Assembly: GCA_030549815.1 (NCBI GenBank)
Contig: JAUQQQ010000001.1
Location: forward strand, 80,524-144,523
Source: a bacterium
Lineage (GTDB): Bacteria > DRYD01
Direction of reading: 5' to 3'
Length of the DNA stretch: 64,000 bases
The notes under the pieces are model-generated. The model was not told the DNA's origin and made no database searches. It saw nothing but the letters and a program-made list of their open reading frames with translations. This document shows, piece by piece, positions 1-64,000 of this stretch. Made by a program: the position numbers and the translations under genes. Each line of letters starts with the position of its first letter. Position 1 is the stretch's first letter.

Positions 1-769
1 AATCCAATAAAATAGGAGTAATGGATATACAACCATTATAAACCGCCTCAATGTCACTTATTTCTTCTTCACCTTGAACATATCTTTCAATTTTTTCATA
101 GAAGTTTTCATCAACAGTATAATTATTCCTTTTCCAGTATATCCAGAAATATAAGTTTTGTCGAGGGTCGTGACGAGCCTCTAAATAAGCCAAATGTCTA
201 AAATCACTCTGATACGTAACCAACGGATTAACATCCTTTTTTAAATCCTTAAAAGGAGGTATATTCACATTCAACAATATATCTCTAAACTTAGGTAAAT
301 AATTCTTGTAATTCTCAACAAATTCATACATAAAAATACTGGCAAAAGTATAATCAGGATCATCATATTGAAATAGACTAACAGAAATACCAGGAATACC
401 ATATATATATCCTTCACTAACCGCAGAGAATGTTCCCGAAACCATTAAATCCAACCCCATATTCGCCCCTCGATTAATCCCTGATATAATAAGGTCGATG
501 TTTTTTTCTAAATATCCATTTGCAATGATTACGCAATCAGCAGGAGAACCAGTGCAACTAAAAATCTCCATCTTTCCATCTTTATATACCTCTTTAATCC
601 TAACAGGAATTTGATAAGTAATGGAATGTCCACTTACACTTCTTTCTCTATCAGGAGCAACAACAATTAACCTATTGATAAAATTTTCCTCATCTTCTCC
701 AAATTGATGATAGAGAGAAATTATACCTTCAGAGTTATACCCATCGTCGTTTGTTATTAAAATATTCAT
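1..769 (-). CDS. surE: 5'/3'-nucleotidase SurE (3' end outside the window)
   Basis: Survival protein SurE, a metal-dependent nucleoside monophosphate phosphatase of the cytoplasm. The start reads MNILITNDDGYNSEGI and carries the family's N-terminal metal-binding Asp-Asp pair (residues 8-9). Further on are PDRERSVSGHSIT, an Asn-containing segment SGINRGANMG, and a C-terminal segment CISITPILLD that corresponds to the usual SurE end (G-x-V-S-x-T-P-L). About 256 codons are visible, so only the last few residues are missing. The ATG overlaps the stop of the upstream gene by four bases (ATGA), which implies translational coupling in a minus-strand operon. Family assignment is secure. Confidence 0.93.
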   Translation of the reverse strand, partial: MNILITNDDGYNSEGIISLYHQFGEDEENFINRLIVVAPDRERSVSGHSITYQIPVRIKEVYKDGKMEIFSCTGSPADCVIIANGYLEKNIDLIISGINRGANMGLDLMVSGTFSAVSEGYIYGIPGISVSLFQYDDPDYTFASIFMYEFVENYKNYLPKFRDILLNVNIPPFKDLKKDVNPLVTYQSDFRHLAYLEARHDPRQNLYFWIYWKRNNYTVDENFYEKIERYVQGEEEISDIEAVYNGCISITPILLD

Positions 770-1104
770 AAGTCCTTTAGATCAAAAATTGATTTTCTAC
801 CTTCTTTTTTTTCTTCCCTTTTTTCAGGAACATCAAATGAAAGAGATATACTTTCTTTAGTAGTAGACTTTGAAGTTTCCTTTATTTTCTTATCTCCTAC
901 TTCTTTTTTTTCTAAAGTTGGCATAGCTAAATCATCAAAACTTATCTTCTCCTTTTTTACTTGCTTTGATATATTAACTTTAACTTTTTCAGAAAGCAAA
1001 GCATTTAATATAAATAAAATAACAGTAGCTGCACTAAAAGCAATAGACGCAAAAAATAATATTCTTTGAATAGCCAAAACTTGATTCAATTCCATTGATT
1101 CCAT
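766..1104 (-). CDS. Small single-pass membrane protein, unknown function
   Basis: Predicted protein of 112 residues that I do not recognise. Residues about 10-38 form one hydrophobic segment (RILFFASIAFSAATVILFIL). The remaining two thirds is a highly charged Lys/Glu-rich tail (KKEVGDKKIKE, EKREEKKEGRKS), so it looks like a membrane anchor with a disordered cytoplasmic tail. The ATG abuts the coaD TAA stop and is preceded by GGAGGTGG at good spacing, which supports this start. It is coupled to surE downstream by an ATGA overlap. It is probably a real gene because both its borders fit the operon exactly. Confidence 0.7.
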   Translation of the reverse strand: MESMELNQVLAIQRILFFASIAFSAATVILFILNALLSEKVKVNISKQVKKEKISFDDLAMPTLEKKEVGDKKIKETSKSTTKESISLSFDVPEKREEKKEGRKSIFDLKDL

Positions 1105-1620
1105 TTAATCCACCTCCATTTTAAATTTATCCATTCTTTCTAACACATCCTGCAAAATATTGGAAGGAACAAAAGGAGAAATATCTCCACCAAAATACGC
1201 TATTTCCTTAACCAAAGAAGAACTGAGAAAATTATACTCAAATTTAGTCATAAAAAATACAGTCTCTACATCAAACAACTTTGAATTAACTAAATGTTGC
1301 TGAAATTCATACTCAAAATCAGAAATAGCTCTCATACCCTTTACTACAAACCTTATGTTGTTCTGTTTTAGATAATCTACTAACAAACCTTTAAAACTTT
1401 CCACGATTATTTTCTCATTACCTTCAGTAGCTTTCTTTATTAACCTTACCCTTTCATCCAAAGAAAACAAAGGTTTCTTCCTATAATTAAAAAGAACCAG
1501 GACTATTACTTTATCGAACAATTTAAGTGCCCTATTTATAATATCGATATGCCCCAAAGTTATAGGATCAAAACTGCCCGGATATACAGCTATTCTATCC
1601 TGATATGAGAAATCCTTCAT
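1105..1620 (-). CDS. coaD: Phosphopantetheine adenylyltransferase
   Basis: CoaD transfers AMP from ATP to 4'-phosphopantetheine, the penultimate step of coenzyme A synthesis. The nucleotidyltransferase motif YPGSFDPITLGH is near the N-terminus (the TLGH form of the (H/T)xGH motif). The family's VKGMRAISDFEYE and the C-terminal SSSLVKEIA (equivalent to ISSTxVRE) are also present. I chose the ATG at 1620 (MKDFSYQDRIAVYPG), giving 171 residues, close to the usual 160. A TTG at 1665 would add 15 charged residues not typical of the family. The 5' end overlaps the upstream gene by 26 bases. Cytoplasmic enzyme. Confidence 0.95.
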   Translation of the reverse strand: MKDFSYQDRIAVYPGSFDPITLGHIDIINRALKLFDKVIVLVLFNYRKKPLFSLDERVRLIKKATEGNEKIIVESFKGLLVDYLKQNNIRFVVKGMRAISDFEYEFQQHLVNSKLFDVETVFFMTKFEYNFLSSSLVKEIAYFGGDISPFVPSNILQDVLERMDKFKMEVD

Positions 1621-2104
1621 CCTCAGATGTTGGAGATTTCTTCTGTTCCTCTCTCTTTTCTTCAACTTTTTGTTTATTTTGGGTTGCTTGAGTTTGTTGA
1701 GAAACTTCTAAAAATCTTGCTATTTCTTCTGCTGTTAATTGCCTAACTATTATGATATACTCCATAACTTTTTCATCATTAAGAAAAACCTCAATCGTAT
1801 AATCCCCAAACTCATCAAACTGAATATCTTTGAAATAATTTACCATTAGTTGCGGAATATTTCTTTGTTTTAGTTCAAAATCTTGTTTTCCAGTAGAAAC
1901 CAACTTACTTCCAGATGGTTTTTTTATAACTATTTCTTGGGTAAAACTACCTTCTCCATTACTCCACCCATTAGCAATGTAAAAGGAAACTGGGGCATTT
2001 GGATATGGTAATTCATAAAATACATATGAGAAAATTGGTGGTTTATCCTCTGTTTCAAGCTCAAGGCAAGGTATAGAAAACTGTAACACTGGTTTTTTTG
2101 ACAT
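1595..2104 (-). CDS. Unknown protein, predicted beta-sandwich
   Basis: A 169-residue protein with no motif I can assign firmly. The central part (residues about 20-125) alternates short beta-strand-like segments: APVSFYIANGWSNGEGSF, QEIVIKKPSGS, DIQFDEFGDYTIEVFLNDE. The pattern of a geometric G-x-Y strand near the end resembles Ig-like domains such as DUF6941, but that is only an impression. The C-terminal 45 residues are Gln/Lys/Glu-rich and probably disordered. The ATG at 2104 has GGAGGT seven bases upstream; an earlier in-frame ATG at 2131 overlaps the DivIVA-like gene and has no such site. There is no signal peptide. Confidence 0.65.
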   Translation of the reverse strand: MSKKPVLQFSIPCLELETEDKPPIFSYVFYELPYPNAPVSFYIANGWSNGEGSFTQEIVIKKPSGSKLVSTGKQDFELKQRNIPQLMVNYFKDIQFDEFGDYTIEVFLNDEKVMEYIIIVRQLTAEEIARFLEVSQQTQATQNKQKVEEKREEQKKSPTSEDEGFLISG

Positions 2105-2117
2105 TTTTTCTACCTCC

Positions 2118-2651
2118 TCACTTTTCTTCATTCATAGGAGCCAACGAAGGTAAATAAAAAGATAAAAAAGAATTATCTTGGTTATTAAACATTTTTTCCA
2201 TGTAATTTATTCTATCCAAAAGTAAATTCAAATAATTCTTTGTTTCAGACACAAGCATACTTCTTATCTGGTGAAGTTTACTTATTTCATCTATAATTTG
2301 ACTGATTTCTTTTTTACATTTATCTTTTAACTCTTCTGCTTCTTTTATAGCTTTATTTATTATAGCCTCTGCTTCATTTTGAGCCTTAACCTTTATATCC
2401 TCTGCCAATTTCTTAGATGCTACTACCGATTCGTTAATTATATTTTCCATTTTCTTATAAGTTTCTAATTCCTTTAATAGGAATTCTACTCTATTTTTTA
2501 ACTCCATATTTTCTTTCCATAATTTTGTATAACTTAATTCTATTTGCTCAATAAATTCATCAACTTCCTCTATTTTGTATCCCCTAAAGGAAATACTAAA
2601 TTTTACTCTTGCTATGTCAGAAGGAGTTAAAAAATCTATTTTTTCAATCAT
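2118..2651 (-). CDS. DivIVA-like coiled-coil protein
   Basis: A 177-residue protein whose N-terminus matches the DivIVA lipid-binding head: [11 protein letters not shown], then [13 protein letters not shown] (compare the family's FRGYxxxEVDEFL). Residues about 40-155 are a long coiled coil rich in Lys and Glu. DivIVA proteins bind negatively curved membrane and recruit division or pole factors; this one may serve division-site or wall placement, which is inference. Its ATG overlaps the rpmH stop by four bases (ATGA), so it is probably translationally coupled to ribosomal protein L34. The gene symbol is withheld because many DivIVA paralogues exist (GpsA/GpsB, Wag31 and others). Confidence 0.82.
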
Positions 2652-2785
2652 GCAGTTAATCTTTTCCTCCCCTTTAATCTTCTTCTTTTTATAACCCTTC
2701 TCCCTGCTTTTGTTTCCATTCTAGCCAAAAAGCCATGCTTTTTCTTTCTTTTCCTATTGTTAGGTTGATAAGTCCTTTTTGTCAT
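2648..2785 (-). CDS. rpmH: Ribosomal protein L34 (bL34)
   Basis: A 45-codon gene found by translating the gap between its neighbours. The product begins [20 protein letters not shown] and continues through [11 protein letters not shown] to RKRLTA, a full match to the bL34 pattern (KRTxQPxxRKRxxxHGFxxRMxTxxGRxVL). A strong Shine-Dalgarno site (AGGAGG) lies just upstream and overlaps the stop codon of the CtpA-like gene. The stop codon overlaps the start of the DivIVA-like gene. rpmH normally sits beside rnpA, yidC and the dnaA region; none of those are here, so the usual rpmH-rnpA linkage is broken in this genome. Confidence 0.97.
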
Positions 2786-2798
2786 AATCCACTACCTC

Positions 2799-4211
2799 CT
2801 ATTTTAGTAATCCCACTGCTTTTTTATACTGCAAATCTTTATCTGTGTAATATTCTGCTAAATTAAAATCCTTTGCATCAACTTCGTAATCCAAAGTAAC
2901 TTTATCTTTATAAATGTCCCTGTTAGATAAGGTAAAATATTTACCGATTGTTAGTTTAAGAACACCATTATCAATAAGATTATAGAGTGTTTGAACAGTA
3001 TTTTTACCATAAGTTTTATTTCCTACAATTATGACATCATCTTTAAGATAATCCTTCATAGATTGAGCAAAAATTTCAGATGCACTCGCAGTATATCCAT
3101 TCGTTAATATGGCAATTTTCGAATAATTTATCTGTTTAGGATATTTAGTATAGAACACTTGTTCAACCTGATTTCTTCTTTTCAATTTTACACCCAATTT
3201 ATTAGGTCCAACAAAGTAGGAAAGAATATTTATAGACTCATCAAGTAACCCTCCTCCATTATTTCTTAAATCTATAATAAAAACAGAAGGTTGATTAAGC
3301 TTTTTATAGGCTTCCAAGAATTCCTTAGAAGTCCCCACTGAAAATGTCTTTATTCTAATAACAGGAACTTCGAGATTATTAAAAGCTTTTACGCTATTTA
3401 TATGAATAATCCTTCTTTTCAGATTGAAATCCATTACTTTTTCTTTTCTTTTTATAGTAAGTTTGACAGTTGTATTTTCAGGTCCTCTTATCATAGATTG
3501 AACAACATCCAACGAATCAGAAGTTATATCTTTATCATTTACTTTAATTATTCTATCCCCTGGTAATATTCCACTTTCTTCAGCAGGAGAATTTTCAATA
3601 ACTTCAACAACAACAACTTCCCCTTTATCTCTATTCTCTCTCATCATTACAATACCAACCCCGCTAAAATTACCACCTTGAATACTTTCTTTAAAAGTTT
3701 TATACTCCTTAGGACCCATATACTCTGTATAATTATCAAGAGTAGAGCAATAAGAACGTATAGTAAATTTTAAAAACCCTTCCTTAGTTTTTATACTTCT
3801 ATAAAAATTCTTGTATATTTCCTTCTGAACATTATCCAATTTTTTAGAATCTATAACAGATTCAAAATTAACGCTTGATTTATTTATTTCTTCAAAAATT
3901 TGATTATAATAATTTTCAAAATCATTCATCTGATCTTTCAAAGATGAAGATTTTATTACAAATAACTTTGTCTTAAATCCACCATAATTTAGAGTATTAT
4001 ATATTTTTTCTAAAGTTTGATTAAGTTTTTCTTTTAAATCAAATTGCTCAACAAAATCTCTATATGTATAAGCGACGACTTGCCTAAACAATTCAAAAGA
4101 TGTCGTTCCAATATCAACAGAACTATCCGCTTTAGAGTTAATCTTAAACAAGAAAAATGAAACAAATATTAAAATAAAAGAAACAAAAAATATCTTAGCT
4201 TCTCTTTTCAT
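2799..4211 (-). CDS. C-terminal processing peptidase, S41 family (CtpA-like)
   Basis: Exported serine protease of about 470 residues. The N-terminal segment MKREAKIFFVSFILIFVSFFLF is a signal anchor. A PDZ domain follows in the middle (GVGIVMMRENRDKGEVVV through SPAEESGILPGDRIIKVND). The S41 protease core contains IDLRNNGGGLLDESI, the nucleophile region NGYTASASEIFAQ with Ser in ASASE, and the lysine base in TYGKNTVQT, so the Ser-Lys dyad is intact. I chose the ATG at 4211, which has GAGGGGAG six bases upstream; the longer frame starts inside ispH. It overlaps ispH by 17 bases. It probably acts in the periplasm on envelope substrates. Confidence 0.92.
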   Translation of the reverse strand: MKREAKIFFVSFILIFVSFFLFKINSKADSSVDIGTTSFELFRQVVAYTYRDFVEQFDLKEKLNQTLEKIYNTLNYGGFKTKLFVIKSSSLKDQMNDFENYYNQIFEEINKSSVNFESVIDSKKLDNVQKEIYKNFYRSIKTKEGFLKFTIRSYCSTLDNYTEYMGPKEYKTFKESIQGGNFSGVGIVMMRENRDKGEVVVVEVIENSPAEESGILPGDRIIKVNDKDITSDSLDVVQSMIRGPENTTVKLTIKRKEKVMDFNLKRRIIHINSVKAFNNLEVPVIRIKTFSVGTSKEFLEAYKKLNQPSVFIIDLRNNGGGLLDESINILSYFVGPNKLGVKLKRRNQVEQVFYTKYPKQINYSKIAILTNGYTASASEIFAQSMKDYLKDDVIIVGNKTYGKNTVQTLYNLIDNGVLKLTIGKYFTLSNRDIYKDKVTLDYEVDAKDFNLAEYYTDKDLQYKKAVGLLK

Positions 4212-5100
4212 ATATCTCCCCTCTTTCCAATATTCTTTCAAACTCCTTAATTTTGTTTACAACATTTTGTATAATCCAATCTGGAGTAGAAGCTCCCGCA
4301 GTTATGCCAACTTTGTCGTTAATATTAAACCATTCTATTTTTAAATCCTTTTCATTTTGTATATGATAAGTCCGAGGACAATAACTCTTGGCTATCTCAT
4401 ACAACTTTATAGTATTAGAACTGTGCTTACCACCAATAACGATCACAACATCAACAGAAGGAGCCAACTTATGAATAGCATTCTGATTTTCATCAGTAGC
4501 ATAACAAATTGTCTTAAAATACCTAACCTCGGGAATGAAGTCCATAAGATAATTTACAACTTTCCTTACTTTTTCTATTTTTTCAGTAGTTTGAGTAACA
4601 ACTCCTATTTTTTTAATCTTATCAAATTTTCCTTGCTTCCTTAGTTCTTCTAATTCCTCAACATCCTTAACTATAAAGTAAGGAACATTAGAGATATATC
4701 CAGTAACACCAATTATCTCAGGATGATCCTTATTACCTACGATAAGAATAGGATAATCATCCTTTGATAATTTTTCAACTATTCTATGAACCCTCATCAC
4801 ATAAGGGCAAGTACCATCGATTACTTTAACACCCTTTTCTTTTAAATTCTCAATAACTTCTCTCTTAGCTCCATGAGTCCTAATTATAACTTTTTCAGCT
4901 TTTCTTTCATCAACATCGTCAACATTTAAAACATAACCTATTCCATTTTGTTTTAGGTAATTAGTAAGATCTTCATTATGTATTATTGGCCCATAGGTAA
5001 TAACATTTTGTTCCTTATTTTCTATTATTTTCATTGCAATTTCAACTGTTCTTCTGACCCCGAAACAAAATCCCATCTTTTCAGCCATTATTATTTCCAT
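4195..5100 (-). CDS. ispH: 4-hydroxy-3-methylbut-2-enyl diphosphate reductase
   Basis: IspH (LytB) catalyses the last step of the MEP isoprenoid pathway, making IPP and DMAPP with a [4Fe-4S] cluster. The three cluster cysteines are visible: MGFCFGVRR (Cys12), GTCPYVMRVH, and ICYATDENQNA. Substrate-binding motifs GPIIHNEDL, the Thr-Thr of TQTTEK, and TAGASTPDW near the C-terminus are present. At 301 residues it has family length. A GAGGTAGGG site precedes the ATG at 5100. No other MEP genes are in the window. Cytoplasmic. Confidence 0.97.
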   Translation of the reverse strand: MEIIMAEKMGFCFGVRRTVEIAMKIIENKEQNVITYGPIIHNEDLTNYLKQNGIGYVLNVDDVDERKAEKVIIRTHGAKREVIENLKEKGVKVIDGTCPYVMRVHRIVEKLSKDDYPILIVGNKDHPEIIGVTGYISNVPYFIVKDVEELEELRKQGKFDKIKKIGVVTQTTEKIEKVRKVVNYLMDFIPEVRYFKTICYATDENQNAIHKLAPSVDVVIVIGGKHSSNTIKLYEIAKSYCPRTYHIQNEKDLKIEWFNINDKVGITAGASTPDWIIQNVVNKIKEFERILERGEIYEKRS

Positions 5101-5151
5101 TTCCCTACCTCAACATTTGTATTCCGCTTCTTTCCTTAAACAAAGCGGTTA

Positions 5152-6120
5152 TTATTTTTCCATATGAACTCTATCTCTCAATTCTTGAAGCAGTATAGAT
5201 AATACTTCATCCAATTTTTTTCTCATTCTAAATCCTGCAGCTCTCTTATGTCCTCCTCCTCCAAACTTACAAGCAATCTCCTCTACATCAACATTATTAG
5301 ACCTTAAACTTACCCTACAATAATTTTCTTCAATTTCTACCACTGTAAAAATAATTTCAGCTCCCTTTGTAAAAAATATACTTTCAACAATATTGTTAAT
5401 ATCCTCTTTTCTAAAACCTTCTCCTTCCAACTTTTTTATTTCATCGAATGATAAATAACTATAAACCAACTTTCCTTCCTGCTTTAAATTACTATATAAA
5501 ACACTCAACATTTTATAATAATTTATATTTTTCGACCTTATCGTTCTTATTATATCTTGCCAATCAACATAATTACGCAATTCAGATAACATACTCAAAG
5601 TTTTACTACTGACATTATTATATGATAATCCTCCTGTATCAGAAATAACTCCCATAACTAAGTAGTATGCAATATCACTATCTATAGGTATACCTGTTTG
5701 TTTAATAATATCATACAGAACTTCATTAACAGAGCTTGAGTTAACATCAACATAATAGTAGTTTCCAAACAAATCATTAGAAACATGATGATCTATATTT
5801 ATTATCATTCGGGAATCTATTTTTTCAAAAACCTCGGTAAACCTCTTTAATGATCCTAATTCAACAGCAATGACACAGTCAAACTTCTCGGGATCAACCT
5901 CACTAACAACATCAGGAAATAAATGTCTATAGTCAGAAGGAACAGGATCTTTAGAATAGAGAGTTGCTTTTTTAGCAAAATATCTGTTAAGCAAAAACTG
6001 AATTACCTTCATAGCACAAAGACAATCCAAATCAGGATTAGGATGGGCAACAAGTAAAACATTCTTTACTTTTATAAATATTCTTCTTAAATCAAAAAAA
6101 TTAACATTAGTTTTTAACAT
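5152..6120 (-). CDS. nrnA: DHH/DHHA1 phosphoesterase, NrnA-like
   Basis: Bifunctional oligoribonuclease/pAp phosphatase family. Motifs in order: AHPNPDLDCLCAMK (motif I), VIAVELGSLKRF (motif II), NIDHHVSN (DHH motif), VISDTGGLSY, and the C-terminal DHHA1 signature FGGGGHKRAAG. Motif II usually has an Asp (VDTxxxxR) and here shows Glu, a conservative change. I chose the ATG at 6120 (MLKTNVNFF, 322 residues); the longer frame adds an Arg-rich leader that overlaps the upstream gene. NrnA degrades short RNAs and pAp using divalent metals. It often lies next to rbfA, and the small gene upstream sits in that position. Confidence 0.9.
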   Translation of the reverse strand: MLKTNVNFFDLRRIFIKVKNVLLVAHPNPDLDCLCAMKVIQFLLNRYFAKKATLYSKDPVPSDYRHLFPDVVSEVDPEKFDCVIAVELGSLKRFTEVFEKIDSRMIINIDHHVSNDLFGNYYYVDVNSSSVNEVLYDIIKQTGIPIDSDIAYYLVMGVISDTGGLSYNNVSSKTLSMLSELRNYVDWQDIIRTIRSKNINYYKMLSVLYSNLKQEGKLVYSYLSFDEIKKLEGEGFRKEDINNIVESIFFTKGAEIIFTVVEIEENYCRVSLRSNNVDVEEIACKFGGGGHKRAAGFRMRKKLDEVLSILLQELRDRVHMEK

Positions 6121-6424
6121 TTTTCCTATGCTTACCCTTCTCCTTCTTCTCAACTAATTCAGTTAATTCGTAAGCAACATATAATTTTATTTTATCTTCA
6201 AATTTTGCATTAACCACTCTTAACATATCTTTATTTTCACCAAAATTCTTTTCAAAATATTCCTTATTAATCTCATCTATAAATATAATTTCTAAATCTT
6301 TACTTTCAATATCATCATTATTATTAATCTTTTCCAAAGCAACTTTAAGTGGTAAAGATAAGAGGCTTTCCAAAAAAATCTTGGCTAATATAGAACTCAT
6401 AATCTTATATGATAGATTTTCCAC
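6107..6424 (-). CDS. Small protein in the rbfA position, unrecognised
   Basis: A 105-residue protein beginning with GTG, preceded by GGAGGGGAGGA at correct spacing. In many bacteria the gene immediately upstream of nrnA is rbfA, a 30S maturation factor. The size and a KH-like alternation (SKDLEIIFIDEINKEYFEK, DKIKLYVAYELTEL) are compatible with that. The conserved RbfA features (an initial RxxRV, and LRxELA) are not visible, so I do not assign the symbol. The C-terminus is basic (KGKHRKNVKN). It overlaps the phosphoesterase gene by 14 bases. Confidence 0.6.
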   Translation of the reverse strand: MENLSYKIMSSILAKIFLESLLSLPLKVALEKINNNDDIESKDLEIIFIDEINKEYFEKNFGENKDMLRVVNAKFEDKIKLYVAYELTELVEKKEKGKHRKNVKN

Positions 6425-6510
6425 AAAAAATCCTCCCCTCCTTCATTTAAATCCAAAATTCAAGGAAAAAATGATAAAATACAGAAATTAAATAATAGCA
6501 ATTTACTAAC

Positions 6511-7557
6511 ATGAACTACATAAAAACAACCAATTTAATCAATACTCTACTATTATTCGCCTTAATTTACATAATTTATAAAACATCGCTGTATTTTATT
6601 GATATAATCGCTATCTATTTTCTGATGTTTTTCTTCTCAATAATTCTTAAACCAATAGTGGAAAAAATAAATGAAAAATACAAGTTTTCTCGAGAATTCG
6701 CAACATTGATAATCATTTTTCTCTTCTTTTCAATACTCATTACTCTACTCTTAATTTTAATACCCAGTGTTTATAATTCTCTAAAAACTTTCACAAAAAC
6801 TCTTCAAGAAAATTTAACGCTAGTACTAACATCAGGAAACGAGATAATAAACAAATACCTTAAAAATTTCTACATAGAGATAGAAATAAATAATGTATAC
6901 CAGAACATAATAAACACGATAAATCAAAATATTCCTCAAATAACAGAAAAGATGATAAACATCGCATTTAGTGGAGGAAAAACAATATTTAATATCCTCC
7001 TAATAGCAGTCCTTACATTTTACATGATAAAAGATTACGAAAAAATAAGAGAATATAAAATAAAAATCATTAGCTTTTTATTAAATACTGATAAAAAAGA
7101 AATTGAAAATTTATATACCCTTTCAGAAGAAACCCTAAGAAAGTTCTTAATTGGTCAATTAATAGCAGCCCTATACATTTTTTTGTTCACTCTTATTTCT
7201 CTCTACTTCTTCGGGATAAAAGAATACTTCTTAGTTGCTGTAATATCTGGAATTTTTGAATTAATCCCATTCATCGGTGCTTTCATATCTTTCTCTCTCT
7301 CAATACTCTTTATTCTTAGCAAAGGTCTAATACCAACAATAATTTTTATTACTCTCGCAATCATAGCATACCAAGTATTAGCAAAAATAATCTACCCAAA
7401 TGTAGTGGGGAAAATTCTAAACATATCTGTCATTACAGTTTTATTATCAATAATCATTGGTTTTAAGCTATACGGTATATTCGGAATGTTCATAGCAGTC
7501 CCAACTATATCAATAATTAAAAATATACTTGATAAGAAAATTAATAATTATCCTTAA
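6511..7557 (+). CDS. AI-2E family transporter / putative permease
   Basis: A 348-residue integral membrane protein with the pattern of the AI-2 exporter family (YdiK/PerM/TqsA type). There are two helices at the N-terminus, a pair around residues 60-90, a soluble loop (about 90-150), and then five or more helices. The conserved segment near residue 245 reads ISGIFELIPFIGAF, the family's P-x-x-G signature. Substrates vary across the family (AI-2, sodium, others), so none is assigned. It is transcribed divergently from the upstream operon. No Shine-Dalgarno site precedes the ATG; a GATAAAAT box lies about 30 bases upstream. Confidence 0.88.
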   Translation: MNYIKTTNLINTLLLFALIYIIYKTSLYFIDIIAIYFLMFFFSIILKPIVEKINEKYKFSREFATLIIIFLFFSILITLLLILIPSVYNSLKTFTKTLQENLTLVLTSGNEIINKYLKNFYIEIEINNVYQNIINTINQNIPQITEKMINIAFSGGKTIFNILLIAVLTFYMIKDYEKIREYKIKIISFLLNTDKKEIENLYTLSEETLRKFLIGQLIAALYIFLFTLISLYFFGIKEYFLVAVISGIFELIPFIGAFISFSLSILFILSKGLIPTIIFITLAIIAYQVLAKIIYPNVVGKILNISVITVLLSIIIGFKLYGIFGMFIAVPTISIIKNILDKKINNYP

Positions 7558-7605
7558 ACGCAGTAAAACAACTTATAGCTTACTAAAATAAGATAATAAA
7601 CCAAC

Positions 7606-9027
7606 TTATTCTCTTAGAAATTGCTTTATCAATCTATTTTCTTCATCAAAAACTTGGATAATGATAGGCATTTGTCCTATGGCATGAGTAGAACAAGATA
7701 AACAAGGATCATAACACCTTATTCCACCTTCAATTAAATTAAGGTCCTTTTCTTGTATATTTAGGGGGTCAACAAAATCTTTAGCAATAGATTCAACAGC
7801 CTTAGACATAGCCCAGTTATTATTTCCTGAAGCAACTATCATATTACATTTTAAAATTGTCCCATTTTCATCCACCCAATAATGATGAATAAGCGTTCCT
7901 CTTGGAGCTTCAATAACTCCTATACCCTCTTCTTTTTCAACCTTACCCTTAACAAAAACCTCATTACTTAATATATCCTTATCCATCAATATTTCATAAA
8001 CCAATTCGAGAGAATGTAAAACCTCTATCATCCTTGCGTAATGGTAATAAAAAGAAGGATGAACAGGTTTATAATCATTAATTTTCTTAAAATAATTAAA
8101 TTCTATAGAAGCTTTTTCTGTAGGCATTTTCGTTGATGTATTTAATCGAGCCAAAGGCCCAACCCTATAAACACCATCAGGATAACCATATTTTAATAAA
8201 AACGGAAATTTTAAATAACTCCATTTTTCTATATACTCCCCAACATGTTTATAATACTCAACATCGTTAAATTCTTCCAATACTTTTCCATCCCTATCAA
8301 TAACTCTTATTTTTCCGTCATAAACCTCCCAAATTCCGTCATTCGTTAAACTTATAAAATTAGTCTCAAAGTTCGCATACTTTTCAACAAAAGCTTTATT
8401 CTTTTCAATGTAATTTTTAATAAACTCTATACCCTCTAAACAAAAAGATATCATTTCATCAATTTGGTTGAGTAAATTTTCTCTTTTTTGATGTTCAAGT
8501 GGTTGTGCAACTCCACCACAAATAAAGTTTTTCGGATTAATTCTTGCCCCACCAACATATTCAATAATTGTTTGCCCAAATTTTCTTAGTTTTATACCTT
8601 TCATAGCAAAATCTGGATACTTTTCTATCAAACCTGCTACATTCCTTATAGCAGGAGAACTATCCCAACCCAGCAAAAGATCAGGTGAAGCAAGGTAGAA
8701 AAAATGAAGACAATGAGACTGAATAATCTGTCCCAAATGAGCCAGTCTTCTTAAAAGTTTTGCTGTATAAGGTATTTCAACATTCATTATCATATCGCCT
8801 GCTTTAACAGCTCCAAGGATATGGCTCAAAGGGCAAATACCACATATCTTGGCAGTTATGATAGGTGCCTCTTCAAAATACCTCCCCTCTATAAATTTTT
8901 CAAAACCTCTAAATTGATCTACATGAAAAAGAACTCTATCTATTTTATCATCCTTTAAATGAATTGTTATCTTAGCATGACCCTCTATCCTTGTAACTGG
9001 ATATATCGTTATTTTTTCATAACTCAT
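7606..9027 (-). CDS. hoxH: NiFe hydrogenase large subunit (Hox type)
   Basis: Catalytic subunit of a cytoplasmic group 3 NiFe hydrogenase. The N-terminal nickel site reads KICGICPLSH. The C-terminal site reads DPCLSCSTHAIGQMP, which is characteristic of the bidirectional HoxH group (3d). All four nickel-binding cysteines are present. About 20 residues after the last His would be removed by a maturation protease in known systems; no such protease gene is nearby. I chose the ATG at 9027 (MSYEKITIYPVTRIEGH), preceded by AAGGA; the earlier ATG at 9051 overlaps the hoxY stop. Order on the minus strand is hoxU-like, hoxY, hoxH. Confidence 0.93.
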   Translation of the reverse strand: MSYEKITIYPVTRIEGHAKITIHLKDDKIDRVLFHVDQFRGFEKFIEGRYFEEAPIITAKICGICPLSHILGAVKAGDMIMNVEIPYTAKLLRRLAHLGQIIQSHCLHFFYLASPDLLLGWDSSPAIRNVAGLIEKYPDFAMKGIKLRKFGQTIIEYVGGARINPKNFICGGVAQPLEHQKRENLLNQIDEMISFCLEGIEFIKNYIEKNKAFVEKYANFETNFISLTNDGIWEVYDGKIRVIDRDGKVLEEFNDVEYYKHVGEYIEKWSYLKFPFLLKYGYPDGVYRVGPLARLNTSTKMPTEKASIEFNYFKKINDYKPVHPSFYYHYARMIEVLHSLELVYEILMDKDILSNEVFVKGKVEKEEGIGVIEAPRGTLIHHYWVDENGTILKCNMIVASGNNNWAMSKAVESIAKDFVDPLNIQEKDLNLIEGGIRCYDPCLSCSTHAIGQMPIIIQVFDEENRLIKQFLRE

Positions 9028-9043
9028 AAAATCTTTCCTTCCC

Positions 9044-9583
9044 TCATTCATATGAAAGTAGTTTTCCTTTTAACTCAGGTTCCTTACCTTCCAACAATTT
9101 TGACAATACTTCATATATAGCATCTGGAGTGGGAGGACAACCAGGAATATAATAATCAACATCAATAACCTCATTAACAGGCTTAACTTTTTCAAGTAAT
9201 TTACTTATCTCCTCATTCGGTATTTCCTTGTTTTGGTTAGTTTCTGCTTCATTATAGACTCTATTATATAATTCCTGGAGTTTAAACTTATTTCTCATCG
9301 TAGGAATTCCTCCAAATACAGCACAATCACCAATTGCTATAATAATTTTACATCTTTCCCTCATTATTTTTACTTCTTCTTCCTGAGTATCTGTAGCAAC
9401 AGATCCCTCTATTATCCCAATGTCTGTTTCAAAAGGAGGAACTTTCAAATCAGTAAGTGGACTTGCACTAAGTTCCATACCCTTTTTAATAAGATCAACC
9501 AATCTTTCATCCATATCGAGGAAAGACATATGACATCCCGAACACCCTTCGCACCAAATAGTGGCTACTCTCTTACTATTCAT
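9044..9583 (-). CDS. hoxY: NiFe hydrogenase small subunit (HoxY)
   Basis: A 179-residue electron-transfer subunit carrying only the proximal [4Fe-4S] cluster. Cluster ligands lie in CEGCSGCHMSFLDMDERL, a segment typical of HoxY, then AIGDCAVFGGIP and YIPGCPPTPDAIYEVL. It lacks the C-terminal domain with the medial and distal clusters found in respiratory hydrogenases, and there is no Tat signal, so it is cytoplasmic. The ATG overlaps the stop of the upstream subunit by four bases (ATGA), indicating coupled synthesis. Confidence 0.93.
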   Translation of the reverse strand: MNSKRVATIWCEGCSGCHMSFLDMDERLVDLIKKGMELSASPLTDLKVPPFETDIGIIEGSVATDTQEEEVKIMRERCKIIIAIGDCAVFGGIPTMRNKFKLQELYNRVYNEAETNQNKEIPNEEISKLLEKVKPVNEVIDVDYYIPGCPPTPDAIYEVLSKLLEGKEPELKGKLLSYE

Positions 9584-11106
9584 AATACCCCCTCTTTAGT
9601 AATACTCTTGACAGAAATCAATTGGTTAAAAACATTATAAAAAGTGCCATCAATCTCGTATTCCGATGGCAGAAGGAAAACTTCCTTAAACCCCTCAATT
9701 TGCCTATCAGTGTAGGTAAATAAATAACAATCCTTTTCATACAAAGGCAAAACATCCGAATTTCTTGTAAAAATAAAAATTTTGTCAAATTCTTTTACTA
9801 ATTCCTCATCCAAATATTTGTTTCCAATGTATTTTAAAACACCGATATCATTTGTATTAGTGGGCAATACGATTTCATCTTCCCAAAATCTTTTATTATT
9901 AATATATTCAAAACATGCAGGGTAAATAAAAATCGAATTTTTGATAAAGTCTTTTACTTCCTCTATTCTGAACATTTTTTTGTTTTTTAATCTATAATTT
10001 CTTTTTATTACAGATCCAATAGTTCCATAATCTTTATCTAAATTCCAACCGTAGATAATATAAGCATCATATTTATCCAATTCATCAAAAGTTATTTTGT
10101 TATTGTTTATTTTGGGGTTTATTTTATAAAGGCAGTAGGTATTTTCAGTTCCAAAAATTTCCGTAATTTTTTGAATCTCTTCATTAAATAAGGTTCCATC
10201 AATCAAAGCAACAGAGCTTTTTGTCCTAATACTTTCGATTAAGTAAGAATCTTGGATTATATTAACATTTCTAAAGTGCTTTCTGTTTTGTAGTACATTC
10301 CTGTGTTTTATAACCGACAAATACCTTCCCTTATAACAAATCAATCCTTTTGTAAAGGATTCCCAATTACTCAATACTTTAACTATATTTCCATTTCTGA
10401 CTCTTATTTCTATCCCACATGCAACCGGACAAGAAAAACAAAATGAATTTATTTTTTCTGTTTCCCATGATCTTCCCAAATACATTGAATATTTATCAAT
10501 AAAAGTACCCGTTGGGCATACCTGAACACACAAACCACAAGATACACACGAAGATTTACCCAATGGAATCCCACCATCAGCAACTATCAATGAGCTTATT
10601 CCTTTATTGATTTCAGATAAAACAAAATGTCCCCCAACTTCTGAGCATACTCTTATACAACGAGAACATAAAACACACCGATTATTATCAAACAATATAA
10701 ATTCATGTGAATTATCAAGCTCAAAGATATTCTTAAAAGTTGGGAAATGAAAATGGTCTAAGCCAACATAATATCCCAAATTTTGGAACTCACAGTCATT
10801 CGTAACAGCACAATACATACAATAATGATTTCTTTCACCAAATAAGAATTGAAGAATCCATCTTCTTGCTTCTATTAAATCTGGTGTGTGTGTTTCAATA
10901 TCCATTCCATCCTCTATTAGCGTAGCACAAGAATTTTTATATCTCCCCCTATCCTTTATAATACAAATCCTACAAGATCCAACAGGCCTTAAATAAGGAT
11001 GATAACACAAAGTAGGAACATATATACCTATATTTTTAAGAAATTCATAAACCGTTGTTTCTTTCTCAACAAAATACTCTTTACCATTAATTTTTATCTT
11101 TTTCAT
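9580..11106 (-). CDS. Enlarged HoxU/NuoG-like iron-sulfur subunit
   Basis: A 508-residue protein. Residues 1-75 are a plant-type [2Fe-2S] domain (TLCYHPYLRPVGSCRIC and a downstream Cys). Then comes the His-Cys3 cluster region (ERNHYCMYCAVTNDCE), and two [4Fe-4S] motifs (CVLCSRCIRVC; CVSCGLCVQVCPTG). This is the HoxU/NuoG N-terminal array. HoxU normally ends there at about 240 residues; here it continues with a NuoG-type Fe4S4 domain (SFCFSCPVACGIEIRVRNG, GLICYKGRY) and about 240 further residues resembling a degenerate molybdopterin-oxidoreductase domain. The ATG at 11106 has AGAGGT upstream. It should carry electrons between HoxY and an unidentified partner, since no HoxF or HoxE gene adjoins. 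Confidence 0.85.
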   Translation of the reverse strand: MKKIKINGKEYFVEKETTVYEFLKNIGIYVPTLCYHPYLRPVGSCRICIIKDRGRYKNSCATLIEDGMDIETHTPDLIEARRWILQFLFGERNHYCMYCAVTNDCEFQNLGYYVGLDHFHFPTFKNIFELDNSHEFILFDNNRCVLCSRCIRVCSEVGGHFVLSEINKGISSLIVADGGIPLGKSSCVSCGLCVQVCPTGTFIDKYSMYLGRSWETEKINSFCFSCPVACGIEIRVRNGNIVKVLSNWESFTKGLICYKGRYLSVIKHRNVLQNRKHFRNVNIIQDSYLIESIRTKSSVALIDGTLFNEEIQKITEIFGTENTYCLYKINPKINNNKITFDELDKYDAYIIYGWNLDKDYGTIGSVIKRNYRLKNKKMFRIEEVKDFIKNSIFIYPACFEYINNKRFWEDEIVLPTNTNDIGVLKYIGNKYLDEELVKEFDKIFIFTRNSDVLPLYEKDCYLFTYTDRQIEGFKEVFLLPSEYEIDGTFYNVFNQLISVKSITKEGVL

Positions 11107-11234
11107 CTTGGTAACCTCTCTTATAATTTTTCCACAAAAAAAAACAATATCCTTATTCAAACAGCAAATAAAGGGAAAAAAGAAATATTGTTAAATTAAT
11201 ATAATTGAAGGAAGGATTAAGGGGGTTAATTTTT

Positions 11235-11405
11235 ATGGCACAAAAAAAGAAAGCAAGTATAAAAAAACCAGGACCTGCTAAATGTAGATACTGCAGAGGA
11301 TTATTAGAAGGTACAAGATGGGTTAAAATCGGAGGAAAAAAATGGCATAGAGAATGTGCTCTTAAAGCAGGCAAAAAAATCCCAAGGGAATACTTAGAAG
11401 TTTAA
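11235..11405 (+). CDS. 56-residue basic zinc-finger protein
   Basis: Starts MAQKKKASIKKPGPAKCRYC; a GGGGG-rich site lies upstream of the ATG at 11235. A Cys-x2-Cys pair is followed, after a short basic linker, by W-H-x2-Cys (KKWHRECALKAGKK). That C2HC arrangement resembles a small treble-clef or PARP/LIM-like zinc ribbon. With about a third Lys or Arg it probably binds nucleic acid or the ribosome. The gene lies 36 bases before the EF-G paralogue on the same strand and may be cotranscribed. I do not recognise a named family; the function is unknown. Confidence 0.72.
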   Translation: MAQKKKASIKKPGPAKCRYCRGLLEGTRWVKIGGKKWHRECALKAGKKIPREYLEV

Positions 11406-11440
11406 AAAAATAAAAAATAAACTTTAAATAAGGAGGAACT

Positions 11441-13450
11441 ATGACAATAAAAAATATTTGTTTAACAGGGCATACATCAAGTGGAAAAACATCGCTCATC
11501 GAAACAATAGCATACCTACACAAATTAACAAATTCCTTCGGAACAACATCATTGTTAGATACCGACGAAGAAGAAAAGAAAAGAAAAACAACAACTTTCT
11601 TAAAAGTATTCCCCATAAAAACAAAAAACTACAAAATTAACCTCATAGATACCCCAGGCTTCTCCGATTTCATCGGAGAAATATTAGGAGGCATCCATGC
11701 TTCAGAAAATATTGGGATAGTTATAAATTCACAAAACCCCATAGAAGTTGGAGCCGAAAGATCATGGTTCTTAGCAACAGAAAAAACTAAATCACCAATT
11801 TTCTTCATCGTAAATCATTTCGATAAAGAAAACCTTAATTTCGAAAACATAATTAACCAACTCAACGAAAACTTTAGTCCAAGAATTATACCCCTGACAA
11901 TACCAATATACGAAAACAACAATTTCAAAGGTATAGTAGACGTAGTTGCTAAAAAAGCATACCTCTTTGAAAAAGGAGAACTAAAAGAAACAAACAACCC
12001 ACATGAAAACCTAACAAACACCTATTACGAAAAAATTACAGAAACAGTAGCAGAAACAAATGAAGAATTGCTAAATAAATACTTGGAACAAGGAGAACTA
12101 CCACAAGACGAGATAATCAAAAATCTAAAAGAAGCATACAAACAAAAATTACTGTTCCCACTATTCGTCACGAGTGCCAAAATCCCTGAATCAGTTAAAA
12201 TCCTATTAAAATATCTTGAATCAATAGCAATAAACGCAGATGAATTAGATTCGATAAAACCAAATGACAAAGATTTAGTTGCGCTGGTCTTCAAAACAAT
12301 ATCCGATCCATATAAAGGAAGAGTTTCTTTCATCAGAGTCTTTAGTGGAAAAATAACTAAAGATTCAACAATAACAAATACAACAAAAAATGCTAAAGAA
12401 AAAGTAACCGTTTTAGTGGAAATCGCAGGAGACCAACATAACCCAATAAACGAATGTCTACCAGGAGATATTTGTGCAACTTATAAATTGGAACAAACAT
12501 TATCAGGAGATATTTTATCATCTTTAGATAATCCACCGATAAAACCTATAGAATATCCTGAACCATTGTTTGAAAAAGGAGTTGAACCTAAAACTAAAGC
12601 AGACGAAGAAAAATTATCCTCCGCTATAAACAGAATATTAGAAGAAGACCCTACCTTCAAAGCATACAGAGATCACGACGTTAAACAATTTGTTATTTCA
12701 ACCATAGGAGATGTCCATCTTGACTACATCGTATCAAAATTAAAAAATAAATACAAAGTTAATATTGAAATAACACCAAGAAAAATACCTTACTTAGAAA
12801 CAATAAAAGGTAAAGCACAAGCCATAGGAAAGTATGTAAAGCAATCAGGCGGTAGAGGACAATTCGGAATAGCACACATAGAATTAGAACCATTACCAAG
12901 AGGACAAGGTTTTGAATTTGTTGATAGAATTGTTGGTGGAGTTATACCTAAGAACTTCATACCATCTGTCGAAAAAGGAATAAGAAATGCAATGGAAGAA
13001 GGTGTATTATCAGGAAATAGAGTTGTCGATGTAAGAGCAATACTCTTTGATGGAAAGTATCACGAAGTAGACTCAAGTGATTTAGCATTCCAAATAGCAG
13101 GAGCAATGGCATTCAGAGAAGCAATGTCTAAAGCAAACCCAATAATCCTTGAGCCTATAATGAGTTTACAAATAATGGTACCCGATAGTATGTTGGGAGA
13201 TGTCATAGGATTACTTAATACAAAAAGAGCCAGAATAATGGGAATGGAAACATCAGAAAGAAAAGGATGGCAGTTAATAAAAGCTGAAGCACCATGGATG
13301 GAAATCACTGACCTACCAGTTGAACTTAAATCAGCAACACAAGGTAAAGCAATATTCTACATGAAATTATCACACTACGAAGAAGCACCATCCAACATAT
13401 CACAACAAATAATATCCGAAAGTAAGAAAAACCAAGAAGAAAAAGTTTAG
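11441..13450 (+). CDS. Elongation factor G paralogue (EF-G-like GTPase)
   Basis: A 669-residue translational GTPase. The G1 motif is GHTSSGKTS, G2 lies in KKRKTTTFLKV, G3 is DTPGFSDF, and G4 is NHFD, where the canonical form is NKxD. Domain II (residues about 270-370), domain III with IGDVHLDYIVSKLK, domain IV with SGGRGQFG, and domain V ending in MGMETSERKGWQ are all present. Length and sequence resemble the EF-G-like/EF-G2 paralogue group rather than main EF-G, whose G1 is AHIDAGKTT. A clear AAGGAGG precedes the ATG. No rpsL, rpsG or tuf genes are adjacent, which also argues for a secondary EF-G. Confidence 0.85.
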   Translation: MTIKNICLTGHTSSGKTSLIETIAYLHKLTNSFGTTSLLDTDEEEKKRKTTTFLKVFPIKTKNYKINLIDTPGFSDFIGEILGGIHASENIGIVINSQNPIEVGAERSWFLATEKTKSPIFFIVNHFDKENLNFENIINQLNENFSPRIIPLTIPIYENNNFKGIVDVVAKKAYLFEKGELKETNNPHENLTNTYYEKITETVAETNEELLNKYLEQGELPQDEIIKNLKEAYKQKLLFPLFVTSAKIPESVKILLKYLESIAINADELDSIKPNDKDLVALVFKTISDPYKGRVSFIRVFSGKITKDSTITNTTKNAKEKVTVLVEIAGDQHNPINECLPGDICATYKLEQTLSGDILSSLDNPPIKPIEYPEPLFEKGVEPKTKADEEKLSSAINRILEEDPTFKAYRDHDVKQFVISTIGDVHLDYIVSKLKNKYKVNIEITPRKIPYLETIKGKAQAIGKYVKQSGGRGQFGIAHIELEPLPRGQGFEFVDRIVGGVIPKNFIPSVEKGIRNAMEEGVLSGNRVVDVRAILFDGKYHEVDSSDLAFQIAGAMAFREAMSKANPIILEPIMSLQIMVPDSMLGDVIGLLNTKRARIMGMETSERKGWQLIKAEAPWMEITDLPVELKSATQGKAIFYMKLSHYEEAPSNISQQIISESKKNQEEKV

Positions 13451-13741
13451 TAAAATAAATAAGCAAATAGAATCATTTATTTTACAACAAGTAAATAAAA
13501 ATAAATTAGATGTAAAGAATCTAAAAGGGGCGCCTGTATTATTACAAAAACATTAGAAAAATACTTAATGTTAATGTTATTGATAAACGTGGGAATACTT
13601 CGTTTCTATTTCTAAATATCATCTTCTTCTATTACCTTCTTTATCGTCAAAATCAAACACATATCGTCTACACTATATCTTCCATATTCGGTATTTAATT
13701 TTCTTACTTGGCTTTTAAATTTATTTCATTTAACTGATTTA
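13451..13741. other. Intergenic stretch with no confident gene
   Basis: This is AT-rich non-coding sequence between the EF-G paralogue and the nuclease-gene island. On the minus strand a short open stretch ends near position 13615 and reads roughly KLNTEYGRYSVDDMCLIL followed by TIKKVIEEDDI and a stop. It has an in-frame TGA about 37 codons upstream and no start codon, so it may be the tail of a decayed gene. No convincing terminator for the EF-G gene was found. Confidence 0.4.
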
Positions 13742-13866
13742 ATCTCCACTTCTACAGAAGAAGTTCACACTCTACAAAAACTACTTTTTTTACAAAAAAC
13801 TATTTTTTCTACAAACGGGACCCCTTACCCCACAAAACTACTTATTGCCATTGGTAATTTATTCAT
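13742..13866 (-). pseudogene. Remnant start of a third AAA/nuclease gene
   Basis: On the minus strand from 13866 the reading is MNKLPMAISSFVG then stop, which matches the first residues of the neighbouring intact gene (MKRLPIGISSFEK). Right after the SSF codons a GC-rich element (GTGGGGTAAGGGGTCCC) breaks the frame. Beyond it come about 60 bases of AT-rich near-repeats of roughly 19-20 bp, each with TACAAAAA and ACTA on the plus strand. Only about 11 codons of the gene survive. This shows a third family member once started here. Confidence 0.65.
13817..13831 (-). repeat. GC-rich short insertion element, copy 1
   Basis: On the plus strand this reads GGGACCCCTTACCCC, with one more T than the two other same-orientation copies (GGGACCCCTACCCC). 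It is flanked by ACAAAC on one side and ACAAAACTACTTAT on the other, the same flanks seen around copies 4 and 5. It is nearly all G and C inside AT-rich sequence. Confidence 0.75.
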
Positions 13867-13905
13867 CCATAGACTTCTTTTTTACTATTCCAACTTACAA
13901 TCCTT

Positions 13906-15420
13906 TCATAATTTCTCCCACCGATAATTCATTTTTCTTTTTTTCATATCAAAATTCATCCCACATATTATTACTTCACCTTCCAACGCATACTTCCCAT
14001 AATATTCCCTATCCCTTATTTGTTCTATCGCTTTTTCCTCATCCTTCCCTACCTTTACTTCAAATATGTATATCTTCCTGTTTGGTGTTCTTACCATTAT
14101 ATCAATTCTTCCTAATTTAGTATGCAATTCTGCATTACATTCAAAACCCGTTGAATATAAATACACATACAAAAACGACTTTATACTCTTTTCATCACTC
14201 CCATATAAATCATATGGTATATTCTCCAACAATCTGTTTATCATGTATTCTATCTCTTCTAAATCAACATTTTCCAATGCTTTCCTTATTGGATTTATCT
14301 CACTATCTTCTCCTCTCCACTCTCTTACAAATTCTCTTAACACATTCTCATTAAAACTTATCTGTACTTCCTTATTTGGATATCTCAATTTATAAAAATT
14401 CCTATCATACTCTTCTTTTACTTTGTCTATTGTTAAGTATCCCGTTTGGAACATTAATGCTTCTATACTTATTTTCTCTACATCCACTCTATTCAAATCT
14501 TCTTCTGACATCATTAACTCCACATTTGGCATCTCATATTTTTTCTCTCTTATCAGTTTTATCAATACCTCTGGATTACCTGTCTCATACCAATAACTGC
14601 TTTTTTTTCTCTCCTGAAAATACAATAACACATCGAATGGATTGTATATTTTACTTCCCAACCACCAATACCCATTATACCACTCTCTTATTTCTAACAA
14701 CTCTTTTTCACTTTCTATTATTTCCCCAAACACTTCCTCCAATTCCCTTTCTGTATACCCACATATATCTCCATATTCTTTACTCAAGCTTATATCTCTT
14801 AATTGATTTAGTCCACTAAAGAGTGATACTTTTGCAAATTTACTTATCCCTGTTATAAATACAAAACGTAAATACTGGTCTAAACCCTTTATCGTCTGAT
14901 AAAATCCTTTCAACACTTCTCTTATTTCTTCCGCTATTCCACTCTTCTCTATATTATCCAATATCGGCTTATCATATTCATCTATTAACAACACTACTTT
15001 TTTTCCTGTCTTTTTGTTTATCTTATAAATTAATTCTGACAGCATTGAATAATATAGCTCTTCCTCTATTTCTACTTCATAATTCTTACTCCAAAATTTT
15101 ATTATCGATTTAATATACCTCTTCATTTCTTCTTTGTTTTCTACCTTCCCTCCATCAAATGAAAACCTTACCACTGGATACTTTTCTCCCCAATTCCACT
15201 TCTTTTCCAAATACAATCCTTCAAATAATTCTTTTTTCCCTTCGAATGCACATCGCAATGTATCTACAAACAAGCTTTTCCCGAACCTTCGAGGACGTGA
15301 TAAAAAATAATATTCTCCTCCTTCTACTAATTTTTTTACAAAACTCGTCTTATCTACATAATAATATCCCCCTGTCCTTATCTTTTCAAAACTACTTATT
15401 CCTATTGGCAATCTCTTCAT
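13906..15420 (-). CDS. AAA-ATPase with PD-(D/E)XK nuclease domain (intact copy)
   Basis: A 504-residue protein of the AAA-ATPase-like/PDDEXK_9 family (DUF1703-related). The N-terminal domain contains GGYYYVDKTSFVKKL, an atypical Walker A (SRPRRFGKSLFVDTL), Walker B (VVLLIDEYDKPI) and FITGISKFAKVSLFSGLNQL. The C-terminal nuclease domain contains GRIDIMVRTPNRKIYIFEVKV with the Asp and Glu-x-Lys catalytic residues. These proteins form large paralogous families in some bacteria; a defence or DNA-transaction role is suspected but not established. The ATG at 15420 is chosen over a GTG three codons upstream. Positions 14751-15306 appear identical to the broken copy upstream. Confidence 0.85.
   Translation of the reverse strand: MKRLPIGISSFEKIRTGGYYYVDKTSFVKKLVEGGEYYFLSRPRRFGKSLFVDTLRCAFEGKKELFEGLYLEKKWNWGEKYPVVRFSFDGGKVENKEEMKRYIKSIIKFWSKNYEVEIEEELYYSMLSELIYKINKKTGKKVVLLIDEYDKPILDNIEKSGIAEEIREVLKGFYQTIKGLDQYLRFVFITGISKFAKVSLFSGLNQLRDISLSKEYGDICGYTERELEEVFGEIIESEKELLEIREWYNGYWWLGSKIYNPFDVLLYFQERKKSSYWYETGNPEVLIKLIREKKYEMPNVELMMSEEDLNRVDVEKISIEALMFQTGYLTIDKVKEEYDRNFYKLRYPNKEVQISFNENVLREFVREWRGEDSEINPIRKALENVDLEEIEYMINRLLENIPYDLYGSDEKSIKSFLYVYLYSTGFECNAELHTKLGRIDIMVRTPNRKIYIFEVKVGKDEEKAIEQIRDREYYGKYALEGEVIICGMNFDMKKRKMNYRWEKL
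14751..15306 (-). repeat. 556-bp tract shared with 16293-16848
   Basis: Comparing the two copies by eye, I found no difference over 556 bases (constant offset 1542). Identity stops abruptly on both sides: the bases just outside diverge strongly although both copies still encode homologous protein. The tract covers the Walker A, Walker B and downstream ATPase region. An identical block inside diverged paralogues is the usual mark of recent gene conversion or unequal recombination. Confidence 0.85.
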
Positions 15421-16093
15421 CCTACACACCCCTTCTCTTACCTATATCTCTCTACTTCCATCTTTTTCACTCTCCTTCCCCTACTATCTATAACTATTCC
15501 CACTAAATATATCTCTTCTCTATCCTTATACTTCTCATGATATCTCTTCTCTTTTATTTGTTCTATTGCTTCCTCCCTATCCACCTTCATCTCTATTATA
15601 TACACCTTACCCCTATTTATCACCGTTAAATCTATTCTCCCTATACTTGTCACATCTTCCACTATTACTTCTAATCCACTTGACACCAACAACACATAAA
15701 ACAATGCACAATAAAAACTCTCATATCTACCCACATCTCTATACCACATATTTGGCACACTTCCATATTTAATACATTTTCCAATTCTAACAATTTACCA
15801 TCAACAAATATCTTCCTTACTTCTCTTACCCCCAACTTTTTCCTGACCAAATACTACTTCCTATATAACTATTTAATGCTACTTTTACCTCTTTGTTCGG
15901 ATAGCACAATCTATACTCTAACCAATCTTCTTCTATCATCTCTTTTATTGTCAAATATCCTGTTTGAAATAATAACGCTTCTATCCTTATTTCTTCTATA
16001 TCAAACATATCTAATACATTATCATCTACTACTACTTCTTCTAAATTCGGTATATAGTACCCCTTCTCCCTCATAACTTTTACTAAAAATTCT

Positions 16094-16113
16094 GGGGTGG
16101 GGTCCCCTTCCCC
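16094..16113 (+). repeat. GC-rich short insertion element, copy 2 (in-frame)
   Basis: Plus strand GGGGTGGGGTCCCCTTCCCC inside the broken nuclease gene. Compared with the intact paralogue it adds 21 bp, seven codons (GEGDPTP, between WFKTGNP and EFLVKV), without changing frame. CTGG occurs on both sides, as a 4-bp target duplication would give. Confidence 0.75.
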
Positions 16114-16292
16114 TGGATTACCCGTTTTAAACCAATACGACCTATATACTCTATTTTCCATATACAACAACACATCAAATGGATTATATATCCTTGAACC
16201 TAACCAATAATACCCATTGTACCACTCCCTTATTTTCTCTAATTCTTCCTTCCCTTCTATTAACTCTCCAAATACCTTTAATAATTCTTCCT

Positions 16293-16848
16293 CTGTATAC
16301 CCACATATATCTCCATATTCTTTACTCAAGCTTATATCTCTTAATTGATTTAGTCCACTAAAGAGTGATACTTTTGCAAATTTACTTATCCCTGTTATAA
16401 ATACAAAACGTAAATACTGGTCTAAACCCTTTATCGTCTGATAAAATCCTTTCAACACTTCTCTTATTTCTTCCGCTATTCCACTCTTCTCTATATTATC
16501 CAATATCGGCTTATCATATTCATCTATTAACAACACTACTTTTTTTCCTGTCTTTTTGTTTATCTTATAAATTAATTCTGACAGCATTGAATAATATAGC
16601 TCTTCCTCTATTTCTACTTCATAATTCTTACTCCAAAATTTTATTATCGATTTAATATACCTCTTCATTTCTTCTTTGTTTTCTACCTTCCCTCCATCAA
16701 ATGAAAACCTTACCACTGGATACTTTTCTCCCCAATTCCACTTCTTTTCCAAATACAATCCTTCAAATAATTCTTTTTTCCCTTCGAATGCACATCGCAA
16801 TGTATCTACAAACAAGCTTTTCCCGAACCTTCGAGGACGTGATAAAAA
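16293..16848 (-). repeat. 556-bp tract shared with 14751-15306
   Basis: Second member of the apparently identical pair, inside the broken nuclease gene. See the partner tract for the comparison. The GC-rich insertions lie outside this block on both sides, so they were not copied into the intact gene. Confidence 0.85.
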
Positions 16849-16894
16849 GTAATACTTACCTTCTTCCTCCAACTTTTTTACAAAATGTGTCTTT

Positions 16895-16908
16895 GGGGTA
16901 GGGGTCCC
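16895..16908 (+). repeat. GC-rich short insertion element, copy 3 (in-frame)
   Basis: Plus strand core GGGGTAGGGGTCCC, continuing CC. Relative to the intact paralogue the region is 21 bp longer and stays in frame: GGYYYVDKTSFVKK becomes GGYYYVENWGTPTPKTHFVKK. It sits just upstream of the Walker A motif of the broken gene. Confidence 0.75.
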
Positions 16909-16953
16909 CCAATTTTCTACATAATAATATCCTCCTGTTCTTATCTCCATAGA

Positions 16954-16967
16954 GGGACCCCTACCCC
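16954..16967 (-). repeat. GC-rich short insertion element, copy 4
   Basis: Plus strand GGGACCCCTACCCC, the reverse complement of the copy 3 core. The aligned region is about 19 bp longer than in the intact paralogue and shifts the frame near the start of the broken nuclease gene. It is followed by ACAAAACTACTTAT, as is copy 1. Confidence 0.75.
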
Positions 16968-16991
16968 ACAAAACTACTTATCCCTACAAAC

Positions 16992-17005
16992 GGGACCCCT
17001 ACCCC
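16992..17005 (-). repeat. GC-rich short insertion element, copy 5
   Basis: Plus strand GGGACCCCTACCCC again, preceded by CTACAAAC as in copy 1. It lies between codons 5 and 6 of the broken nuclease gene and accounts for about 19 extra bases compared with the intact gene. Confidence 0.75.
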
Positions 17006-17178
17006 ATGGCAATTTCTTCATTCCACACACCTCGTTTTCTATTACTAATATATTAAAACTACTACCAAATATTAGTTCCTTATTTTAGATCCCTTTTTAT
17101 TATTTCTTCAGCCAACAGCGATTACCTATATTTTATTTGAAAGTGCAACAGTTTACTACTGATTCCAAAATAAAAAAT

Positions 17179-17203
17179 AAAGGGAGCTTTGAGAGCTCCC
17201 TTT
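17179..17203 (-). terminator. Rho-independent terminator of the PilX-like gene
   Basis: AAAGGGAGCT and AGCTCCCTTT form a perfect 10-bp stem around a TTGAG loop. On the minus strand the stem is followed by ATTTTTTATTTT, so it terminates transcription of the large gene ending at 17232. Confidence 0.88.
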
Positions 17204-17231
17204 GAAAGCAACAATTAATTACCTTCTTAAT

Positions 17232-20048
17232 TTATCTTCTTAAAGTATCATATATCCTATATTCATAGCCTCTATACCTTATAGATGCGCTTTGGAGGAA
17301 ACTAATGTTGAAAAGTGAAGGATCATAGAAGAAATCTACTTTACTCGTGCCCTTTATCCCAACATTACCCTTAGTTACAACCATTCCACTAAACCATAAT
17401 CGATTGTTATTACCCGTTATTGCTTTCAGATTCCCACCAACCATTATTAAACCATTTAATTTAACATCGGTCCCTAATATTTGCTCGTTAGCCTTCCCCC
17501 TCTTTTTCTTTTCTTTTTCCATTTGCTGCTGCCCCTGTTGCTGATCCTGCTGCGTAGTAGATTGATCACTATTTTCTGTAACAAGCCCAGATATAAAATT
17601 TAAAGCAGAAGCAAAATCAGAATCAGTAATACTACTGTTAATACTACTATATGAACTTGAAACATCAACAGCTATAGTACCTTCATCCGTCGAAGCATTT
17701 CCAGTATTAGACAAATTTCCTACATGCAAGTTGACAGAAGGAATATTAATATTAACATACAGAATTTTTACTTTACTTTCGCTATCATCATTAACTTCTT
17801 CCACTTCCAATTTTATTGTATTAACACTATCATAAAATAAAAGAATAAAGTCATTAAGCCCATCTCCATCCTGAATATCTATTTTTGAAAAAGTCATACT
17901 ACCACTATTATTTTTAAGATATTCATAAACAGTGTTAAAAACAGTGTTAAATTCATTTGTGTTTGACCCACTACCTCCACTTGTTCCACCACCACTTGTT
18001 CCTCCACTTGTTCCACCACCACTTGTTCCTCCACTTGTTCCACCGCCACCTGCAAAACCTTCACTAAGTGGGTTAATGTATAGGTTATTATCGGCTAAGA
18101 TAGCGACGTTTTGGTAGCCCTGATAAACTTGGCTAAACCTTGCAATTATATCCCCCTGTTTAACCTGCCCACCTACAGCACTATAATCTTTTGTTTTTAA
18201 AGTTCCACTTTTACTATCATAATTATATGATTGCCAATAATTAGTAACATTATTATCATAATAAACTGGGGCAATATAGTTAGTTACGTTTAAAGAATCG
18301 TTAGAAGAGTCCTTAGTAGCTACTAAAGCTCCTCCACCTTCCTCATCAGTCTTAACTATTCCATCAATAACAATCGCTCCTTTGTCATACCACAAAACCG
18401 AACCATTATCTATCTTAACCCCTACATCAATCTTTCCAAACCTATAATCATCTACACTACCATCACTTCTATATTGAGCTTTCCAGGAAGTAATATGGAT
18501 AAACTTTCCCTGATCATTTTTTTGACCATCTATTTGATCACCTATTTTGGTATCCTTTTTAACAACGAGGTTCCATTTTTCGGCATATATTTCATTTCCC
18601 ACAATGCTTGTATTGTATATTTGGACTCCACCTGGTGTTATCTTTGCTTTGCTTGTGTCTATAGTTCCATCACTTTTAACAACTTGCTTTAGATAGTTAT
18701 CAATTTGAGTATAACTAACATCTGGTGGGAAATATACAACAGTATTTTCATTTACAAAAACATAATATCCTGCATTTAACTGTGCATATGATCCAGGAGT
18801 AAATTTAGAGTTAATTTCGTTAATCAATGCTTTTCGCGAGCTATCAAAACCGGATTCTATTGTTTTATTTACAAACTCTGCACCAATAAAGTCTTTTATT
18901 TGGTTGTATTTATTTTGATCATATTTAATAGCATTAGGATCTGTTCCATCTATCATCGTATAAATTGTCTTACCATATTTGAAACTATTACCACTATTAG
19001 TTTTAGCAATCACTTCTCCTCTAAGCCCGCCATATTCAGCTTGAAAATTTCCATTACTATCTTGCTTAACAGTGTAAAATTTTGTAGTTTTGTGATCAGC
19101 ATTAAGTTTTATATCAAACGTATTAGAATAGAATCTATTATTAACTCTATTACTATCATAGGTTCCGACTTCTAAATTAGAATCGATAATAGTGGATCCT
19201 TCAGAAACCAGGGATCCACCTAGGGAAAACCCTGCATTAGCAAAAGATTGATTAATATAGGTTATAACATATCTTTGTGAAGCTGGAACTTTTGAGTATC
19301 CAAGAGCCATTATCATCAATGTATTCTGCCCAACTTTTCTACTACCATTAACATTAATTTCTTGATCTGCAAATGAGCGGTTGTATGAAGAGTACAAAGG
19401 CAATCTTCCATTCGTAGCAGACAAAGATAGTTGATTATTATCAAAATCTACAAATATTGTGTTAGCTTCATCACCATAATAGGCGTTATTAGAATTGGTT
19501 GAATTACCAAAAAATATAACGCTTCCACGCTCTGTTATAGGTAAATTAGGTTTCCAAAAAACAACAACAGCTCCATTTTTACCTGCAAGATTATTAATTG
19601 AAATATCATTAGGTATTCCGGTTCCTCCTTGAACATTGCCATTAGATTGCCTAATTATCCATCCACTTTGAGTTGTATCTGCTAAATTTATTATAGCAAT
19701 ATTATAAGCCAGGGTGACATTACCAAAGTTGCTAAAGATTTTTCCTATTTTAGTTGAAGGATTATTTAAAGAGGGAAAAGTTATGGTATTTATGCTACTT
19801 GTGCCGCTTCCCGAACCTGTTATAGATTGGCTTGGTGTATTAAGCATAAAAGATTCAGGAGAGTGACTTATAAGAAAAGTAAGGATTTGAATAGCATCTT
19901 CCGCATTATTCATTGCTTCCTGACGAGCAAAGTAATCTTTATTAGTTTTAAAATTATTTTGTGTTAATCCAAATAGAGCGACTGACATCATTATGAGAAC
20001 CACTATAAAGAATAATGTGCTTAGTAATAGGACACCTTTTTTATTCAT
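17232..20048 (-). CDS. Large PilX-like prepilin-related exported protein
   Basis: A 938-residue protein whose N-terminus (MNKKGVLLLSTLFFIVVLIM, then a charged stretch and ARQEAMNNAEDAIQ) matches the PilX N-terminal pattern: Lys-Lys-Gly, a hydrophobic helix, then residues around the AEAG-like motif. PilX-type minor pilins work with type IV pili or type II secretion; no other pilin genes are nearby. The rest is a low-Cys, Ser/Asn/Gly-rich extracellular region with beta character. It contains Gly-Gly-Thr-Ser-Gly repeats around residues 670-690 and a Gln-rich segment (QQDQQQGQQQ) around residue 840. It is about five times the size of usual PilX. GGAGGTGA precedes the ATG at 20048. Confidence 0.75.
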   Translation of the reverse strand: MNKKGVLLLSTLFFIVVLIMMSVALFGLTQNNFKTNKDYFARQEAMNNAEDAIQILTFLISHSPESFMLNTPSQSITGSGSGTSSINTITFPSLNNPSTKIGKIFSNFGNVTLAYNIAIINLADTTQSGWIIRQSNGNVQGGTGIPNDISINNLAGKNGAVVVFWKPNLPITERGSVIFFGNSTNSNNAYYGDEANTIFVDFDNNQLSLSATNGRLPLYSSYNRSFADQEINVNGSRKVGQNTLMIMALGYSKVPASQRYVITYINQSFANAGFSLGGSLVSEGSTIIDSNLEVGTYDSNRVNNRFYSNTFDIKLNADHKTTKFYTVKQDSNGNFQAEYGGLRGEVIAKTNSGNSFKYGKTIYTMIDGTDPNAIKYDQNKYNQIKDFIGAEFVNKTIESGFDSSRKALINEINSKFTPGSYAQLNAGYYVFVNENTVVYFPPDVSYTQIDNYLKQVVKSDGTIDTSKAKITPGGVQIYNTSIVGNEIYAEKWNLVVKKDTKIGDQIDGQKNDQGKFIHITSWKAQYRSDGSVDDYRFGKIDVGVKIDNGSVLWYDKGAIVIDGIVKTDEEGGGALVATKDSSNDSLNVTNYIAPVYYDNNVTNYWQSYNYDSKSGTLKTKDYSAVGGQVKQGDIIARFSQVYQGYQNVAILADNNLYINPLSEGFAGGGGTSGGTSGGGTSGGTSGGGTSGGSGSNTNEFNTVFNTVYEYLKNNSGSMTFSKIDIQDGDGLNDFILLFYDSVNTIKLEVEEVNDDSESKVKILYVNINIPSVNLHVGNLSNTGNASTDEGTIAVDVSSSYSSINSSITDSDFASALNFISGLVTENSDQSTTQQDQQQGQQQMEKEKKKRGKANEQILGTDVKLNGLIMVGGNLKAITGNNNRLWFSGMVVTKGNVGIKGTSKVDFFYDPSLFNISFLQSASIRYRGYEYRIYDTLRR
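17974..18050 (-). repeat. 27-bp tandem repeat inside the PilX-like gene
   Basis: About 2.9 copies of a 27-bp unit (each starting CCTCCACTTGTTCCACC on the plus strand) encode the GGGTSGGTS repeats. The unit is a multiple of three, so gain or loss of copies changes the linker length without breaking the frame. Confidence 0.9.
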
Positions 20049-20070
20049 TCATTATCACCTCCAATATATA

Positions 20071-20098
20071 TATATAACACATTTTTTCAAAAAGTCAA
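20071..20098 (-). promoter_or_regulatory. Promoter of the PilX-like gene
   Basis: On the minus strand, TTGACT (20098-20093) and TATATA (20076-20071) are separated by 16 bases, about 20 bases before the ribosome site. Upstream, on the same strand, four TTTTAACA-like boxes lie in the 50 bases between about 20155 and 20105. They may be operator sites or merely AT-rich spacer. Confidence 0.62.
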
Positions 20099-20261
20099 GT
20101 GGAGTAATTGTTAAAAAAATGTTAAAATTGCCTTAAAATTGTTAAAAATGTTATAAAAGTTTCATATTTTAATCAGGAGCGATCTAAAGAAAGAAGGGTA
20201 AACAAAAAGGATAAAGAAGTATAAAAATAGAGTATTAAACTTTAAAACATAAGGAACATTT

Positions 20262-22112
20262 ATGTCAAAAACAAATCTTCCAAAGGGATTTTCTTCTCCA
20301 GATGAAATAAAAACAATCATAGCCACCGATTGTGGTTCAACTACTACCAAAGCAATATTAATCGAAAAACAACCAAATGGAGAATACCGATTAACAACCA
20401 GAGGAGAAGCACCTACTACAGTTGAAGCTCCATTAGAAGACGTAACAATAGGAGTATTAAACGCTTTCAGAGAAGTACAAGAATTAAGAAACAAGAAAAT
20501 TTTAACAGATGATTACAAAAATTTAATAAAGCCGGATAATGGTAAAGAAGGGGTTGATATATACGTTTCTACATCGTCAGCAGGTGGCGGTTTACAAATG
20601 GTCGTTGCAGGAGTCGTCAAAGAAATGTCTGCAGAAAGTGCCCAAAGAGCAGCATTAGGTGGAGGAGCAATCGTCCTCGATACCTTCGCAGTTAATGATG
20701 GTAGAAAACCATTCGAAAGAATAGAAAAAATAAGAGAACTTAGACCAGATATTATCTTACTAAGTGGAGGAACAGATGGTGGCACAGTTAAACACGTTGT
20801 TGAAATGGCTCAATTAATAGCAGCAGCAAAACCTCAACCAAGACTAGGCCTAACCTACCAACTACCCGTCATTTTCGCAGGAAATAAAAAAGCAACAGAC
20901 GAAGTATCAAGAATACTATCGAAAGTCGTTGAACTTAGGATAACAGAAAACTTACGGCCTACCTTAGATGAGGAAAACCTTCAACCCACAAGGTTAATAA
21001 TCCAAGATTTATTCTTAGAGCACGTAATGGCACAAGCACCAGGATATAAAAAACTAATGGAAATGGTAGATGTAGAAATAATGCCAACTCCAGCAGCAGT
21101 AGGACTTATAATGCAAAAAATATCACGAAAAAACAATATAAACTTAGTTGGAGTAGATATAGGAGGGGCAACCACAGACGTTTTCTCCGTAATTAAACAA
21201 GACGAAGAATGGGTATTCAATAGGAGCGTCAGCGCAAACTACGGAATGAGTTATTCAATAGCACAAGTCCTCAAAGACGCAGGAATAGAAAACGTATTAC
21301 GATGGATACCATTTAACACAAATATCGTCCAACTAAGGAATGCCATAAAAAACAAAATGATAAGGCCAACAACAATACCCTACTTACTTAAGGATTTAAT
21401 GATAGAACAAGCAATATGTCGAGAAGCCCTGCGACTATCTTTTGATCAACACAAATTACTCGCTGTCGGATTAAAAGGAAAACAAAAAGAAAGGAGTATT
21501 TCTGACGCCTTTAGTCAAACAGAAAGTGGAGAAACAATAATAGATATGTTTGAATTAGATATGATAGTTGGAAGTGGAGGAGTTTTATCACATGCACCAA
21601 GACGAAATCAAAGCGCAATGATGATGATAGACGCATTCGAACCTTATGGATTTACATTATTAACAGTCGATAGCATATTTATGATGCCACATTTAGGAGT
21701 GTTATCAACAGTTCATGAAAAAGCAGCAACCGAAGTATTCGAAAAAGATTGTTTAGTATACTTAGGCACATGTATAGCACCAGTCGGAAAAGAAAAAGAT
21801 GGCATAAAAATAATGGAAGCAGAAGTTATTGATCTCGATACAAATCAAAAATACGATGTCGAATTATTAGCAGGGGAAATAAAAGTAGTACCAATAAGAG
21901 GAAATGCAAAGATAAATATAAAATACTTGCATAAAAAATTTAAACTATCAAAAGAAGGAAAAGTAGAATCAAAAGAGGTAAGGGGCGGAGTTGTAGGGTT
22001 GATATTTGACGGAAGAGGAAGACCCTTAGAATTACCTAAAAATGACTCCGAAAGAAAAGAAAAATTAAATCAATGGTTCAAAAGTATAAACATGTATCCA
22101 GAAAATAAATAG
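20262..22112 (+). CDS. MutL-like mutase reactivase (glutamate mutase MutL family)
   Basis: A 616-residue actin-like ATPase of the MutL/GlmL family associated with B12-dependent glutamate mutase. The phosphate-binding motif ATDCGSTTTKAILIE is near residue 25. A second ATPase motif is VGVDIGGATTDVFSV around residue 300, and GSGGVLSHAPR lies near residue 450. Characterised members reactivate cobalamin mutases; no mutase subunit (mutS/mutE or glmS/glmE) is in the window. It is not the mismatch-repair MutL. An AAGGAA site lies upstream. An aldehyde dehydrogenase follows 14 bases later, so the two are probably one operon. Confidence 0.85.
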   Translation: MSKTNLPKGFSSPDEIKTIIATDCGSTTTKAILIEKQPNGEYRLTTRGEAPTTVEAPLEDVTIGVLNAFREVQELRNKKILTDDYKNLIKPDNGKEGVDIYVSTSSAGGGLQMVVAGVVKEMSAESAQRAALGGGAIVLDTFAVNDGRKPFERIEKIRELRPDIILLSGGTDGGTVKHVVEMAQLIAAAKPQPRLGLTYQLPVIFAGNKKATDEVSRILSKVVELRITENLRPTLDEENLQPTRLIIQDLFLEHVMAQAPGYKKLMEMVDVEIMPTPAAVGLIMQKISRKNNINLVGVDIGGATTDVFSVIKQDEEWVFNRSVSANYGMSYSIAQVLKDAGIENVLRWIPFNTNIVQLRNAIKNKMIRPTTIPYLLKDLMIEQAICREALRLSFDQHKLLAVGLKGKQKERSISDAFSQTESGETIIDMFELDMIVGSGGVLSHAPRRNQSAMMMIDAFEPYGFTLLTVDSIFMMPHLGVLSTVHEKAATEVFEKDCLVYLGTCIAPVGKEKDGIKIMEAEVIDLDTNQKYDVELLAGEIKVVPIRGNAKINIKYLHKKFKLSKEGKVESKEVRGGVVGLIFDGRGRPLELPKNDSERKEKLNQWFKSINMYPENK

Positions 22113-22126
22113 TGTCGAGGTGTAAA

Positions 22127-23713
22127 ATGAATAGAAGAAAAAATCAAATCATCGATTCTTTACAAAATCAGGAAATCCCTCAAGCTATTGAAATTAAAGA
22201 ATCGAATAAAATTGAATTGATTATTAGGGAATCAATGGAATTGCAAAAAGAAAGGGAAGTTCCTGAGTTAGAATTTTTTGGGGTCTGGGATTATTCTAAA
22301 GCACCTGAAGATAAATCATTTATTAAAATAAAAGAAAGCTACGATCTTTTTATTGGTGGTAATTTTGTAAAACCATCTTCAAATAGATACTTTCCCACAA
22401 TTAATCCTGCAAACGAAGAAGTTTTAACTCATGTGGCTTATGCGACAGAAGAAGATATTAATAAAGCCGTAGAAGCTGCAAAAACAGCATATGAAAAATA
22501 TTGGTCCAAAATGAAACCTAAAGACAGAGCAAAATATATATACAAAATCGCAAGAATAATCCAAGAAAGATCAAGGGAATTGGCAATAATAGAAACCTTA
22601 GATAATGGGAAACCGATAAAAGAGACAAGAGATTTCGATATACCTCAAGCTGCACAACATTTTTTCTATTATGCAGGATGGGCAGATAAATTGGAATACG
22701 CTTTCGTAAATAGGAAAGCAAGACCGATAGGAGTAGTCGGACAAATAATCCCGTGGAATTTTCCTTTATTAATGGCAGCGTGGAAAATAGCACCTGCCTT
22801 AGCTTGCGGTAATACTGTTGTTTTAAAACCTGCTGAAACCACTCCCCTATCCGCACTATTCTTAGCAGAAATAATCCAAGAATCAGGGTTACCCGATGGA
22901 GTCGTGAATATAGTAACAGGTGATGGATACACAGGATCACTAATAGTTCAACATCCAGATATAAAGAAAATAGCATTTACAGGCTCTACAGAAGTAGGTA
23001 AAATAATCTTGAAAACTGCAAAAAATAAAAAAGTCACGTTAGAGTTAGGGGGGAAAGGACCACATATAATCCTTGAGGATGCACCAATAGATCAGGCCGT
23101 TGAAGCAATAATTAGAGGAATTTACTTCAATCAAGGACATGTCTGCTGCGCAGGATCACGATTGCTAGTTCAAGAATCCATCGTAGAAACAATCATAAAA
23201 AAATTAAAGGACAGGATGAAAACAATAAGAATAGGAGATCCCTTAGATAAAAATACCGATATGGGAGCAATAAACTCCTCAATGCAACTTGAGAAAATCA
23301 AACAATATGTTGAAATAGGATTAAAAGAGGGTTGCGAATTTTACCAAAAGAAATGCAACTTACCTTCTAAAGGATACTGGTTTGCTCCATCTTTCTTTAC
23401 AAATGTAACACAATCTTGCACGATAGCAAAAGATGAAATATTTGGACCGGTATTAGCGATAATGACTTTCAGGACTCCTGAAGAAGCAATAGAAAGGGCA
23501 AATAATACATTTTATGGGTTATCTGCAGGGATATGGACAAATAATCCTGCAAGATTATTAGAAATGTCAAAACAAATAAGAGCAGGAGTTATATGGGCAA
23601 ACACGTATAACCAATTTGACCCTGCATCTCCATTTGGAGGATACAAGGAAAGTGGATTTGGTAGAGAAGGCGGATGGCACGGACTGTTACCATACGTAGA
23701 ACTCGAGGAGTGA
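22127..23713 (+). CDS. NAD(P)-dependent aldehyde dehydrogenase
   Basis: A 528-residue ALDH superfamily enzyme. The NAD-binding segment is LKPAETTPLSALFLAE, with FTGSTEVGK after it. The general base Glu lies in LELGGKGPH, and the catalytic Cys in FNQGHVCCAGSRLL. The C-terminal EIFGPVLAIMTF and PFGGYKESGFGREGG complete the pattern. An N-terminal extension of about 75 residues precedes the catalytic domain. I chose the ATG at 22127, which has GAGG six bases upstream; a GTG at 22112 overlaps the preceding stop. The substrate aldehyde is not predictable. Confidence 0.93.
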   Translation: MNRRKNQIIDSLQNQEIPQAIEIKESNKIELIIRESMELQKEREVPELEFFGVWDYSKAPEDKSFIKIKESYDLFIGGNFVKPSSNRYFPTINPANEEVLTHVAYATEEDINKAVEAAKTAYEKYWSKMKPKDRAKYIYKIARIIQERSRELAIIETLDNGKPIKETRDFDIPQAAQHFFYYAGWADKLEYAFVNRKARPIGVVGQIIPWNFPLLMAAWKIAPALACGNTVVLKPAETTPLSALFLAEIIQESGLPDGVVNIVTGDGYTGSLIVQHPDIKKIAFTGSTEVGKIILKTAKNKKVTLELGGKGPHIILEDAPIDQAVEAIIRGIYFNQGHVCCAGSRLLVQESIVETIIKKLKDRMKTIRIGDPLDKNTDMGAINSSMQLEKIKQYVEIGLKEGCEFYQKKCNLPSKGYWFAPSFFTNVTQSCTIAKDEIFGPVLAIMTFRTPEEAIERANNTFYGLSAGIWTNNPARLLEMSKQIRAGVIWANTYNQFDPASPFGGYKESGFGREGGWHGLLPYVELEE

Positions 23714-23719
23714 TATAAA

Positions 23720-24559
23720 ATGACTAAAATACAAACTTCAAGCATAAAAGTTTATTCCTCATCAGCCGAAGCTACACTACTAACACAAATATTTGACAAC
23801 ATAGAATTAATAATAACAGAAACAAAAAATAACATTTTCACGATATCTGAAGAAAAATTGAACAAATTAAAATTAAACCCCAATAAATACCCATTTTGTG
23901 TTAACGAAAGTCTTTTCCTCTGGGACACTAAAATAATTATCAATCAAAGAAACAAAAGGATCTTTATTATAACTGAAAATGACCTTCTGCAAGAGTTTTC
24001 AAATTACAAAAAAACAGAAAATATTCCCCCACTTGAAGATTTAGCAAAATCTGAAAATTTTAATATCATTTTTAATGAATACAAAAACAATTATCAAACA
24101 GTATTACAAAGAGTTAAATTGCAGAGTTTTATAAGAGAAAGTTTTATTGATCATATTGTAGGGAAAAATTTCAGAGGCTCTGTTATAAACTTTAATAATA
24201 CAATGTGGGTATATGTTTATTCGATTAAACAAAAAATAGAAGCAGAAGAGATAATAGATTATTATCAAGATCTTTTCAATGTAAATCAAAATATTATTTT
24301 AAAAGAAGAGGAGAACATTACGTTATTTGATTTTGCTGAATTTGTGCCAACTACTGAAAACATTTCATTTCTTGGATATCAAAACGGTATTTATAACCCT
24401 TATAAATTTACAGAACTCGATTTTAGGATAGAGTTTTATGAAGGTATAAAGGAGAATTTGGTTTACGCTCCTTATAAATTGTTAGAAATCAAAGAAAAAT
24501 TTGTTTTTGATTTATTTAAAATAGAGAAAGAAATTTCTAAGATTTCAAGAATAATATAA
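23720..24559 (+). CDS. Unknown acidic protein
   Basis: A 279-residue protein with no motif I recognise. It has no signal peptide and no membrane segment, and is rich in Glu, Asn, Ile and Lys. It begins seven bases after the aldehyde dehydrogenase stop and ends eight bases before the next gene, so it is part of the run. The composition and a regular mix of hydrophobic strands and helices (FRGSVINFNNTMWVYVYSIK) suggest a folded cytoplasmic protein. Confidence 0.6.
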   Translation: MTKIQTSSIKVYSSSAEATLLTQIFDNIELIITETKNNIFTISEEKLNKLKLNPNKYPFCVNESLFLWDTKIIINQRNKRIFIITENDLLQEFSNYKKTENIPPLEDLAKSENFNIIFNEYKNNYQTVLQRVKLQSFIRESFIDHIVGKNFRGSVINFNNTMWVYVYSIKQKIEAEEIIDYYQDLFNVNQNIILKEEENITLFDFAEFVPTTENISFLGYQNGIYNPYKFTELDFRIEFYEGIKENLVYAPYKLLEIKEKFVFDLFKIEKEISKISRII

Positions 24560-24567
24560 ACACACGA

Positions 24568-25965
24568 ATGATCCTATATTTAGAGAAGTTAAAGGAAGTA
24601 AAGATACCGCCAGATAATTCAGTTTTATTAATAAATTTAGCAGGTAATCCTGATGAAAATTCGATTACATCCCATCAACCCATCATTTTTACACCAGGTG
24701 TTCTTTCAAAGTTTTTATTTAATGAAAACTTAAAGGATGGTCATTTATCAAAGACAATAGTTTATAATGATTCAGATAAAGCGGAATTCAAAATTTTTTC
24801 AAGTATGCTTTCTTTATTTCCCAAGACCCTTGAAAACCTTAATACAGAAGATATAGAACAGCTAAAAGGATTTATTAGAGAATGTTATGAGAAATATTCA
24901 GAGTTTCTGAGTCAAAAAAATAAAGAAAACTATTTGAAATTTTTGGATATAATAAACCGTAAAAAATTTGGTGATTTTTCTAATTTTTCTGAATTTTGGC
25001 ACTCGATATTATCTGAATACCTTGAATCTTTTGGATACAAAGTGAATTTTACAGTAAATTATGTTTCCCAAATATCGGAAACACCAGAATTCAAAGATTT
25101 CTTCGATTTTATTTGCAGTAATTATGAATCTTTTTTTGAGTTATACAACGAAGGAGTGGAAATATTTAGAAAAAACATAGGATTTTATCCAATAAAAAAA
25201 CTTGAAAAAGGTGAATTACCATTTTGGGGCATAAATAAAAATGAAAGAAAAACGATGCATTTAGATAATATTTCAAAAGATTTTCAAATAAGACCTAAGG
25301 CAGTTGCTTGGGCAATATATAGAAGATACTTTTTATATAACCAAAAAACCGATATATTAGGTATAGGAAGCACTTACTACAACTTTGTTTGCGACTACGT
25401 TGCAACAAATCTACTCAAATTACCCATCCCTAAAACAACAGTAATAAGCATAACAATACCATTAAATAAAACCACAAATATGGAAGAAGATAACATAAAA
25501 ACCAAAATAGAAAAACTTGATAAAATAAAAAGTATCCTTAATGCTTTTAAATATTCTATCTACCAAAATCCTGAAAGATTAAATAAAATAATCAATAATC
25601 TACTAAAAGAAGCAGAAGAAAAAATAACATTGATAAATCTTCAAGATCTTAAAAAATTAACAAACAAGATTGACCTAATAATAGATAAAAATTTGGTAAA
25701 ACAAAAAGAAAAATTATTAGAACAGATAAACGATAAAAATAACCGAAAAATAAAGAAAGAATTGACTCAAAAAATAAATCAAATAAATCAGCAAATTATT
25801 GAACCTATAAAAGAATACCTTGAAGAACTAAACAGAAATGTAGAAATAATTGAATTGCACGTAGAGAAATTAATAGAAAATTACAAAGAAGTGGATACAA
25901 GAGATTATCCTTATTTTCTTATATCTCCTCAAGAAATACTTGATAAGATCTACCAAAAAACATGA
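24568..25965 (+). CDS. Unknown protein with conserved central block
   Basis: A 465-residue cytoplasmic-looking protein. The central section (residues about 215-290) contains LPFWGINKNERKT, IRPKAVAWAIYRRYFL and DILGIGSTYYNFVCDYVATN. This recalls a family, mainly of uncharacterised proteins, with a similar P-x-W ... RP-x-A ... GxG-x-x-Y-D pattern, but I cannot name it. The C-terminal half (about 300-440) is a long Lys/Glu-rich coiled coil. It overlaps the next start by four bases (ATGA), so the unit is coupled with the S9 peptidase. Confidence 0.62.
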   Translation: MILYLEKLKEVKIPPDNSVLLINLAGNPDENSITSHQPIIFTPGVLSKFLFNENLKDGHLSKTIVYNDSDKAEFKIFSSMLSLFPKTLENLNTEDIEQLKGFIRECYEKYSEFLSQKNKENYLKFLDIINRKKFGDFSNFSEFWHSILSEYLESFGYKVNFTVNYVSQISETPEFKDFFDFICSNYESFFELYNEGVEIFRKNIGFYPIKKLEKGELPFWGINKNERKTMHLDNISKDFQIRPKAVAWAIYRRYFLYNQKTDILGIGSTYYNFVCDYVATNLLKLPIPKTTVISITIPLNKTTNMEEDNIKTKIEKLDKIKSILNAFKYSIYQNPERLNKIINNLLKEAEEKITLINLQDLKKLTNKIDLIIDKNLVKQKEKLLEQINDKNNRKIKKELTQKINQINQQIIEPIKEYLEELNRNVEIIELHVEKLIENYKEVDTRDYPYFLISPQEILDKIYQKT

Positions 25966-27926
25966 GAGATAAAAGGAAGATAAAAATAGAGGATTTACTA
26001 TTAATAAAGGAAGTAGGTAATATTTCAATAAGCCCAGATGGTAGAAAATGTGTATTTACAGTAAAATCAATCAACAAAGAAAAAAATAAATATTTTTCAC
26101 ACTTGCACATACTTGACTTAAACACGAGAGAATATTTTCAATTTACATATGGAGAAGTTTTCGACTCTTTTCCCAAATGGTCAAAAGATGGGAAAAATAT
26201 TTTTTTTATTAGAAATAAGGAAAACGATATACAAATATGGAAAATAAGAGTAGATGGAGGAGAAGCACAACAAATAACAAATTTACCCGAAGGTAAAATC
26301 GGAGAATTCGACGTTCTTGATAAAATAGTTTTCACTTTTAGACCTAAAGGAAACGAATGGACTAAAGAAGCAGTAGAAGAAAGAAAAAAAACAGGAAAAT
26401 CAGATCCACCAAGAATAATAACAAAAATATACTACAAATTAGATGGATACGGCTTTTTGGATAACTACCAAAAGTTATGGATAGCAGAAGAAAATGGCAA
26501 CACTTATCAATTAACAGATGGGGAATACGATGATTATTCACCTGTATTCATAGAAAACGGAAATAAAGTTGCATTCTTTTCAAACAGAAGTAATGACCCA
26601 GAAAATACTCCTTATCTCGTCGATTTATGGACCATATCAATAGAAGATAAAAAACTTGAAAAGATAAATACATTTCCTGGGTATAAACACCAACTGTCCT
26701 CTTTTAAAGATAAGTTAATATTCGTTGGGTATGAAAGTGAAGAAGATCCTTGGATACCAAAAAATAACAAATTATGGATGATAGATTTAAGCAATAATAA
26801 AATCGAATGTTTGACGAAAAATTTAGATAGGAATGTCGGTAATGTAACTCTTTCAGATACACGAGAAATAAATGATACTCCTAAATTTAGCAAAGACGGG
26901 AAAGAAATATACTTTTTGGTAAGCGATAAAGGTAACTGTCACATTTACAAATGTAATGTAGAAAATAAAGAAATTTTGCAAGTGACAAAAGGAAGTATCG
27001 ATATAAGTAGTTTCGACGTAGGTAAAGAATTCTTAGTTTTAAGCATAAACACTCCTACTTATCCAACCGAAATATACATTGATAAACTAGAGGAATTTAA
27101 TTCTTTAGAGAAAATAACAAGTTTCAACAAGTGGATAGAAGAAATTGATTTAAGTTATCCTGAAGAGGTATGGTATGATAGTTTTGATGGAGAAAGAATA
27201 CAGGGGTGGATTTTAAAACCACCTGACTTTGAGGAAACAAAGAAATATCCTCTTCTTCTTTACATTCATGGGGGGCCACACGCTCAATATGGAAACACTT
27301 TCTTTCATGAATTCCATGTTCATAGCGCCAATGGATTTGTAGTTTTTTACACCAATCCACGAGGAAGTGAAGGTAGAGAAGAAAAATTTGCATCCATTAT
27401 CAGAGGAGATTGGGGAAATATAGATTACAAGGATATAATGAGTGGGGTAGAATTCATCATAAGTAAAGATTTTATAGATAGGGAAAGATTGGTAGTAGCA
27501 GGTGGTAGCTACGGAGGATATATGACGAATTGGATTATTGGAAAAACAAATATCTTCAAGAGAGCAGTAACGGATAGAAGCGTTGTAGATTTAGTTAGTA
27601 TGGCATCAACAACAGATTTTCCATTTATGGAAGATGGATATTGGGAAGGCAATTTTTGGGATAATACAGAGAAACTCGTTTTGCAATCCCCACTTTATTA
27701 TGCAAGAAATATTGTTACTCCGCTTCTTATAATTCACAGTGAAGGAGATTTGAGATGTCCTATTTCACAAGCAGAACAATTATATATAACACTAAAGAGG
27801 TTAAAGAAAGAGGTAGTTTTTGTAAGATACCCTGCAAGTACAAGTCATGGAATGAGTAGGAACGGCCCACCAGATTTAAGAATTGATAGATTACAAAGAA
27901 TAGTAGAATGGATCAGCAAAGTTTAG
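25962..27926 (+). CDS. S9 family prolyl oligopeptidase / acylaminoacyl-peptidase
   Basis: A 654-residue serine peptidase of the S9C type. Residues 1-390 form a WD-like beta-propeller with repeated segments such as PKWSKDGKNIFF and PKFSKDGKEIYF. The alpha/beta-hydrolase domain follows: an oxyanion HGGPHAQYG, the nucleophile elbow GGSYGGYM, an Asp in HSEGDLRCP, and the His in TSHGMSRNGPP. The Ser-Asp-His triad is complete. There is no signal peptide, so it acts in the cytoplasm, probably on short peptides. Confidence 0.93.
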   Translation: MRDKRKIKIEDLLLIKEVGNISISPDGRKCVFTVKSINKEKNKYFSHLHILDLNTREYFQFTYGEVFDSFPKWSKDGKNIFFIRNKENDIQIWKIRVDGGEAQQITNLPEGKIGEFDVLDKIVFTFRPKGNEWTKEAVEERKKTGKSDPPRIITKIYYKLDGYGFLDNYQKLWIAEENGNTYQLTDGEYDDYSPVFIENGNKVAFFSNRSNDPENTPYLVDLWTISIEDKKLEKINTFPGYKHQLSSFKDKLIFVGYESEEDPWIPKNNKLWMIDLSNNKIECLTKNLDRNVGNVTLSDTREINDTPKFSKDGKEIYFLVSDKGNCHIYKCNVENKEILQVTKGSIDISSFDVGKEFLVLSINTPTYPTEIYIDKLEEFNSLEKITSFNKWIEEIDLSYPEEVWYDSFDGERIQGWILKPPDFEETKKYPLLLYIHGGPHAQYGNTFFHEFHVHSANGFVVFYTNPRGSEGREEKFASIIRGDWGNIDYKDIMSGVEFIISKDFIDRERLVVAGGSYGGYMTNWIIGKTNIFKRAVTDRSVVDLVSMASTTDFPFMEDGYWEGNFWDNTEKLVLQSPLYYARNIVTPLLIIHSEGDLRCPISQAEQLYITLKRLKKEVVFVRYPASTSHGMSRNGPPDLRIDRLQRIVEWISKV

Positions 27927-29443
27927 AAAATAAAAGTTTTCTTCAAAATAGAATAGTTATTATAATAATAGTAGCATCGTTTTTTCTTATTTTTCTATTA
28001 TCAACTTACTTTCTTTTTCCCGAAAAACAATCAATAAAAATAGCAGAATTAAAAGATGATTTAAGTGATAATTATTTAAACTACATAGATAAGCCATCAT
28101 GGATGACAAGCCAAGCTTTGAAACTAATAATCCCTCCCTTAATAGATTACCAATATGATTGCTATCCAACATCAAAATTATTGAAATCTATACCAACAAA
28201 AGATAACAAACAAATGTTTTTAGAGGATGGTAAAACAGTTATAATTTTTCCCAAAAGCAATTTCATCAACATAGATCCTAACAATATAATTCCAACCATT
28301 CAATTACTTAACATGGATAATATTTCTAATAAATGGGTGTATGTTAATTTAGTAGAAACCATAGACAAAATAGAGATGCTTAACAATGGAGATGTAAAAG
28401 TAAAATACAAAACATGTTATTCTTTACCTTATTTTCCATGCCCCGTAATATTTGATAATCCGGAAAAATTTCAGGATCAAATAGTAAATTACACATTTAA
28501 AGAAATAAAGAATTTTACGCAATTTCCCAAATACTCTGATTACGTTGTAAAAAAAGCAGAAACTAACAATTTTATTTTATCTAAAAATAACAAAGAAATT
28601 AGATTTATCACCTTTACAAATGTTGAAAAACTAAAAAAAGAAGTAAATAAATTTGATCTAATAAAGATACCTTCAAATTTGAAGGATTACTTTAGTAAAG
28701 GTTTAAGCACAGAATATCAAGTTATAACTTTACCAAACCGAGAAATTTTCTTCATCTTTTTCAATCCCAATTTATCTAAACAAGAAAGGGTTACGATTTA
28801 TGAAAAATTGGTTAGTAAAATTTTGAAATATAGCTTGAAAGACTATCAAATAAACAAGACATATATTTTGCCTTATCACTTCGCTTGCTTACAACAAGAA
28901 GATGAATCAAAGGATAAAGAAAATATAAATACTTCCAAAATAAACAGAAAAATCAAAGTTTTAATCGCATACAAAGATGAGAAAAGTAAGTTATTTTCAA
29001 ATCTTCTGGAAGATATAATAACAAAGGACTTACAAGCAGAAGTATTAAAGGCAAATATAGAAAGGGATTTACCAAAGAAAGAGATATTTGGTGGTTTAAT
29101 AGAGCCCCCAGAGCCTTCAATAAAAGATTCTGTAAATCCACTAAACTTCGATTTTATTATTACAAGTATAACTTTCCTACCTTATATGGATTATTACTCT
29201 GTTTATTCAAAAAACGGTAAATATAATGTTTACAGTGTTTCAAATAAAAAGATAGAGGAGCTAATTGATAATATCATGCAAGGTCTTTCATTTGAACAAA
29301 AAGATTTACTGATAGAGTTACAAAAAGAGCTAAATGATGAGTTTTTAATAGTTCCGTTTGCCATAGATACCCAAAGTTTTATAATAAAAAAGGATAAGAT
29401 GAATGTTTTAAAAATCAATAGTTTAGGTATCAATTTTGATTAG
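27908..29443 (+). CDS. Membrane-anchored protein, solute-binding-like
   Basis: A 511-residue protein with one N-terminal membrane segment (IVIIIIVASFFLIFLLSTYF, residues about 16-38); the rest would be periplasmic. The C-terminal third resembles family 5 extracellular solute-binding proteins: a segment about the dipeptide-binding end (DFIITSITFLPYMDYYSVYS, ISSN-like repeats, then DEFLIVPFAIDTQSFI). The resemblance is weak and no permease genes are near. It overlaps the S9 peptidase by 19 bases. Confidence 0.5.
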   Translation: MDQQSLENKSFLQNRIVIIIIVASFFLIFLLSTYFLFPEKQSIKIAELKDDLSDNYLNYIDKPSWMTSQALKLIIPPLIDYQYDCYPTSKLLKSIPTKDNKQMFLEDGKTVIIFPKSNFINIDPNNIIPTIQLLNMDNISNKWVYVNLVETIDKIEMLNNGDVKVKYKTCYSLPYFPCPVIFDNPEKFQDQIVNYTFKEIKNFTQFPKYSDYVVKKAETNNFILSKNNKEIRFITFTNVEKLKKEVNKFDLIKIPSNLKDYFSKGLSTEYQVITLPNREIFFIFFNPNLSKQERVTIYEKLVSKILKYSLKDYQINKTYILPYHFACLQQEDESKDKENINTSKINRKIKVLIAYKDEKSKLFSNLLEDIITKDLQAEVLKANIERDLPKKEIFGGLIEPPEPSIKDSVNPLNFDFIITSITFLPYMDYYSVYSKNGKYNVYSVSNKKIEELIDNIMQGLSFEQKDLLIELQKELNDEFLIVPFAIDTQSFIIKKDKMNVLKINSLGINFD

Positions 29444-29449
29444 GGTTTA

Positions 29450-30502
29450 ATGATTTACATTTGCCCAAGAGCTTCCAATTGCTTGCTAAAAATTGTAAAA
29501 CAATTAGAAAAGTTTGAAAGAATTACAATATATTTTCCTGCAAATATCTGCTATACCTTCCCATTAAGTGTAATTTATTCAGAAGCAAAGATAAAATTTT
29601 ATGATATAGATTTTGAAACGCTTTACCCTGATTTTAAAACAGTAGAAAAAGATAACAATTTTCCCATTTTTGTTTGTGTTATTCCTTATGGTGATTGGGA
29701 TAAAGAGGAAGTAGAAAAAATTAGGGAAAAAATAAGGATGTTTTGGCAAGACAAAGTTTTCATATTATGGGATTGTGCATTAACATTTCCTACTTATGAA
29801 GTATTAGATTACGTTTTGGTGAATATTAAGGAGAGTGAAGGTTTTGTATTTAGTTTTTCTTATGCTAAACCATTAGAGTTAGGTTTTGGCGCTGCTCTAT
29901 TTACAAAAATGAAAATAGAACATAAATTTCCTTTTTGTATTAGTAAAGATGAATCTTCCTTTTTGGTCAATAGAGTAGATAAAATTTTCAAAACTTATTT
30001 AAATTTACAAAAAGTTAGTCTCAAAAATCAATCTTTCCTGTGTTATAATTCTGAACTACATAAAAATGATATTAATTACATAGATAAAATAGTTGAAAAA
30101 ATTTTAAATAAAGAAGATTTTGAGGTAACACTTAGAAATGGGCAAAAACTTACGTTCTTTGAAATAATGGAAAAAAAGAAAGCTAATAACAAATATTTCA
30201 GGGAAAATATAGGTTTATCAACAAAATCCAAAATAAAAATTTTAAGCAGAAGTGATCTTTGTTGGAGATTTAACATAAGAGTAGATGAGGGAGTAAGAGA
30301 TAGGATAATTGAAAGAATATTTTTGAATGGTGCCTTTGCAAGCAGGCTTTTCCCCAATTTAACAAGATATTTAAAAACTTCTTCCAAATTTCCCAATACT
30401 TCCAAACATTGGAAACACGTAATAAACATTTTTAATAACCAAAATGAGGATTACAATAAAAAAATAATAAAATCGATAGAAGAAATGAAGGAAATCTTAT
30501 AA
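29450..30502 (+). CDS. DegT/DnrJ-like PLP aminotransferase-fold protein
   Basis: A 350-residue protein resembling the DegT/DnrJ/EryC1 sugar aminotransferase fold. Residues 30-60 (FPANICYTFPLSVIYSEA, then KFYDIDFETLYPDF) match the conserved PANTC...DIDxxTxxxD pattern. WDCALTFPTYEV lies at the position of the ED-A-Q-A-x-G motif. FSYAKPLELGFGAAL contains a Lys where the PLP lysine is expected. The family's canonical sequences are not fully matched, so it may be a diverged or inactive member. It starts seven bases after the preceding stop. Confidence 0.55.
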   Translation: MIYICPRASNCLLKIVKQLEKFERITIYFPANICYTFPLSVIYSEAKIKFYDIDFETLYPDFKTVEKDNNFPIFVCVIPYGDWDKEEVEKIREKIRMFWQDKVFILWDCALTFPTYEVLDYVLVNIKESEGFVFSFSYAKPLELGFGAALFTKMKIEHKFPFCISKDESSFLVNRVDKIFKTYLNLQKVSLKNQSFLCYNSELHKNDINYIDKIVEKILNKEDFEVTLRNGQKLTFFEIMEKKKANNKYFRENIGLSTKSKIKILSRSDLCWRFNIRVDEGVRDRIIERIFLNGAFASRLFPNLTRYLKTSSKFPNTSKHWKHVINIFNNQNEDYNKKIIKSIEEMKEIL

Positions 30503-30520
30503 AAAATATTGAAATAAAAA

Positions 30521-31729
30521 ATGGTTATGAGTAAAGTAAATAATGTTAATAACGCTATTAATTCAACAAAAATTGGTGGAAATCTAAACGTTCAAACAGA
30601 GGTAAATTTTCCGAAAGATAAAATCTTGAATGCCCAACTTTTGGAAAGAAAACCAAACGGTGAAGCAATGATAAGAATAGGTAATCATAACGTCAAAGCT
30701 AAAATGCCAAATAATGTATATATCAGACCAGGTGATAGTTTTAGATTACAAGTTATAGGGAAAGAAAATGATATATGGAATTTCAGGTTCATATCAATAA
30801 ATCGCTCTTCTATATTCTACAAAATTTCCCCGGATATTGTTAATTCTCATTTACTTAGTTTAAAATTGCCGGTCACTGACAATTCAGTGGAAATAGCAAA
30901 AGCTTTGTTTAAATATAATCTTCCTTTAAACGCAGAGAATTATAAATCACTTTTGCCTTTTGCTTCCACGAATTCTAAAGTATTCTTAGAATCTGCAGCT
31001 TTTCTTAAATCAATGAACATACCTTTAAATAATTATAACGTCAAAATAATCGCAGAATTCCTTAACAACAATCAATTTTTAGCCAATATACTCTACTCAA
31101 TACATTCTTATTTAACTTTAAACCAAACCAATGCTAATCCCGTTGTTTTAGGTATAATTCAAACATTGGTATCCAACATACTAAAAGGACAAGATAAGAA
31201 AGACAGTGAAAGAATAAGAAACTTAAATGAAATAACATCAAAAAATTTAAAAGGATTGATATCCAGGATAGACAAGGCAGTATCAATGTTACAAGATAGC
31301 CCATTGAAAAATAATTTAGAAAAATTAGGATTTATTTTGAAAGGTATGGGAATAATAAACGGCAGTTTAAATGAGGAGAAAGTTTTCTTTAATATAGTTC
31401 CTGCTATTATAAACGGATATCCGACAACTGTAGAAATGAAAATATTTTATTATGTTGATAAAGAGTTGAAGACAATAGAAAGGAATAGATTTAGTTTTGA
31501 GATAACGGTAAATGCTCCTAAAATTGGCCCTGTTACAATTTCTGCCTCTGTTGTTGAAAATAATGTATCGGCACATATAAAAAAATCTTTGTTACCAGAA
31601 GAAATATTTGTAAATAAAAAAGAAACATTAGAAAAGTTAGTAAAAGAAGCAGGATATAATTTAGGGAATCTAATAGTAAAATATGTTTATGATCCTTACA
31701 TTGATGAAGGTGTCAATTTTATAACTTAA
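30521..31729 (+). CDS. FliK-like protein
   Basis: A 402-residue protein. Near the N-terminus, residues about 38-95 alternate strands (NGEAMIRIGNHNVKAKMPNN, then GDSFRLQVIGKENDIWNFRF) like the beta-domain of FliK-type sequences. The C-terminal part has an amphipathic segment followed by APKIGPVTISASVVENNVSA and a Leu-rich helix, which is the pattern of the Flg_hook (FliK C-terminal) domain. FliK controls flagellar hook length, but no flagellar genes occur in the window. It may have another role in this organism. No clear Shine-Dalgarno site. Confidence 0.5.
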   Translation: MVMSKVNNVNNAINSTKIGGNLNVQTEVNFPKDKILNAQLLERKPNGEAMIRIGNHNVKAKMPNNVYIRPGDSFRLQVIGKENDIWNFRFISINRSSIFYKISPDIVNSHLLSLKLPVTDNSVEIAKALFKYNLPLNAENYKSLLPFASTNSKVFLESAAFLKSMNIPLNNYNVKIIAEFLNNNQFLANILYSIHSYLTLNQTNANPVVLGIIQTLVSNILKGQDKKDSERIRNLNEITSKNLKGLISRIDKAVSMLQDSPLKNNLEKLGFILKGMGIINGSLNEEKVFFNIVPAIINGYPTTVEMKIFYYVDKELKTIERNRFSFEITVNAPKIGPVTISASVVENNVSAHIKKSLLPEEIFVNKKETLEKLVKEAGYNLGNLIVKYVYDPYIDEGVNFIT

Positions 31730-31937
31730 TATAGTTTTAGTAAACTACCAACTATCTGGAAGTAGATGATGGTATAGTCCTTGTTTTTAGAATCTCTTTT
31801 GACAGCGTTATATGTAGCTTTCTTTAGCTTTATCATCTGCCAGTTGTGCCTTATAATATCCTGATTTTTATTAATTGTAGATGATTCTGATTTAATTAAA
31901 AATAAGGAGGTTGAAATAAGAAAAAAGATAATAGTTA
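31726..31937 (-). pseudogene. Possible gene remnant in the FliK-BamA gap
   Basis: In the otherwise empty 212-base gap, the minus strand is open for about 70 codons ending at TAA (31728). It reads KNQDIIRHNWQMIKLKKATY then NAVKRDSKNKDYTIIYFQIV, a plausible protein-like sequence with a hydrophobic stretch before it. No ATG, GTG or TTG starts the full stretch; an internal ATG would give 36 residues. It overlaps the stop codon of the FliK-like gene. It could be a decayed gene or coincidence in AT-rich DNA. Confidence 0.3.
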
Positions 31938-31941
31938 TAAT

Positions 31942-34008
31942 ATGAGAAAATATTTAATAATTTTGATTGCTTTGTTATTAATATTAACCTGTAAAACAGC
32001 TTTTTCCAAAAACTTACATAATCCTCATAGGTTAATAGCAAATGATACAAAACAAAGTGAAATAAAAAATGAAATATACCAAAATTCAAATAATCGAGAA
32101 AAAGAACAAACAAATAAAGAAATTTATGAAATAGCAGTAGAAAAAATTATTATTAAGGGTAATAAAAATATACCAACAAGCACAATATTAGAAAACATCA
32201 ACATAAAAGAAAATACAAAAATAAGCGTAGAAGAAATAAAAAATGCAATCAATAGGATCTACGAAACTGGCTATTTTTCAGATATCGAAGTAAATTTTGA
32301 ACCAGTAGATAAAGAAAAAGTCAATTTAGTTTTTTATCTTTTAGAAAATCCTCAAGTTAAAACAATCCAATTCATCGGTAACAAAATACTTTCATCTCTC
32401 GATTTAATTGAAATAATAAACACAAGACCCGGTAAGGTTCTAAACTATAATGTCATAAGAGAAGACATTATTTTAATCAACGAAGAATACAATAAATTAG
32501 GGTTTGTTGGTGTTAAAAATCACGTATCAGATTTACAAATAAAAGATGATGGAACACTAATATTTTACATTCAAGAAGCATTCTACCCTAAAAAAATAAA
32601 CATAATCGGCAATAAAGTGATAAAAACAGAAAAACTACAAAAATTAGTAGAAATTAAACCTAATGAACCATTAAAGAAAGAACAATTAGAAAACACTCTT
32701 AACAAGATATATGAATACTACCAAGAAGAAGGATATATGTTAGCAGATATTAGATCAGACATAGATTATGAAAATAATATATTAAATATAGAAATCTTTG
32801 AGGCAATATTAGAAGATATAGAAGTTGAAGGAAATACAAAAACCAAAAAATATGTTATTGAAAAAATGTTAGAATTAGAAAAAGGTAAAGTAATAAATTC
32901 ATACAAGTTAAAGAGAGCACTTAGGAAAATGCAATTGGGAGGATACTTTAAAAATGTTGAGCCTGATTTTAGAGGAGGAAGTGAACCTGGTAAAGTCATA
33001 CTCGTTATCAAAGTAGAAGAACAACAAACAGGACAATTAGTCCTGGGAGTCGGCTTCGGAGGACTACCTGGAAGCAATCGAGGAGGATTGGCAGGAAGTT
33101 TATCAGTGTCAGAAATAAACTACAAAGGCAAAGGACAACAAATATACACAAGCTGGGAAAGAGGTACTTTAATAAATAGCATATCACTATCTTTTTCGGA
33201 TCCTTATACTTTACCAAACAATAGATTTTATGGGTTTAATATACAATCTACTGAATTGTTCCAACAAAGAGCCCTTGTTAATACAAATCCTCAAACTATT
33301 GCTTTATACAAAGATTATAGAAGAAACTATGGTTTCTTTTTTGGTAAAAGATTAATAGATAGAAACATGACTTACAACTTTAATCTTTCATTTTTAACTT
33401 TTAAAACATCTCCTACTCCAACACAGGAAAATCCTTACGTTTTACCATCAACAAAAGGTGATTATATTTCGTTAGGTACCTCTTTAACAAAAGATAACAG
33501 AGATGATGAATTTTATCCAACAAGAGGAGTATTATATACCTTATCAACAGACCATGCAATAAAAAACCAAGGAAATTTAAGTAGTTTTTCAAGAATTTCA
33601 GGAGAATACAGGAAATACTTCAATTTCAAAAAAGAAAGAGTATTGGCTATAAGGGGATTTTTTGGTTTAGCAACAGATAAAACGCCTTTTGTATATCAAT
33701 ATACCTTGGGAGGATCAGATACATTGAGAGGATATGATTTCAATAGATTCATAGGAAATAAAGCATTCCTTATAAACTTAGAATATAGATTTCCAATAAG
33801 TAAGAAGTTAGAAAACTTCTATGGAGCAGCATTTATAGATTGGGGAGGAGCATTCTTACCAAACCAAAAAATAAGCTTAGATAAAATGGGATTTAATTAC
33901 GGTGTTGGTATAAGATTCATACTACCTCAAATCGGTTCTATAAGATTAGATTACGCTATATCCAATGAAAAATCAAAAATATCAGTCGGTATAGGACAAA
34001 TGTTCTAA
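31942..34008 (+). CDS. bamA: BamA/Omp85 outer membrane assembly protein
   Basis: A 688-residue protein that inserts beta-barrel proteins into the outer membrane. It starts with a hydrophobic signal segment. Four or so POTRA domains follow (residues about 60-355), with the typical IxGNKxIPxxxI and GYFSDIEV / GYFKNVEPDF pattern. The barrel domain ends with GIGQMF, a terminal Phe. The conserved loop motif is GGSDTLRGYDFNRF near residue 595. It shows that the cell has an outer membrane. It is cotranscribed, probably, with the PrmA-like gene (12-base gap). AAGGAGG is about 30 bases upstream, an unusual spacing. Confidence 0.95.
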   Translation: MRKYLIILIALLLILTCKTAFSKNLHNPHRLIANDTKQSEIKNEIYQNSNNREKEQTNKEIYEIAVEKIIIKGNKNIPTSTILENINIKENTKISVEEIKNAINRIYETGYFSDIEVNFEPVDKEKVNLVFYLLENPQVKTIQFIGNKILSSLDLIEIINTRPGKVLNYNVIREDIILINEEYNKLGFVGVKNHVSDLQIKDDGTLIFYIQEAFYPKKINIIGNKVIKTEKLQKLVEIKPNEPLKKEQLENTLNKIYEYYQEEGYMLADIRSDIDYENNILNIEIFEAILEDIEVEGNTKTKKYVIEKMLELEKGKVINSYKLKRALRKMQLGGYFKNVEPDFRGGSEPGKVILVIKVEEQQTGQLVLGVGFGGLPGSNRGGLAGSLSVSEINYKGKGQQIYTSWERGTLINSISLSFSDPYTLPNNRFYGFNIQSTELFQQRALVNTNPQTIALYKDYRRNYGFFFGKRLIDRNMTYNFNLSFLTFKTSPTPTQENPYVLPSTKGDYISLGTSLTKDNRDDEFYPTRGVLYTLSTDHAIKNQGNLSSFSRISGEYRKYFNFKKERVLAIRGFFGLATDKTPFVYQYTLGGSDTLRGYDFNRFIGNKAFLINLEYRFPISKKLENFYGAAFIDWGGAFLPNQKISLDKMGFNYGVGIRFILPQIGSIRLDYAISNEKSKISVGIGQMF

Positions 34009-34020
34009 ATTAAGGTAATA

Positions 34021-34842
34021 ATGAATGTAAAAATTCTTCGCTTTAAAATAGAACCTTACTTTTTTACAAAAAAGCTTATATCTTTTTTTATCCTCGAAGG
34101 CTCAAAAAATTTAGAAATAATAGAAATCAGTCCAAATTATGTAATCTTTCAATGTGAATTGTTTATAAGAGATACAAAAGAGATAATAGATAGATTCAAG
34201 AAAAATTTTCCGACCATAGAATTAGTATCAGAAAAAGAATTATCTATGGAAGAGTGGAAAAGATTAAGATTATCTAAGTTAGAAGTAGGTAAGTTCAAGT
34301 TTAAACCAATATTCGAAAAACAAGAAAATGAAGAACGTTTTATTTATTTGGATACTCTTTTTGGGGCATTCGGTATAGATAACCACCCAACAACAATCAT
34401 TTGTTTAGAATTTATAGATAGAATAGAAAAAAATTACGAAACAGCTGTAGATTTCGGCGCTGGTAATGGTATCCTCTCTTTAGCTTTATCTATGATCAAT
34501 ATAAAAAAAATAATAGCAATAGATATATTCTTCAATTACTGCTTGGAAATAAGGCAAAATTGTAAAATAAACAAAATAAGTAATATTTTTATACTCAATG
34601 GTAATTCGATGAAAATCGTAAAGGAGGTCGACCTTTTAGTTTCAAACGTCCCTTTATCTGCCTTTAAAGATAAAAATAATAGCATACTACAAAGCAAATT
34701 CAAAGAATGTATTCTTTCTGGCGTAAAAATAGAAAATAAAGATGAATTTTTAGAGATTATAAAAACTAACCAAATAGAAATAAAAGAATTTGCAGAAAAA
34801 GAAGGGTGGTTAGGAATAAAGGGAGTAAAAACTTTGTCATAG
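34021..34842 (+). CDS. PrmA-like SAM-dependent methyltransferase
   Basis: A 273-residue protein. The N-terminal half follows the two-domain PrmA pattern (L11 recognition). FGIDNHPTTIICLEFID corresponds to PrmA's GTGxHPTTxLxL. The SAM motif is VDFGAGNGILSLALS with IAIDIFFNY, where PrmA has DxGTGSGILxxA. The post-I region SNVPLSAF replaces the usual N-I-L-A-xxL. It is probably PrmA, which trimethylates ribosomal protein L11, or a close relative; the replaced motif lowers certainty. Confidence 0.72.
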   Translation: MNVKILRFKIEPYFFTKKLISFFILEGSKNLEIIEISPNYVIFQCELFIRDTKEIIDRFKKNFPTIELVSEKELSMEEWKRLRLSKLEVGKFKFKPIFEKQENEERFIYLDTLFGAFGIDNHPTTIICLEFIDRIEKNYETAVDFGAGNGILSLALSMINIKKIIAIDIFFNYCLEIRQNCKINKISNIFILNGNSMKIVKEVDLLVSNVPLSAFKDKNNSILQSKFKECILSGVKIENKDEFLEIIKTNQIEIKEFAEKEGWLGIKGVKTLS

Positions 34843-34909
34843 TTAGTAAAAAATTAAACAAAGATAGTTTAAACAGGTTAAACTTTGATTTTGTAGTAAT
34901 TTATATATT

Positions 34910-36184
34910 ATGGTAGAAAGGCCAAAAGGAACAAACGATTACATCCACCCAGAAAGTAGTTTAAGAAAAATAATCGTAGAAAAAATATCCAACTTTTTTG
35001 AAATCTTAGGTTACAAACCTATAGAAACTCCCATTTTTGAAAGTGTAGATCTTTTCAAGAGATCGGCTGGGGTGGTTAGTGATATCGTTAGTAAAGAAAT
35101 GTATGAATTCCAGGATAAGAAGGGAAGACATTTAGCATTAAGGCCTGAAATAACAGCACCAGTTGTAAGAGCAATCATCCAAAACAATTTGCTCCAACAA
35201 CAAATTATAAAACTCTATTATGTAGGAAGTATATTCAGGTATGAGAAACCTCAAAAGGATAGATACAGACAAGCCACGCAATTTGGAGTAGAATATCTCG
35301 GAATAGAAAATTATATTGCAGATTTTGAGCTTATTTTCTCAATCTATAAACTATACCAGTCATTCAATTTAGATGTAGAAATTCATGTAAACAGCATAGG
35401 TTGTAAGGATTGCCGTCCTCAATACAGACAAAAACTTTATGAATACTTTTCCAAGCACAAAGAAAATTTATGTAATGACTGCCAGAGGAGATTAGAAGAA
35501 AATCCATTAAGAATCTTAGATTGCAAAAACCCTAATTGTAAACTAATCTCAAAAGAAGCACCAAAATCTATAGAATACCTTTGTCAAAATTGTGATAAAC
35601 ACCACAAAGAATTAACTAATATTTTGAAATTTTATAATGTACCACTAATAGAAAACCATTATTTAGTTAGAGGCTTGGATTATTATAATAGGACAGTTTT
35701 TGAAGTTAAATTTGAAGGTGTTGATTTAGCAGGTGGGGGTAGATACGATTACTTGGTTAATCAGATAAGTGAAGGTAAATACGATATGCCAGCTATAGGA
35801 TTTGCAGGTGGCCTTGAAAGATTAACCAATATACTAAAAGAAAAACAAAACATCAACAAATTTTTAGGTGAAAACATCAAGATTAACCTGGTTTCCCTAA
35901 CAAATGAAGCAGATAAAATAATAACAGGTATATATACAAGAATAATTAATAAAATAGCTGGCAAGAAAAATTCAATAGAAGTAAACTTGATGAAATTTGA
36001 AAAATTGTCAAAAGCTCTGAAAATTGCCGATAAAATGAAAGCAAATTATACCTTGTTTATGGGAGAAGAAGAAATAAAAGAAGATGAAATAACGATAAAA
36101 AATATGGAAACAGGAAAACAAGAAAAAATAAAAGTAGAAAACTTCATGATAAAATTTTTCGAAGAAATAATTAATATTGAATAA
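34910..36184 (+). CDS. hisS: Histidyl-tRNA synthetase
   Basis: A 424-residue class II synthetase. Motif 1 is around GYKPIETPIFE. Motif 2 is FRYEKPQKDRYRQATQFG. The His-binding motifs LVRGLDYYNRTVFEVK and LAGGGRYD, and a final motif 3 GFAGGLERL, are all present. Conserved Cys pairs around residues 165-245 (CKDC, CNDC, CKNPNC, CQNC) form a putative zinc site that some HisRS carry. The short C-terminal anticodon-binding region ends at ELVKEFEEIIN-like sequence. Charges tRNA-His. Confidence 0.97.
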   Translation: MVERPKGTNDYIHPESSLRKIIVEKISNFFEILGYKPIETPIFESVDLFKRSAGVVSDIVSKEMYEFQDKKGRHLALRPEITAPVVRAIIQNNLLQQQIIKLYYVGSIFRYEKPQKDRYRQATQFGVEYLGIENYIADFELIFSIYKLYQSFNLDVEIHVNSIGCKDCRPQYRQKLYEYFSKHKENLCNDCQRRLEENPLRILDCKNPNCKLISKEAPKSIEYLCQNCDKHHKELTNILKFYNVPLIENHYLVRGLDYYNRTVFEVKFEGVDLAGGGRYDYLVNQISEGKYDMPAIGFAGGLERLTNILKEKQNINKFLGENIKINLVSLTNEADKIITGIYTRIINKIAGKKNSIEVNLMKFEKLSKALKIADKMKANYTLFMGEEEIKEDEITIKNMETGKQEKIKVENFMIKFFEEIINIE

Positions 36185-36479
36185 TTATCTTTAACATATG
36201 GAAAAATTCTTTTTAATATATTAATATTTAGAAATAACAAATCTTCAACCTACTTCCACTAGATTTAAACTCTTTCTGAACCCCAAAAAATTATTTTTAA
36301 ATGAAAATCTTCAAAATCTTTTCAGAATATTCAGAGCATTCATATTTTCTTCTATCTTTACTTGAACAAGGATAGACCTTCCAAAATCGGATCCTAAAAA
36401 TTTTTTAAAGTAAGAATTTCTACTACAAGAAAAATTTAACGAGAATTTAAGGAGAATTTAGGAAAAATTTAAGAAAAAT
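36185..36479. other. Convergent intergenic gap
   Basis: Between hisS and the Ycf45/SpoIIIAA-like gene, which converge here. It is very AT-rich with several near-repeats of GAGAATTTAAGG/GAAAAATTTAAG at 36440-36478. No convincing terminator hairpin and no open frame of note. Confidence 0.5.
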
Positions 36480-38072
36480 CTATTTGTTTCTGTATATAAC
36501 GACTCGCCTGTAAGGTTCCTCTCCTTCACTTTTCGAAAACAATCCATATTTTTCCACTAACTCATGTTGTATTTTTCTTATCTCCTGGCTTTGAGGTTCT
36601 AACTCTATTTTTTCCAAATTTTGCTCATACATAATCTTAATCTTTTCTTCAATTTCTTGGACTATTTGGTTTATATCATAATTACTTCCTTCAAAATATC
36701 TATCCAATATCTTTGATATTTGAGCAAAAGTATTACTTCTAACTATCATTATATTTTTAAGCAATTGTTGAAGTGAAGGATTTTTATGAATTCTTTTCTC
36801 TATTTCTTGCTTTTTAGATTTAAGAGTAATGATAAAATCTGCCTGATGGAGGTCAAAGACTATATCTATGGGTAAATCGAGATCTGAAATTGCCCGTTGT
36901 AATCTATCAACACTTATGGCAAAAGGATATATCTTATATCTTTTCTCTTCAAGTTTCTCAAATTTTTCTTCCTTTTCAACTTTTTCTTTTCTATCATTTT
37001 TTAAATCAATCGTTATTTTTTTTTCAAAAGATTCTTTTCGTTCTTCCTTACCATACATATATTCTTTTTGTATAACTTTATACCCATTGTTTTCCCTAAC
37101 CCTTATTTCAGGTTTAATAGGGTATCCTTTAAGTATAAGATCTACAGCCAATGCAACATTGGAATATATAGCAAACATGTCTCTATCAACTATTTCTACA
37201 AGGATATCAAACGTTGGAGGATTTTTTCTTTCCAATACTGTTTTTTGAGTTCCTCTTCTTCTTGCTTCTTCGTCACTTAAAATAACGGCCTGGATACCTC
37301 CAACTAAATCAGAAAGAGTTGGATTAAGAATAAGATTTTCCAAGTTCCTACCATGTGCAGTAGCTATCAACTGTACTCCTCTTTCGGCGATAGTTCTTGC
37401 TGCATAGGCTTCCTCCTGTGTTCCCATTTCATCTATTATTATCACTTCTGGCATATGGTTTTCCACAGCTTCTATCATTACTTTATGCTGAAGTTCGGGT
37501 GTAGTAACCTGCATCCTCCTTGCTCTACCTATAGCAGGATGTGGTATGTCTCCATCCCCACCAATCTCATTAGATGTATCAACAATAACAACTCTTTTTT
37601 TCAATTCATCATTTATTATTCTTGCTGTTTCTCTAAGGATAGTAGTTTTACCAACTCCGGGTTTTCCAAGTAAAAGTAAGCTTTTACCTGTTTTTATGTA
37701 ATCAAGGATTACATCTGCAGCACCATAAACTGCCCTACCAACTCTACATGTTAGTCCAACAATAACTCCATTTCGATTTCTTATGGCAGATATCCTATGT
37801 AAAGTTCTGGGAATACCCGCCCTATTATCTTTTCCAAACTCCCCTATCCTCTTGACAACATACTCTATATCGTCATACATTATTTCTCTTGAAGAGATTA
37901 TTTCAAAATCGTCTGGAAATCTAATTTCAGGAGTCCTTCCCACATCCATTACTATTTCTATGATTTCTGAAATTCTTGGATGCTTCTCTATTTTTGATGA
38001 GATGAATGGGGGCAAAACTTGCACCATCAGCAATATTTCTTCAATGTTTTTATTTTCCATCTTATTTTCCAT
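36480..38072 (-). CDS. AAA-ATPase of the Ycf45/SpoIIIAA-like group
   Basis: A 530-residue P-loop ATPase with Walker A LLLGKPGVGKTTI around residue 140 and Walker B PEVIIIDEMGT around residue 210. NPTLSDLVGGIQAV and DEEARRRGTQKTV follow. This matches the Ycf45/SpoIIIAA-like secretion-type ATPase family, which often has a C-terminal R3H nucleic-acid domain. The C-terminal 170 residues here are Lys/Glu-rich and could contain a degenerate one. Its function in non-sporulating bacteria is unknown. It lies four bases after the CNNM gene; GGAG is eight bases before the ATG. Confidence 0.82.
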   Translation of the reverse strand: MENKMENKNIEEILLMVQVLPPFISSKIEKHPRISEIIEIVMDVGRTPEIRFPDDFEIISSREIMYDDIEYVVKRIGEFGKDNRAGIPRTLHRISAIRNRNGVIVGLTCRVGRAVYGAADVILDYIKTGKSLLLLGKPGVGKTTILRETARIINDELKKRVVIVDTSNEIGGDGDIPHPAIGRARRMQVTTPELQHKVMIEAVENHMPEVIIIDEMGTQEEAYAARTIAERGVQLIATAHGRNLENLILNPTLSDLVGGIQAVILSDEEARRRGTQKTVLERKNPPTFDILVEIVDRDMFAIYSNVALAVDLILKGYPIKPEIRVRENNGYKVIQKEYMYGKEERKESFEKKITIDLKNDRKEKVEKEEKFEKLEEKRYKIYPFAISVDRLQRAISDLDLPIDIVFDLHQADFIITLKSKKQEIEKRIHKNPSLQQLLKNIMIVRSNTFAQISKILDRYFEGSNYDINQIVQEIEEKIKIMYEQNLEKIELEPQSQEIRKIQHELVEKYGLFSKSEGEEPYRRVVIYRNK

Positions 38073-38076
38073 ACTT

Positions 38077-39324
38077 TTACTCCATCCTTATTAATACTTT
38101 ATTTATTCTATTTTTCTTTATTTCAAGTATTTTTAAAACTATATTATCAATATTAATAATTTCGCCTTCCTGAGGTATCCTTCCTAATTTTGTGTATATA
38201 AGCCCTGATAATGTAGTATATTCTCTTTCATCTTTATCAGGGAATTCAAATCCCAAAAATTCTTCCAAAGTATAAATATCTATCTTAGGATTAACAATAT
38301 ACTCAAAATCAGAAATTTTTTGAATATTTTCTTCTTCTATTTCCTTATCATGTTCATCATGAATTTTACCCAATAATTCCTGTATTAGATCAGTAATAGT
38401 AACTATTCCGCTTGTTCCGCCATATTCATCAACAACAATAGCAATAGAAGATCTATTTTGTTTCATTATTTCCAATAATTCATATACATTTTTTGATTCA
38501 GGTACAATCAAAGGAATTCTGGCAATATCTTTTAGCCTTATATATCCTTGGTTAGTCAATACGTATTTAAGAATATCCTTAAGGAAGACAACTCCAATAA
38601 TATTATCAATGCTTTCTTCATAAACAGGATATTTAGAATATCCATATTTCATAACCACACTGCTTATCTCAGAAATTGTCTTATTAGATTCAAGAGCGAC
38701 AATATCAACCCTTGGAACCATTATTTCTCTTACCAAAGTATCATCAATAGATAGGAATTTTTCGATTATCTCCATTCTATAGTCATCCCAATTAAAATCA
38801 TCTAAGAAAACAATCGCCTCAGCAAAGTATTTCTTACTTAAATCTATATCTTGTTCAAAAATTCTCAAAATGAGATTAACAAAATTTCCTAAAATTTTTG
38901 ATAATGGGATAAGAAAAGAAAAGATTTTCATAAATCCGAACACCACGTCCAAAAATCTTAAAAACCTATTAATACGAATAAACAAAATATCCTTAACAAC
39001 AGTATCGATAAAAACCCAAGCAGCCAAATAACCGAATATTAATAAAAAAGCAACTACAATTTTATTACTAAAAAAATACAATGAAGAAGAAAAAAACACT
39101 AATAAGAATAAAATAAATAATAGTAGAACAACATAAATATATTCTTGTCTCTTTTGAAGAAAAATGTTTACTGTTTCGGTATCATCAACTAAATGAGAAT
39201 AACTTTTCAATATATACGGAGAGCAGAAGACAAAGTAATAGTATATAGTTCTAAAAAGCAAAGACAGAATGCCTATTATTACTGTAAAAATGATTATTAT
39301 ACTCTGGTTTTCTATTTCACCCAT
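38077..39324 (-). CDS. CNNM/HlyC-CorC family membrane protein 1
   Basis: A 415-residue protein: an N-terminal DUF21-like membrane region with about four helices (residues 1-160), then a CBS pair (REIMVPRVDIVALESNKTIS and the second, SIAIVVDEYGGTSGIVTITD), and a CorC_HlyC domain (residues about 330-415, DFEYIVNPKIDIYTLEEF). These proteins are implicated in Mg/Co homeostasis. It starts directly after the second CNNM gene. Confidence 0.88.
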   Translation of the reverse strand: MGEIENQSIIIIFTVIIGILSLLFRTIYYYFVFCSPYILKSYSHLVDDTETVNIFLQKRQEYIYVVLLLFILFLLVFFSSSLYFFSNKIVVAFLLIFGYLAAWVFIDTVVKDILFIRINRFLRFLDVVFGFMKIFSFLIPLSKILGNFVNLILRIFEQDIDLSKKYFAEAIVFLDDFNWDDYRMEIIEKFLSIDDTLVREIMVPRVDIVALESNKTISEISSVVMKYGYSKYPVYEESIDNIIGVVFLKDILKYVLTNQGYIRLKDIARIPLIVPESKNVYELLEIMKQNRSSIAIVVDEYGGTSGIVTITDLIQELLGKIHDEHDKEIEEENIQKISDFEYIVNPKIDIYTLEEFLGFEFPDKDEREYTTLSGLIYTKLGRIPQEGEIINIDNIVLKILEIKKNRINKVLIRME

Positions 39325-40611
39325 TTATTTTGTATAAATTTTAATATACTTTACTGCATTTCCTTTTACTTCCAATATCTTTATTTTATACCCCTTATAT
39401 GTTATAATTTCATCCTTTTTAGGTTTTTTCCCTTTCATAATATCATATATAAAAGAAGAAATCAATGAATTTTTTTGATCAAAAACATCTCTTATTTCTT
39501 CAGGTAATTCATATACATAAGCATCAGTAGAAATGACGTATCCGTCTTTAACTTTCATTATTTTTGTCTTATCAAGGTCAAATTCATCAAGTATTGTCCC
39601 AGTTACTTTACCAAGTATATCATCAAAAGTAATCACTCCTTTATTTCCACCAAACTCATCAACCACAACAGCCATTAAAACATGTTCTTTTTTCATTTGA
39701 TTCAAAGCAGAAAATAAATCCGAATTCTCAGGAATAAAAAGAACCTTTCTGTTAATTAAACTTATGATTTCTCCAACTGTAAAAACTTTCTTTCTTATTG
39801 CTAAAAAAACATCCTTAATATGTAATATTCCAACAACATTATCCACATTGTCTTTATAAACAGGATACCTACTGTGTAAAGTATTAACAACAACATCGAT
39901 AACATTTTCAATCCTGTCGTTATAATTAAGAAATATCACATCAGTTCGATGGACCATAACATCTTTAACTTTATAATTACCAAGTTCAAGTACTGAATTA
40001 ACAAAATTGTATAAATTTTCATTCATCTGTCCCGAATCTTTAATTCCCTTGATAATATCCTTTATTTCATCAATCGTATACTTTATTTCTTTATGCTCAG
40101 ACGTATCAACCCCAAAAAGAAGAGCAACTTTATTTTGAACAACTTTAACAACAAATGTTATAGGCAAAAACAGAAAACTAAAAAATTCAAGCATTAAAGA
40201 AGAAAATATTATTACTCTTTCGGAGTTATAAACACCGATCAATTTTGGCACCTGCTCACCCAATATTAAATGTAAAAAAGTTATTAAAATAAACGCAAAA
40301 ACAATAGCTAAAAAATGAGAAGAAAAGAATGCAATACTTTCTACTTTTAAGATATTAATAAAAATTTTTTCAAGGACATCGGCAAAAGTAGGCTCAGCCA
40401 ACCAACCTAATATTAAACTAGCTAAAGTAATACCCACTTGACAAGTTGCTAAATAGTGGTCCATTTTTAAATACTGATTATACGGCAACGAAAACCTAAT
40501 TTTTTTTAGCTTCAAAGGATTTGAAGAAACAAGTGCAAATTCAGTTAAAACAAAAAAACCATTCAAAAATATCAATAAAAACGTAAAAACTAAATTTTTA
40601 AAAAACTCCAT
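39325..40611 (-). CDS. CNNM/HlyC-CorC family membrane protein 2
   Basis: A 428-residue paralogue of the following gene. DUF21 at the N-terminus is well matched (FALVSSNPLKLKKIRF, HLATCQVGITLASLILGWLAEP, LHLILGEQVPKL). The CBS pair (KDVMVHRTDVIFLNYN, VLMAVVVDEFGGNKGVITFDD) and a CorC_HlyC end (GYVISTDAYVYELPEEI) follow. GGAGGG overlaps the upstream stop and precedes the ATG. Two tandem CNNM genes are common in bacteria; they may form a heteromeric transporter, which is inference. Confidence 0.9.
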   Translation of the reverse strand: MEFFKNLVFTFLLIFLNGFFVLTEFALVSSNPLKLKKIRFSLPYNQYLKMDHYLATCQVGITLASLILGWLAEPTFADVLEKIFINILKVESIAFFSSHFLAIVFAFILITFLHLILGEQVPKLIGVYNSERVIIFSSLMLEFFSFLFLPITFVVKVVQNKVALLFGVDTSEHKEIKYTIDEIKDIIKGIKDSGQMNENLYNFVNSVLELGNYKVKDVMVHRTDVIFLNYNDRIENVIDVVVNTLHSRYPVYKDNVDNVVGILHIKDVFLAIRKKVFTVGEIISLINRKVLFIPENSDLFSALNQMKKEHVLMAVVVDEFGGNKGVITFDDILGKVTGTILDEFDLDKTKIMKVKDGYVISTDAYVYELPEEIRDVFDQKNSLISSFIYDIMKGKKPKKDEIITYKGYKIKILEVKGNAVKYIKIYTK

Positions 40612-41361
40612 TTACCCTCCAAACAATCTAATTAAATTAATCAACACATAAGTAATAATAATCCCGAATATAGCACCATTAATAATCTCTTGCAAAGTAT
40701 GGATTTTTGCTTCTAATCTACTTTGAGCAACAAGAAGTGCCAAAACCAAAGACATAAAGATAGAAACGTAGTCATTCCAATTATGAATAGCTATAAACGT
40801 AAAAGTAGAGAAAGCTAAAGCAGAATGAACACTTATTATCCCACCCTGGATATTATCTCCCCTACCCTTAATCCTCATATATAATATCTTAACAAACATC
40901 GAAGAAAGTAAAACAAAGACAAAAACGAATAAATATACATATTCAGGTAAAGCAGAAATCTTCTGGATCAACAACGGAGTATTAGAAGAAATTTTCTTAG
41001 AAAATATAATAATACCAACAATTACAGAAAGGACAGCAGAAATAAGGACAGCAGCAGCAGATATGTCCTTCACCATCTTTATTCTTTCATCTTTATTACT
41101 TTCAACCTTATCAGACAATATCTCAATTGAAGTATTAAACAACTCAGTTATAAAAACAAGAGCAACAACGATTAATATAATAACTAATTCCCAAGTAGTT
41201 AAACTTAAAAAAAATGTAGATAAAATAACGAATAAAGCAAAAATCAGATGTATCCTCAAGTTTCTTTCTTGATAAAAAGCTTCAAACAAACCATTAACAG
41301 CATTAGAAAAACTTTCTAATAAACTTGAACTAAGTTTATTTCTTCTAAATTTATCCGACAT
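40612..41361 (-). CDS. DgkA-PAP2 fusion (lipid kinase and phosphatase)
   Basis: A 249-residue membrane protein in two halves. Residues 1-110 follow DgkA/undecaprenol kinase: a short amphipathic lead (LLESFSNAVNGLFEAFYQERN), transmembrane helices, then ELFNTSIEILSDKV, the conserved ExxNTxIExxxD site. Residues about 135-249 resemble a PAP2-type phosphatase with SVHSALAFSTF in place of SGHS and HTLQEIINGAIFG. The combined protein could phosphorylate and dephosphorylate undecaprenol lipid carriers. It sits next to ybeY and the PgpH-like gene in the commonly conserved order. Confidence 0.78.
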   Translation of the reverse strand: MSDKFRRNKLSSSLLESFSNAVNGLFEAFYQERNLRIHLIFALFVILSTFFLSLTTWELVIILIVVALVFITELFNTSIEILSDKVESNKDERIKMVKDISAAAVLISAVLSVIVGIIIFSKKISSNTPLLIQKISALPEYVYLFVFVFVLLSSMFVKILYMRIKGRGDNIQGGIISVHSALAFSTFTFIAIHNWNDYVSIFMSLVLALLVAQSRLEAKIHTLQEIINGAIFGIIITYVLINLIRLFGG

Positions 41362-41363
41362 AT

Positions 41364-41753
41364 TTACTTTTCTCCATAGAAATCATTAAAAATCATATCT
41401 TGAATTTTTTTAGCCTCACTTTCATCTTTACCAACAGCATGAAGTAAAGAATGGATTAATACAAGTGACAATTCTTTATAGAATGGATGCTTTATCTTTT
41501 TTGCATTTTGTCTAATAATATCCAAACACAAATATATTTGCACAGAATCATCATAAATCAATGTTATAGTGTCTGTAAACACATTAATACCCCATATTTG
41601 TTTTTTTAATCTTCTTATAGTTCGTGGTTCAACAAAGTCAATTATAACTATTTTTTGAATAGGAAAGTAATTCTTAAAAAATCTAAAAACCTTACTACAA
41701 ATACTTTTTATTTTTGAGTTTTTTGTATTAACTATAAGCTGTTTTTTTGGCAT
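41364..41753 (-). CDS. ybeY: YbeY endoribonuclease (diverged zinc site)
   Basis: A 129-residue member of the YbeY rRNA-maturation family. The C-terminal motif reads IHSLLHAVGKDESEAKKIQDMIF, matching the family's HGTLHLLGYDH plus M-x-x-x-Q-x-x-I. Of the three zinc-binding histidines, the first two are present, but the third (GYDH) is replaced by Glu (GKDE). It is also shorter than typical YbeY (about 150). The ATG overlaps the upstream gene by 26 bases. The neighbourhood (PgpH-like upstream, DgkA-like downstream) fits ybeY. Confidence 0.8.
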   Translation of the reverse strand: MPKKQLIVNTKNSKIKSICSKVFRFFKNYFPIQKIVIIDFVEPRTIRRLKKQIWGINVFTDTITLIYDDSVQIYLCLDIIRQNAKKIKHPFYKELSLVLIHSLLHAVGKDESEAKKIQDMIFNDFYGEK

Positions 41754-43842
41754 ACTTAGGGTAATTAATTCTGGTATGATAAGATATATAAAGATTCTTT
41801 ATTAATGTGTCCTTTATAATACTTAATTCTTTAAAAGTAAGATCAACATCAGAGAATTGTCCCTCTTGTTGTAGCCTACTAATAATATTTTCAGTTAATT
41901 TTTCAATAGAAGAAAAAGAGTATTCAGATAGAGTTCTAGATGCAGCTTCAACACTATCACAAATCATAAGAATAACCATTTCTTTAGTATATGGTTTTGG
42001 CCCAGGATATTTAAAATCCTCCTCTCTTACATCAAACGAATATTTTTTAGCAGTATTTTGTAATTTTTTTGCTTTGACAAAGAAATAGAGAATAGTAGTA
42101 GTTCCATGATGAGTTTTTATAAATTCTGATATTATAGGTGGTAAATTGTATCTTTGGGCAATTTTTACTCCTTCAGAAACATGAGCCTTGATTATCGAAG
42201 CACTTAGAAAAGGTTCTTTTTCATCATGGGGATTTTTTTCTCCCTCAACCAAATTTTCGACAAAATATTTTGGTCTTAACATTTTTCCTATATCGTGATA
42301 TAGAGCACCAATTTTAACAAGTATAGGATTAGCCCCGATCGCCAAAGCACATGATTCAGATAATTCTGACACTCTTAAACTGTGATTAAAAGTTCCAGGT
42401 GCAGCTTTAGAAAATTCAGATAAAAGGGGATTATTCAAATCTAACAACCACCTCATCCTATTTATTCCTATACCTTCAATACCAACACCCGCTAATAATA
42501 CAAAAAAGTAAGTAAGAATAAACGAAAACATAACTGAGACAATAGAGAAAGAAAAATAAACTACAAAATTATCTATTAACTTAAGTAAAAACATAAATGA
42601 AAACTCCACAATAAAAAATATTATTACCCACAACATAAAACCAATATCCAACCTATTCAAAAGAATACCTAACCTATTATTTTCATTTTTATAAACAAAA
42701 TAAAAGAAGAATAAAAAAGTGATAACAAAAAATAAAAGTAGATCATAAGAAAGTATATTACCAAAAATTTGATAATAAGCAATATTATATAAAATTAGGG
42801 AACATATAAAAACTATAGAATATAAAACAAAACCACCCACAAAGAAAGCAAAGAAAAAAGTTGTCCAAAAAGGAATTAAATAAAAAAATGGCTTATCAAT
42901 CAAAACAATAAAAATTAAACTAAAAAACAGCAAAAAACTAAGATAGTAAATCTCTATATTGCTTACTTTTATCTTAATCGAATAAATAAACGATAAAAAT
43001 AAGAAGAAGAAAATAGAAACAAAAATAGAAGATAAAAGAAACTTTTGTCTATAATAATCCTTTGTTTTAGTTTCATTTATTATCTTGAAAGCTTCATCAC
43101 TAATATTTTGTCCCTTTTTAACTATAACAGATCCCTTTTTTAAACTATAAATCCTGGGTATCTTATTAATCATTTCAATATGTTTTTCTAAAGTTTTTGT
43201 AATATTTACAAATTTATTTGGTAATATTAACTTTGCTAAGTTAAGAATAACTGCTTCTTTGTATTTTTGCAAGTATTTACTATTTTTTGCTTCTTTTAGA
43301 TATATATCCAATTGTTCTTCAATTTTTGATAAAATAAAAGGGATTTCAGACAAAGTAATTCCTTTTTTATATTCTATTTCCAACATTTCTAATACTATCC
43401 TTCGAATTAATTCTATATCTTCCACATTAATTTCTTTCAATAGTTTTAAGTCCCCTACATTTTGATTATTTTCCAATATTTTAACTTTTTGATTACTCTT
43501 TACTTTTTTTAACAATTCAATTTGGAAATCAAAAAAATTATTTACATCATAAATAACTTTTTCTGCGATATTATTATCAATATCGTACTCCTTTATTTTA
43601 TAAACATCTTGAATCTTTTCTAAATATTGCTTTTCATCTATAACTCCCTCATAATCTTTGAATAATACAATATTAAATTTGGCTATAGAATTAGGTTTTA
43701 TATCAAAGAAAAGAAGAAGGTAAAAATAGTAAATAATTCCAGAAATAAATGAAATTAAAATAATATTTCTTAATATAGGGAGTTTAGCTTTATAAATAGC
43801 TATACGATTCTTAATTTTAGAAAATAAATTGAGAAAATACAT
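41728..43842 (-). CDS. PgpH-like HD-domain phosphodiesterase (7TMR-HD)
   Basis: A 704-residue protein with the 7TMR-HDED/HD layout: an N-terminal helix, a soluble extracytoplasmic domain (about 40-250), six or seven transmembrane helices (about 260-455), and a C-terminal HD domain. The HD domain shows NHSLRVSELSESCALAIGAN, LYHDIGKM (the HD pair), KAHVSEGVKIAQRYNLPP, and KTHHGTT, then MICDSVEAASRTL. In Listeria the family degrades cyclic di-AMP. It is followed by ybeY and DgkA-like genes, the usual neighbourhood. Confidence 0.92.
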   Translation of the reverse strand: MYFLNLFSKIKNRIAIYKAKLPILRNIILISFISGIIYYFYLLLFFDIKPNSIAKFNIVLFKDYEGVIDEKQYLEKIQDVYKIKEYDIDNNIAEKVIYDVNNFFDFQIELLKKVKSNQKVKILENNQNVGDLKLLKEINVEDIELIRRIVLEMLEIEYKKGITLSEIPFILSKIEEQLDIYLKEAKNSKYLQKYKEAVILNLAKLILPNKFVNITKTLEKHIEMINKIPRIYSLKKGSVIVKKGQNISDEAFKIINETKTKDYYRQKFLLSSIFVSIFFFLFLSFIYSIKIKVSNIEIYYLSFLLFFSLIFIVLIDKPFFYLIPFWTTFFFAFFVGGFVLYSIVFICSLILYNIAYYQIFGNILSYDLLLFFVITFLFFFYFVYKNENNRLGILLNRLDIGFMLWVIIFFIVEFSFMFLLKLIDNFVVYFSFSIVSVMFSFILTYFFVLLAGVGIEGIGINRMRWLLDLNNPLLSEFSKAAPGTFNHSLRVSELSESCALAIGANPILVKIGALYHDIGKMLRPKYFVENLVEGEKNPHDEKEPFLSASIIKAHVSEGVKIAQRYNLPPIISEFIKTHHGTTTILYFFVKAKKLQNTAKKYSFDVREEDFKYPGPKPYTKEMVILMICDSVEAASRTLSEYSFSSIEKLTENIISRLQQEGQFSDVDLTFKELSIIKDTLIKNLYISYHTRINYPKYAKKTAYS

Positions 43843-43850
43843 TCAATTAA

Positions 43851-44729
43851 CTATTTCAAAGCCTCTACTCCAGCAGAAATTTCTAACAATTCCTTAGTTA
43901 TCGATTCTTGTCTTTGTTTAAAGAATAGCAATTTCAAATCTTTTATTAATTTTTCGGCATTATCTGTTGCAGTATTCATTGCAGAAAACCGAGCACTAAA
44001 CTCAGACAGTTTTGCCTCAACCAATAACTTGTATATCAAACTATCAACATATAACTCTATTATATAATTTCCTATTACTTCTAAAGAAGGTTCAAATAAA
44101 AAATGATCAACAGTTTTCTCGATTTTCTCTTTATCATCACTTTTAAGATTCAAAAGGGGTAAAACTTTTTCTACATCAGGTTGATAACGAATAGAATTAA
44201 TAAACTTTGTATACACAACTTCAACAGAATTAGCATCCTTATTATCCTTATAAGCACTGATAACAAATTCATTTATTTTCCTACAAAATTCAAAAGTAGG
44301 CACATCAGGTATCTTCTCAAAATTACCCAATATAGTATAATTTCTTTTAGAAAAGTAAAAATAAGCTTTTTTACCAACCGTTATTAGCTTTACTTTATTC
44401 TTATTATACTTTTTTTCAAAGAAATTAAAAAGATTAGTATTATAAGCACCACATAATCCTTTGTCAGATGAAATAATCACAACGATTGTTTTATCTGCAT
44501 TTCTCTCTTTAAAATATTCTAAACTATTCATCATTATCAGAAAATCATGGTTTCTTAGTAATAGGTTCAATATTTCTTTAATAGAACTAAGGTAGGTTTT
44601 AAAAGGGAAAAAAGTTTTTTGAATTTTTTTCAATTTTATACTGGCGATTAATTTCATTGCTTTTGTAATTTGACGAATATTGTTAGCAGCCTTTATTCTA
44701 TTTTTTATTTCTTTCAAAGCCATTGACAT
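43851..44729 (-). CDS. atpG: ATP synthase F1 gamma subunit
   Basis: A 292-residue protein matching AtpG at both ends: ALKEIKNRIKAANNIRQITKAM and KLIASIKL at the start, and FSARFSAMNTATDNAEKLI and EISAGVEAL at the end. The central ISSDKGLCGAYNTNLF is canonical. It is the rotor shaft of ATP synthase. Oddly, no atpA, atpD, atpC or other subunit genes are adjacent; it lies between a PgpH-like gene and def. CAGGTGA precedes the ATG. Confidence 0.95.
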   Translation of the reverse strand: MSMALKEIKNRIKAANNIRQITKAMKLIASIKLKKIQKTFFPFKTYLSSIKEILNLLLRNHDFLIMMNSLEYFKERNADKTIVVIISSDKGLCGAYNTNLFNFFEKKYNKNKVKLITVGKKAYFYFSKRNYTILGNFEKIPDVPTFEFCRKINEFVISAYKDNKDANSVEVVYTKFINSIRYQPDVEKVLPLLNLKSDDKEKIEKTVDHFLFEPSLEVIGNYIIELYVDSLIYKLLVEAKLSEFSARFSAMNTATDNAEKLIKDLKLLFFKQRQESITKELLEISAGVEALK

Positions 44730-44732
44730 AAA

Positions 44733-45245
44733 TCAATCACCTGCTTCCTTTATTTCTTTTGCTTTATCAATTATTAATACACCCTGGGTATGGTCATATT
44801 CATGCTGAAAAACAATAGCTCTTAATTGATCCAACTCTTCAATAATTTCATTTCCATAAACATCCAAATATTTAACTTTTATTCTTTTACTTCTTTCAAC
44901 TAAGCATTCTATGTTAGGAATACTCAAACATCCCTCCCATCCCTCTTCCTTTTCTTGTGAATAATCCAATATTTGAGGATTAATATACACAATAACTTCA
45001 CTTAGAGAATCATTCTTATCAAAACCTTCTTTTTCAAAGTCTTTTTTTATTATAAAAACTTTCTTAGGTACTCCGAGTTGAATAGCTGACAATCCTATAC
45101 CATCATAGTCATCCATTACTTTAGCCATAATCTTCAAAAATTCGATAAATTCTTTCTTTTTAATTTCAGAAATCTTTACTTCTTTAGATTTCTGTCTTAG
45201 TAAAGGATTGGGAACTGTTATTAAATCAATTTTATTCCTAACCAT
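44733..45245 (-). CDS. def: Peptide deformylase
   Basis: A 170-residue metalloenzyme that removes the formyl group from new protein N-termini. The three motifs are GIGLSAIQLGVPK (canonical GxGLAAxQ), EGCLSIP, and FQHEYDHTQGVL (HExDH form), so all metal ligands (Cys, two His) and the catalytic Glu are present. It overlaps the upstream membrane-protein gene by 25 bases and precedes atpG by three. Confidence 0.95.
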   Translation of the reverse strand: MVRNKIDLITVPNPLLRQKSKEVKISEIKKKEFIEFLKIMAKVMDDYDGIGLSAIQLGVPKKVFIIKKDFEKEGFDKNDSLSEVIVYINPQILDYSQEKEEGWEGCLSIPNIECLVERSKRIKVKYLDVYGNEIIEELDQLRAIVFQHEYDHTQGVLIIDKAKEIKEAGD

Positions 45246-46006
45246 TTGTTTATGAGGATATCAAACATTTGGATTGCCAATGATATTCTTGCCATAACAG
45301 TATATCCAAAAGCCACACCAAAAGCTATCATTAAAAACATAATACCTATTCTCACTATATAATTCACGCCTCCCTTAAACTCAGTAGAAAAATAGAAATA
45401 CAATAAACTACTCAAAACTCCTATTATTATTAGCAAATCAGATATAGTTGTCCACCAATCCAAACCTTTTTCGTTGAAATAAATAAACGGTGCTATCGTA
45501 GAGCTTATTTGCTTAATGACATCGGCAATACCTATGGAATAAATTGTAATACCAGCAGTAACTCCAACCATAAAAGCAATAGGTATTCTACTTACCCAAC
45601 CTATTGAAGGAACCAATTTAAGTAAAACCATAATTCCTAGTAGTGCAGGTATTAGAATATTTAATATACTAAAAATATTAACGTTAGCAAATCCAAATTC
45701 CAGAGATTTACTAACTGCAAAAGGTAAATCAACATTAAAAATAACCAATGGATTTACCTGATTACTTATCATTTCACTACGTATAGAATTAGAAATAATT
45801 ATATTGGAAAAAGCTTGGAAAACATTAGGGTATATGAAGCTCCAATAAGTAAGAACAAACCAATATCCTGCAGAAACTCCTACAAACAGATGCTCCGCTA
45901 TTTTATAGTAAAAATTATCTCTATAAAGAAAACTATAAATCGCAAGTATTAAAAGAGAAGAAACCCATACTAATATATCATTCGATATATTAAAAATTAT
46001 ACCCAT
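45221..46006 (-). CDS. Conserved membrane protein, unknown
   Basis: A 261-residue integral membrane protein with about seven helices. The opening (MGIIFNISNDILVWVSSLLI) then YKIAEHLFVGVSAGYWFVLTY is conserved-looking, and VSRIPIAFMVGVTAGITIYS follows. I recall similar proteins only as hypothetical in uncultured phyla. I use the ATG at 46006; a TTG three bases earlier is also possible. Function unknown. Confidence 0.6.
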   Translation of the reverse strand: MGIIFNISNDILVWVSSLLILAIYSFLYRDNFYYKIAEHLFVGVSAGYWFVLTYWSFIYPNVFQAFSNIIISNSIRSEMISNQVNPLVIFNVDLPFAVSKSLEFGFANVNIFSILNILIPALLGIMVLLKLVPSIGWVSRIPIAFMVGVTAGITIYSIGIADVIKQISSTIAPFIYFNEKGLDWWTTISDLLIIIGVLSSLLYFYFSTEFKGGVNYIVRIGIMFLMIAFGVAFGYTVMARISLAIQMFDILINKWLGIKLI

Positions 46007-46054
46007 CAATTATACTATTTAACATTATTAACCAAAACCCTGTTTATTTTAAGA

Positions 46055-47794
46055 TCAAGATTTGGATTGTAATAAAGACTTATCTTGCTCTATAATTTTT
46101 CCGTCCTGGATAGTAAATACCCTATCAACTTCTTTTATCACATCTATTGTGTGAGAAATTATTATAACTGTTTTATCCTTAAAATAAGTAAATATAGATT
46201 TAACTATTTTTTCCGTATTGATTTTATCGAGAGCAGATGTAGGTTCATCAAGAATAACAATGGGAGAATCTTTTAGGAAAAGTCGAGCCAAAGCTATCCT
46301 TTGTCTTTGTCCTCCTGACAAACCTTTCCCATCTTCCATAACAACATAGTTATATCCCTCTTTTTTTGACATTATTTCGTCATGTATTTCAGCTTTCTTG
46401 CAAGCTTCAACAATTTCATCCATAGAAGCTCCCTGCTTAGAATATTCTATATTTTTAAAAATACTATCATTAAAAAGATAGATTTCCTGTGTTAAAATAG
46501 AAATATTTTTTCTAAGAATATTTGGGTTTATTTTTTCTATATCAATATCATCGATATATATTTTACCTTCAATAGGTTTATAGAATTTTACGAGCAAAGA
46601 AATAAGAGTGCTTTTACCTATGCCACTTTTACCAATAATAGCAACCTTTTGCCCAGGATAAATAGTAAAACTAACTTTATCCAGAATTTTATTTTCATCA
46701 TATCCAAAACTAACAGAATCAAATGTTATCTTTCCCCTAAAAACTATGTCCTGATTGTATTCATAAAGTGAATTATCAAATTCATTAATATTCAAAGAAG
46801 ATAATGTTTTCATAAACTCCTTTATATATCCAAAAATAACACGAGTATTAAAAAGAGAAGCAGAAAGGTTAGTAATAGGAGAAACAGAGATAGCAACATA
46901 TCCCCAGTAAGCTATAACATCAAAAGGTTTTAAAACACCCTTTATAACAAGATACCCACTATACCATGTTATAACAATCAAAGACAAAGATGCAACGAAT
47001 TCTGCAGCAGGTTTTTGCAACATTGAAATCCTGGCTAACCTCAATTGTAGATTTTTATACTCATCAATTAGTTTAAAAACTCTTTGTTTTTCAAACTCTT
47101 CTCGATTAAACACTTTTACCACTCTCATATACCTAAATACTTCATTCATTCCAGTAATAAGATGAGAAATCTTTTGTTGAATTAATTCAGCTATATTTTC
47201 AACTTTTTTAAAAAAGTGTTTTAAAACAAAAGTTAAAGCGGGTAATGTAAAAATAGTCATAAAGCCAAGTGTTACATCTTTATAGAAAATCCAAGATAGA
47301 GAAAAAATAAGGGTTATAATACTATTAATATAACCAATTATCAATCCAGGTAAATCAGAAACAATAGCAGCAATATTAGAAATAACAACAGACACTAAAT
47401 GTCCACTATGATTTCTTTCAAGAACATAAACAGGTTGTTTAAAAACGATTTCTATAAATTCCTTTCTTTTTTCTGTCAATACCTCCTGAGAAGCTTTTGC
47501 CAATAAATAACCTTGAAAATACTGGGAAACACCTCTTATTAGAAACAAAAGAATACCTCCCAAAACAATTAAATTCAGAAGCCAAATACTTTTTTCAGAA
47601 TTTATCAATTCAAATAATTTAGCCAGAATTAAAGGCTGAATAACAGTGGTAAAATTGAATAATAAAGTAAAGAATAAAATGAGCCAGATATACTTCCATG
47701 GTGGTTTTATTTTTTTTACAAAATTTTTTACATCTTCATCGAAACCAAGATCTTGCAGAAATTTTTTCCAAAACGGATTAACCTTTTTTAGCAT
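46055..47794 (-). CDS. ABC exporter (fused membrane and ATPase domains)
   Basis: A 579-residue ABC-type exporter half-transporter. Residues about 30-320 form the six-helix membrane domain. The ATPase domain has Walker A GKSGIGKST, Q-loop ILTQEIYLF, the signature LSGGQRQRIALARL, Walker B VILDEPTSALD, and H-loop ISHTID. It resembles MsbA/multidrug-type transporters that act as dimers. Neighbours do not reveal its cargo. AAGGAGA precedes the ATG at 47794. Confidence 0.95.
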   Translation of the reverse strand: MLKKVNPFWKKFLQDLGFDEDVKNFVKKIKPPWKYIWLILFFTLLFNFTTVIQPLILAKLFELINSEKSIWLLNLIVLGGILLFLIRGVSQYFQGYLLAKASQEVLTEKRKEFIEIVFKQPVYVLERNHSGHLVSVVISNIAAIVSDLPGLIIGYINSIITLIFSLSWIFYKDVTLGFMTIFTLPALTFVLKHFFKKVENIAELIQQKISHLITGMNEVFRYMRVVKVFNREEFEKQRVFKLIDEYKNLQLRLARISMLQKPAAEFVASLSLIVITWYSGYLVIKGVLKPFDVIAYWGYVAISVSPITNLSASLFNTRVIFGYIKEFMKTLSSLNINEFDNSLYEYNQDIVFRGKITFDSVSFGYDENKILDKVSFTIYPGQKVAIIGKSGIGKSTLISLLVKFYKPIEGKIYIDDIDIEKINPNILRKNISILTQEIYLFNDSIFKNIEYSKQGASMDEIVEACKKAEIHDEIMSKKEGYNYVVMEDGKGLSGGQRQRIALARLFLKDSPIVILDEPTSALDKINTEKIVKSIFTYFKDKTVIIISHTIDVIKEVDRVFTIQDGKIIEQDKSLLQSKS

Positions 47795-47868
47795 TTTATT
47801 CTTGAGAGTTTCTCCTTATATAATTTTAAGATTTTATACTTTAACCTTTCAAAATTAATAAAAAAATA

Positions 47869-47890
47869 AAGGGGAGGTAATCCTCCCCTT
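47869..47890 (-). terminator. Rho-independent terminator of the HU gene
   Basis: AAGGGGAGG and CCTCCCCTT pair around a TAAT loop. On the minus strand the stem is followed by TATTTTTTTATT, which suits termination of the HU gene ending at 47919. Confidence 0.88.
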
Positions 47891-47918
47891 CAGATTCATC
47901 GTAAATAAAAAGTAACCG

Positions 47919-48236
47919 TTATACAGATTCTTTCATTCTTTTACCAACTTTGAAAACAGGGACTTTTCTTGCTGGTATGTTTATTTCTTGTCCAGTTCTT
48001 GGGTTTCTTCCTTTTCTTGAAGATCTTTGTCTAACTTCCCAGCTTCCATATGGAACCAATTGAACTTTGTGTCCTTTTTTGAGGAATTCGACTACAGTTT
48101 CTAAGAAAGCTTTTAATAAGGTTTCTGTTTCTTTCTTAGTTACTTGCATTCCCTTATTCTTTTCGACCCACTTAACCATTGCTTCTACTAATTCCTTCTT
48201 GCTGACGACTTTTGGAGCTGTCTTTCCTTTTGGCAT
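47919..48236 (-). CDS. HU family DNA-binding protein
   Basis: A 105-residue histone-like protein. The family signature GRNPRTGQEINIPARKVPVF, preceded by VPYGSWEVRQRSSRKG, forms the DNA-binding arm. The N-terminal 12 residues (MPKGKTAPKVVS) extend the usual HU length of about 90. It compacts and bends DNA as a dimer. AGGAGGTGAAAGGTAG precedes the ATG. It has its own terminator and is transcribed alone. Confidence 0.95.
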   Translation of the reverse strand: MPKGKTAPKVVSKKELVEAMVKWVEKNKGMQVTKKETETLLKAFLETVVEFLKKGHKVQLVPYGSWEVRQRSSRKGRNPRTGQEINIPARKVPVFKVGKRMKESV

Positions 48237-48595
48237 CTACCTTTCACCTCCTATATAGTAGTACTTTACTTACAATATAAGTATTAAATAAACTATCTTT
48301 TACTCCTTCTTTTAAAAATCTAAAAATTCAAAAAATTAAGAAAGAAATTTTAGAAAACTCCAGATTTCCTAAAATATACCTTCCATTAATTTAGTATTTT
48401 CAATATTTCGTGAAAACAAAATTTTATCAAAAAAATCAATGTAAAAAAATATCATTAAAAATATTGCTCTTTATCAATAATTTTTCCTATATAAAAATTT
48501 TATTCCCCTTAATCAAAAATATTCTTTTTATGAAGGAATTTTACAATAAATCCAAAAAACTACTATTGAATAGATAGTAAAAGGAGAAAACAAAA
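48237..48595. other. Divergent intergenic region
   Basis: A 359-base region between the divergent HU and coiled-coil genes. It is extremely AT-rich with poly-A and poly-T runs. It must hold promoters for both directions, but I could not choose clear -35/-10 pairs. No open frame of note. Confidence 0.5.
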
Positions 48596-49051
48596 ATGTC
48601 AGAAAAAAGGACTTCTATAACAGAACATTTTTCTAACATACTTCATTACCTTCAAAAAGTAGATGAAGAAATAAAAAACAATCAAAAAATAGAGGAAATA
48701 AGAGAAAAATACAAACTAAAAGAATTAGAAGAAGGAATTAGAACAGATATAGAACAAATAGAAGAAATGCTACAAGAGACTTTAGAAAAAAAAGAAGATG
48801 ATGAAAACAATGAAAATTTGAGTGAAGAAGTAAAAAATGTCATATTAGCAATGGATGAAGCTGCTATCGACATACATGAACATTTTCTTAACATAGCACA
48901 ACTTTTTTTAGAATATATCAATAATTTTAATAGTGAAATCTTAGAATCGATAAAAGAAAAAATTAATGAAGGAGTAATAAAATTAGAAGAAATGCAAGAA
49001 ATAAACAAAAAGTTAGAAGAAATTATCAATTACAAAAAATATGAAGCATAA
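48596..49051 (+). CDS. Acidic coiled-coil protein
   Basis: A 151-residue, mostly helical protein, highly charged with many Glu and Lys (KIEEIREKYKLKELEEGI, LEKKEDDENNENLSEEVK). It is predicted to be coiled coil over most of its length. No known motif. AAGGAG precedes the ATG. It overlaps the ruvC start by 11 bases. Confidence 0.68.
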   Translation: MSEKRTSITEHFSNILHYLQKVDEEIKNNQKIEEIREKYKLKELEEGIRTDIEQIEEMLQETLEKKEDDENNENLSEEVKNVILAMDEAAIDIHEHFLNIAQLFLEYINNFNSEILESIKEKINEGVIKLEEMQEINKKLEEIINYKKYEA

Positions 49052-49550
49052 AGAAGAAATAGTAATAGGTATAGATGCAGGAACAACAAGAGTAGGTTTT
49101 GCAATATTAAAAAAAACAAACAAGAAAAAGCTGGAACCTAAATTAATAGAATATGGATTGATGCCTATAAATTCAAATGAACAAAGTAAAAGAATAAAAG
49201 AAATTTATGAATATACAAAAAAACTAATAAAAAAATACAAACCACAAACTGTAATCGTCGAAAGATTATATTACTATATGAATAAAAAAACTGCCTTTGA
49301 AGTAAGTCAAGCAATAGGAGTAATAAATTTGGCTTGCACTCAAAATAAAATTCCATTATTCCTCATAAATCCCAGTCAAGTAAAAAAAATAATAACTAAT
49401 AAAGGAAATGCTAACAAAAAGGAAATACAAGAAGAAATTTTGAATTTTTTTAATGGACAAATAAAAATGGAAAAGAAAACAATAATAGACGATATAACAG
49501 ATGCAATCGCTATAGCTTTATCTTTCTTAAAAATAAACAAAAATGCTTAA
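49041..49550 (+). CDS. ruvC: RuvC Holliday junction resolvase
   Basis: A 169-residue endonuclease of the RNase H fold. Catalytic residues appear in IGIDAGTTRVGFAIL (Asp), VIVERLYYYMNKKTA (Glu), and DDITDAIAIAL (two Asp). The conserved QVKKIITNKGNANKK segment is present. RuvC cleaves Holliday junctions during recombination repair. No ruvA or ruvB is here. It overlaps the upstream and downstream genes by a few bases. Confidence 0.93.
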   Translation: MKHKEEIVIGIDAGTTRVGFAILKKTNKKKLEPKLIEYGLMPINSNEQSKRIKEIYEYTKKLIKKYKPQTVIVERLYYYMNKKTAFEVSQAIGVINLACTQNKIPLFLINPSQVKKIITNKGNANKKEIQEEILNFFNGQIKMEKKTIIDDITDAIAIALSFLKINKNA

Positions 49551-50886
49551 CTGTAATTTAAGAATCCCTACCCTATTCATCTTATTTATATTATCCTTAT
49601 CATTTTGTAAAATAACTCCAATAAACCCATCTCAACCAAATATCTTACCATCAATTACAAAAAAAATAGACAAAAAAGTAATTAAAGTAATCGTATTAGA
49701 AATATCCGGTCCTATAACACCTGCAACTACTTGGTATTTAAACAATAAATTCGAAAAATGCAAAAATAAAGACATTGATTTTTACTTAATAACAATAGAC
49801 AGTGAAGGTGGATTATTGTCATCAATGACAGAAATAATAAAACTTTTTTATAACTCGAATCATCCTATAATAACCTATGTTTATCCAAAGGGAAGCAGAG
49901 CAGCCTCAGCGGCAATGTTTATCCTAATAGGAGGTCATGTAGCAGTAATGTCAGAATCAACAAATACAGGAGCTTCCACACCATTGGTCCAAGATCCCAC
50001 ACTTCAAAATAAAGTTATTCAAGATCTATTAGCTTTTACAAGAAACTTATGTCAAAGAAGAAATAAAAACTACGAAGCAATAAAAGAAACTATTACTAAT
50101 TCAGTGAGCTATACAGAAAAAGAAGCATTGACCAAAAATATAATAGATTTTATAGCAAAGGACCCTAATGAAATATTTGAAAAAATAAAGAACAAACAAA
50201 TAAACTTGGATACCCAAGTAGCAATAAAATTAGTTAATTTTGAAAGGATAGAATACATCAAAGAGTCTACAAACATGATAGAGAAGTTCTTTCTTTTTAT
50301 CTCTAATCCTTCCATTGCTTATTTTCTTTTAACTATTGGCTTTTGGGCAATAATTATTGAATTGAACAATCCAGGGCTACTTGTTCCTCTAATTGTAGGT
50401 ATAATCTGTTTAAGTTTGGGATTATTTGGTTTAGGAATTATATCAGCTAACATACTTGGTATAATCCTGGTAATTTTCTCATTTATCGTAATGTTATTAG
50501 AGCTTAAATTTCAATCTCATGGAATTCTTTTTATAGTTGGTTTAATAACTTTCCTTCTTGGTTCGGTCATGTTATTCAAAAAAACTGATATTTATTATCC
50601 TTTACCAATAGGAATAATAACAATAACCACATTGATGATTTTATTAATTTTTGGATATATAATTTACTCTGTGTTTTCAGTAAAAAAAGTTCAGATAAAT
50701 TTTGTTTCTGATACTGGAAAAGTGGTTGATATAAAGGGTAATAGTTTATTCATTAATGTTGATGGTGTATTATGGGAAGGAATTCCGATTAATCCCAATA
50801 CAACTTTTGAAATTAATGAAGAAGTAAAAATAAAAAAAATAGAAGATTTAAGGTTAATAATTGATAAAATTGATAAAAAGGAATAA
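49543..50886 (+). CDS. NfeD-type membrane-bound serine protease
   Basis: A 447-residue protein of the NfeD/ClpP-class group. The N-terminal hydrophobic segment ends in a possible lipobox (LSLSFC). The ClpP-like protease domain (residues about 50-225) contains ITIDSEGGLLSSMTE, then GSRAASAAMFILIGG with the putative nucleophile Ser, and a later Lys. Three or four membrane helices (about 255-400) and a small OB-fold C-terminal domain (about 400-447) complete the family layout. Related proteins cleave stomatin-like partners. It starts inside the end of ruvC. Confidence 0.88.
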   Translation: MLNCNLRIPTLFILFILSLSFCKITPINPSQPNILPSITKKIDKKVIKVIVLEISGPITPATTWYLNNKFEKCKNKDIDFYLITIDSEGGLLSSMTEIIKLFYNSNHPIITYVYPKGSRAASAAMFILIGGHVAVMSESTNTGASTPLVQDPTLQNKVIQDLLAFTRNLCQRRNKNYEAIKETITNSVSYTEKEALTKNIIDFIAKDPNEIFEKIKNKQINLDTQVAIKLVNFERIEYIKESTNMIEKFFLFISNPSIAYFLLTIGFWAIIIELNNPGLLVPLIVGIICLSLGLFGLGIISANILGIILVIFSFIVMLLELKFQSHGILFIVGLITFLLGSVMLFKKTDIYYPLPIGIITITTLMILLIFGYIIYSVFSVKKVQINFVSDTGKVVDIKGNSLFINVDGVLWEGIPINPNTTFEINEEVKIKKIEDLRLIIDKIDKKE

Positions 50887-50889
50887 AGA

Positions 50890-52203
50890 ATGAGATTTAT
50901 AGGAAGGATAGAACATTTTGGAAGCCTTATATATGATACAGAAAGAAAAGAATACATACCGATAGATCAAGACGGAACTAACATAATTCTTAATGTATCT
51001 TCTAACGTTGACCTAGAAACACTTTATTACAAATATTTTTCACATAGATTTAGTTATCTTAATTTTAAAAGTTTCTTACAACTAATACAGTCAATAGAAA
51101 TGATAGATAAGGACTATAATTCTAACGTTGTTTTTTTAGAAAACTCTGATTTGGAATTTTTTTTGAATAATAAATTCATTTCTGCTCCTTTAAAAGTTCA
51201 TATTGCTCTTACATACGAATGTCATCTAAAATGTAGGCACTGTTTCTCTAATTCTGGTAAAAAAAGTGAAGAAGAAAAAAATTCAGAATTATCACCGGAA
51301 AAAATTATGGAATTTTTAGATGAAATAAAAGAAAATGGTGTATTTTACGTTTCATTTGGAGGAGGAGAACCATTCTTGAAAAAAGAATTCATAGAAATAC
51401 TAAAAAAAGCAAATCAGAATAAAATGAATATTTCCATTTCCACATCACTAAGCAGTATAAACGCAAAGCAAATCATAGAAACAATGCAAAAAGAGAATAT
51501 AAAAATTCAGGAATTCAAAATATCTGTGGAGGCAGTAAATTCAAAAGAATACACCAATGTAAGAGGAAAAAATCTATTTGAAAATCTAAAGAACAATTTA
51601 CAATTAATAATCAATTATAAAAAAGAAAATGATACTTTTATTAGATTTTCATTTGTTCTTAACAAACAAAACTATAGTTTTTTACCTAATTTTCTAAGTT
51701 TTGCAGAGCAATACAGTGCTGACGGATTAGTATTCTATCCAATTTACAACGTAGGAAGAGCACAAGAACATCCTGAATCATTCCTTACAAACCAAGAATT
51801 AGAAAAAATTCAAAGGATGATTAATAACATGAAAGAAAGAACAAAAATAGAGATAGAATTTTTTAATATTCCCCTAAAATTCGGTAAAAACGGTTTGTAT
51901 AACAATTTTGGATGTGGATGTGGTAAGACAACTATTTACTTAGATCCTTACGGTAATATCCTACCTTCAGGAATGTTTATTAAATATGGTAGCAAATTTT
52001 CATTAGGTAATATAAAGGAAAAAAAATTCAAAGAAATATGGAAAGAAAATGTAGAAAAAGAGCTCAACAAAATTGAAGCTGATCCTAAATGTAACAATTG
52101 TATGTATTTTGAAGAATGTAAAGGCGGATGTATGTTTAGATCTTTTGATAAATATCAAAAATTATCTTATAAAGACCCCACTTGTACAATCAATCCCTTA
52201 TAA
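50890..52203 (+). CDS. Radical SAM/SPASM protein with PqqD-like N-terminus
   Basis: A 437-residue enzyme. Residues about 1-80 look like a PqqD-type recognition domain (FGSLIYDTERKEYIPIDQDG). The radical SAM cluster motif is CHLKCRHC at about residues 110-117, followed by SFGGGEPFLKKEF. The C-terminal SPASM domain carries CGCGKTTIYLDPYGNI and CNNCMYFEECKGGCMFR. This layout is typical of enzymes that modify ribosomally made peptides (PqqE-like, thioether-forming). No peptide precursor is adjacent with certainty. It begins four bases after the NfeD-type gene. Confidence 0.88.
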   Translation: MRFIGRIEHFGSLIYDTERKEYIPIDQDGTNIILNVSSNVDLETLYYKYFSHRFSYLNFKSFLQLIQSIEMIDKDYNSNVVFLENSDLEFFLNNKFISAPLKVHIALTYECHLKCRHCFSNSGKKSEEEKNSELSPEKIMEFLDEIKENGVFYVSFGGGEPFLKKEFIEILKKANQNKMNISISTSLSSINAKQIIETMQKENIKIQEFKISVEAVNSKEYTNVRGKNLFENLKNNLQLIINYKKENDTFIRFSFVLNKQNYSFLPNFLSFAEQYSADGLVFYPIYNVGRAQEHPESFLTNQELEKIQRMINNMKERTKIEIEFFNIPLKFGKNGLYNNFGCGCGKTTIYLDPYGNILPSGMFIKYGSKFSLGNIKEKKFKEIWKENVEKELNKIEADPKCNNCMYFEECKGGCMFRSFDKYQKLSYKDPTCTINPL

Positions 52204-52206
52204 TCT

Positions 52207-52803
52207 ATGAAAGAAAATATTTATATTATTTTACAAGACATAAATTTTCTTATAGAAAAATTAGAAAATCAAGAAACTAATGAAGAATTACAAAATATAA
52301 TTAAGGAAGCAAAAAGTATTATAAACCAAATAAATAAAGCGTTAGAAGAGAATAATGAAAAAGAAATCTACAAAAAACTCCTTGAATTAAAAGTTTTAGA
52401 ATTTAAAATAATATTCCAAGAGGTAAAGGAAACAAATTTTTACAAATTCTGGGAAACTCTCATTAACAACATAAAAAAAAATATGGTAACCAGTGAAGAG
52501 CTTTATGAATTTTATAAGAACGAAATGAATAAACTCTTAATAAATGCTGAAATAATTTCTAACATATTAATCTTAGAAGATGAAGATATTGTATTTAGGA
52601 CTATATTAGACATAATGTTTGGTGAAGCATTTAAAAGTTACTATCAAGTACTTCAAAAATTACATGAATATATATTCAAAAATAATCCCTCGCTTTTAGA
52701 TGAAATAAAGGAAGATTTGCCATTGGTAATCTTCTATTTTTTACAAATACAAAAGCTAATCCCTGAAGAATATTCAGAAAACGTGGAAAGGTTATTAGAA
52801 TAG
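52207..52803 (+). CDS. Unknown acidic helical protein
   Basis: A 198-residue protein, mostly helix-forming, with many Glu and Lys (EKEIYKKLLELKVLEFKII). No motif recognised, and no signal peptide. Tightly packed between the radical SAM and reactivase-like genes, with three bases or fewer at each side. It may partner one of them. Confidence 0.6.
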   Translation: MKENIYIILQDINFLIEKLENQETNEELQNIIKEAKSIINQINKALEENNEKEIYKKLLELKVLEFKIIFQEVKETNFYKFWETLINNIKKNMVTSEELYEFYKNEMNKLLINAEIISNILILEDEDIVFRTILDIMFGEAFKSYYQVLQKLHEYIFKNNPSLLDEIKEDLPLVIFYFLQIQKLIPEEYSENVERLLE

Positions 52804-52804
52804 T

Positions 52805-53647
52805 ATGAAAAAAGTAGTAGGATTCATTGGGTTATGTAAAAATGTTGGAAAAACAACCTTTCTTAATAAATACATAAAAGAAAAAGAAAAGTATTTAATA
52901 ACGAGTATAGGATGGGATGGAGAAGCAATTGATCATATTTTTGGAATAAAAAAACCATCCATATTCGTAAAAGAAGGTTCATCTGTTTGTACTTATAGCA
53001 ATCTAAAACCTACAAAATCAGAAAAAATATCAGAGTTACCTATAGAAAATCAGTTTTTAGGTAAATTGGAGATATACCGAATGAAAGAAAACGATATAGT
53101 TCAGGTAGCAGGTCCTTCTTCAATTACACAACTTAAAACTTTTCTAAAATTTGCCGAAAATTTAGAAATCAGCGAAATAATAATTGACGGAGCTGCCGAT
53201 AGAAGAATAACCCTTTCAGTTTCAAACGAAATTTTTTATATATGTGGGCCAACATATTCACAAAATGAACAAAAATTAATTAGAACAATAATTGGAATCA
53301 TCGAAATGTTTAATATACCTATTATGGAACATGGTCAACAATTTATAGAAATAAAATCAATCAACAAAACAAATATCAACACATTGGATGAAAACCAAAA
53401 ATATTTAATTGAAGATTTTAGTAAAATAGTTATGGATTATGAATTAATACCAAAAGTTTTAAAAAAATTCAAGATATTTGTAAAAAAGAAACCTGAAAAG
53501 TTAAACATTGTAATCAATTCGTTTAATGCAGACCTTATGAAACACACTTTAAATACATTAAAAATAAAAGAGGAAGTAGGCCAGTTAATTGGTAGCACTA
53601 ATATCATAGAGATTATAGAGCTTAATGTTAACACCTCTACACTGTAA
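52805..53647 (+). CDS. P-loop protein resembling lysine 5,6-aminomutase reactivase (KamB-like)
   Basis: A 280-residue protein with the P-loop GLCKNVGKTTFLNK at residues 9-22, SIGWDGEAID near residue 37, and the segment VQVAGPSSITQLKTF...ISEIIIDGAADRRITLS. This set matches my memory of the KamB-type reactivating factor of B12-dependent lysine 5,6-aminomutase. No kamDE mutase genes are in the window. With the MutL-like protein at 20262, it is the second mutase-reactivase-like gene here. Confidence 0.6.
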   Translation: MKKVVGFIGLCKNVGKTTFLNKYIKEKEKYLITSIGWDGEAIDHIFGIKKPSIFVKEGSSVCTYSNLKPTKSEKISELPIENQFLGKLEIYRMKENDIVQVAGPSSITQLKTFLKFAENLEISEIIIDGAADRRITLSVSNEIFYICGPTYSQNEQKLIRTIIGIIEMFNIPIMEHGQQFIEIKSINKTNINTLDENQKYLIEDFSKIVMDYELIPKVLKKFKIFVKKKPEKLNIVINSFNADLMKHTLNTLKIKEEVGQLIGSTNIIEIIELNVNTSTL

Positions 53648-53695
53648 TACATGGATTTTTGTTCTTCACCGAAGCAAACATATTTTTTCTTCTTC

Positions 53696-53719
53696 AAAGG
53701 GAGGGCATGCCCACCCTTT
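53696..53719. terminator. Strong hairpin, probable terminator between convergent genes
   Basis: AAAGGGAGGGCATGCCCACCCTTT forms a nearly perfect stem with a single mismatch pair. A short T-rich tract follows on the plus strand (CTTATT), and no U-tract on the minus strand. It lies between the reactivase-like gene and the convergent Asn/Phe-rich gene. Confidence 0.6.
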
Positions 53720-53760
53720 CTTATTGCTCATTAAAGCAATTATATTACCCTGTAAGTAAA

Positions 53761-54291
53761 TTAAACCAAAGTACTTCCACCTCGGTAAAGGGGTGATGAC
53801 CAACTACCTCCACCTCGGTATGCCAAAACTGTCATTTCAGAATAATCACTATGGAAATATCCCCAACTATCACCAAAATTACTTACGAAGTTAGAAAAGC
53901 TCATTGAAAAATTTGAAGCAAAGTTCATGGTAGATTGATAAAATCCACTCATGTTAGAAACAAGGGAATTAAATGAGTTATTTAAGAAGTTTGCTCCAAA
54001 AGAAAAAGATGATATAGCGTTAAAACCAGCATTCGCAATATTATTAACATTCAAATTATTAACTATATTGTTGAAATTAAAAGAATTAAAAGATGCTTGC
54101 ATTATGTTTGAAAAGCTGCTGTTAGAAATATGCATGCTATTAAAATTAATGTTCTTAAAATTGAAATTATTGCTGCTAACAAACTTATCTTTTATTTTTT
54201 GCTTAAACGAGAAATGGACATTATTCTTGTTCATCTTAAAATGCGTCTTCATTGCACACATGTTATGTCCTAATCCTTTTATCTTGCACAT
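53761..54291 (-). CDS. Asn/Phe/Ser-rich low-complexity protein
   Basis: A 176-residue protein beginning MCKIKGLGHNMCAMKTHF. Residues about 40-145 are almost only Asn, Phe, Ser, Ile and Val, often alternating polar and hydrophobic (FNFKNINFNSMHISNSSF; NNIVNNLNVNNI). The C-terminal 25 residues hold two similar blocks, YRGGGSW and YRGGSTL. There is no signal peptide. AGGAGGTGATTT precedes the ATG at 54291, a strong site. The alternating pattern suits stacked beta-strands (amyloid-like or beta-helix), or a peptide precursor; neither is established. It is transcribed convergently with the radical SAM-containing run. Confidence 0.65.
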   Translation of the reverse strand: MCKIKGLGHNMCAMKTHFKMNKNNVHFSFKQKIKDKFVSSNNFNFKNINFNSMHISNSSFSNIMQASFNSFNFNNIVNNLNVNNIANAGFNAISSFSFGANFLNNSFNSLVSNMSGFYQSTMNFASNFSMSFSNFVSNFGDSWGYFHSDYSEMTVLAYRGGGSWSSPLYRGGSTLV

Positions 54292-54483
54292 ATAAATCAC
54301 CTCCTATTAATAATATAAAAAAATAGTTTAGAAAAGGTATAAAACTTCGAATTGTTTTACAAAATTTTTACATGCTTTCCTGAGCTTTTTTTACATTATT
54401 TTTAACATTTTTTTTACATTTTATTTTTATCTTTTCTAACTTTTTTAGCATTTACGTTATTTTGTCAAAAAATTAACAAGAAA

Positions 54484-56735
54484 CTAAAAACTCCAGTTTA
54501 ATCCCAGAAAAATACTCTTTTTATAGCCAGGATACCTTGTCATAGGACGAGATAAATCTAAACTAAGTGGACAATCATATTTTGTATTAAATAAGTTATT
54601 AACGTAAAGAGTAAAATATTTATTTTGGTCGATATAATAACGTAAGGTTAAATTTGCGAGCCAATATGATTTTATTTTTTTCTCTGGTTCTGGAAAAACA
54701 CCTTGACTTACCAACCAAGCCCAACCATCACTATTTATTAACCTCCTGTAATCATCAACTAAAACATCTGAAGTATATTTTAATTCAAAAGCAACAGATA
54801 AATTATTTGTAATATTTTGTCCATATTTTGCAAGTAGCAATAATTTAGGGGAATTTGGCAAGTATTCAAATATACCAGGAATTCCCTTAGTTACTCTAAC
54901 GTTAGAATATGAAGCAGAAAATCTAATAAATTTTCTATGAGAAAACTGATAAACATAATCTAAAAAAGCCCCTGTACTTTCTAAATTTCCATAACTTTTA
55001 AATACAAGCACACTTTCATCATAAGAAGCATCACCTGTAGTATCCGCTAAAGCACTATACTCATTTATTAGATTAGTTATCTTTGTAGAAAATACAGAAA
55101 AAGTAAAATAACTATTAACGTTTCTTTTTTTATATTCAGAATAGTATATTAACTCCAGTGTTCTATGTCTTTCCGGAAATATTGATATGTCTTCGTTGGG
55201 TGCAAGATAATAACTCCACGTTCCATTTTCAATAACTTCATTGAAAAATGGGAATCTTATATTTTGGGAATATATCAACTTTATAGCTTTATTATCCTTA
55301 ATTTTCTTAATTATACCTATATTTGGAATAACTGCTGGTTTCGCATAGATATTTTTTATTTGAAAAACATATCCTGTGCTAGTTACCTGGGAAAAGTTTT
55401 TATACATATTGGAATAATCATCATATCTTGCCCCTAAAGCTAAAATTAAATCGTCCTTCAAATAATAATCCATATGAAAATACAAGGAAAAAAGGTTAAA
55501 GTATCTTTTCCCATTTACAAATTCAATTACAATATTCCTTTCTAAAGGGTTCAAATCTGAGTATAAAGATTCATAGGTATTAAATGAAAAACTCGATCTT
55601 TTCCATTCTAAACCCATCAACAATTCCCCTTTTTTAAATTTATAATAAAAATCATTTTCTACGGAAAAAATGTTATTTTTAAGCGAAGACACTGCCATAC
55701 CCCAGTAACCAAGAATCATATTTGAAAAATTCGGTTCATAAACAGCTTCCTGATGTACACCATAAGAATAATAAGATAACTTTGTTATTATTTTTGAATT
55801 AGATGAAAGGTTAAACTTTCTTTCATAAAAAATAAACCTATTTCTATCATTCCCAAACGAATAAGGGCTATTTATAAGATAAAAATACCCGCGGGATGGA
55901 AAATGATACCTCGATTGATAATCTATATATCCAAATTTTTCCGCTTCATTATACAAGTAAAGAGCAAAATTAGAAGAGTAAGATCTATCAGAATAGTATA
56001 ATCTATCATCTATTACAAAACCAAAATTAGGCAATGTAAAATCATTTATGATTTTTTCTCAGGAAAGAAAATTTCTCTACCTTTGTAATTAACAAAATCC
56101 CACGACAAACTAAAATAATAATTACCAATTTTTTTATTAATCATGAATCCATTGTTGTTATTGATTTTATTATCATAGAAACTAAAATAACTATAGGTTT
56201 TGAAAACAGTATCCTTATAATAATCATCTTTATAGTACTTAAAGGATGGTATTAGATTTATTGTAGCAAGTAATGAATTGCTTCCAAAGTACACATTTGA
56301 ATATCCATGGACTATCTCCAAAGCATGTACATAATTAGAAGGAATATTAATAGGATATCCAGAGAAATAATTGTTTATTTGGTATCCATCAAATAAGAAT
56401 AAAGATCTGGAGTTTATTGAGCCCGGTATTTGTATACCTCTATTTCCCAGGGACCAGTAAGTACCGTTATCTATAACATACAAACCTGGAGAAAAGTTTA
56501 GCAACGTTTTTAAATCAGGGTAATAAAAAAATCTTAGCTCCAAAGGCTGAACTAAAGATATAGTAGCAGCTGACTCTAATACACTCTTTGTGTATTTTGT
56601 AGAACTTTGAACAGTATTTATAAATTCTGTCTCCTCCATTATATATTCCTTATCATCTATCTCAGAAAAAGAGCTTTTTATACATATAAGAAAAAACGAT
56701 AAAATAAAAATTAATGTTCTCAACTTTATAACCAA
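54484..56735 (-). pseudogene. TonB-dependent receptor split by a frameshift
   Basis: The plug part (about 230 residues, from TTG at 56735) begins with a signal segment and contains LKTLLNFSPGLYVIDNG, NRGIQIPGSINSRSLFLFDG and YSNVYFGSNSLLATINL. It stops after FFPEKKS. The barrel (from about 56034 to 54484, over 500 residues) continues in another frame and ends FLGLNWSF. At the junction an A6 run (T6 at 56052-56057 on the plus strand) needs one more A to join PEKK to INDFTLPNFGFVIDD. So it is one receptor of about 750 residues with a one-base shift: a sequencing error, a pseudogene, or a slippage-controlled gene. Confidence 0.82.
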
Positions 56736-56753
56736 CTTCAATCCCTCCCAAAA

Positions 56754-57665
56754 TTATCTTTGATAATTCTTTTCAATGATAACAAACTTTTCTGGAAAAA
56801 CATTTTCATACTTTATCTTCTTTAGTCCATAATTTTTAATAAAATCAATAACTTCAAAAGCTAAATTCCCATAATCAAGAGCATAAACTATATCAACTCC
56901 ATAGTTTAACAGAATTTTCTGAGTTGAAATTAACAATTTGTCTTTTCTTTTACAATAATAAATTAGTTTCAAAAGATTGTCTTCGTCAAGTACAAATACA
57001 TCAGGTAGTAAAAATATAACATCAAATTTATCCAAAATTTCATCTATCTTATCCACATTGTAATTATTAACATTTATAGGATAAACGTTCAGTCCTTCTT
57101 TTTTACCAACATCCACCGCATACTTAACACTATACCCTCCTAAGTTGTATATTATACCAACATTATTTTTATCAGGATATCTATTTTTTATGTCTCTAAA
57201 CACTAATAGAAAATCTGGATAAGGGTAAAATACCACTACTCCTGAAGGTACACCGATAACCTCGGGAGATAAAACCAAACACCATATATTTAAAGCTTTC
57301 CTATTAAAATTTTCCTTTGATAGATTAGCACCTTCACTCGCTATAGAAATAACAACATCATATTTCATTAAATCATATTTTCTAATATCTTTAATACCAA
57401 TAACATCACAATCATTTTTTCCGTAATAATTTACAAAATTGTCAACAAAAGATTTTACAACCTGATTTTCCTGCCCCATTAAAAGAGCGACCTTATATGT
57501 TTTTTGATCCCTAACTACAGACTGTGAAATATATATTTCATTTTTTGAAAATTCAAAAAGACTGCTAATAAAAGAATAGTAATCATCTTCATAATCATCT
57601 TCAGCAAAAACAGTAAAAGATAAAAAAAAGAATAATGTTAATAAAAAAAATAAACTTCTATTCAT
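56754..57665 (-). CDS. ABC-type substrate-binding protein (ABC_sub_bind-like)
   Basis: A 303-residue exported protein with a clear signal peptide (MNRSLFFLLTLFFFLSFTVFA). The mature part has the two-lobe alternation of ABC_sub_bind proteins: KVALLMGQENQVVKSF, YDVVISIASEGANLS, NVGIIYNLGGYSVKYA, and FDVIFLLPDVFVLDE. It directly precedes the TonB receptor gene (12-base gap), so the two probably act together on one solute across the outer membrane and periplasm. No permease genes are present. AGGGGG precedes the ATG. Confidence 0.75.
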   Translation of the reverse strand: MNRSLFFLLTLFFFLSFTVFAEDDYEDDYYSFISSLFEFSKNEIYISQSVVRDQKTYKVALLMGQENQVVKSFVDNFVNYYGKNDCDVIGIKDIRKYDLMKYDVVISIASEGANLSKENFNRKALNIWCLVLSPEVIGVPSGVVVFYPYPDFLLVFRDIKNRYPDKNNVGIIYNLGGYSVKYAVDVGKKEGLNVYPINVNNYNVDKIDEILDKFDVIFLLPDVFVLDEDNLLKLIYYCKRKDKLLISTQKILLNYGVDIVYALDYGNLAFEVIDFIKNYGLKKIKYENVFPEKFVIIEKNYQR

Positions 57666-57684
57666 TTTTAGCCCCCTGTTTCAT

Positions 57685-58005
57685 TTATATATTATCTTCC
57701 AGAAATTTAATTAATTCTTTTTTAGATATAAAGCCAACAATATTATTAACAACTTTTCCATTTTTGAAAAGTAGTAAGGTTGGTATTCCACTTATGTAAT
57801 ATCTTTGTGCTATTTCTATATTATCGTCGGTATTAATTTTGACGAATTTCACTTTTCCTTGATATTCTTTAGCAACTTCTTCGAAGATTGGTTCAAGCAT
57901 TTTACAGGGCATACACCATGGAGCCCAAAAATCGACCAATACAGGAACAGGACTATTTAAAACTTCATTTTCAAAAGTATTCTGTCCTACATGAATTACA
58001 GCCAT
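57685..58005 (-). CDS. trxA: Thioredoxin
   Basis: A 106-residue thioredoxin with active site FWAPWCMPCKMLEP (WCMPC rather than the common WCGPC), followed by KINTDDNIEIAQRY and the cis-Pro region SGIPTLLLF. Length and both conserved segments fit a cytoplasmic thioredoxin. It has no signal peptide. It precedes the substrate-binding protein gene on the same strand, and AGGGGG is upstream of the ATG. Confidence 0.95.
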   Translation of the reverse strand: MAVIHVGQNTFENEVLNSPVPVLVDFWAPWCMPCKMLEPIFEEVAKEYQGKVKFVKINTDDNIEIAQRYYISGIPTLLLFKNGKVVNNIVGFISKKELIKFLEDNI

Positions 58006-58097
58006 AAACTTCCCCCTATTACATTAAATATTTCAATTATTTTTTTCTATAAAACCATTAACTACCCTTCTAATAGAAATGAACTTATTAAGGACCT

Positions 58098-58616
58098 CTA
58101 TTTCTTTTTTTCAGCCATTTGCATAATTTTATCTTTAACAATATTATATATACCTCCTCCTATTGTGGCTCCTAATATTCCGCCTATAGGACCCCCTAAC
58201 ATAGCTCCAGCAGTTGTCAATAATGCAATATTAAAGAAATCTATAACACCATGTTTTACTCCATCCAATCCCTTAAGAACTCCACCCAAACAAGCTACTT
58301 TCATTCTATTTTCTTTGTCAACGCCAACATCCTTAGCTGCAAGGTAACTATTTATAGCTCCACTAAAAGCACCATATCCCATAACTAAAAATGGATAATA
58401 AATGCCCGACGCCAAGGTAAGAGTTCCTTTTAACATACCCTTTGCAAAAGAATCAAGAGTGCTTCTTTCATATCTATCCGCCTCAATACTTACTTCTTTT
58501 TTACCTTTCGGCCCTTTAATAAGCATGCTTTTCTCTTTTATCTCAACAAAATCATTTAAACCTTTTTTCTCTACAGATAATATTTCAAATTTTTGATTGA
58601 TTTTATTAACTTCCAT
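58098..58616 (-). CDS. Glycine-zipper membrane-associated protein, unknown
   Basis: A 172-residue protein. The second half contains hydrophobic, glycine-rich segments: LTLASGIYYPFLVMGYGAFS and AGAMLGGPIGGILGATIGGGIY, with repeated GxxxG spacing. This glycine-zipper pattern suggests membrane-embedded helix packing. The N-terminal 70 residues are soluble and charged. AAGGAGGTG precedes the ATG. No family assigned. Confidence 0.62.
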   Translation of the reverse strand: MEVNKINQKFEILSVEKKGLNDFVEIKEKSMLIKGPKGKKEVSIEADRYERSTLDSFAKGMLKGTLTLASGIYYPFLVMGYGAFSGAINSYLAAKDVGVDKENRMKVACLGGVLKGLDGVKHGVIDFFNIALLTTAGAMLGGPIGGILGATIGGGIYNIVKDKIMQMAEKKK

Positions 58617-58818
58617 CTAAAAGCACCTCCTTTTGTTTTAATCTCATCTTTGTTTGTAACCTTAAAAACAATAAAAATACAATAATAATTTAAAAAAAAA
58701 ATGTTAAATTCAGCAATTATTTAATTATTATTCACAAAACAATAAAAAGATTAAAAAATTTTGGAAAGGTAATTTTTGAAAATTATAAAAATAGAAAATG
58801 TAAAGGGAGGAAAAAAAT

Positions 58819-60270
58819 ATGGAAAACTATAGAGAAAAACATTTGGAAAGCTTAAAAAATCTTAATATTAATCCATTCGGATACCCTCTCAAAATTAGAC
58901 CCAATACAAGCGTAGATCAACTAAAAAACAAATACAAAGATGTTTCGGAATTACCTTCCGATAACTACATCGTAGGAGGAAGAGTATTAAATACAAGACA
59001 CCACGGTAAAAGCATATTCGCAGACCTCTTAGGGCAAGAAGAAAAAATCCAAATATACCTGAAAAAAGACGAACTAAACGAAAAATTTGACATATTTAAA
59101 GATCTAATAGATAACGGTGACTGGATTATAGTAGAAGGATATTTATTTAGAACCAAAACAAATGAATTAACAATTCATGTAAAAAATTATCATTTCCTAT
59201 CAAAGTGCTTATTAGAGCTTCCTGAAAAATGGCACGGATTAAAAAATCCAGAAATAAGATATAGACAAAGATACTTAGACCTATTCATTAATCCTCAAGT
59301 AAAACATAATTTTTTAGTAAGAAACAAGATAATAAAATTCATGAGATCATTTTTAGATAATTTAGGGTTTATAGAAGTTGAAACCCCCATGTTAAACATA
59401 ATACCCACGGGTGCATTGGCAAAACCATTTAAAACTTTTCATAACGCATTAGGAGTTGAAATGTTTCTACGAATAGCACCAGAATTATACCTAAAAAGAT
59501 TGATCGTGGGAAACTTTGAAAAAGTATATGAATTAGGAAAAGTCTTTAGAAATGAAGGAATATCAACAAGACATAATCCAGAATTTACAATCTTAGAACT
59601 ATACAAAGCTTTCGCAGATTTATCTGATATGATAGATTTAACAGAAAAAATGATATCCGAAATGGTAAAATCTTTATTCAATACCACAGTAATAGAATAT
59701 CAAGGAAAAACTTTAGATTTCAATACCCCATTCAAAAGAATTTCTTTCCCAGAAGAACTATACAAAAAAGGAGTCGATATAGAAAAAATACGAAAAGATA
59801 AAGATTACTTGGAAAAAATTGCAAAAGAATTACATATAACAAATAAAGTTATTAGCCATGTTATAGATAAAGCTTTTGATGAATTAGTAAAACCAGAACT
59901 TATTAATCCTACTTTTGTTTTAGATTACCCTGTAGAGATTTCACCTTTAGCAATTTCTAAGTTCGACAACCCAATGTATGTTGAAAGGTTTGAATTATTC
60001 GTTGCCAATTTTGAAATTGCAAACGCGTTTAGTGAATTAAATGATCCATTTGAACAAGAAAAAAGATTTTTACAACAAAGAGAATTGAAGGAAACAGGAG
60101 AAGAAGAAGCACACGAATATGATGAAGATTACATAAACGCTTTAAAATACGGTTTACCTCCAACGGGAGGACTTGGCTTCGGAATTGACAGAATCGTTAT
60201 GATCATGACAAACCAAAACTCAATAAGAGAAGTTATCCTCTTTCCAGCAATGTTGCCAAAACATGAATAA
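58819..60270 (+). CDS. lysS: Lysyl-tRNA synthetase, class II
   Basis: A 483-residue enzyme with an N-terminal OB-fold anticodon domain (VGGRVLNTRHHGKSIFADLL) and a class II catalytic core. Motif 1 is near FIEVETPMLNIIPTGALAKP. Motif 2 is FRNEGISTRHNPEFT. Motif 3 is GGLGFGIDRIVM. The residues RYRQRYLDL before motif 1 are typical of LysRS. AAAGGGAGG precedes the ATG at 58819. It overlaps the cdsA start by one base. Charges tRNA-Lys. Confidence 0.97.
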   Translation: MENYREKHLESLKNLNINPFGYPLKIRPNTSVDQLKNKYKDVSELPSDNYIVGGRVLNTRHHGKSIFADLLGQEEKIQIYLKKDELNEKFDIFKDLIDNGDWIIVEGYLFRTKTNELTIHVKNYHFLSKCLLELPEKWHGLKNPEIRYRQRYLDLFINPQVKHNFLVRNKIIKFMRSFLDNLGFIEVETPMLNIIPTGALAKPFKTFHNALGVEMFLRIAPELYLKRLIVGNFEKVYELGKVFRNEGISTRHNPEFTILELYKAFADLSDMIDLTEKMISEMVKSLFNTTVIEYQGKTLDFNTPFKRISFPEELYKKGVDIEKIRKDKDYLEKIAKELHITNKVISHVIDKAFDELVKPELINPTFVLDYPVEISPLAISKFDNPMYVERFELFVANFEIANAFSELNDPFEQEKRFLQQRELKETGEEEAHEYDEDYINALKYGLPPTGGLGFGIDRIVMIMTNQNSIREVILFPAMLPKHE

Positions 60271-61124
60271 TGATAAAAGACTTACCTAAATTTATCTTCA
60301 GAATAATAACCAGTTTATTATTAGGGAGCCTATTCATTTATTCAGTTATCGGAAACAAATATCTCTTTTATTTATTAGTTATAAGTTTCCAAGTAATTTC
60401 TGTGATTGAATTAAGGAGGATATTTCCAAATATAATTGATTCAATCCTGTGGATTTCTTTAACTTTGTGGATAGATGGAATAGTTTTGATTTATCTTTAT
60501 AAATATGAGTTAATATCCAATCTTTCGTACTTTAATTATTCAATAGCATTTCCATTTATTTTAAGCATCATCATTGTAATGCTCATTATGATAATAAAAA
60601 ACATAATGAATAGTAAAGAATTTAATAACGAGATAGTTTTAGACAAGATAGTTAAAGAGTTTTTTTTATTCTTTTACTTTATAGGGGCACTAACTTTGTC
60701 TTTCATTTTGTTTGAAATTAAGAACGGTTTATTATTATTGCTGATAGTTGTTACAAATTATTCGCATGATATTTTTGCCTATTTTGTTGGTAAAACAGTA
60801 GGAAGAACTCCGTTTTTTAATAACATAAGTCCCTCTAAAACTTTTGAAGGATATTTGGGGGGAGTTTTATTTAGTATTATAATTGGTGTAATTTTAGCTG
60901 ATAAACTTGATTTATTTACACTGGGTCAATACAAGATATTAGCAATAATAATTACGATAGCTTTCCTGTGTGCATTTGGTGATCTTTTTGAATCTTTAAT
61001 TAAAAGAGTTACAAATATAAAAGAGTCTGGAAAAATAATTTTAGGACACGGCGGTGTTTTAGATAGAATAGATAGCTTAGTTTTTTCTATCTTTTTATCA
61101 ACCACTATTTATTTTTTAATCTAA
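60270..61124 (+). CDS. cdsA: Phosphatidate cytidylyltransferase
   Basis: A 284-residue integral membrane enzyme that makes CDP-diacylglycerol for phospholipid synthesis. It has about eight helices. The family signature appears as SPSKTFEGYLGG and, near the end, GDLFESLIKRVTNIKESGK then LGHGGVLDRIDSLVFS. The start codon shares one base with the lysS stop (TAATG), so the two are coupled. Confidence 0.95.
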   Translation: MIKDLPKFIFRIITSLLLGSLFIYSVIGNKYLFYLLVISFQVISVIELRRIFPNIIDSILWISLTLWIDGIVLIYLYKYELISNLSYFNYSIAFPFILSIIIVMLIMIIKNIMNSKEFNNEIVLDKIVKEFFLFFYFIGALTLSFILFEIKNGLLLLLIVVTNYSHDIFAYFVGKTVGRTPFFNNISPSKTFEGYLGGVLFSIIIGVILADKLDLFTLGQYKILAIIITIAFLCAFGDLFESLIKRVTNIKESGKIILGHGGVLDRIDSLVFSIFLSTTIYFLI

Positions 61125-61166
61125 TAAAATGAATTTTCATTAAAATTGATTGAATGGCTTTTTATT

Positions 61167-61352
61167 TCATAACAAGAAATGCTTGCTTTCATTGTATTTT
61201 TCACAAACCTTACTTTCAAACATTTCCACCAGCAAGTTTGCCAAACTGTAATTAAACAAATTTAAACACTCATTTACAATTTCCCTAACTAAAACCTCAT
61301 TTTCAATTCCAATTCCTCGCTTTTTGTCTATTATCCTTTTACGAAGCTTTTG
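61167..61352 (-). pseudogene. Possible gene remnant in the cdsA-korA gap
   Basis: The minus strand is open for about 61 codons, ending TGA at 61169-61167. It reads RKRIIDKKRGIGIENEVLVR, then EIVNECLNLFNYSLANLLVE, which looks protein-like with balanced amino acid use. There is no start codon except an internal ATG near the end, so it is more likely a decayed gene or chance. Not assigned to any family. Confidence 0.3.
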
Positions 61353-61400
61353 TTATTTTGTACTCTTATTTTTTAAACTTCTAAAAAAGATAAAAGGGTT

Positions 61401-61427
61401 TTGAGATTCTATGTATAATAATATAAT
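61401..61427 (+). promoter_or_regulatory. Promoter-like sequence for korAB
   Basis: TTGAGA (61401-61406) and TATAAT (61422-61427) with a 15-base spacer, about 75 bases before the korA start. The AAGGAAGGGG ribosome site lies ten bases before the ATG. The spacer is a little short for sigma-70. Confidence 0.45.
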
Positions 61428-61500
61428 AGATAAGATAAAAATTTCAACACGAATTAATTTTAGATGAACTTAATTCTAACAAAGGAAGGGGCAAGTTGTT

Positions 61501-64000
<2,500 letters not shown>

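Follow-up and report, generated by a model that had tools for sequence, protein, structure and literature searches.

Two unrelated types of hairpin micro-element in the DUF1703 nuclease genes of hot-spring Calescibacteriota

In Calescibacteriota, a little-studied phylum of bacteria, the DUF1703 nuclease gene family houses two unrelated types of very small inserted element, one G-rich and ~16-22 bp long, the other 21-36 nt long and bounded by TATAAC arms. The explanation that we put forward, and to which we give an even chance, is that these are hairpin micro-elements of a multigene family, which jump rarely to new sites and are copied among paralogues by a homing-like conversion of short tracts. 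The window, a 64-kb stretch of DNA, belongs to G000, a draft MAG of 1.59 Mb in 23 contigs from a hot-spring bacterium. Two genus mates (G001 and G002) and two species of a sister genus (G004 and G005) were among the genomes compared, all of them draft MAGs in which family copies are often truncated by contig edges. Twelve paralogues of the family are recognisable in G000, and G004 and G005 give ~35 matches each to it; the family takes up ~1-3% of each genome. Five intact nuclease paralogues lie in a tandem array at G004:C73:7000-17000.

The window contains the following nuclease gene features.

13906 to 15429, minus strand: W1, the intact paralogue, an ORF of 504-507 aa of the DUF1703 family, free of elements.
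15438 to 17021, minus strand: W2, a broken paralogue with four G-rich elements, pieced together from tblastn matches in shifted frames and from alignment with 11 paralogues.
13600 to 13870, minus strand: decayed remnant of a third gene copy, namely a 5' end (MNKLPMAISSFVG*) and fragments, traced through repeat families D7, D11 and D14 and weak tblastn matches.
14750 to 15306, minus strand: recent gene conversion tract of 557 bp, identical to 16292-16848.

W1 has the two Pfam domains of a DUF1703 gene, AAA-ATPase_like (PF09820, E 3.4e-73) and PDDEXK_9 (PF08011, E 3.4e-15), and its Walker A (RPRRFGKS), Walker B (DEYD) and nuclease (D...ExK) motifs are all readable. W1 and W2 are tandem copies which have clearly diverged except for the 557 identical bases, in which conversion within the family can be seen. 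Next to the nuclease island, at 17232-20048, lies a large ORF of 938 aa which resembles a surface protein and has a tract of GGTSGG repeats.

An earlier note on this DNA had described five copies of a G/C-only core between 13817 and 17005, in both orientations, and had noticed none elsewhere in the window. This was borne out by a search with GGGGTAGGGGTCCC (up to 3 mismatches), which gave eight overlapping matches at five places in the 64 kb, against a mean of 0.53 and a maximum of 3 in shuffled sequence; the copy at 16894 is on the plus strand and the other four are on the minus strand. Whether each copy is an insertion was judged against the intact W1 and 10 further paralogues.

16987 to 17006, minus strand: element A, 20 bp, a net 19-bp frame-breaking insertion at codon 5; the site is also filled in C5c.
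16954 to 16968, minus strand: element B, a net 19-bp frame-breaking insertion after ISSF; in the paralogue alignment the site is also occupied in C12, C5a, C5b, C5c and C19.
16894 to 16914, plus strand: element C, 21 bp, in frame, giving VENWGTPTPK for VDK; the site is filled in C5b, C5c and C19.
16092 to 16116, minus strand: element F, a palindromic in-frame insertion of 21 bp (~16096-16116) that gives GEGDPTPE and has direct repeats CTGG/CCAG; in the paralogue alignment the site is occupied in C5b and C19, and in C5c is fused with site E.
13817 to 13832, minus strand: remnant element, which links the left flank of site B to the right flank of site A.

The alignments thus agree with the earlier note on two in-frame insertions of 21 bp (adding GEGDPTP and a segment with WGTPTP) and on others near 19 bp which break the frame. 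The fifth copy (13817) sits not in W2 but in the decayed 5' remnant of the third gene copy, and its junction looks as if recombination had passed through the element. The adjoining bases ACAAAC and ACAAAACTACTTAT, which the note had seen shared between copies, turned out to lie outside the element; they are gene sequence beside sites A and B and recur in other paralogues. The CTGG on both sides of one copy is real (16092-16116), but the 4-bp target duplication that it suggested is not general, since direct repeats, called by eye from the alignments, occur at G-rich sites B (5 bp, TTTTG), F (4 bp, CCAG) and G (4 bp, TGAT), and sites A, D, E and H have none. With these uneven repeats and lengths of 19-22 bp, the G-rich type does not point to a single insertion chemistry.

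In the whole of G000, where the note had proposed looking for it, the motif does recur outside the window; the genome, window included, has 22 matches (up to 2 mismatches) against 2 for a reversed control. All but one fall within the family, in W2, C12, C5a, C5b, C5c, C19 or the window remnant. Similarly, GGGGNCCC gave 53 matches against 8 for the control, 46 of them in the family, some being the G-rich insert at site H in C5a and C15a. The aligned paralogues show G-rich inserts at eight sites (A-H), in 7 of the 12 copies and in both orientations, with net lengths mostly of 21 bp (C, D, E, F, H and most of B) and otherwise of 19-22 bp. Full palindromes are found at E (GGGGTGGGGGCCCCTTCCCC) and F (GGGGAGGGGGCCCCTACCCC), and the copies at A, B and C seem to correspond to a single end of a palindrome of this kind. 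C5c lacks the segment that separates site E from site F, and its join runs exactly through the element, so dispersed copies do recombine. The family genes of G000 have two more small inserts that form hairpins, I of 30 nt and J of 14 nt. A 30-nt double hairpin in C5a reads GAATGACGAAGTCATTC TCTCGTAAGAGA, and a 14-nt insert, ATTAGGCGTTCCGCA, interrupts the Walker A codons and is common to four paralogues (the C5 and C19 copies of G000).

The sole motif match outside the nuclease family is in the tail of a lipoprotein-like gene (G000:C6:84841-84911), where three tandem G-rich repeats encode EGSPTPQEEVPTPKEGAPTPE, which resembles the peptide of the in-frame inserts. A coding explanation, based on the PTP peptide shared with this tail repeat (C6:84847), was dropped as a general one, since several of the insertions break the frame or run in the opposite direction. 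The motif search found no copy in three genus mates or two family mates, so that none of the relatives searched carries it at the same sites as ancient sequence, an outcome which the note had considered. No obvious GC-rich or palindromic insert was seen in the family copies of G001 and G002, and viral contigs scanned for the exact patterns of both element types, and for the nuclease protein, gave nothing.

More telling is a different hairpin insert found in DUF1703 genes of the sister genus. In G005 this insert has arms TTTCATATAAC and TCGTTATA with a variable core between them, forming a hairpin of 21-36 nt (TATAAC...GTTATA) unrelated in sequence to the G-rich type. In a gapped-pattern search G005 yielded 32 copies and G004 two, every one of them within the DUF1703 family. 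They occupy seven sites across these two species, numbered here by the codons of an empty copy.

Site 22, G005: 34 nt.
Site 200, G005: 34 nt, inverted.
Site 247, G005: two 34-nt units in tandem, single in C33.
Site 314, G005: 36 nt.
Site 448, G005: 21 nt.
Site 474, G005: 36 nt, inverted, with arms TACAAC/GTTGTA.
Site ~72, G004: 36 nt, differing from the G005 sites.

In all seven of the long elements the fold consists of an outer stem of 6 bp and an inner stem of 4-5 bp, which a small internal loop separates and a short loop closes; the inner hairpin is missing from the 21-nt form. The inner stems vary in sequence, and yet all 31 of their pairs are Watson-Crick. When arms were re-paired between elements, a single arrangement out of 144, the true one, gave 31 of 31, and the element at site 474 has a compensatory change in its outer stem. 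The target, as read from the sequences, is TA-R at seven of seven sites, with TA before the element, TA at its end and then a purine. Two sites seem to coincide between the genera (C with 22, H with 200), which is suggestive but within chance for ~60 site pairs. Among all the inserts, those of 21, 36 and 54 nt are in frame and those of 14, 19, 20, 22 and 34 nt are out of frame.

The flanks bear on how the elements came to fill the same site in several genes. Each TATAAC site has its own version of the element, common to all its carriers, with an insert identity of 0.985-1.0 among paralogues that differ at synonymous sites by 0.48-0.89; a generic element inserting independently would not produce such site-specific versions. 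Likeness among carriers exceeds their likeness to non-carriers mainly inside 12-30 bp of the insert, and past ~30 bp flank identity is mostly down to 0.73-0.85, trends drawn from fragmented draft MAGs with 4-7 carriers to a site, in which family paralogues may be mis-joined. At site 314 raised identity extends further upstream. Simple duplication would bring long identical flanks, and the pattern is best explained by conversion of short tracts in which the occupied allele is favoured; as different paralogues are filled at the same sites, most copies probably arose by spread from paralogue to paralogue rather than by independent insertion. G000 shows a similar but less clean trend, and its carriers seem to be of greater age and further decayed. 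In Cardinium, DUF1703 paralogues are reported to recombine frequently (PMC6387759). We infer the homing-like bias from a static pattern, part of which neutral gene conversion and loss could explain.

That unrelated inserts are confined, in both genera, to a family making up 1-3% of the genome suggests that the family itself may be involved, through its nuclease or through its recombination. Alternatively, the inserts could be REP- or MITE-like non-autonomous elements which an ordinary RAYT or IS transposase mobilises and which are enriched here only because family genes are many and dispensable. We consider this unlikely, although a size of 20-36 bp and a hairpin form agree with REPs (PMC3733652), both orientations are present, and the TA duplication seen with TATAAC elements would be in keeping with an IS630/Tc1-type enzyme. 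Of the two transposase families searched, Y1 (PF01797, the RAYT family) was absent from G004 and G005 and gave two truncated matches in G000, in MAGs that are 87-90% complete, and DDE_3 (PF13358, IS630-type) was absent from all three genomes. Moreover, random tolerance would leave the element-free intergenic DNA unexplained: in each genome at most one insertion site falls outside the family.

The known classes of small mobile hairpin can be set against the same facts. REPs and REPINs with RAYT are 20-40 bp hairpins, some inside ORFs (PMC3733652, PMC3116915, PMC8266576), and in this resemble our elements; however, no unpaired GTAG or CGTC tag stands at the hairpin foot in the element sequences examined, and REPs are mainly extragenic and dispersed whereas the elements described here keep to one gene family. 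Bacterial MITEs are 50-500 bp long and dispersed, with a parent IS (PMC10969869). The TATAAC type shares with them inverted-repeat arms and a target duplication (TA, as in MITEs of the IS630/Tc1 type, is duplicated by the TATAAC type only), but 16-36 bp and a single family set both types apart. Rickettsia palindromic elements, to which the earlier note had likened the insertions, are ~150 bp long and enter many unrelated genes (PMC10969869). The likeness holds for palindromic insertion within coding genes, often in frame in Rickettsia; it fails for distribution, as our elements of 16-36 bp are found in one family and often break the frame. The note's suggestion of an undescribed class of micro-insertion stands in so far as the elements are recurrent, occur at many sites and fit no described class tested, with the qualification that most copies seem to stem from spread among paralogues.

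The closest parallel lies in an organelle. In yeast mitochondria, occupied GC-cluster alleles of var1 are preferentially converted. GC clusters such as GC42 measure ~30-42 bp, have an AG target and are mostly intergenic (PMC4478555). They share with our elements a short GC-rich hairpin, an AT-rich genome, a 2-bp target and conservation of the stem, and they are recombination hot spots with gene conversion (PMC4478555), a process that we deduce here from flanks. Unlike them, the Calescibacteriota elements are bacterial, sit in one protein-coding family, are 16-36 bp long and have a TA-R target or none that is clear.

It is distinctly unlikely that the inserts are products of ordinary decay, that is, one-time pseudogene indels, immobile and copied by gene duplication. 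Most carriers in G000 are pseudogenes with several unrelated stops and frameshifts, and several have common flanking sequence, showing that duplication did occur. Duplication of a single indel, however, cannot give one gene copies of a sequence at several sites and pointing both ways, nor does decay explain inserts that are more similar than their flanks and a conserved covarying structure. Intact genes are carriers too, as C15a of G000 and C122 of G004 are open with in-frame inserts.

The inserts might instead be removed from the RNA or skipped by the ribosome, as micro-introns or bypassed segments, with the interrupted genes still working, which we regard as very doubtful. In mitochondrial byps and in T4 gene 60 bypass, a short hairpin-containing insert breaks an otherwise conserved ORF. 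These systems, which are named in PMC8211752 and PMC4592705, are alike in having the hairpin within an ORF, but takeoff and landing codons match here at one site only; TAT...TAT flanks are found at site 247 and nowhere else. Deletion of the exact 34-nt units opens frames of 526 (C6) and 533 aa (C45) in G005, and an insert in C4a that gains 1 nt is followed just downstream by a 1-nt loss. Carrier pairs have dN/dS of 0.15-0.4 at dS of 0.48-0.89, pairwise estimates which pre-date the inserts at least in part; this, with open codons between inserts (same dN/dS, dS 0.5-0.9), would agree with working genes. On the other hand, near-identical inserts point to recent arrival, so that the open frames may simply be undecayed; the reference frame of carriers C4c and C5a contains a stop, and the unrelated stops and frameshifts of the G000 carriers tell against function. 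That the inserts are artefacts of assembling or sequencing a repetitive family is hardly credible, for even though several G005 copies stop at contig edges, as expected of paralogues that are hard to assemble, the inserts lie on many contigs with differing flanks, in three separate MAGs and as two different sequences, and those of the window are mid-contig.

If the elements do spread by homing-like conversion, a rare event would carry one from site to site within the DUF1703 family, and short-tract conversion would then copy it to the same site of other paralogues, with the occupied allele winning. A copy receiving a frame-breaking element would lose function and decay, as W2 may have done, while one with an in-frame element could persist, as in C15a and C122; in G000, frame-breaking inserts and decay are found together. 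Speculatively, the breaks that start conversion might come from the family's own PD-(D/E)XK nuclease or be favoured by the hairpins. In a fully self-contained version, which seems quite unlikely, the family nuclease would itself cut empty sites in its own paralogues, into which the micro-element would be copied.

Mobile hairpins so small, bound to one multigene family and passing from copy to copy, are known in mitochondria, and none were found for bacteria. If self-contained homing were true, an element of ~16-36 bp would owe its spread to a protein encoded by the gene family that hosts it; it would be the smallest homing element known to us, evolved twice in one phylum. The elements are a natural record of short-tract gene conversion among paralogues, and those of the sister genus make translational bypass or micro-splicing directly testable. 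They also give a lead on how DUF1703 nucleases, whose role is unknown (PMC6387759), act on DNA.
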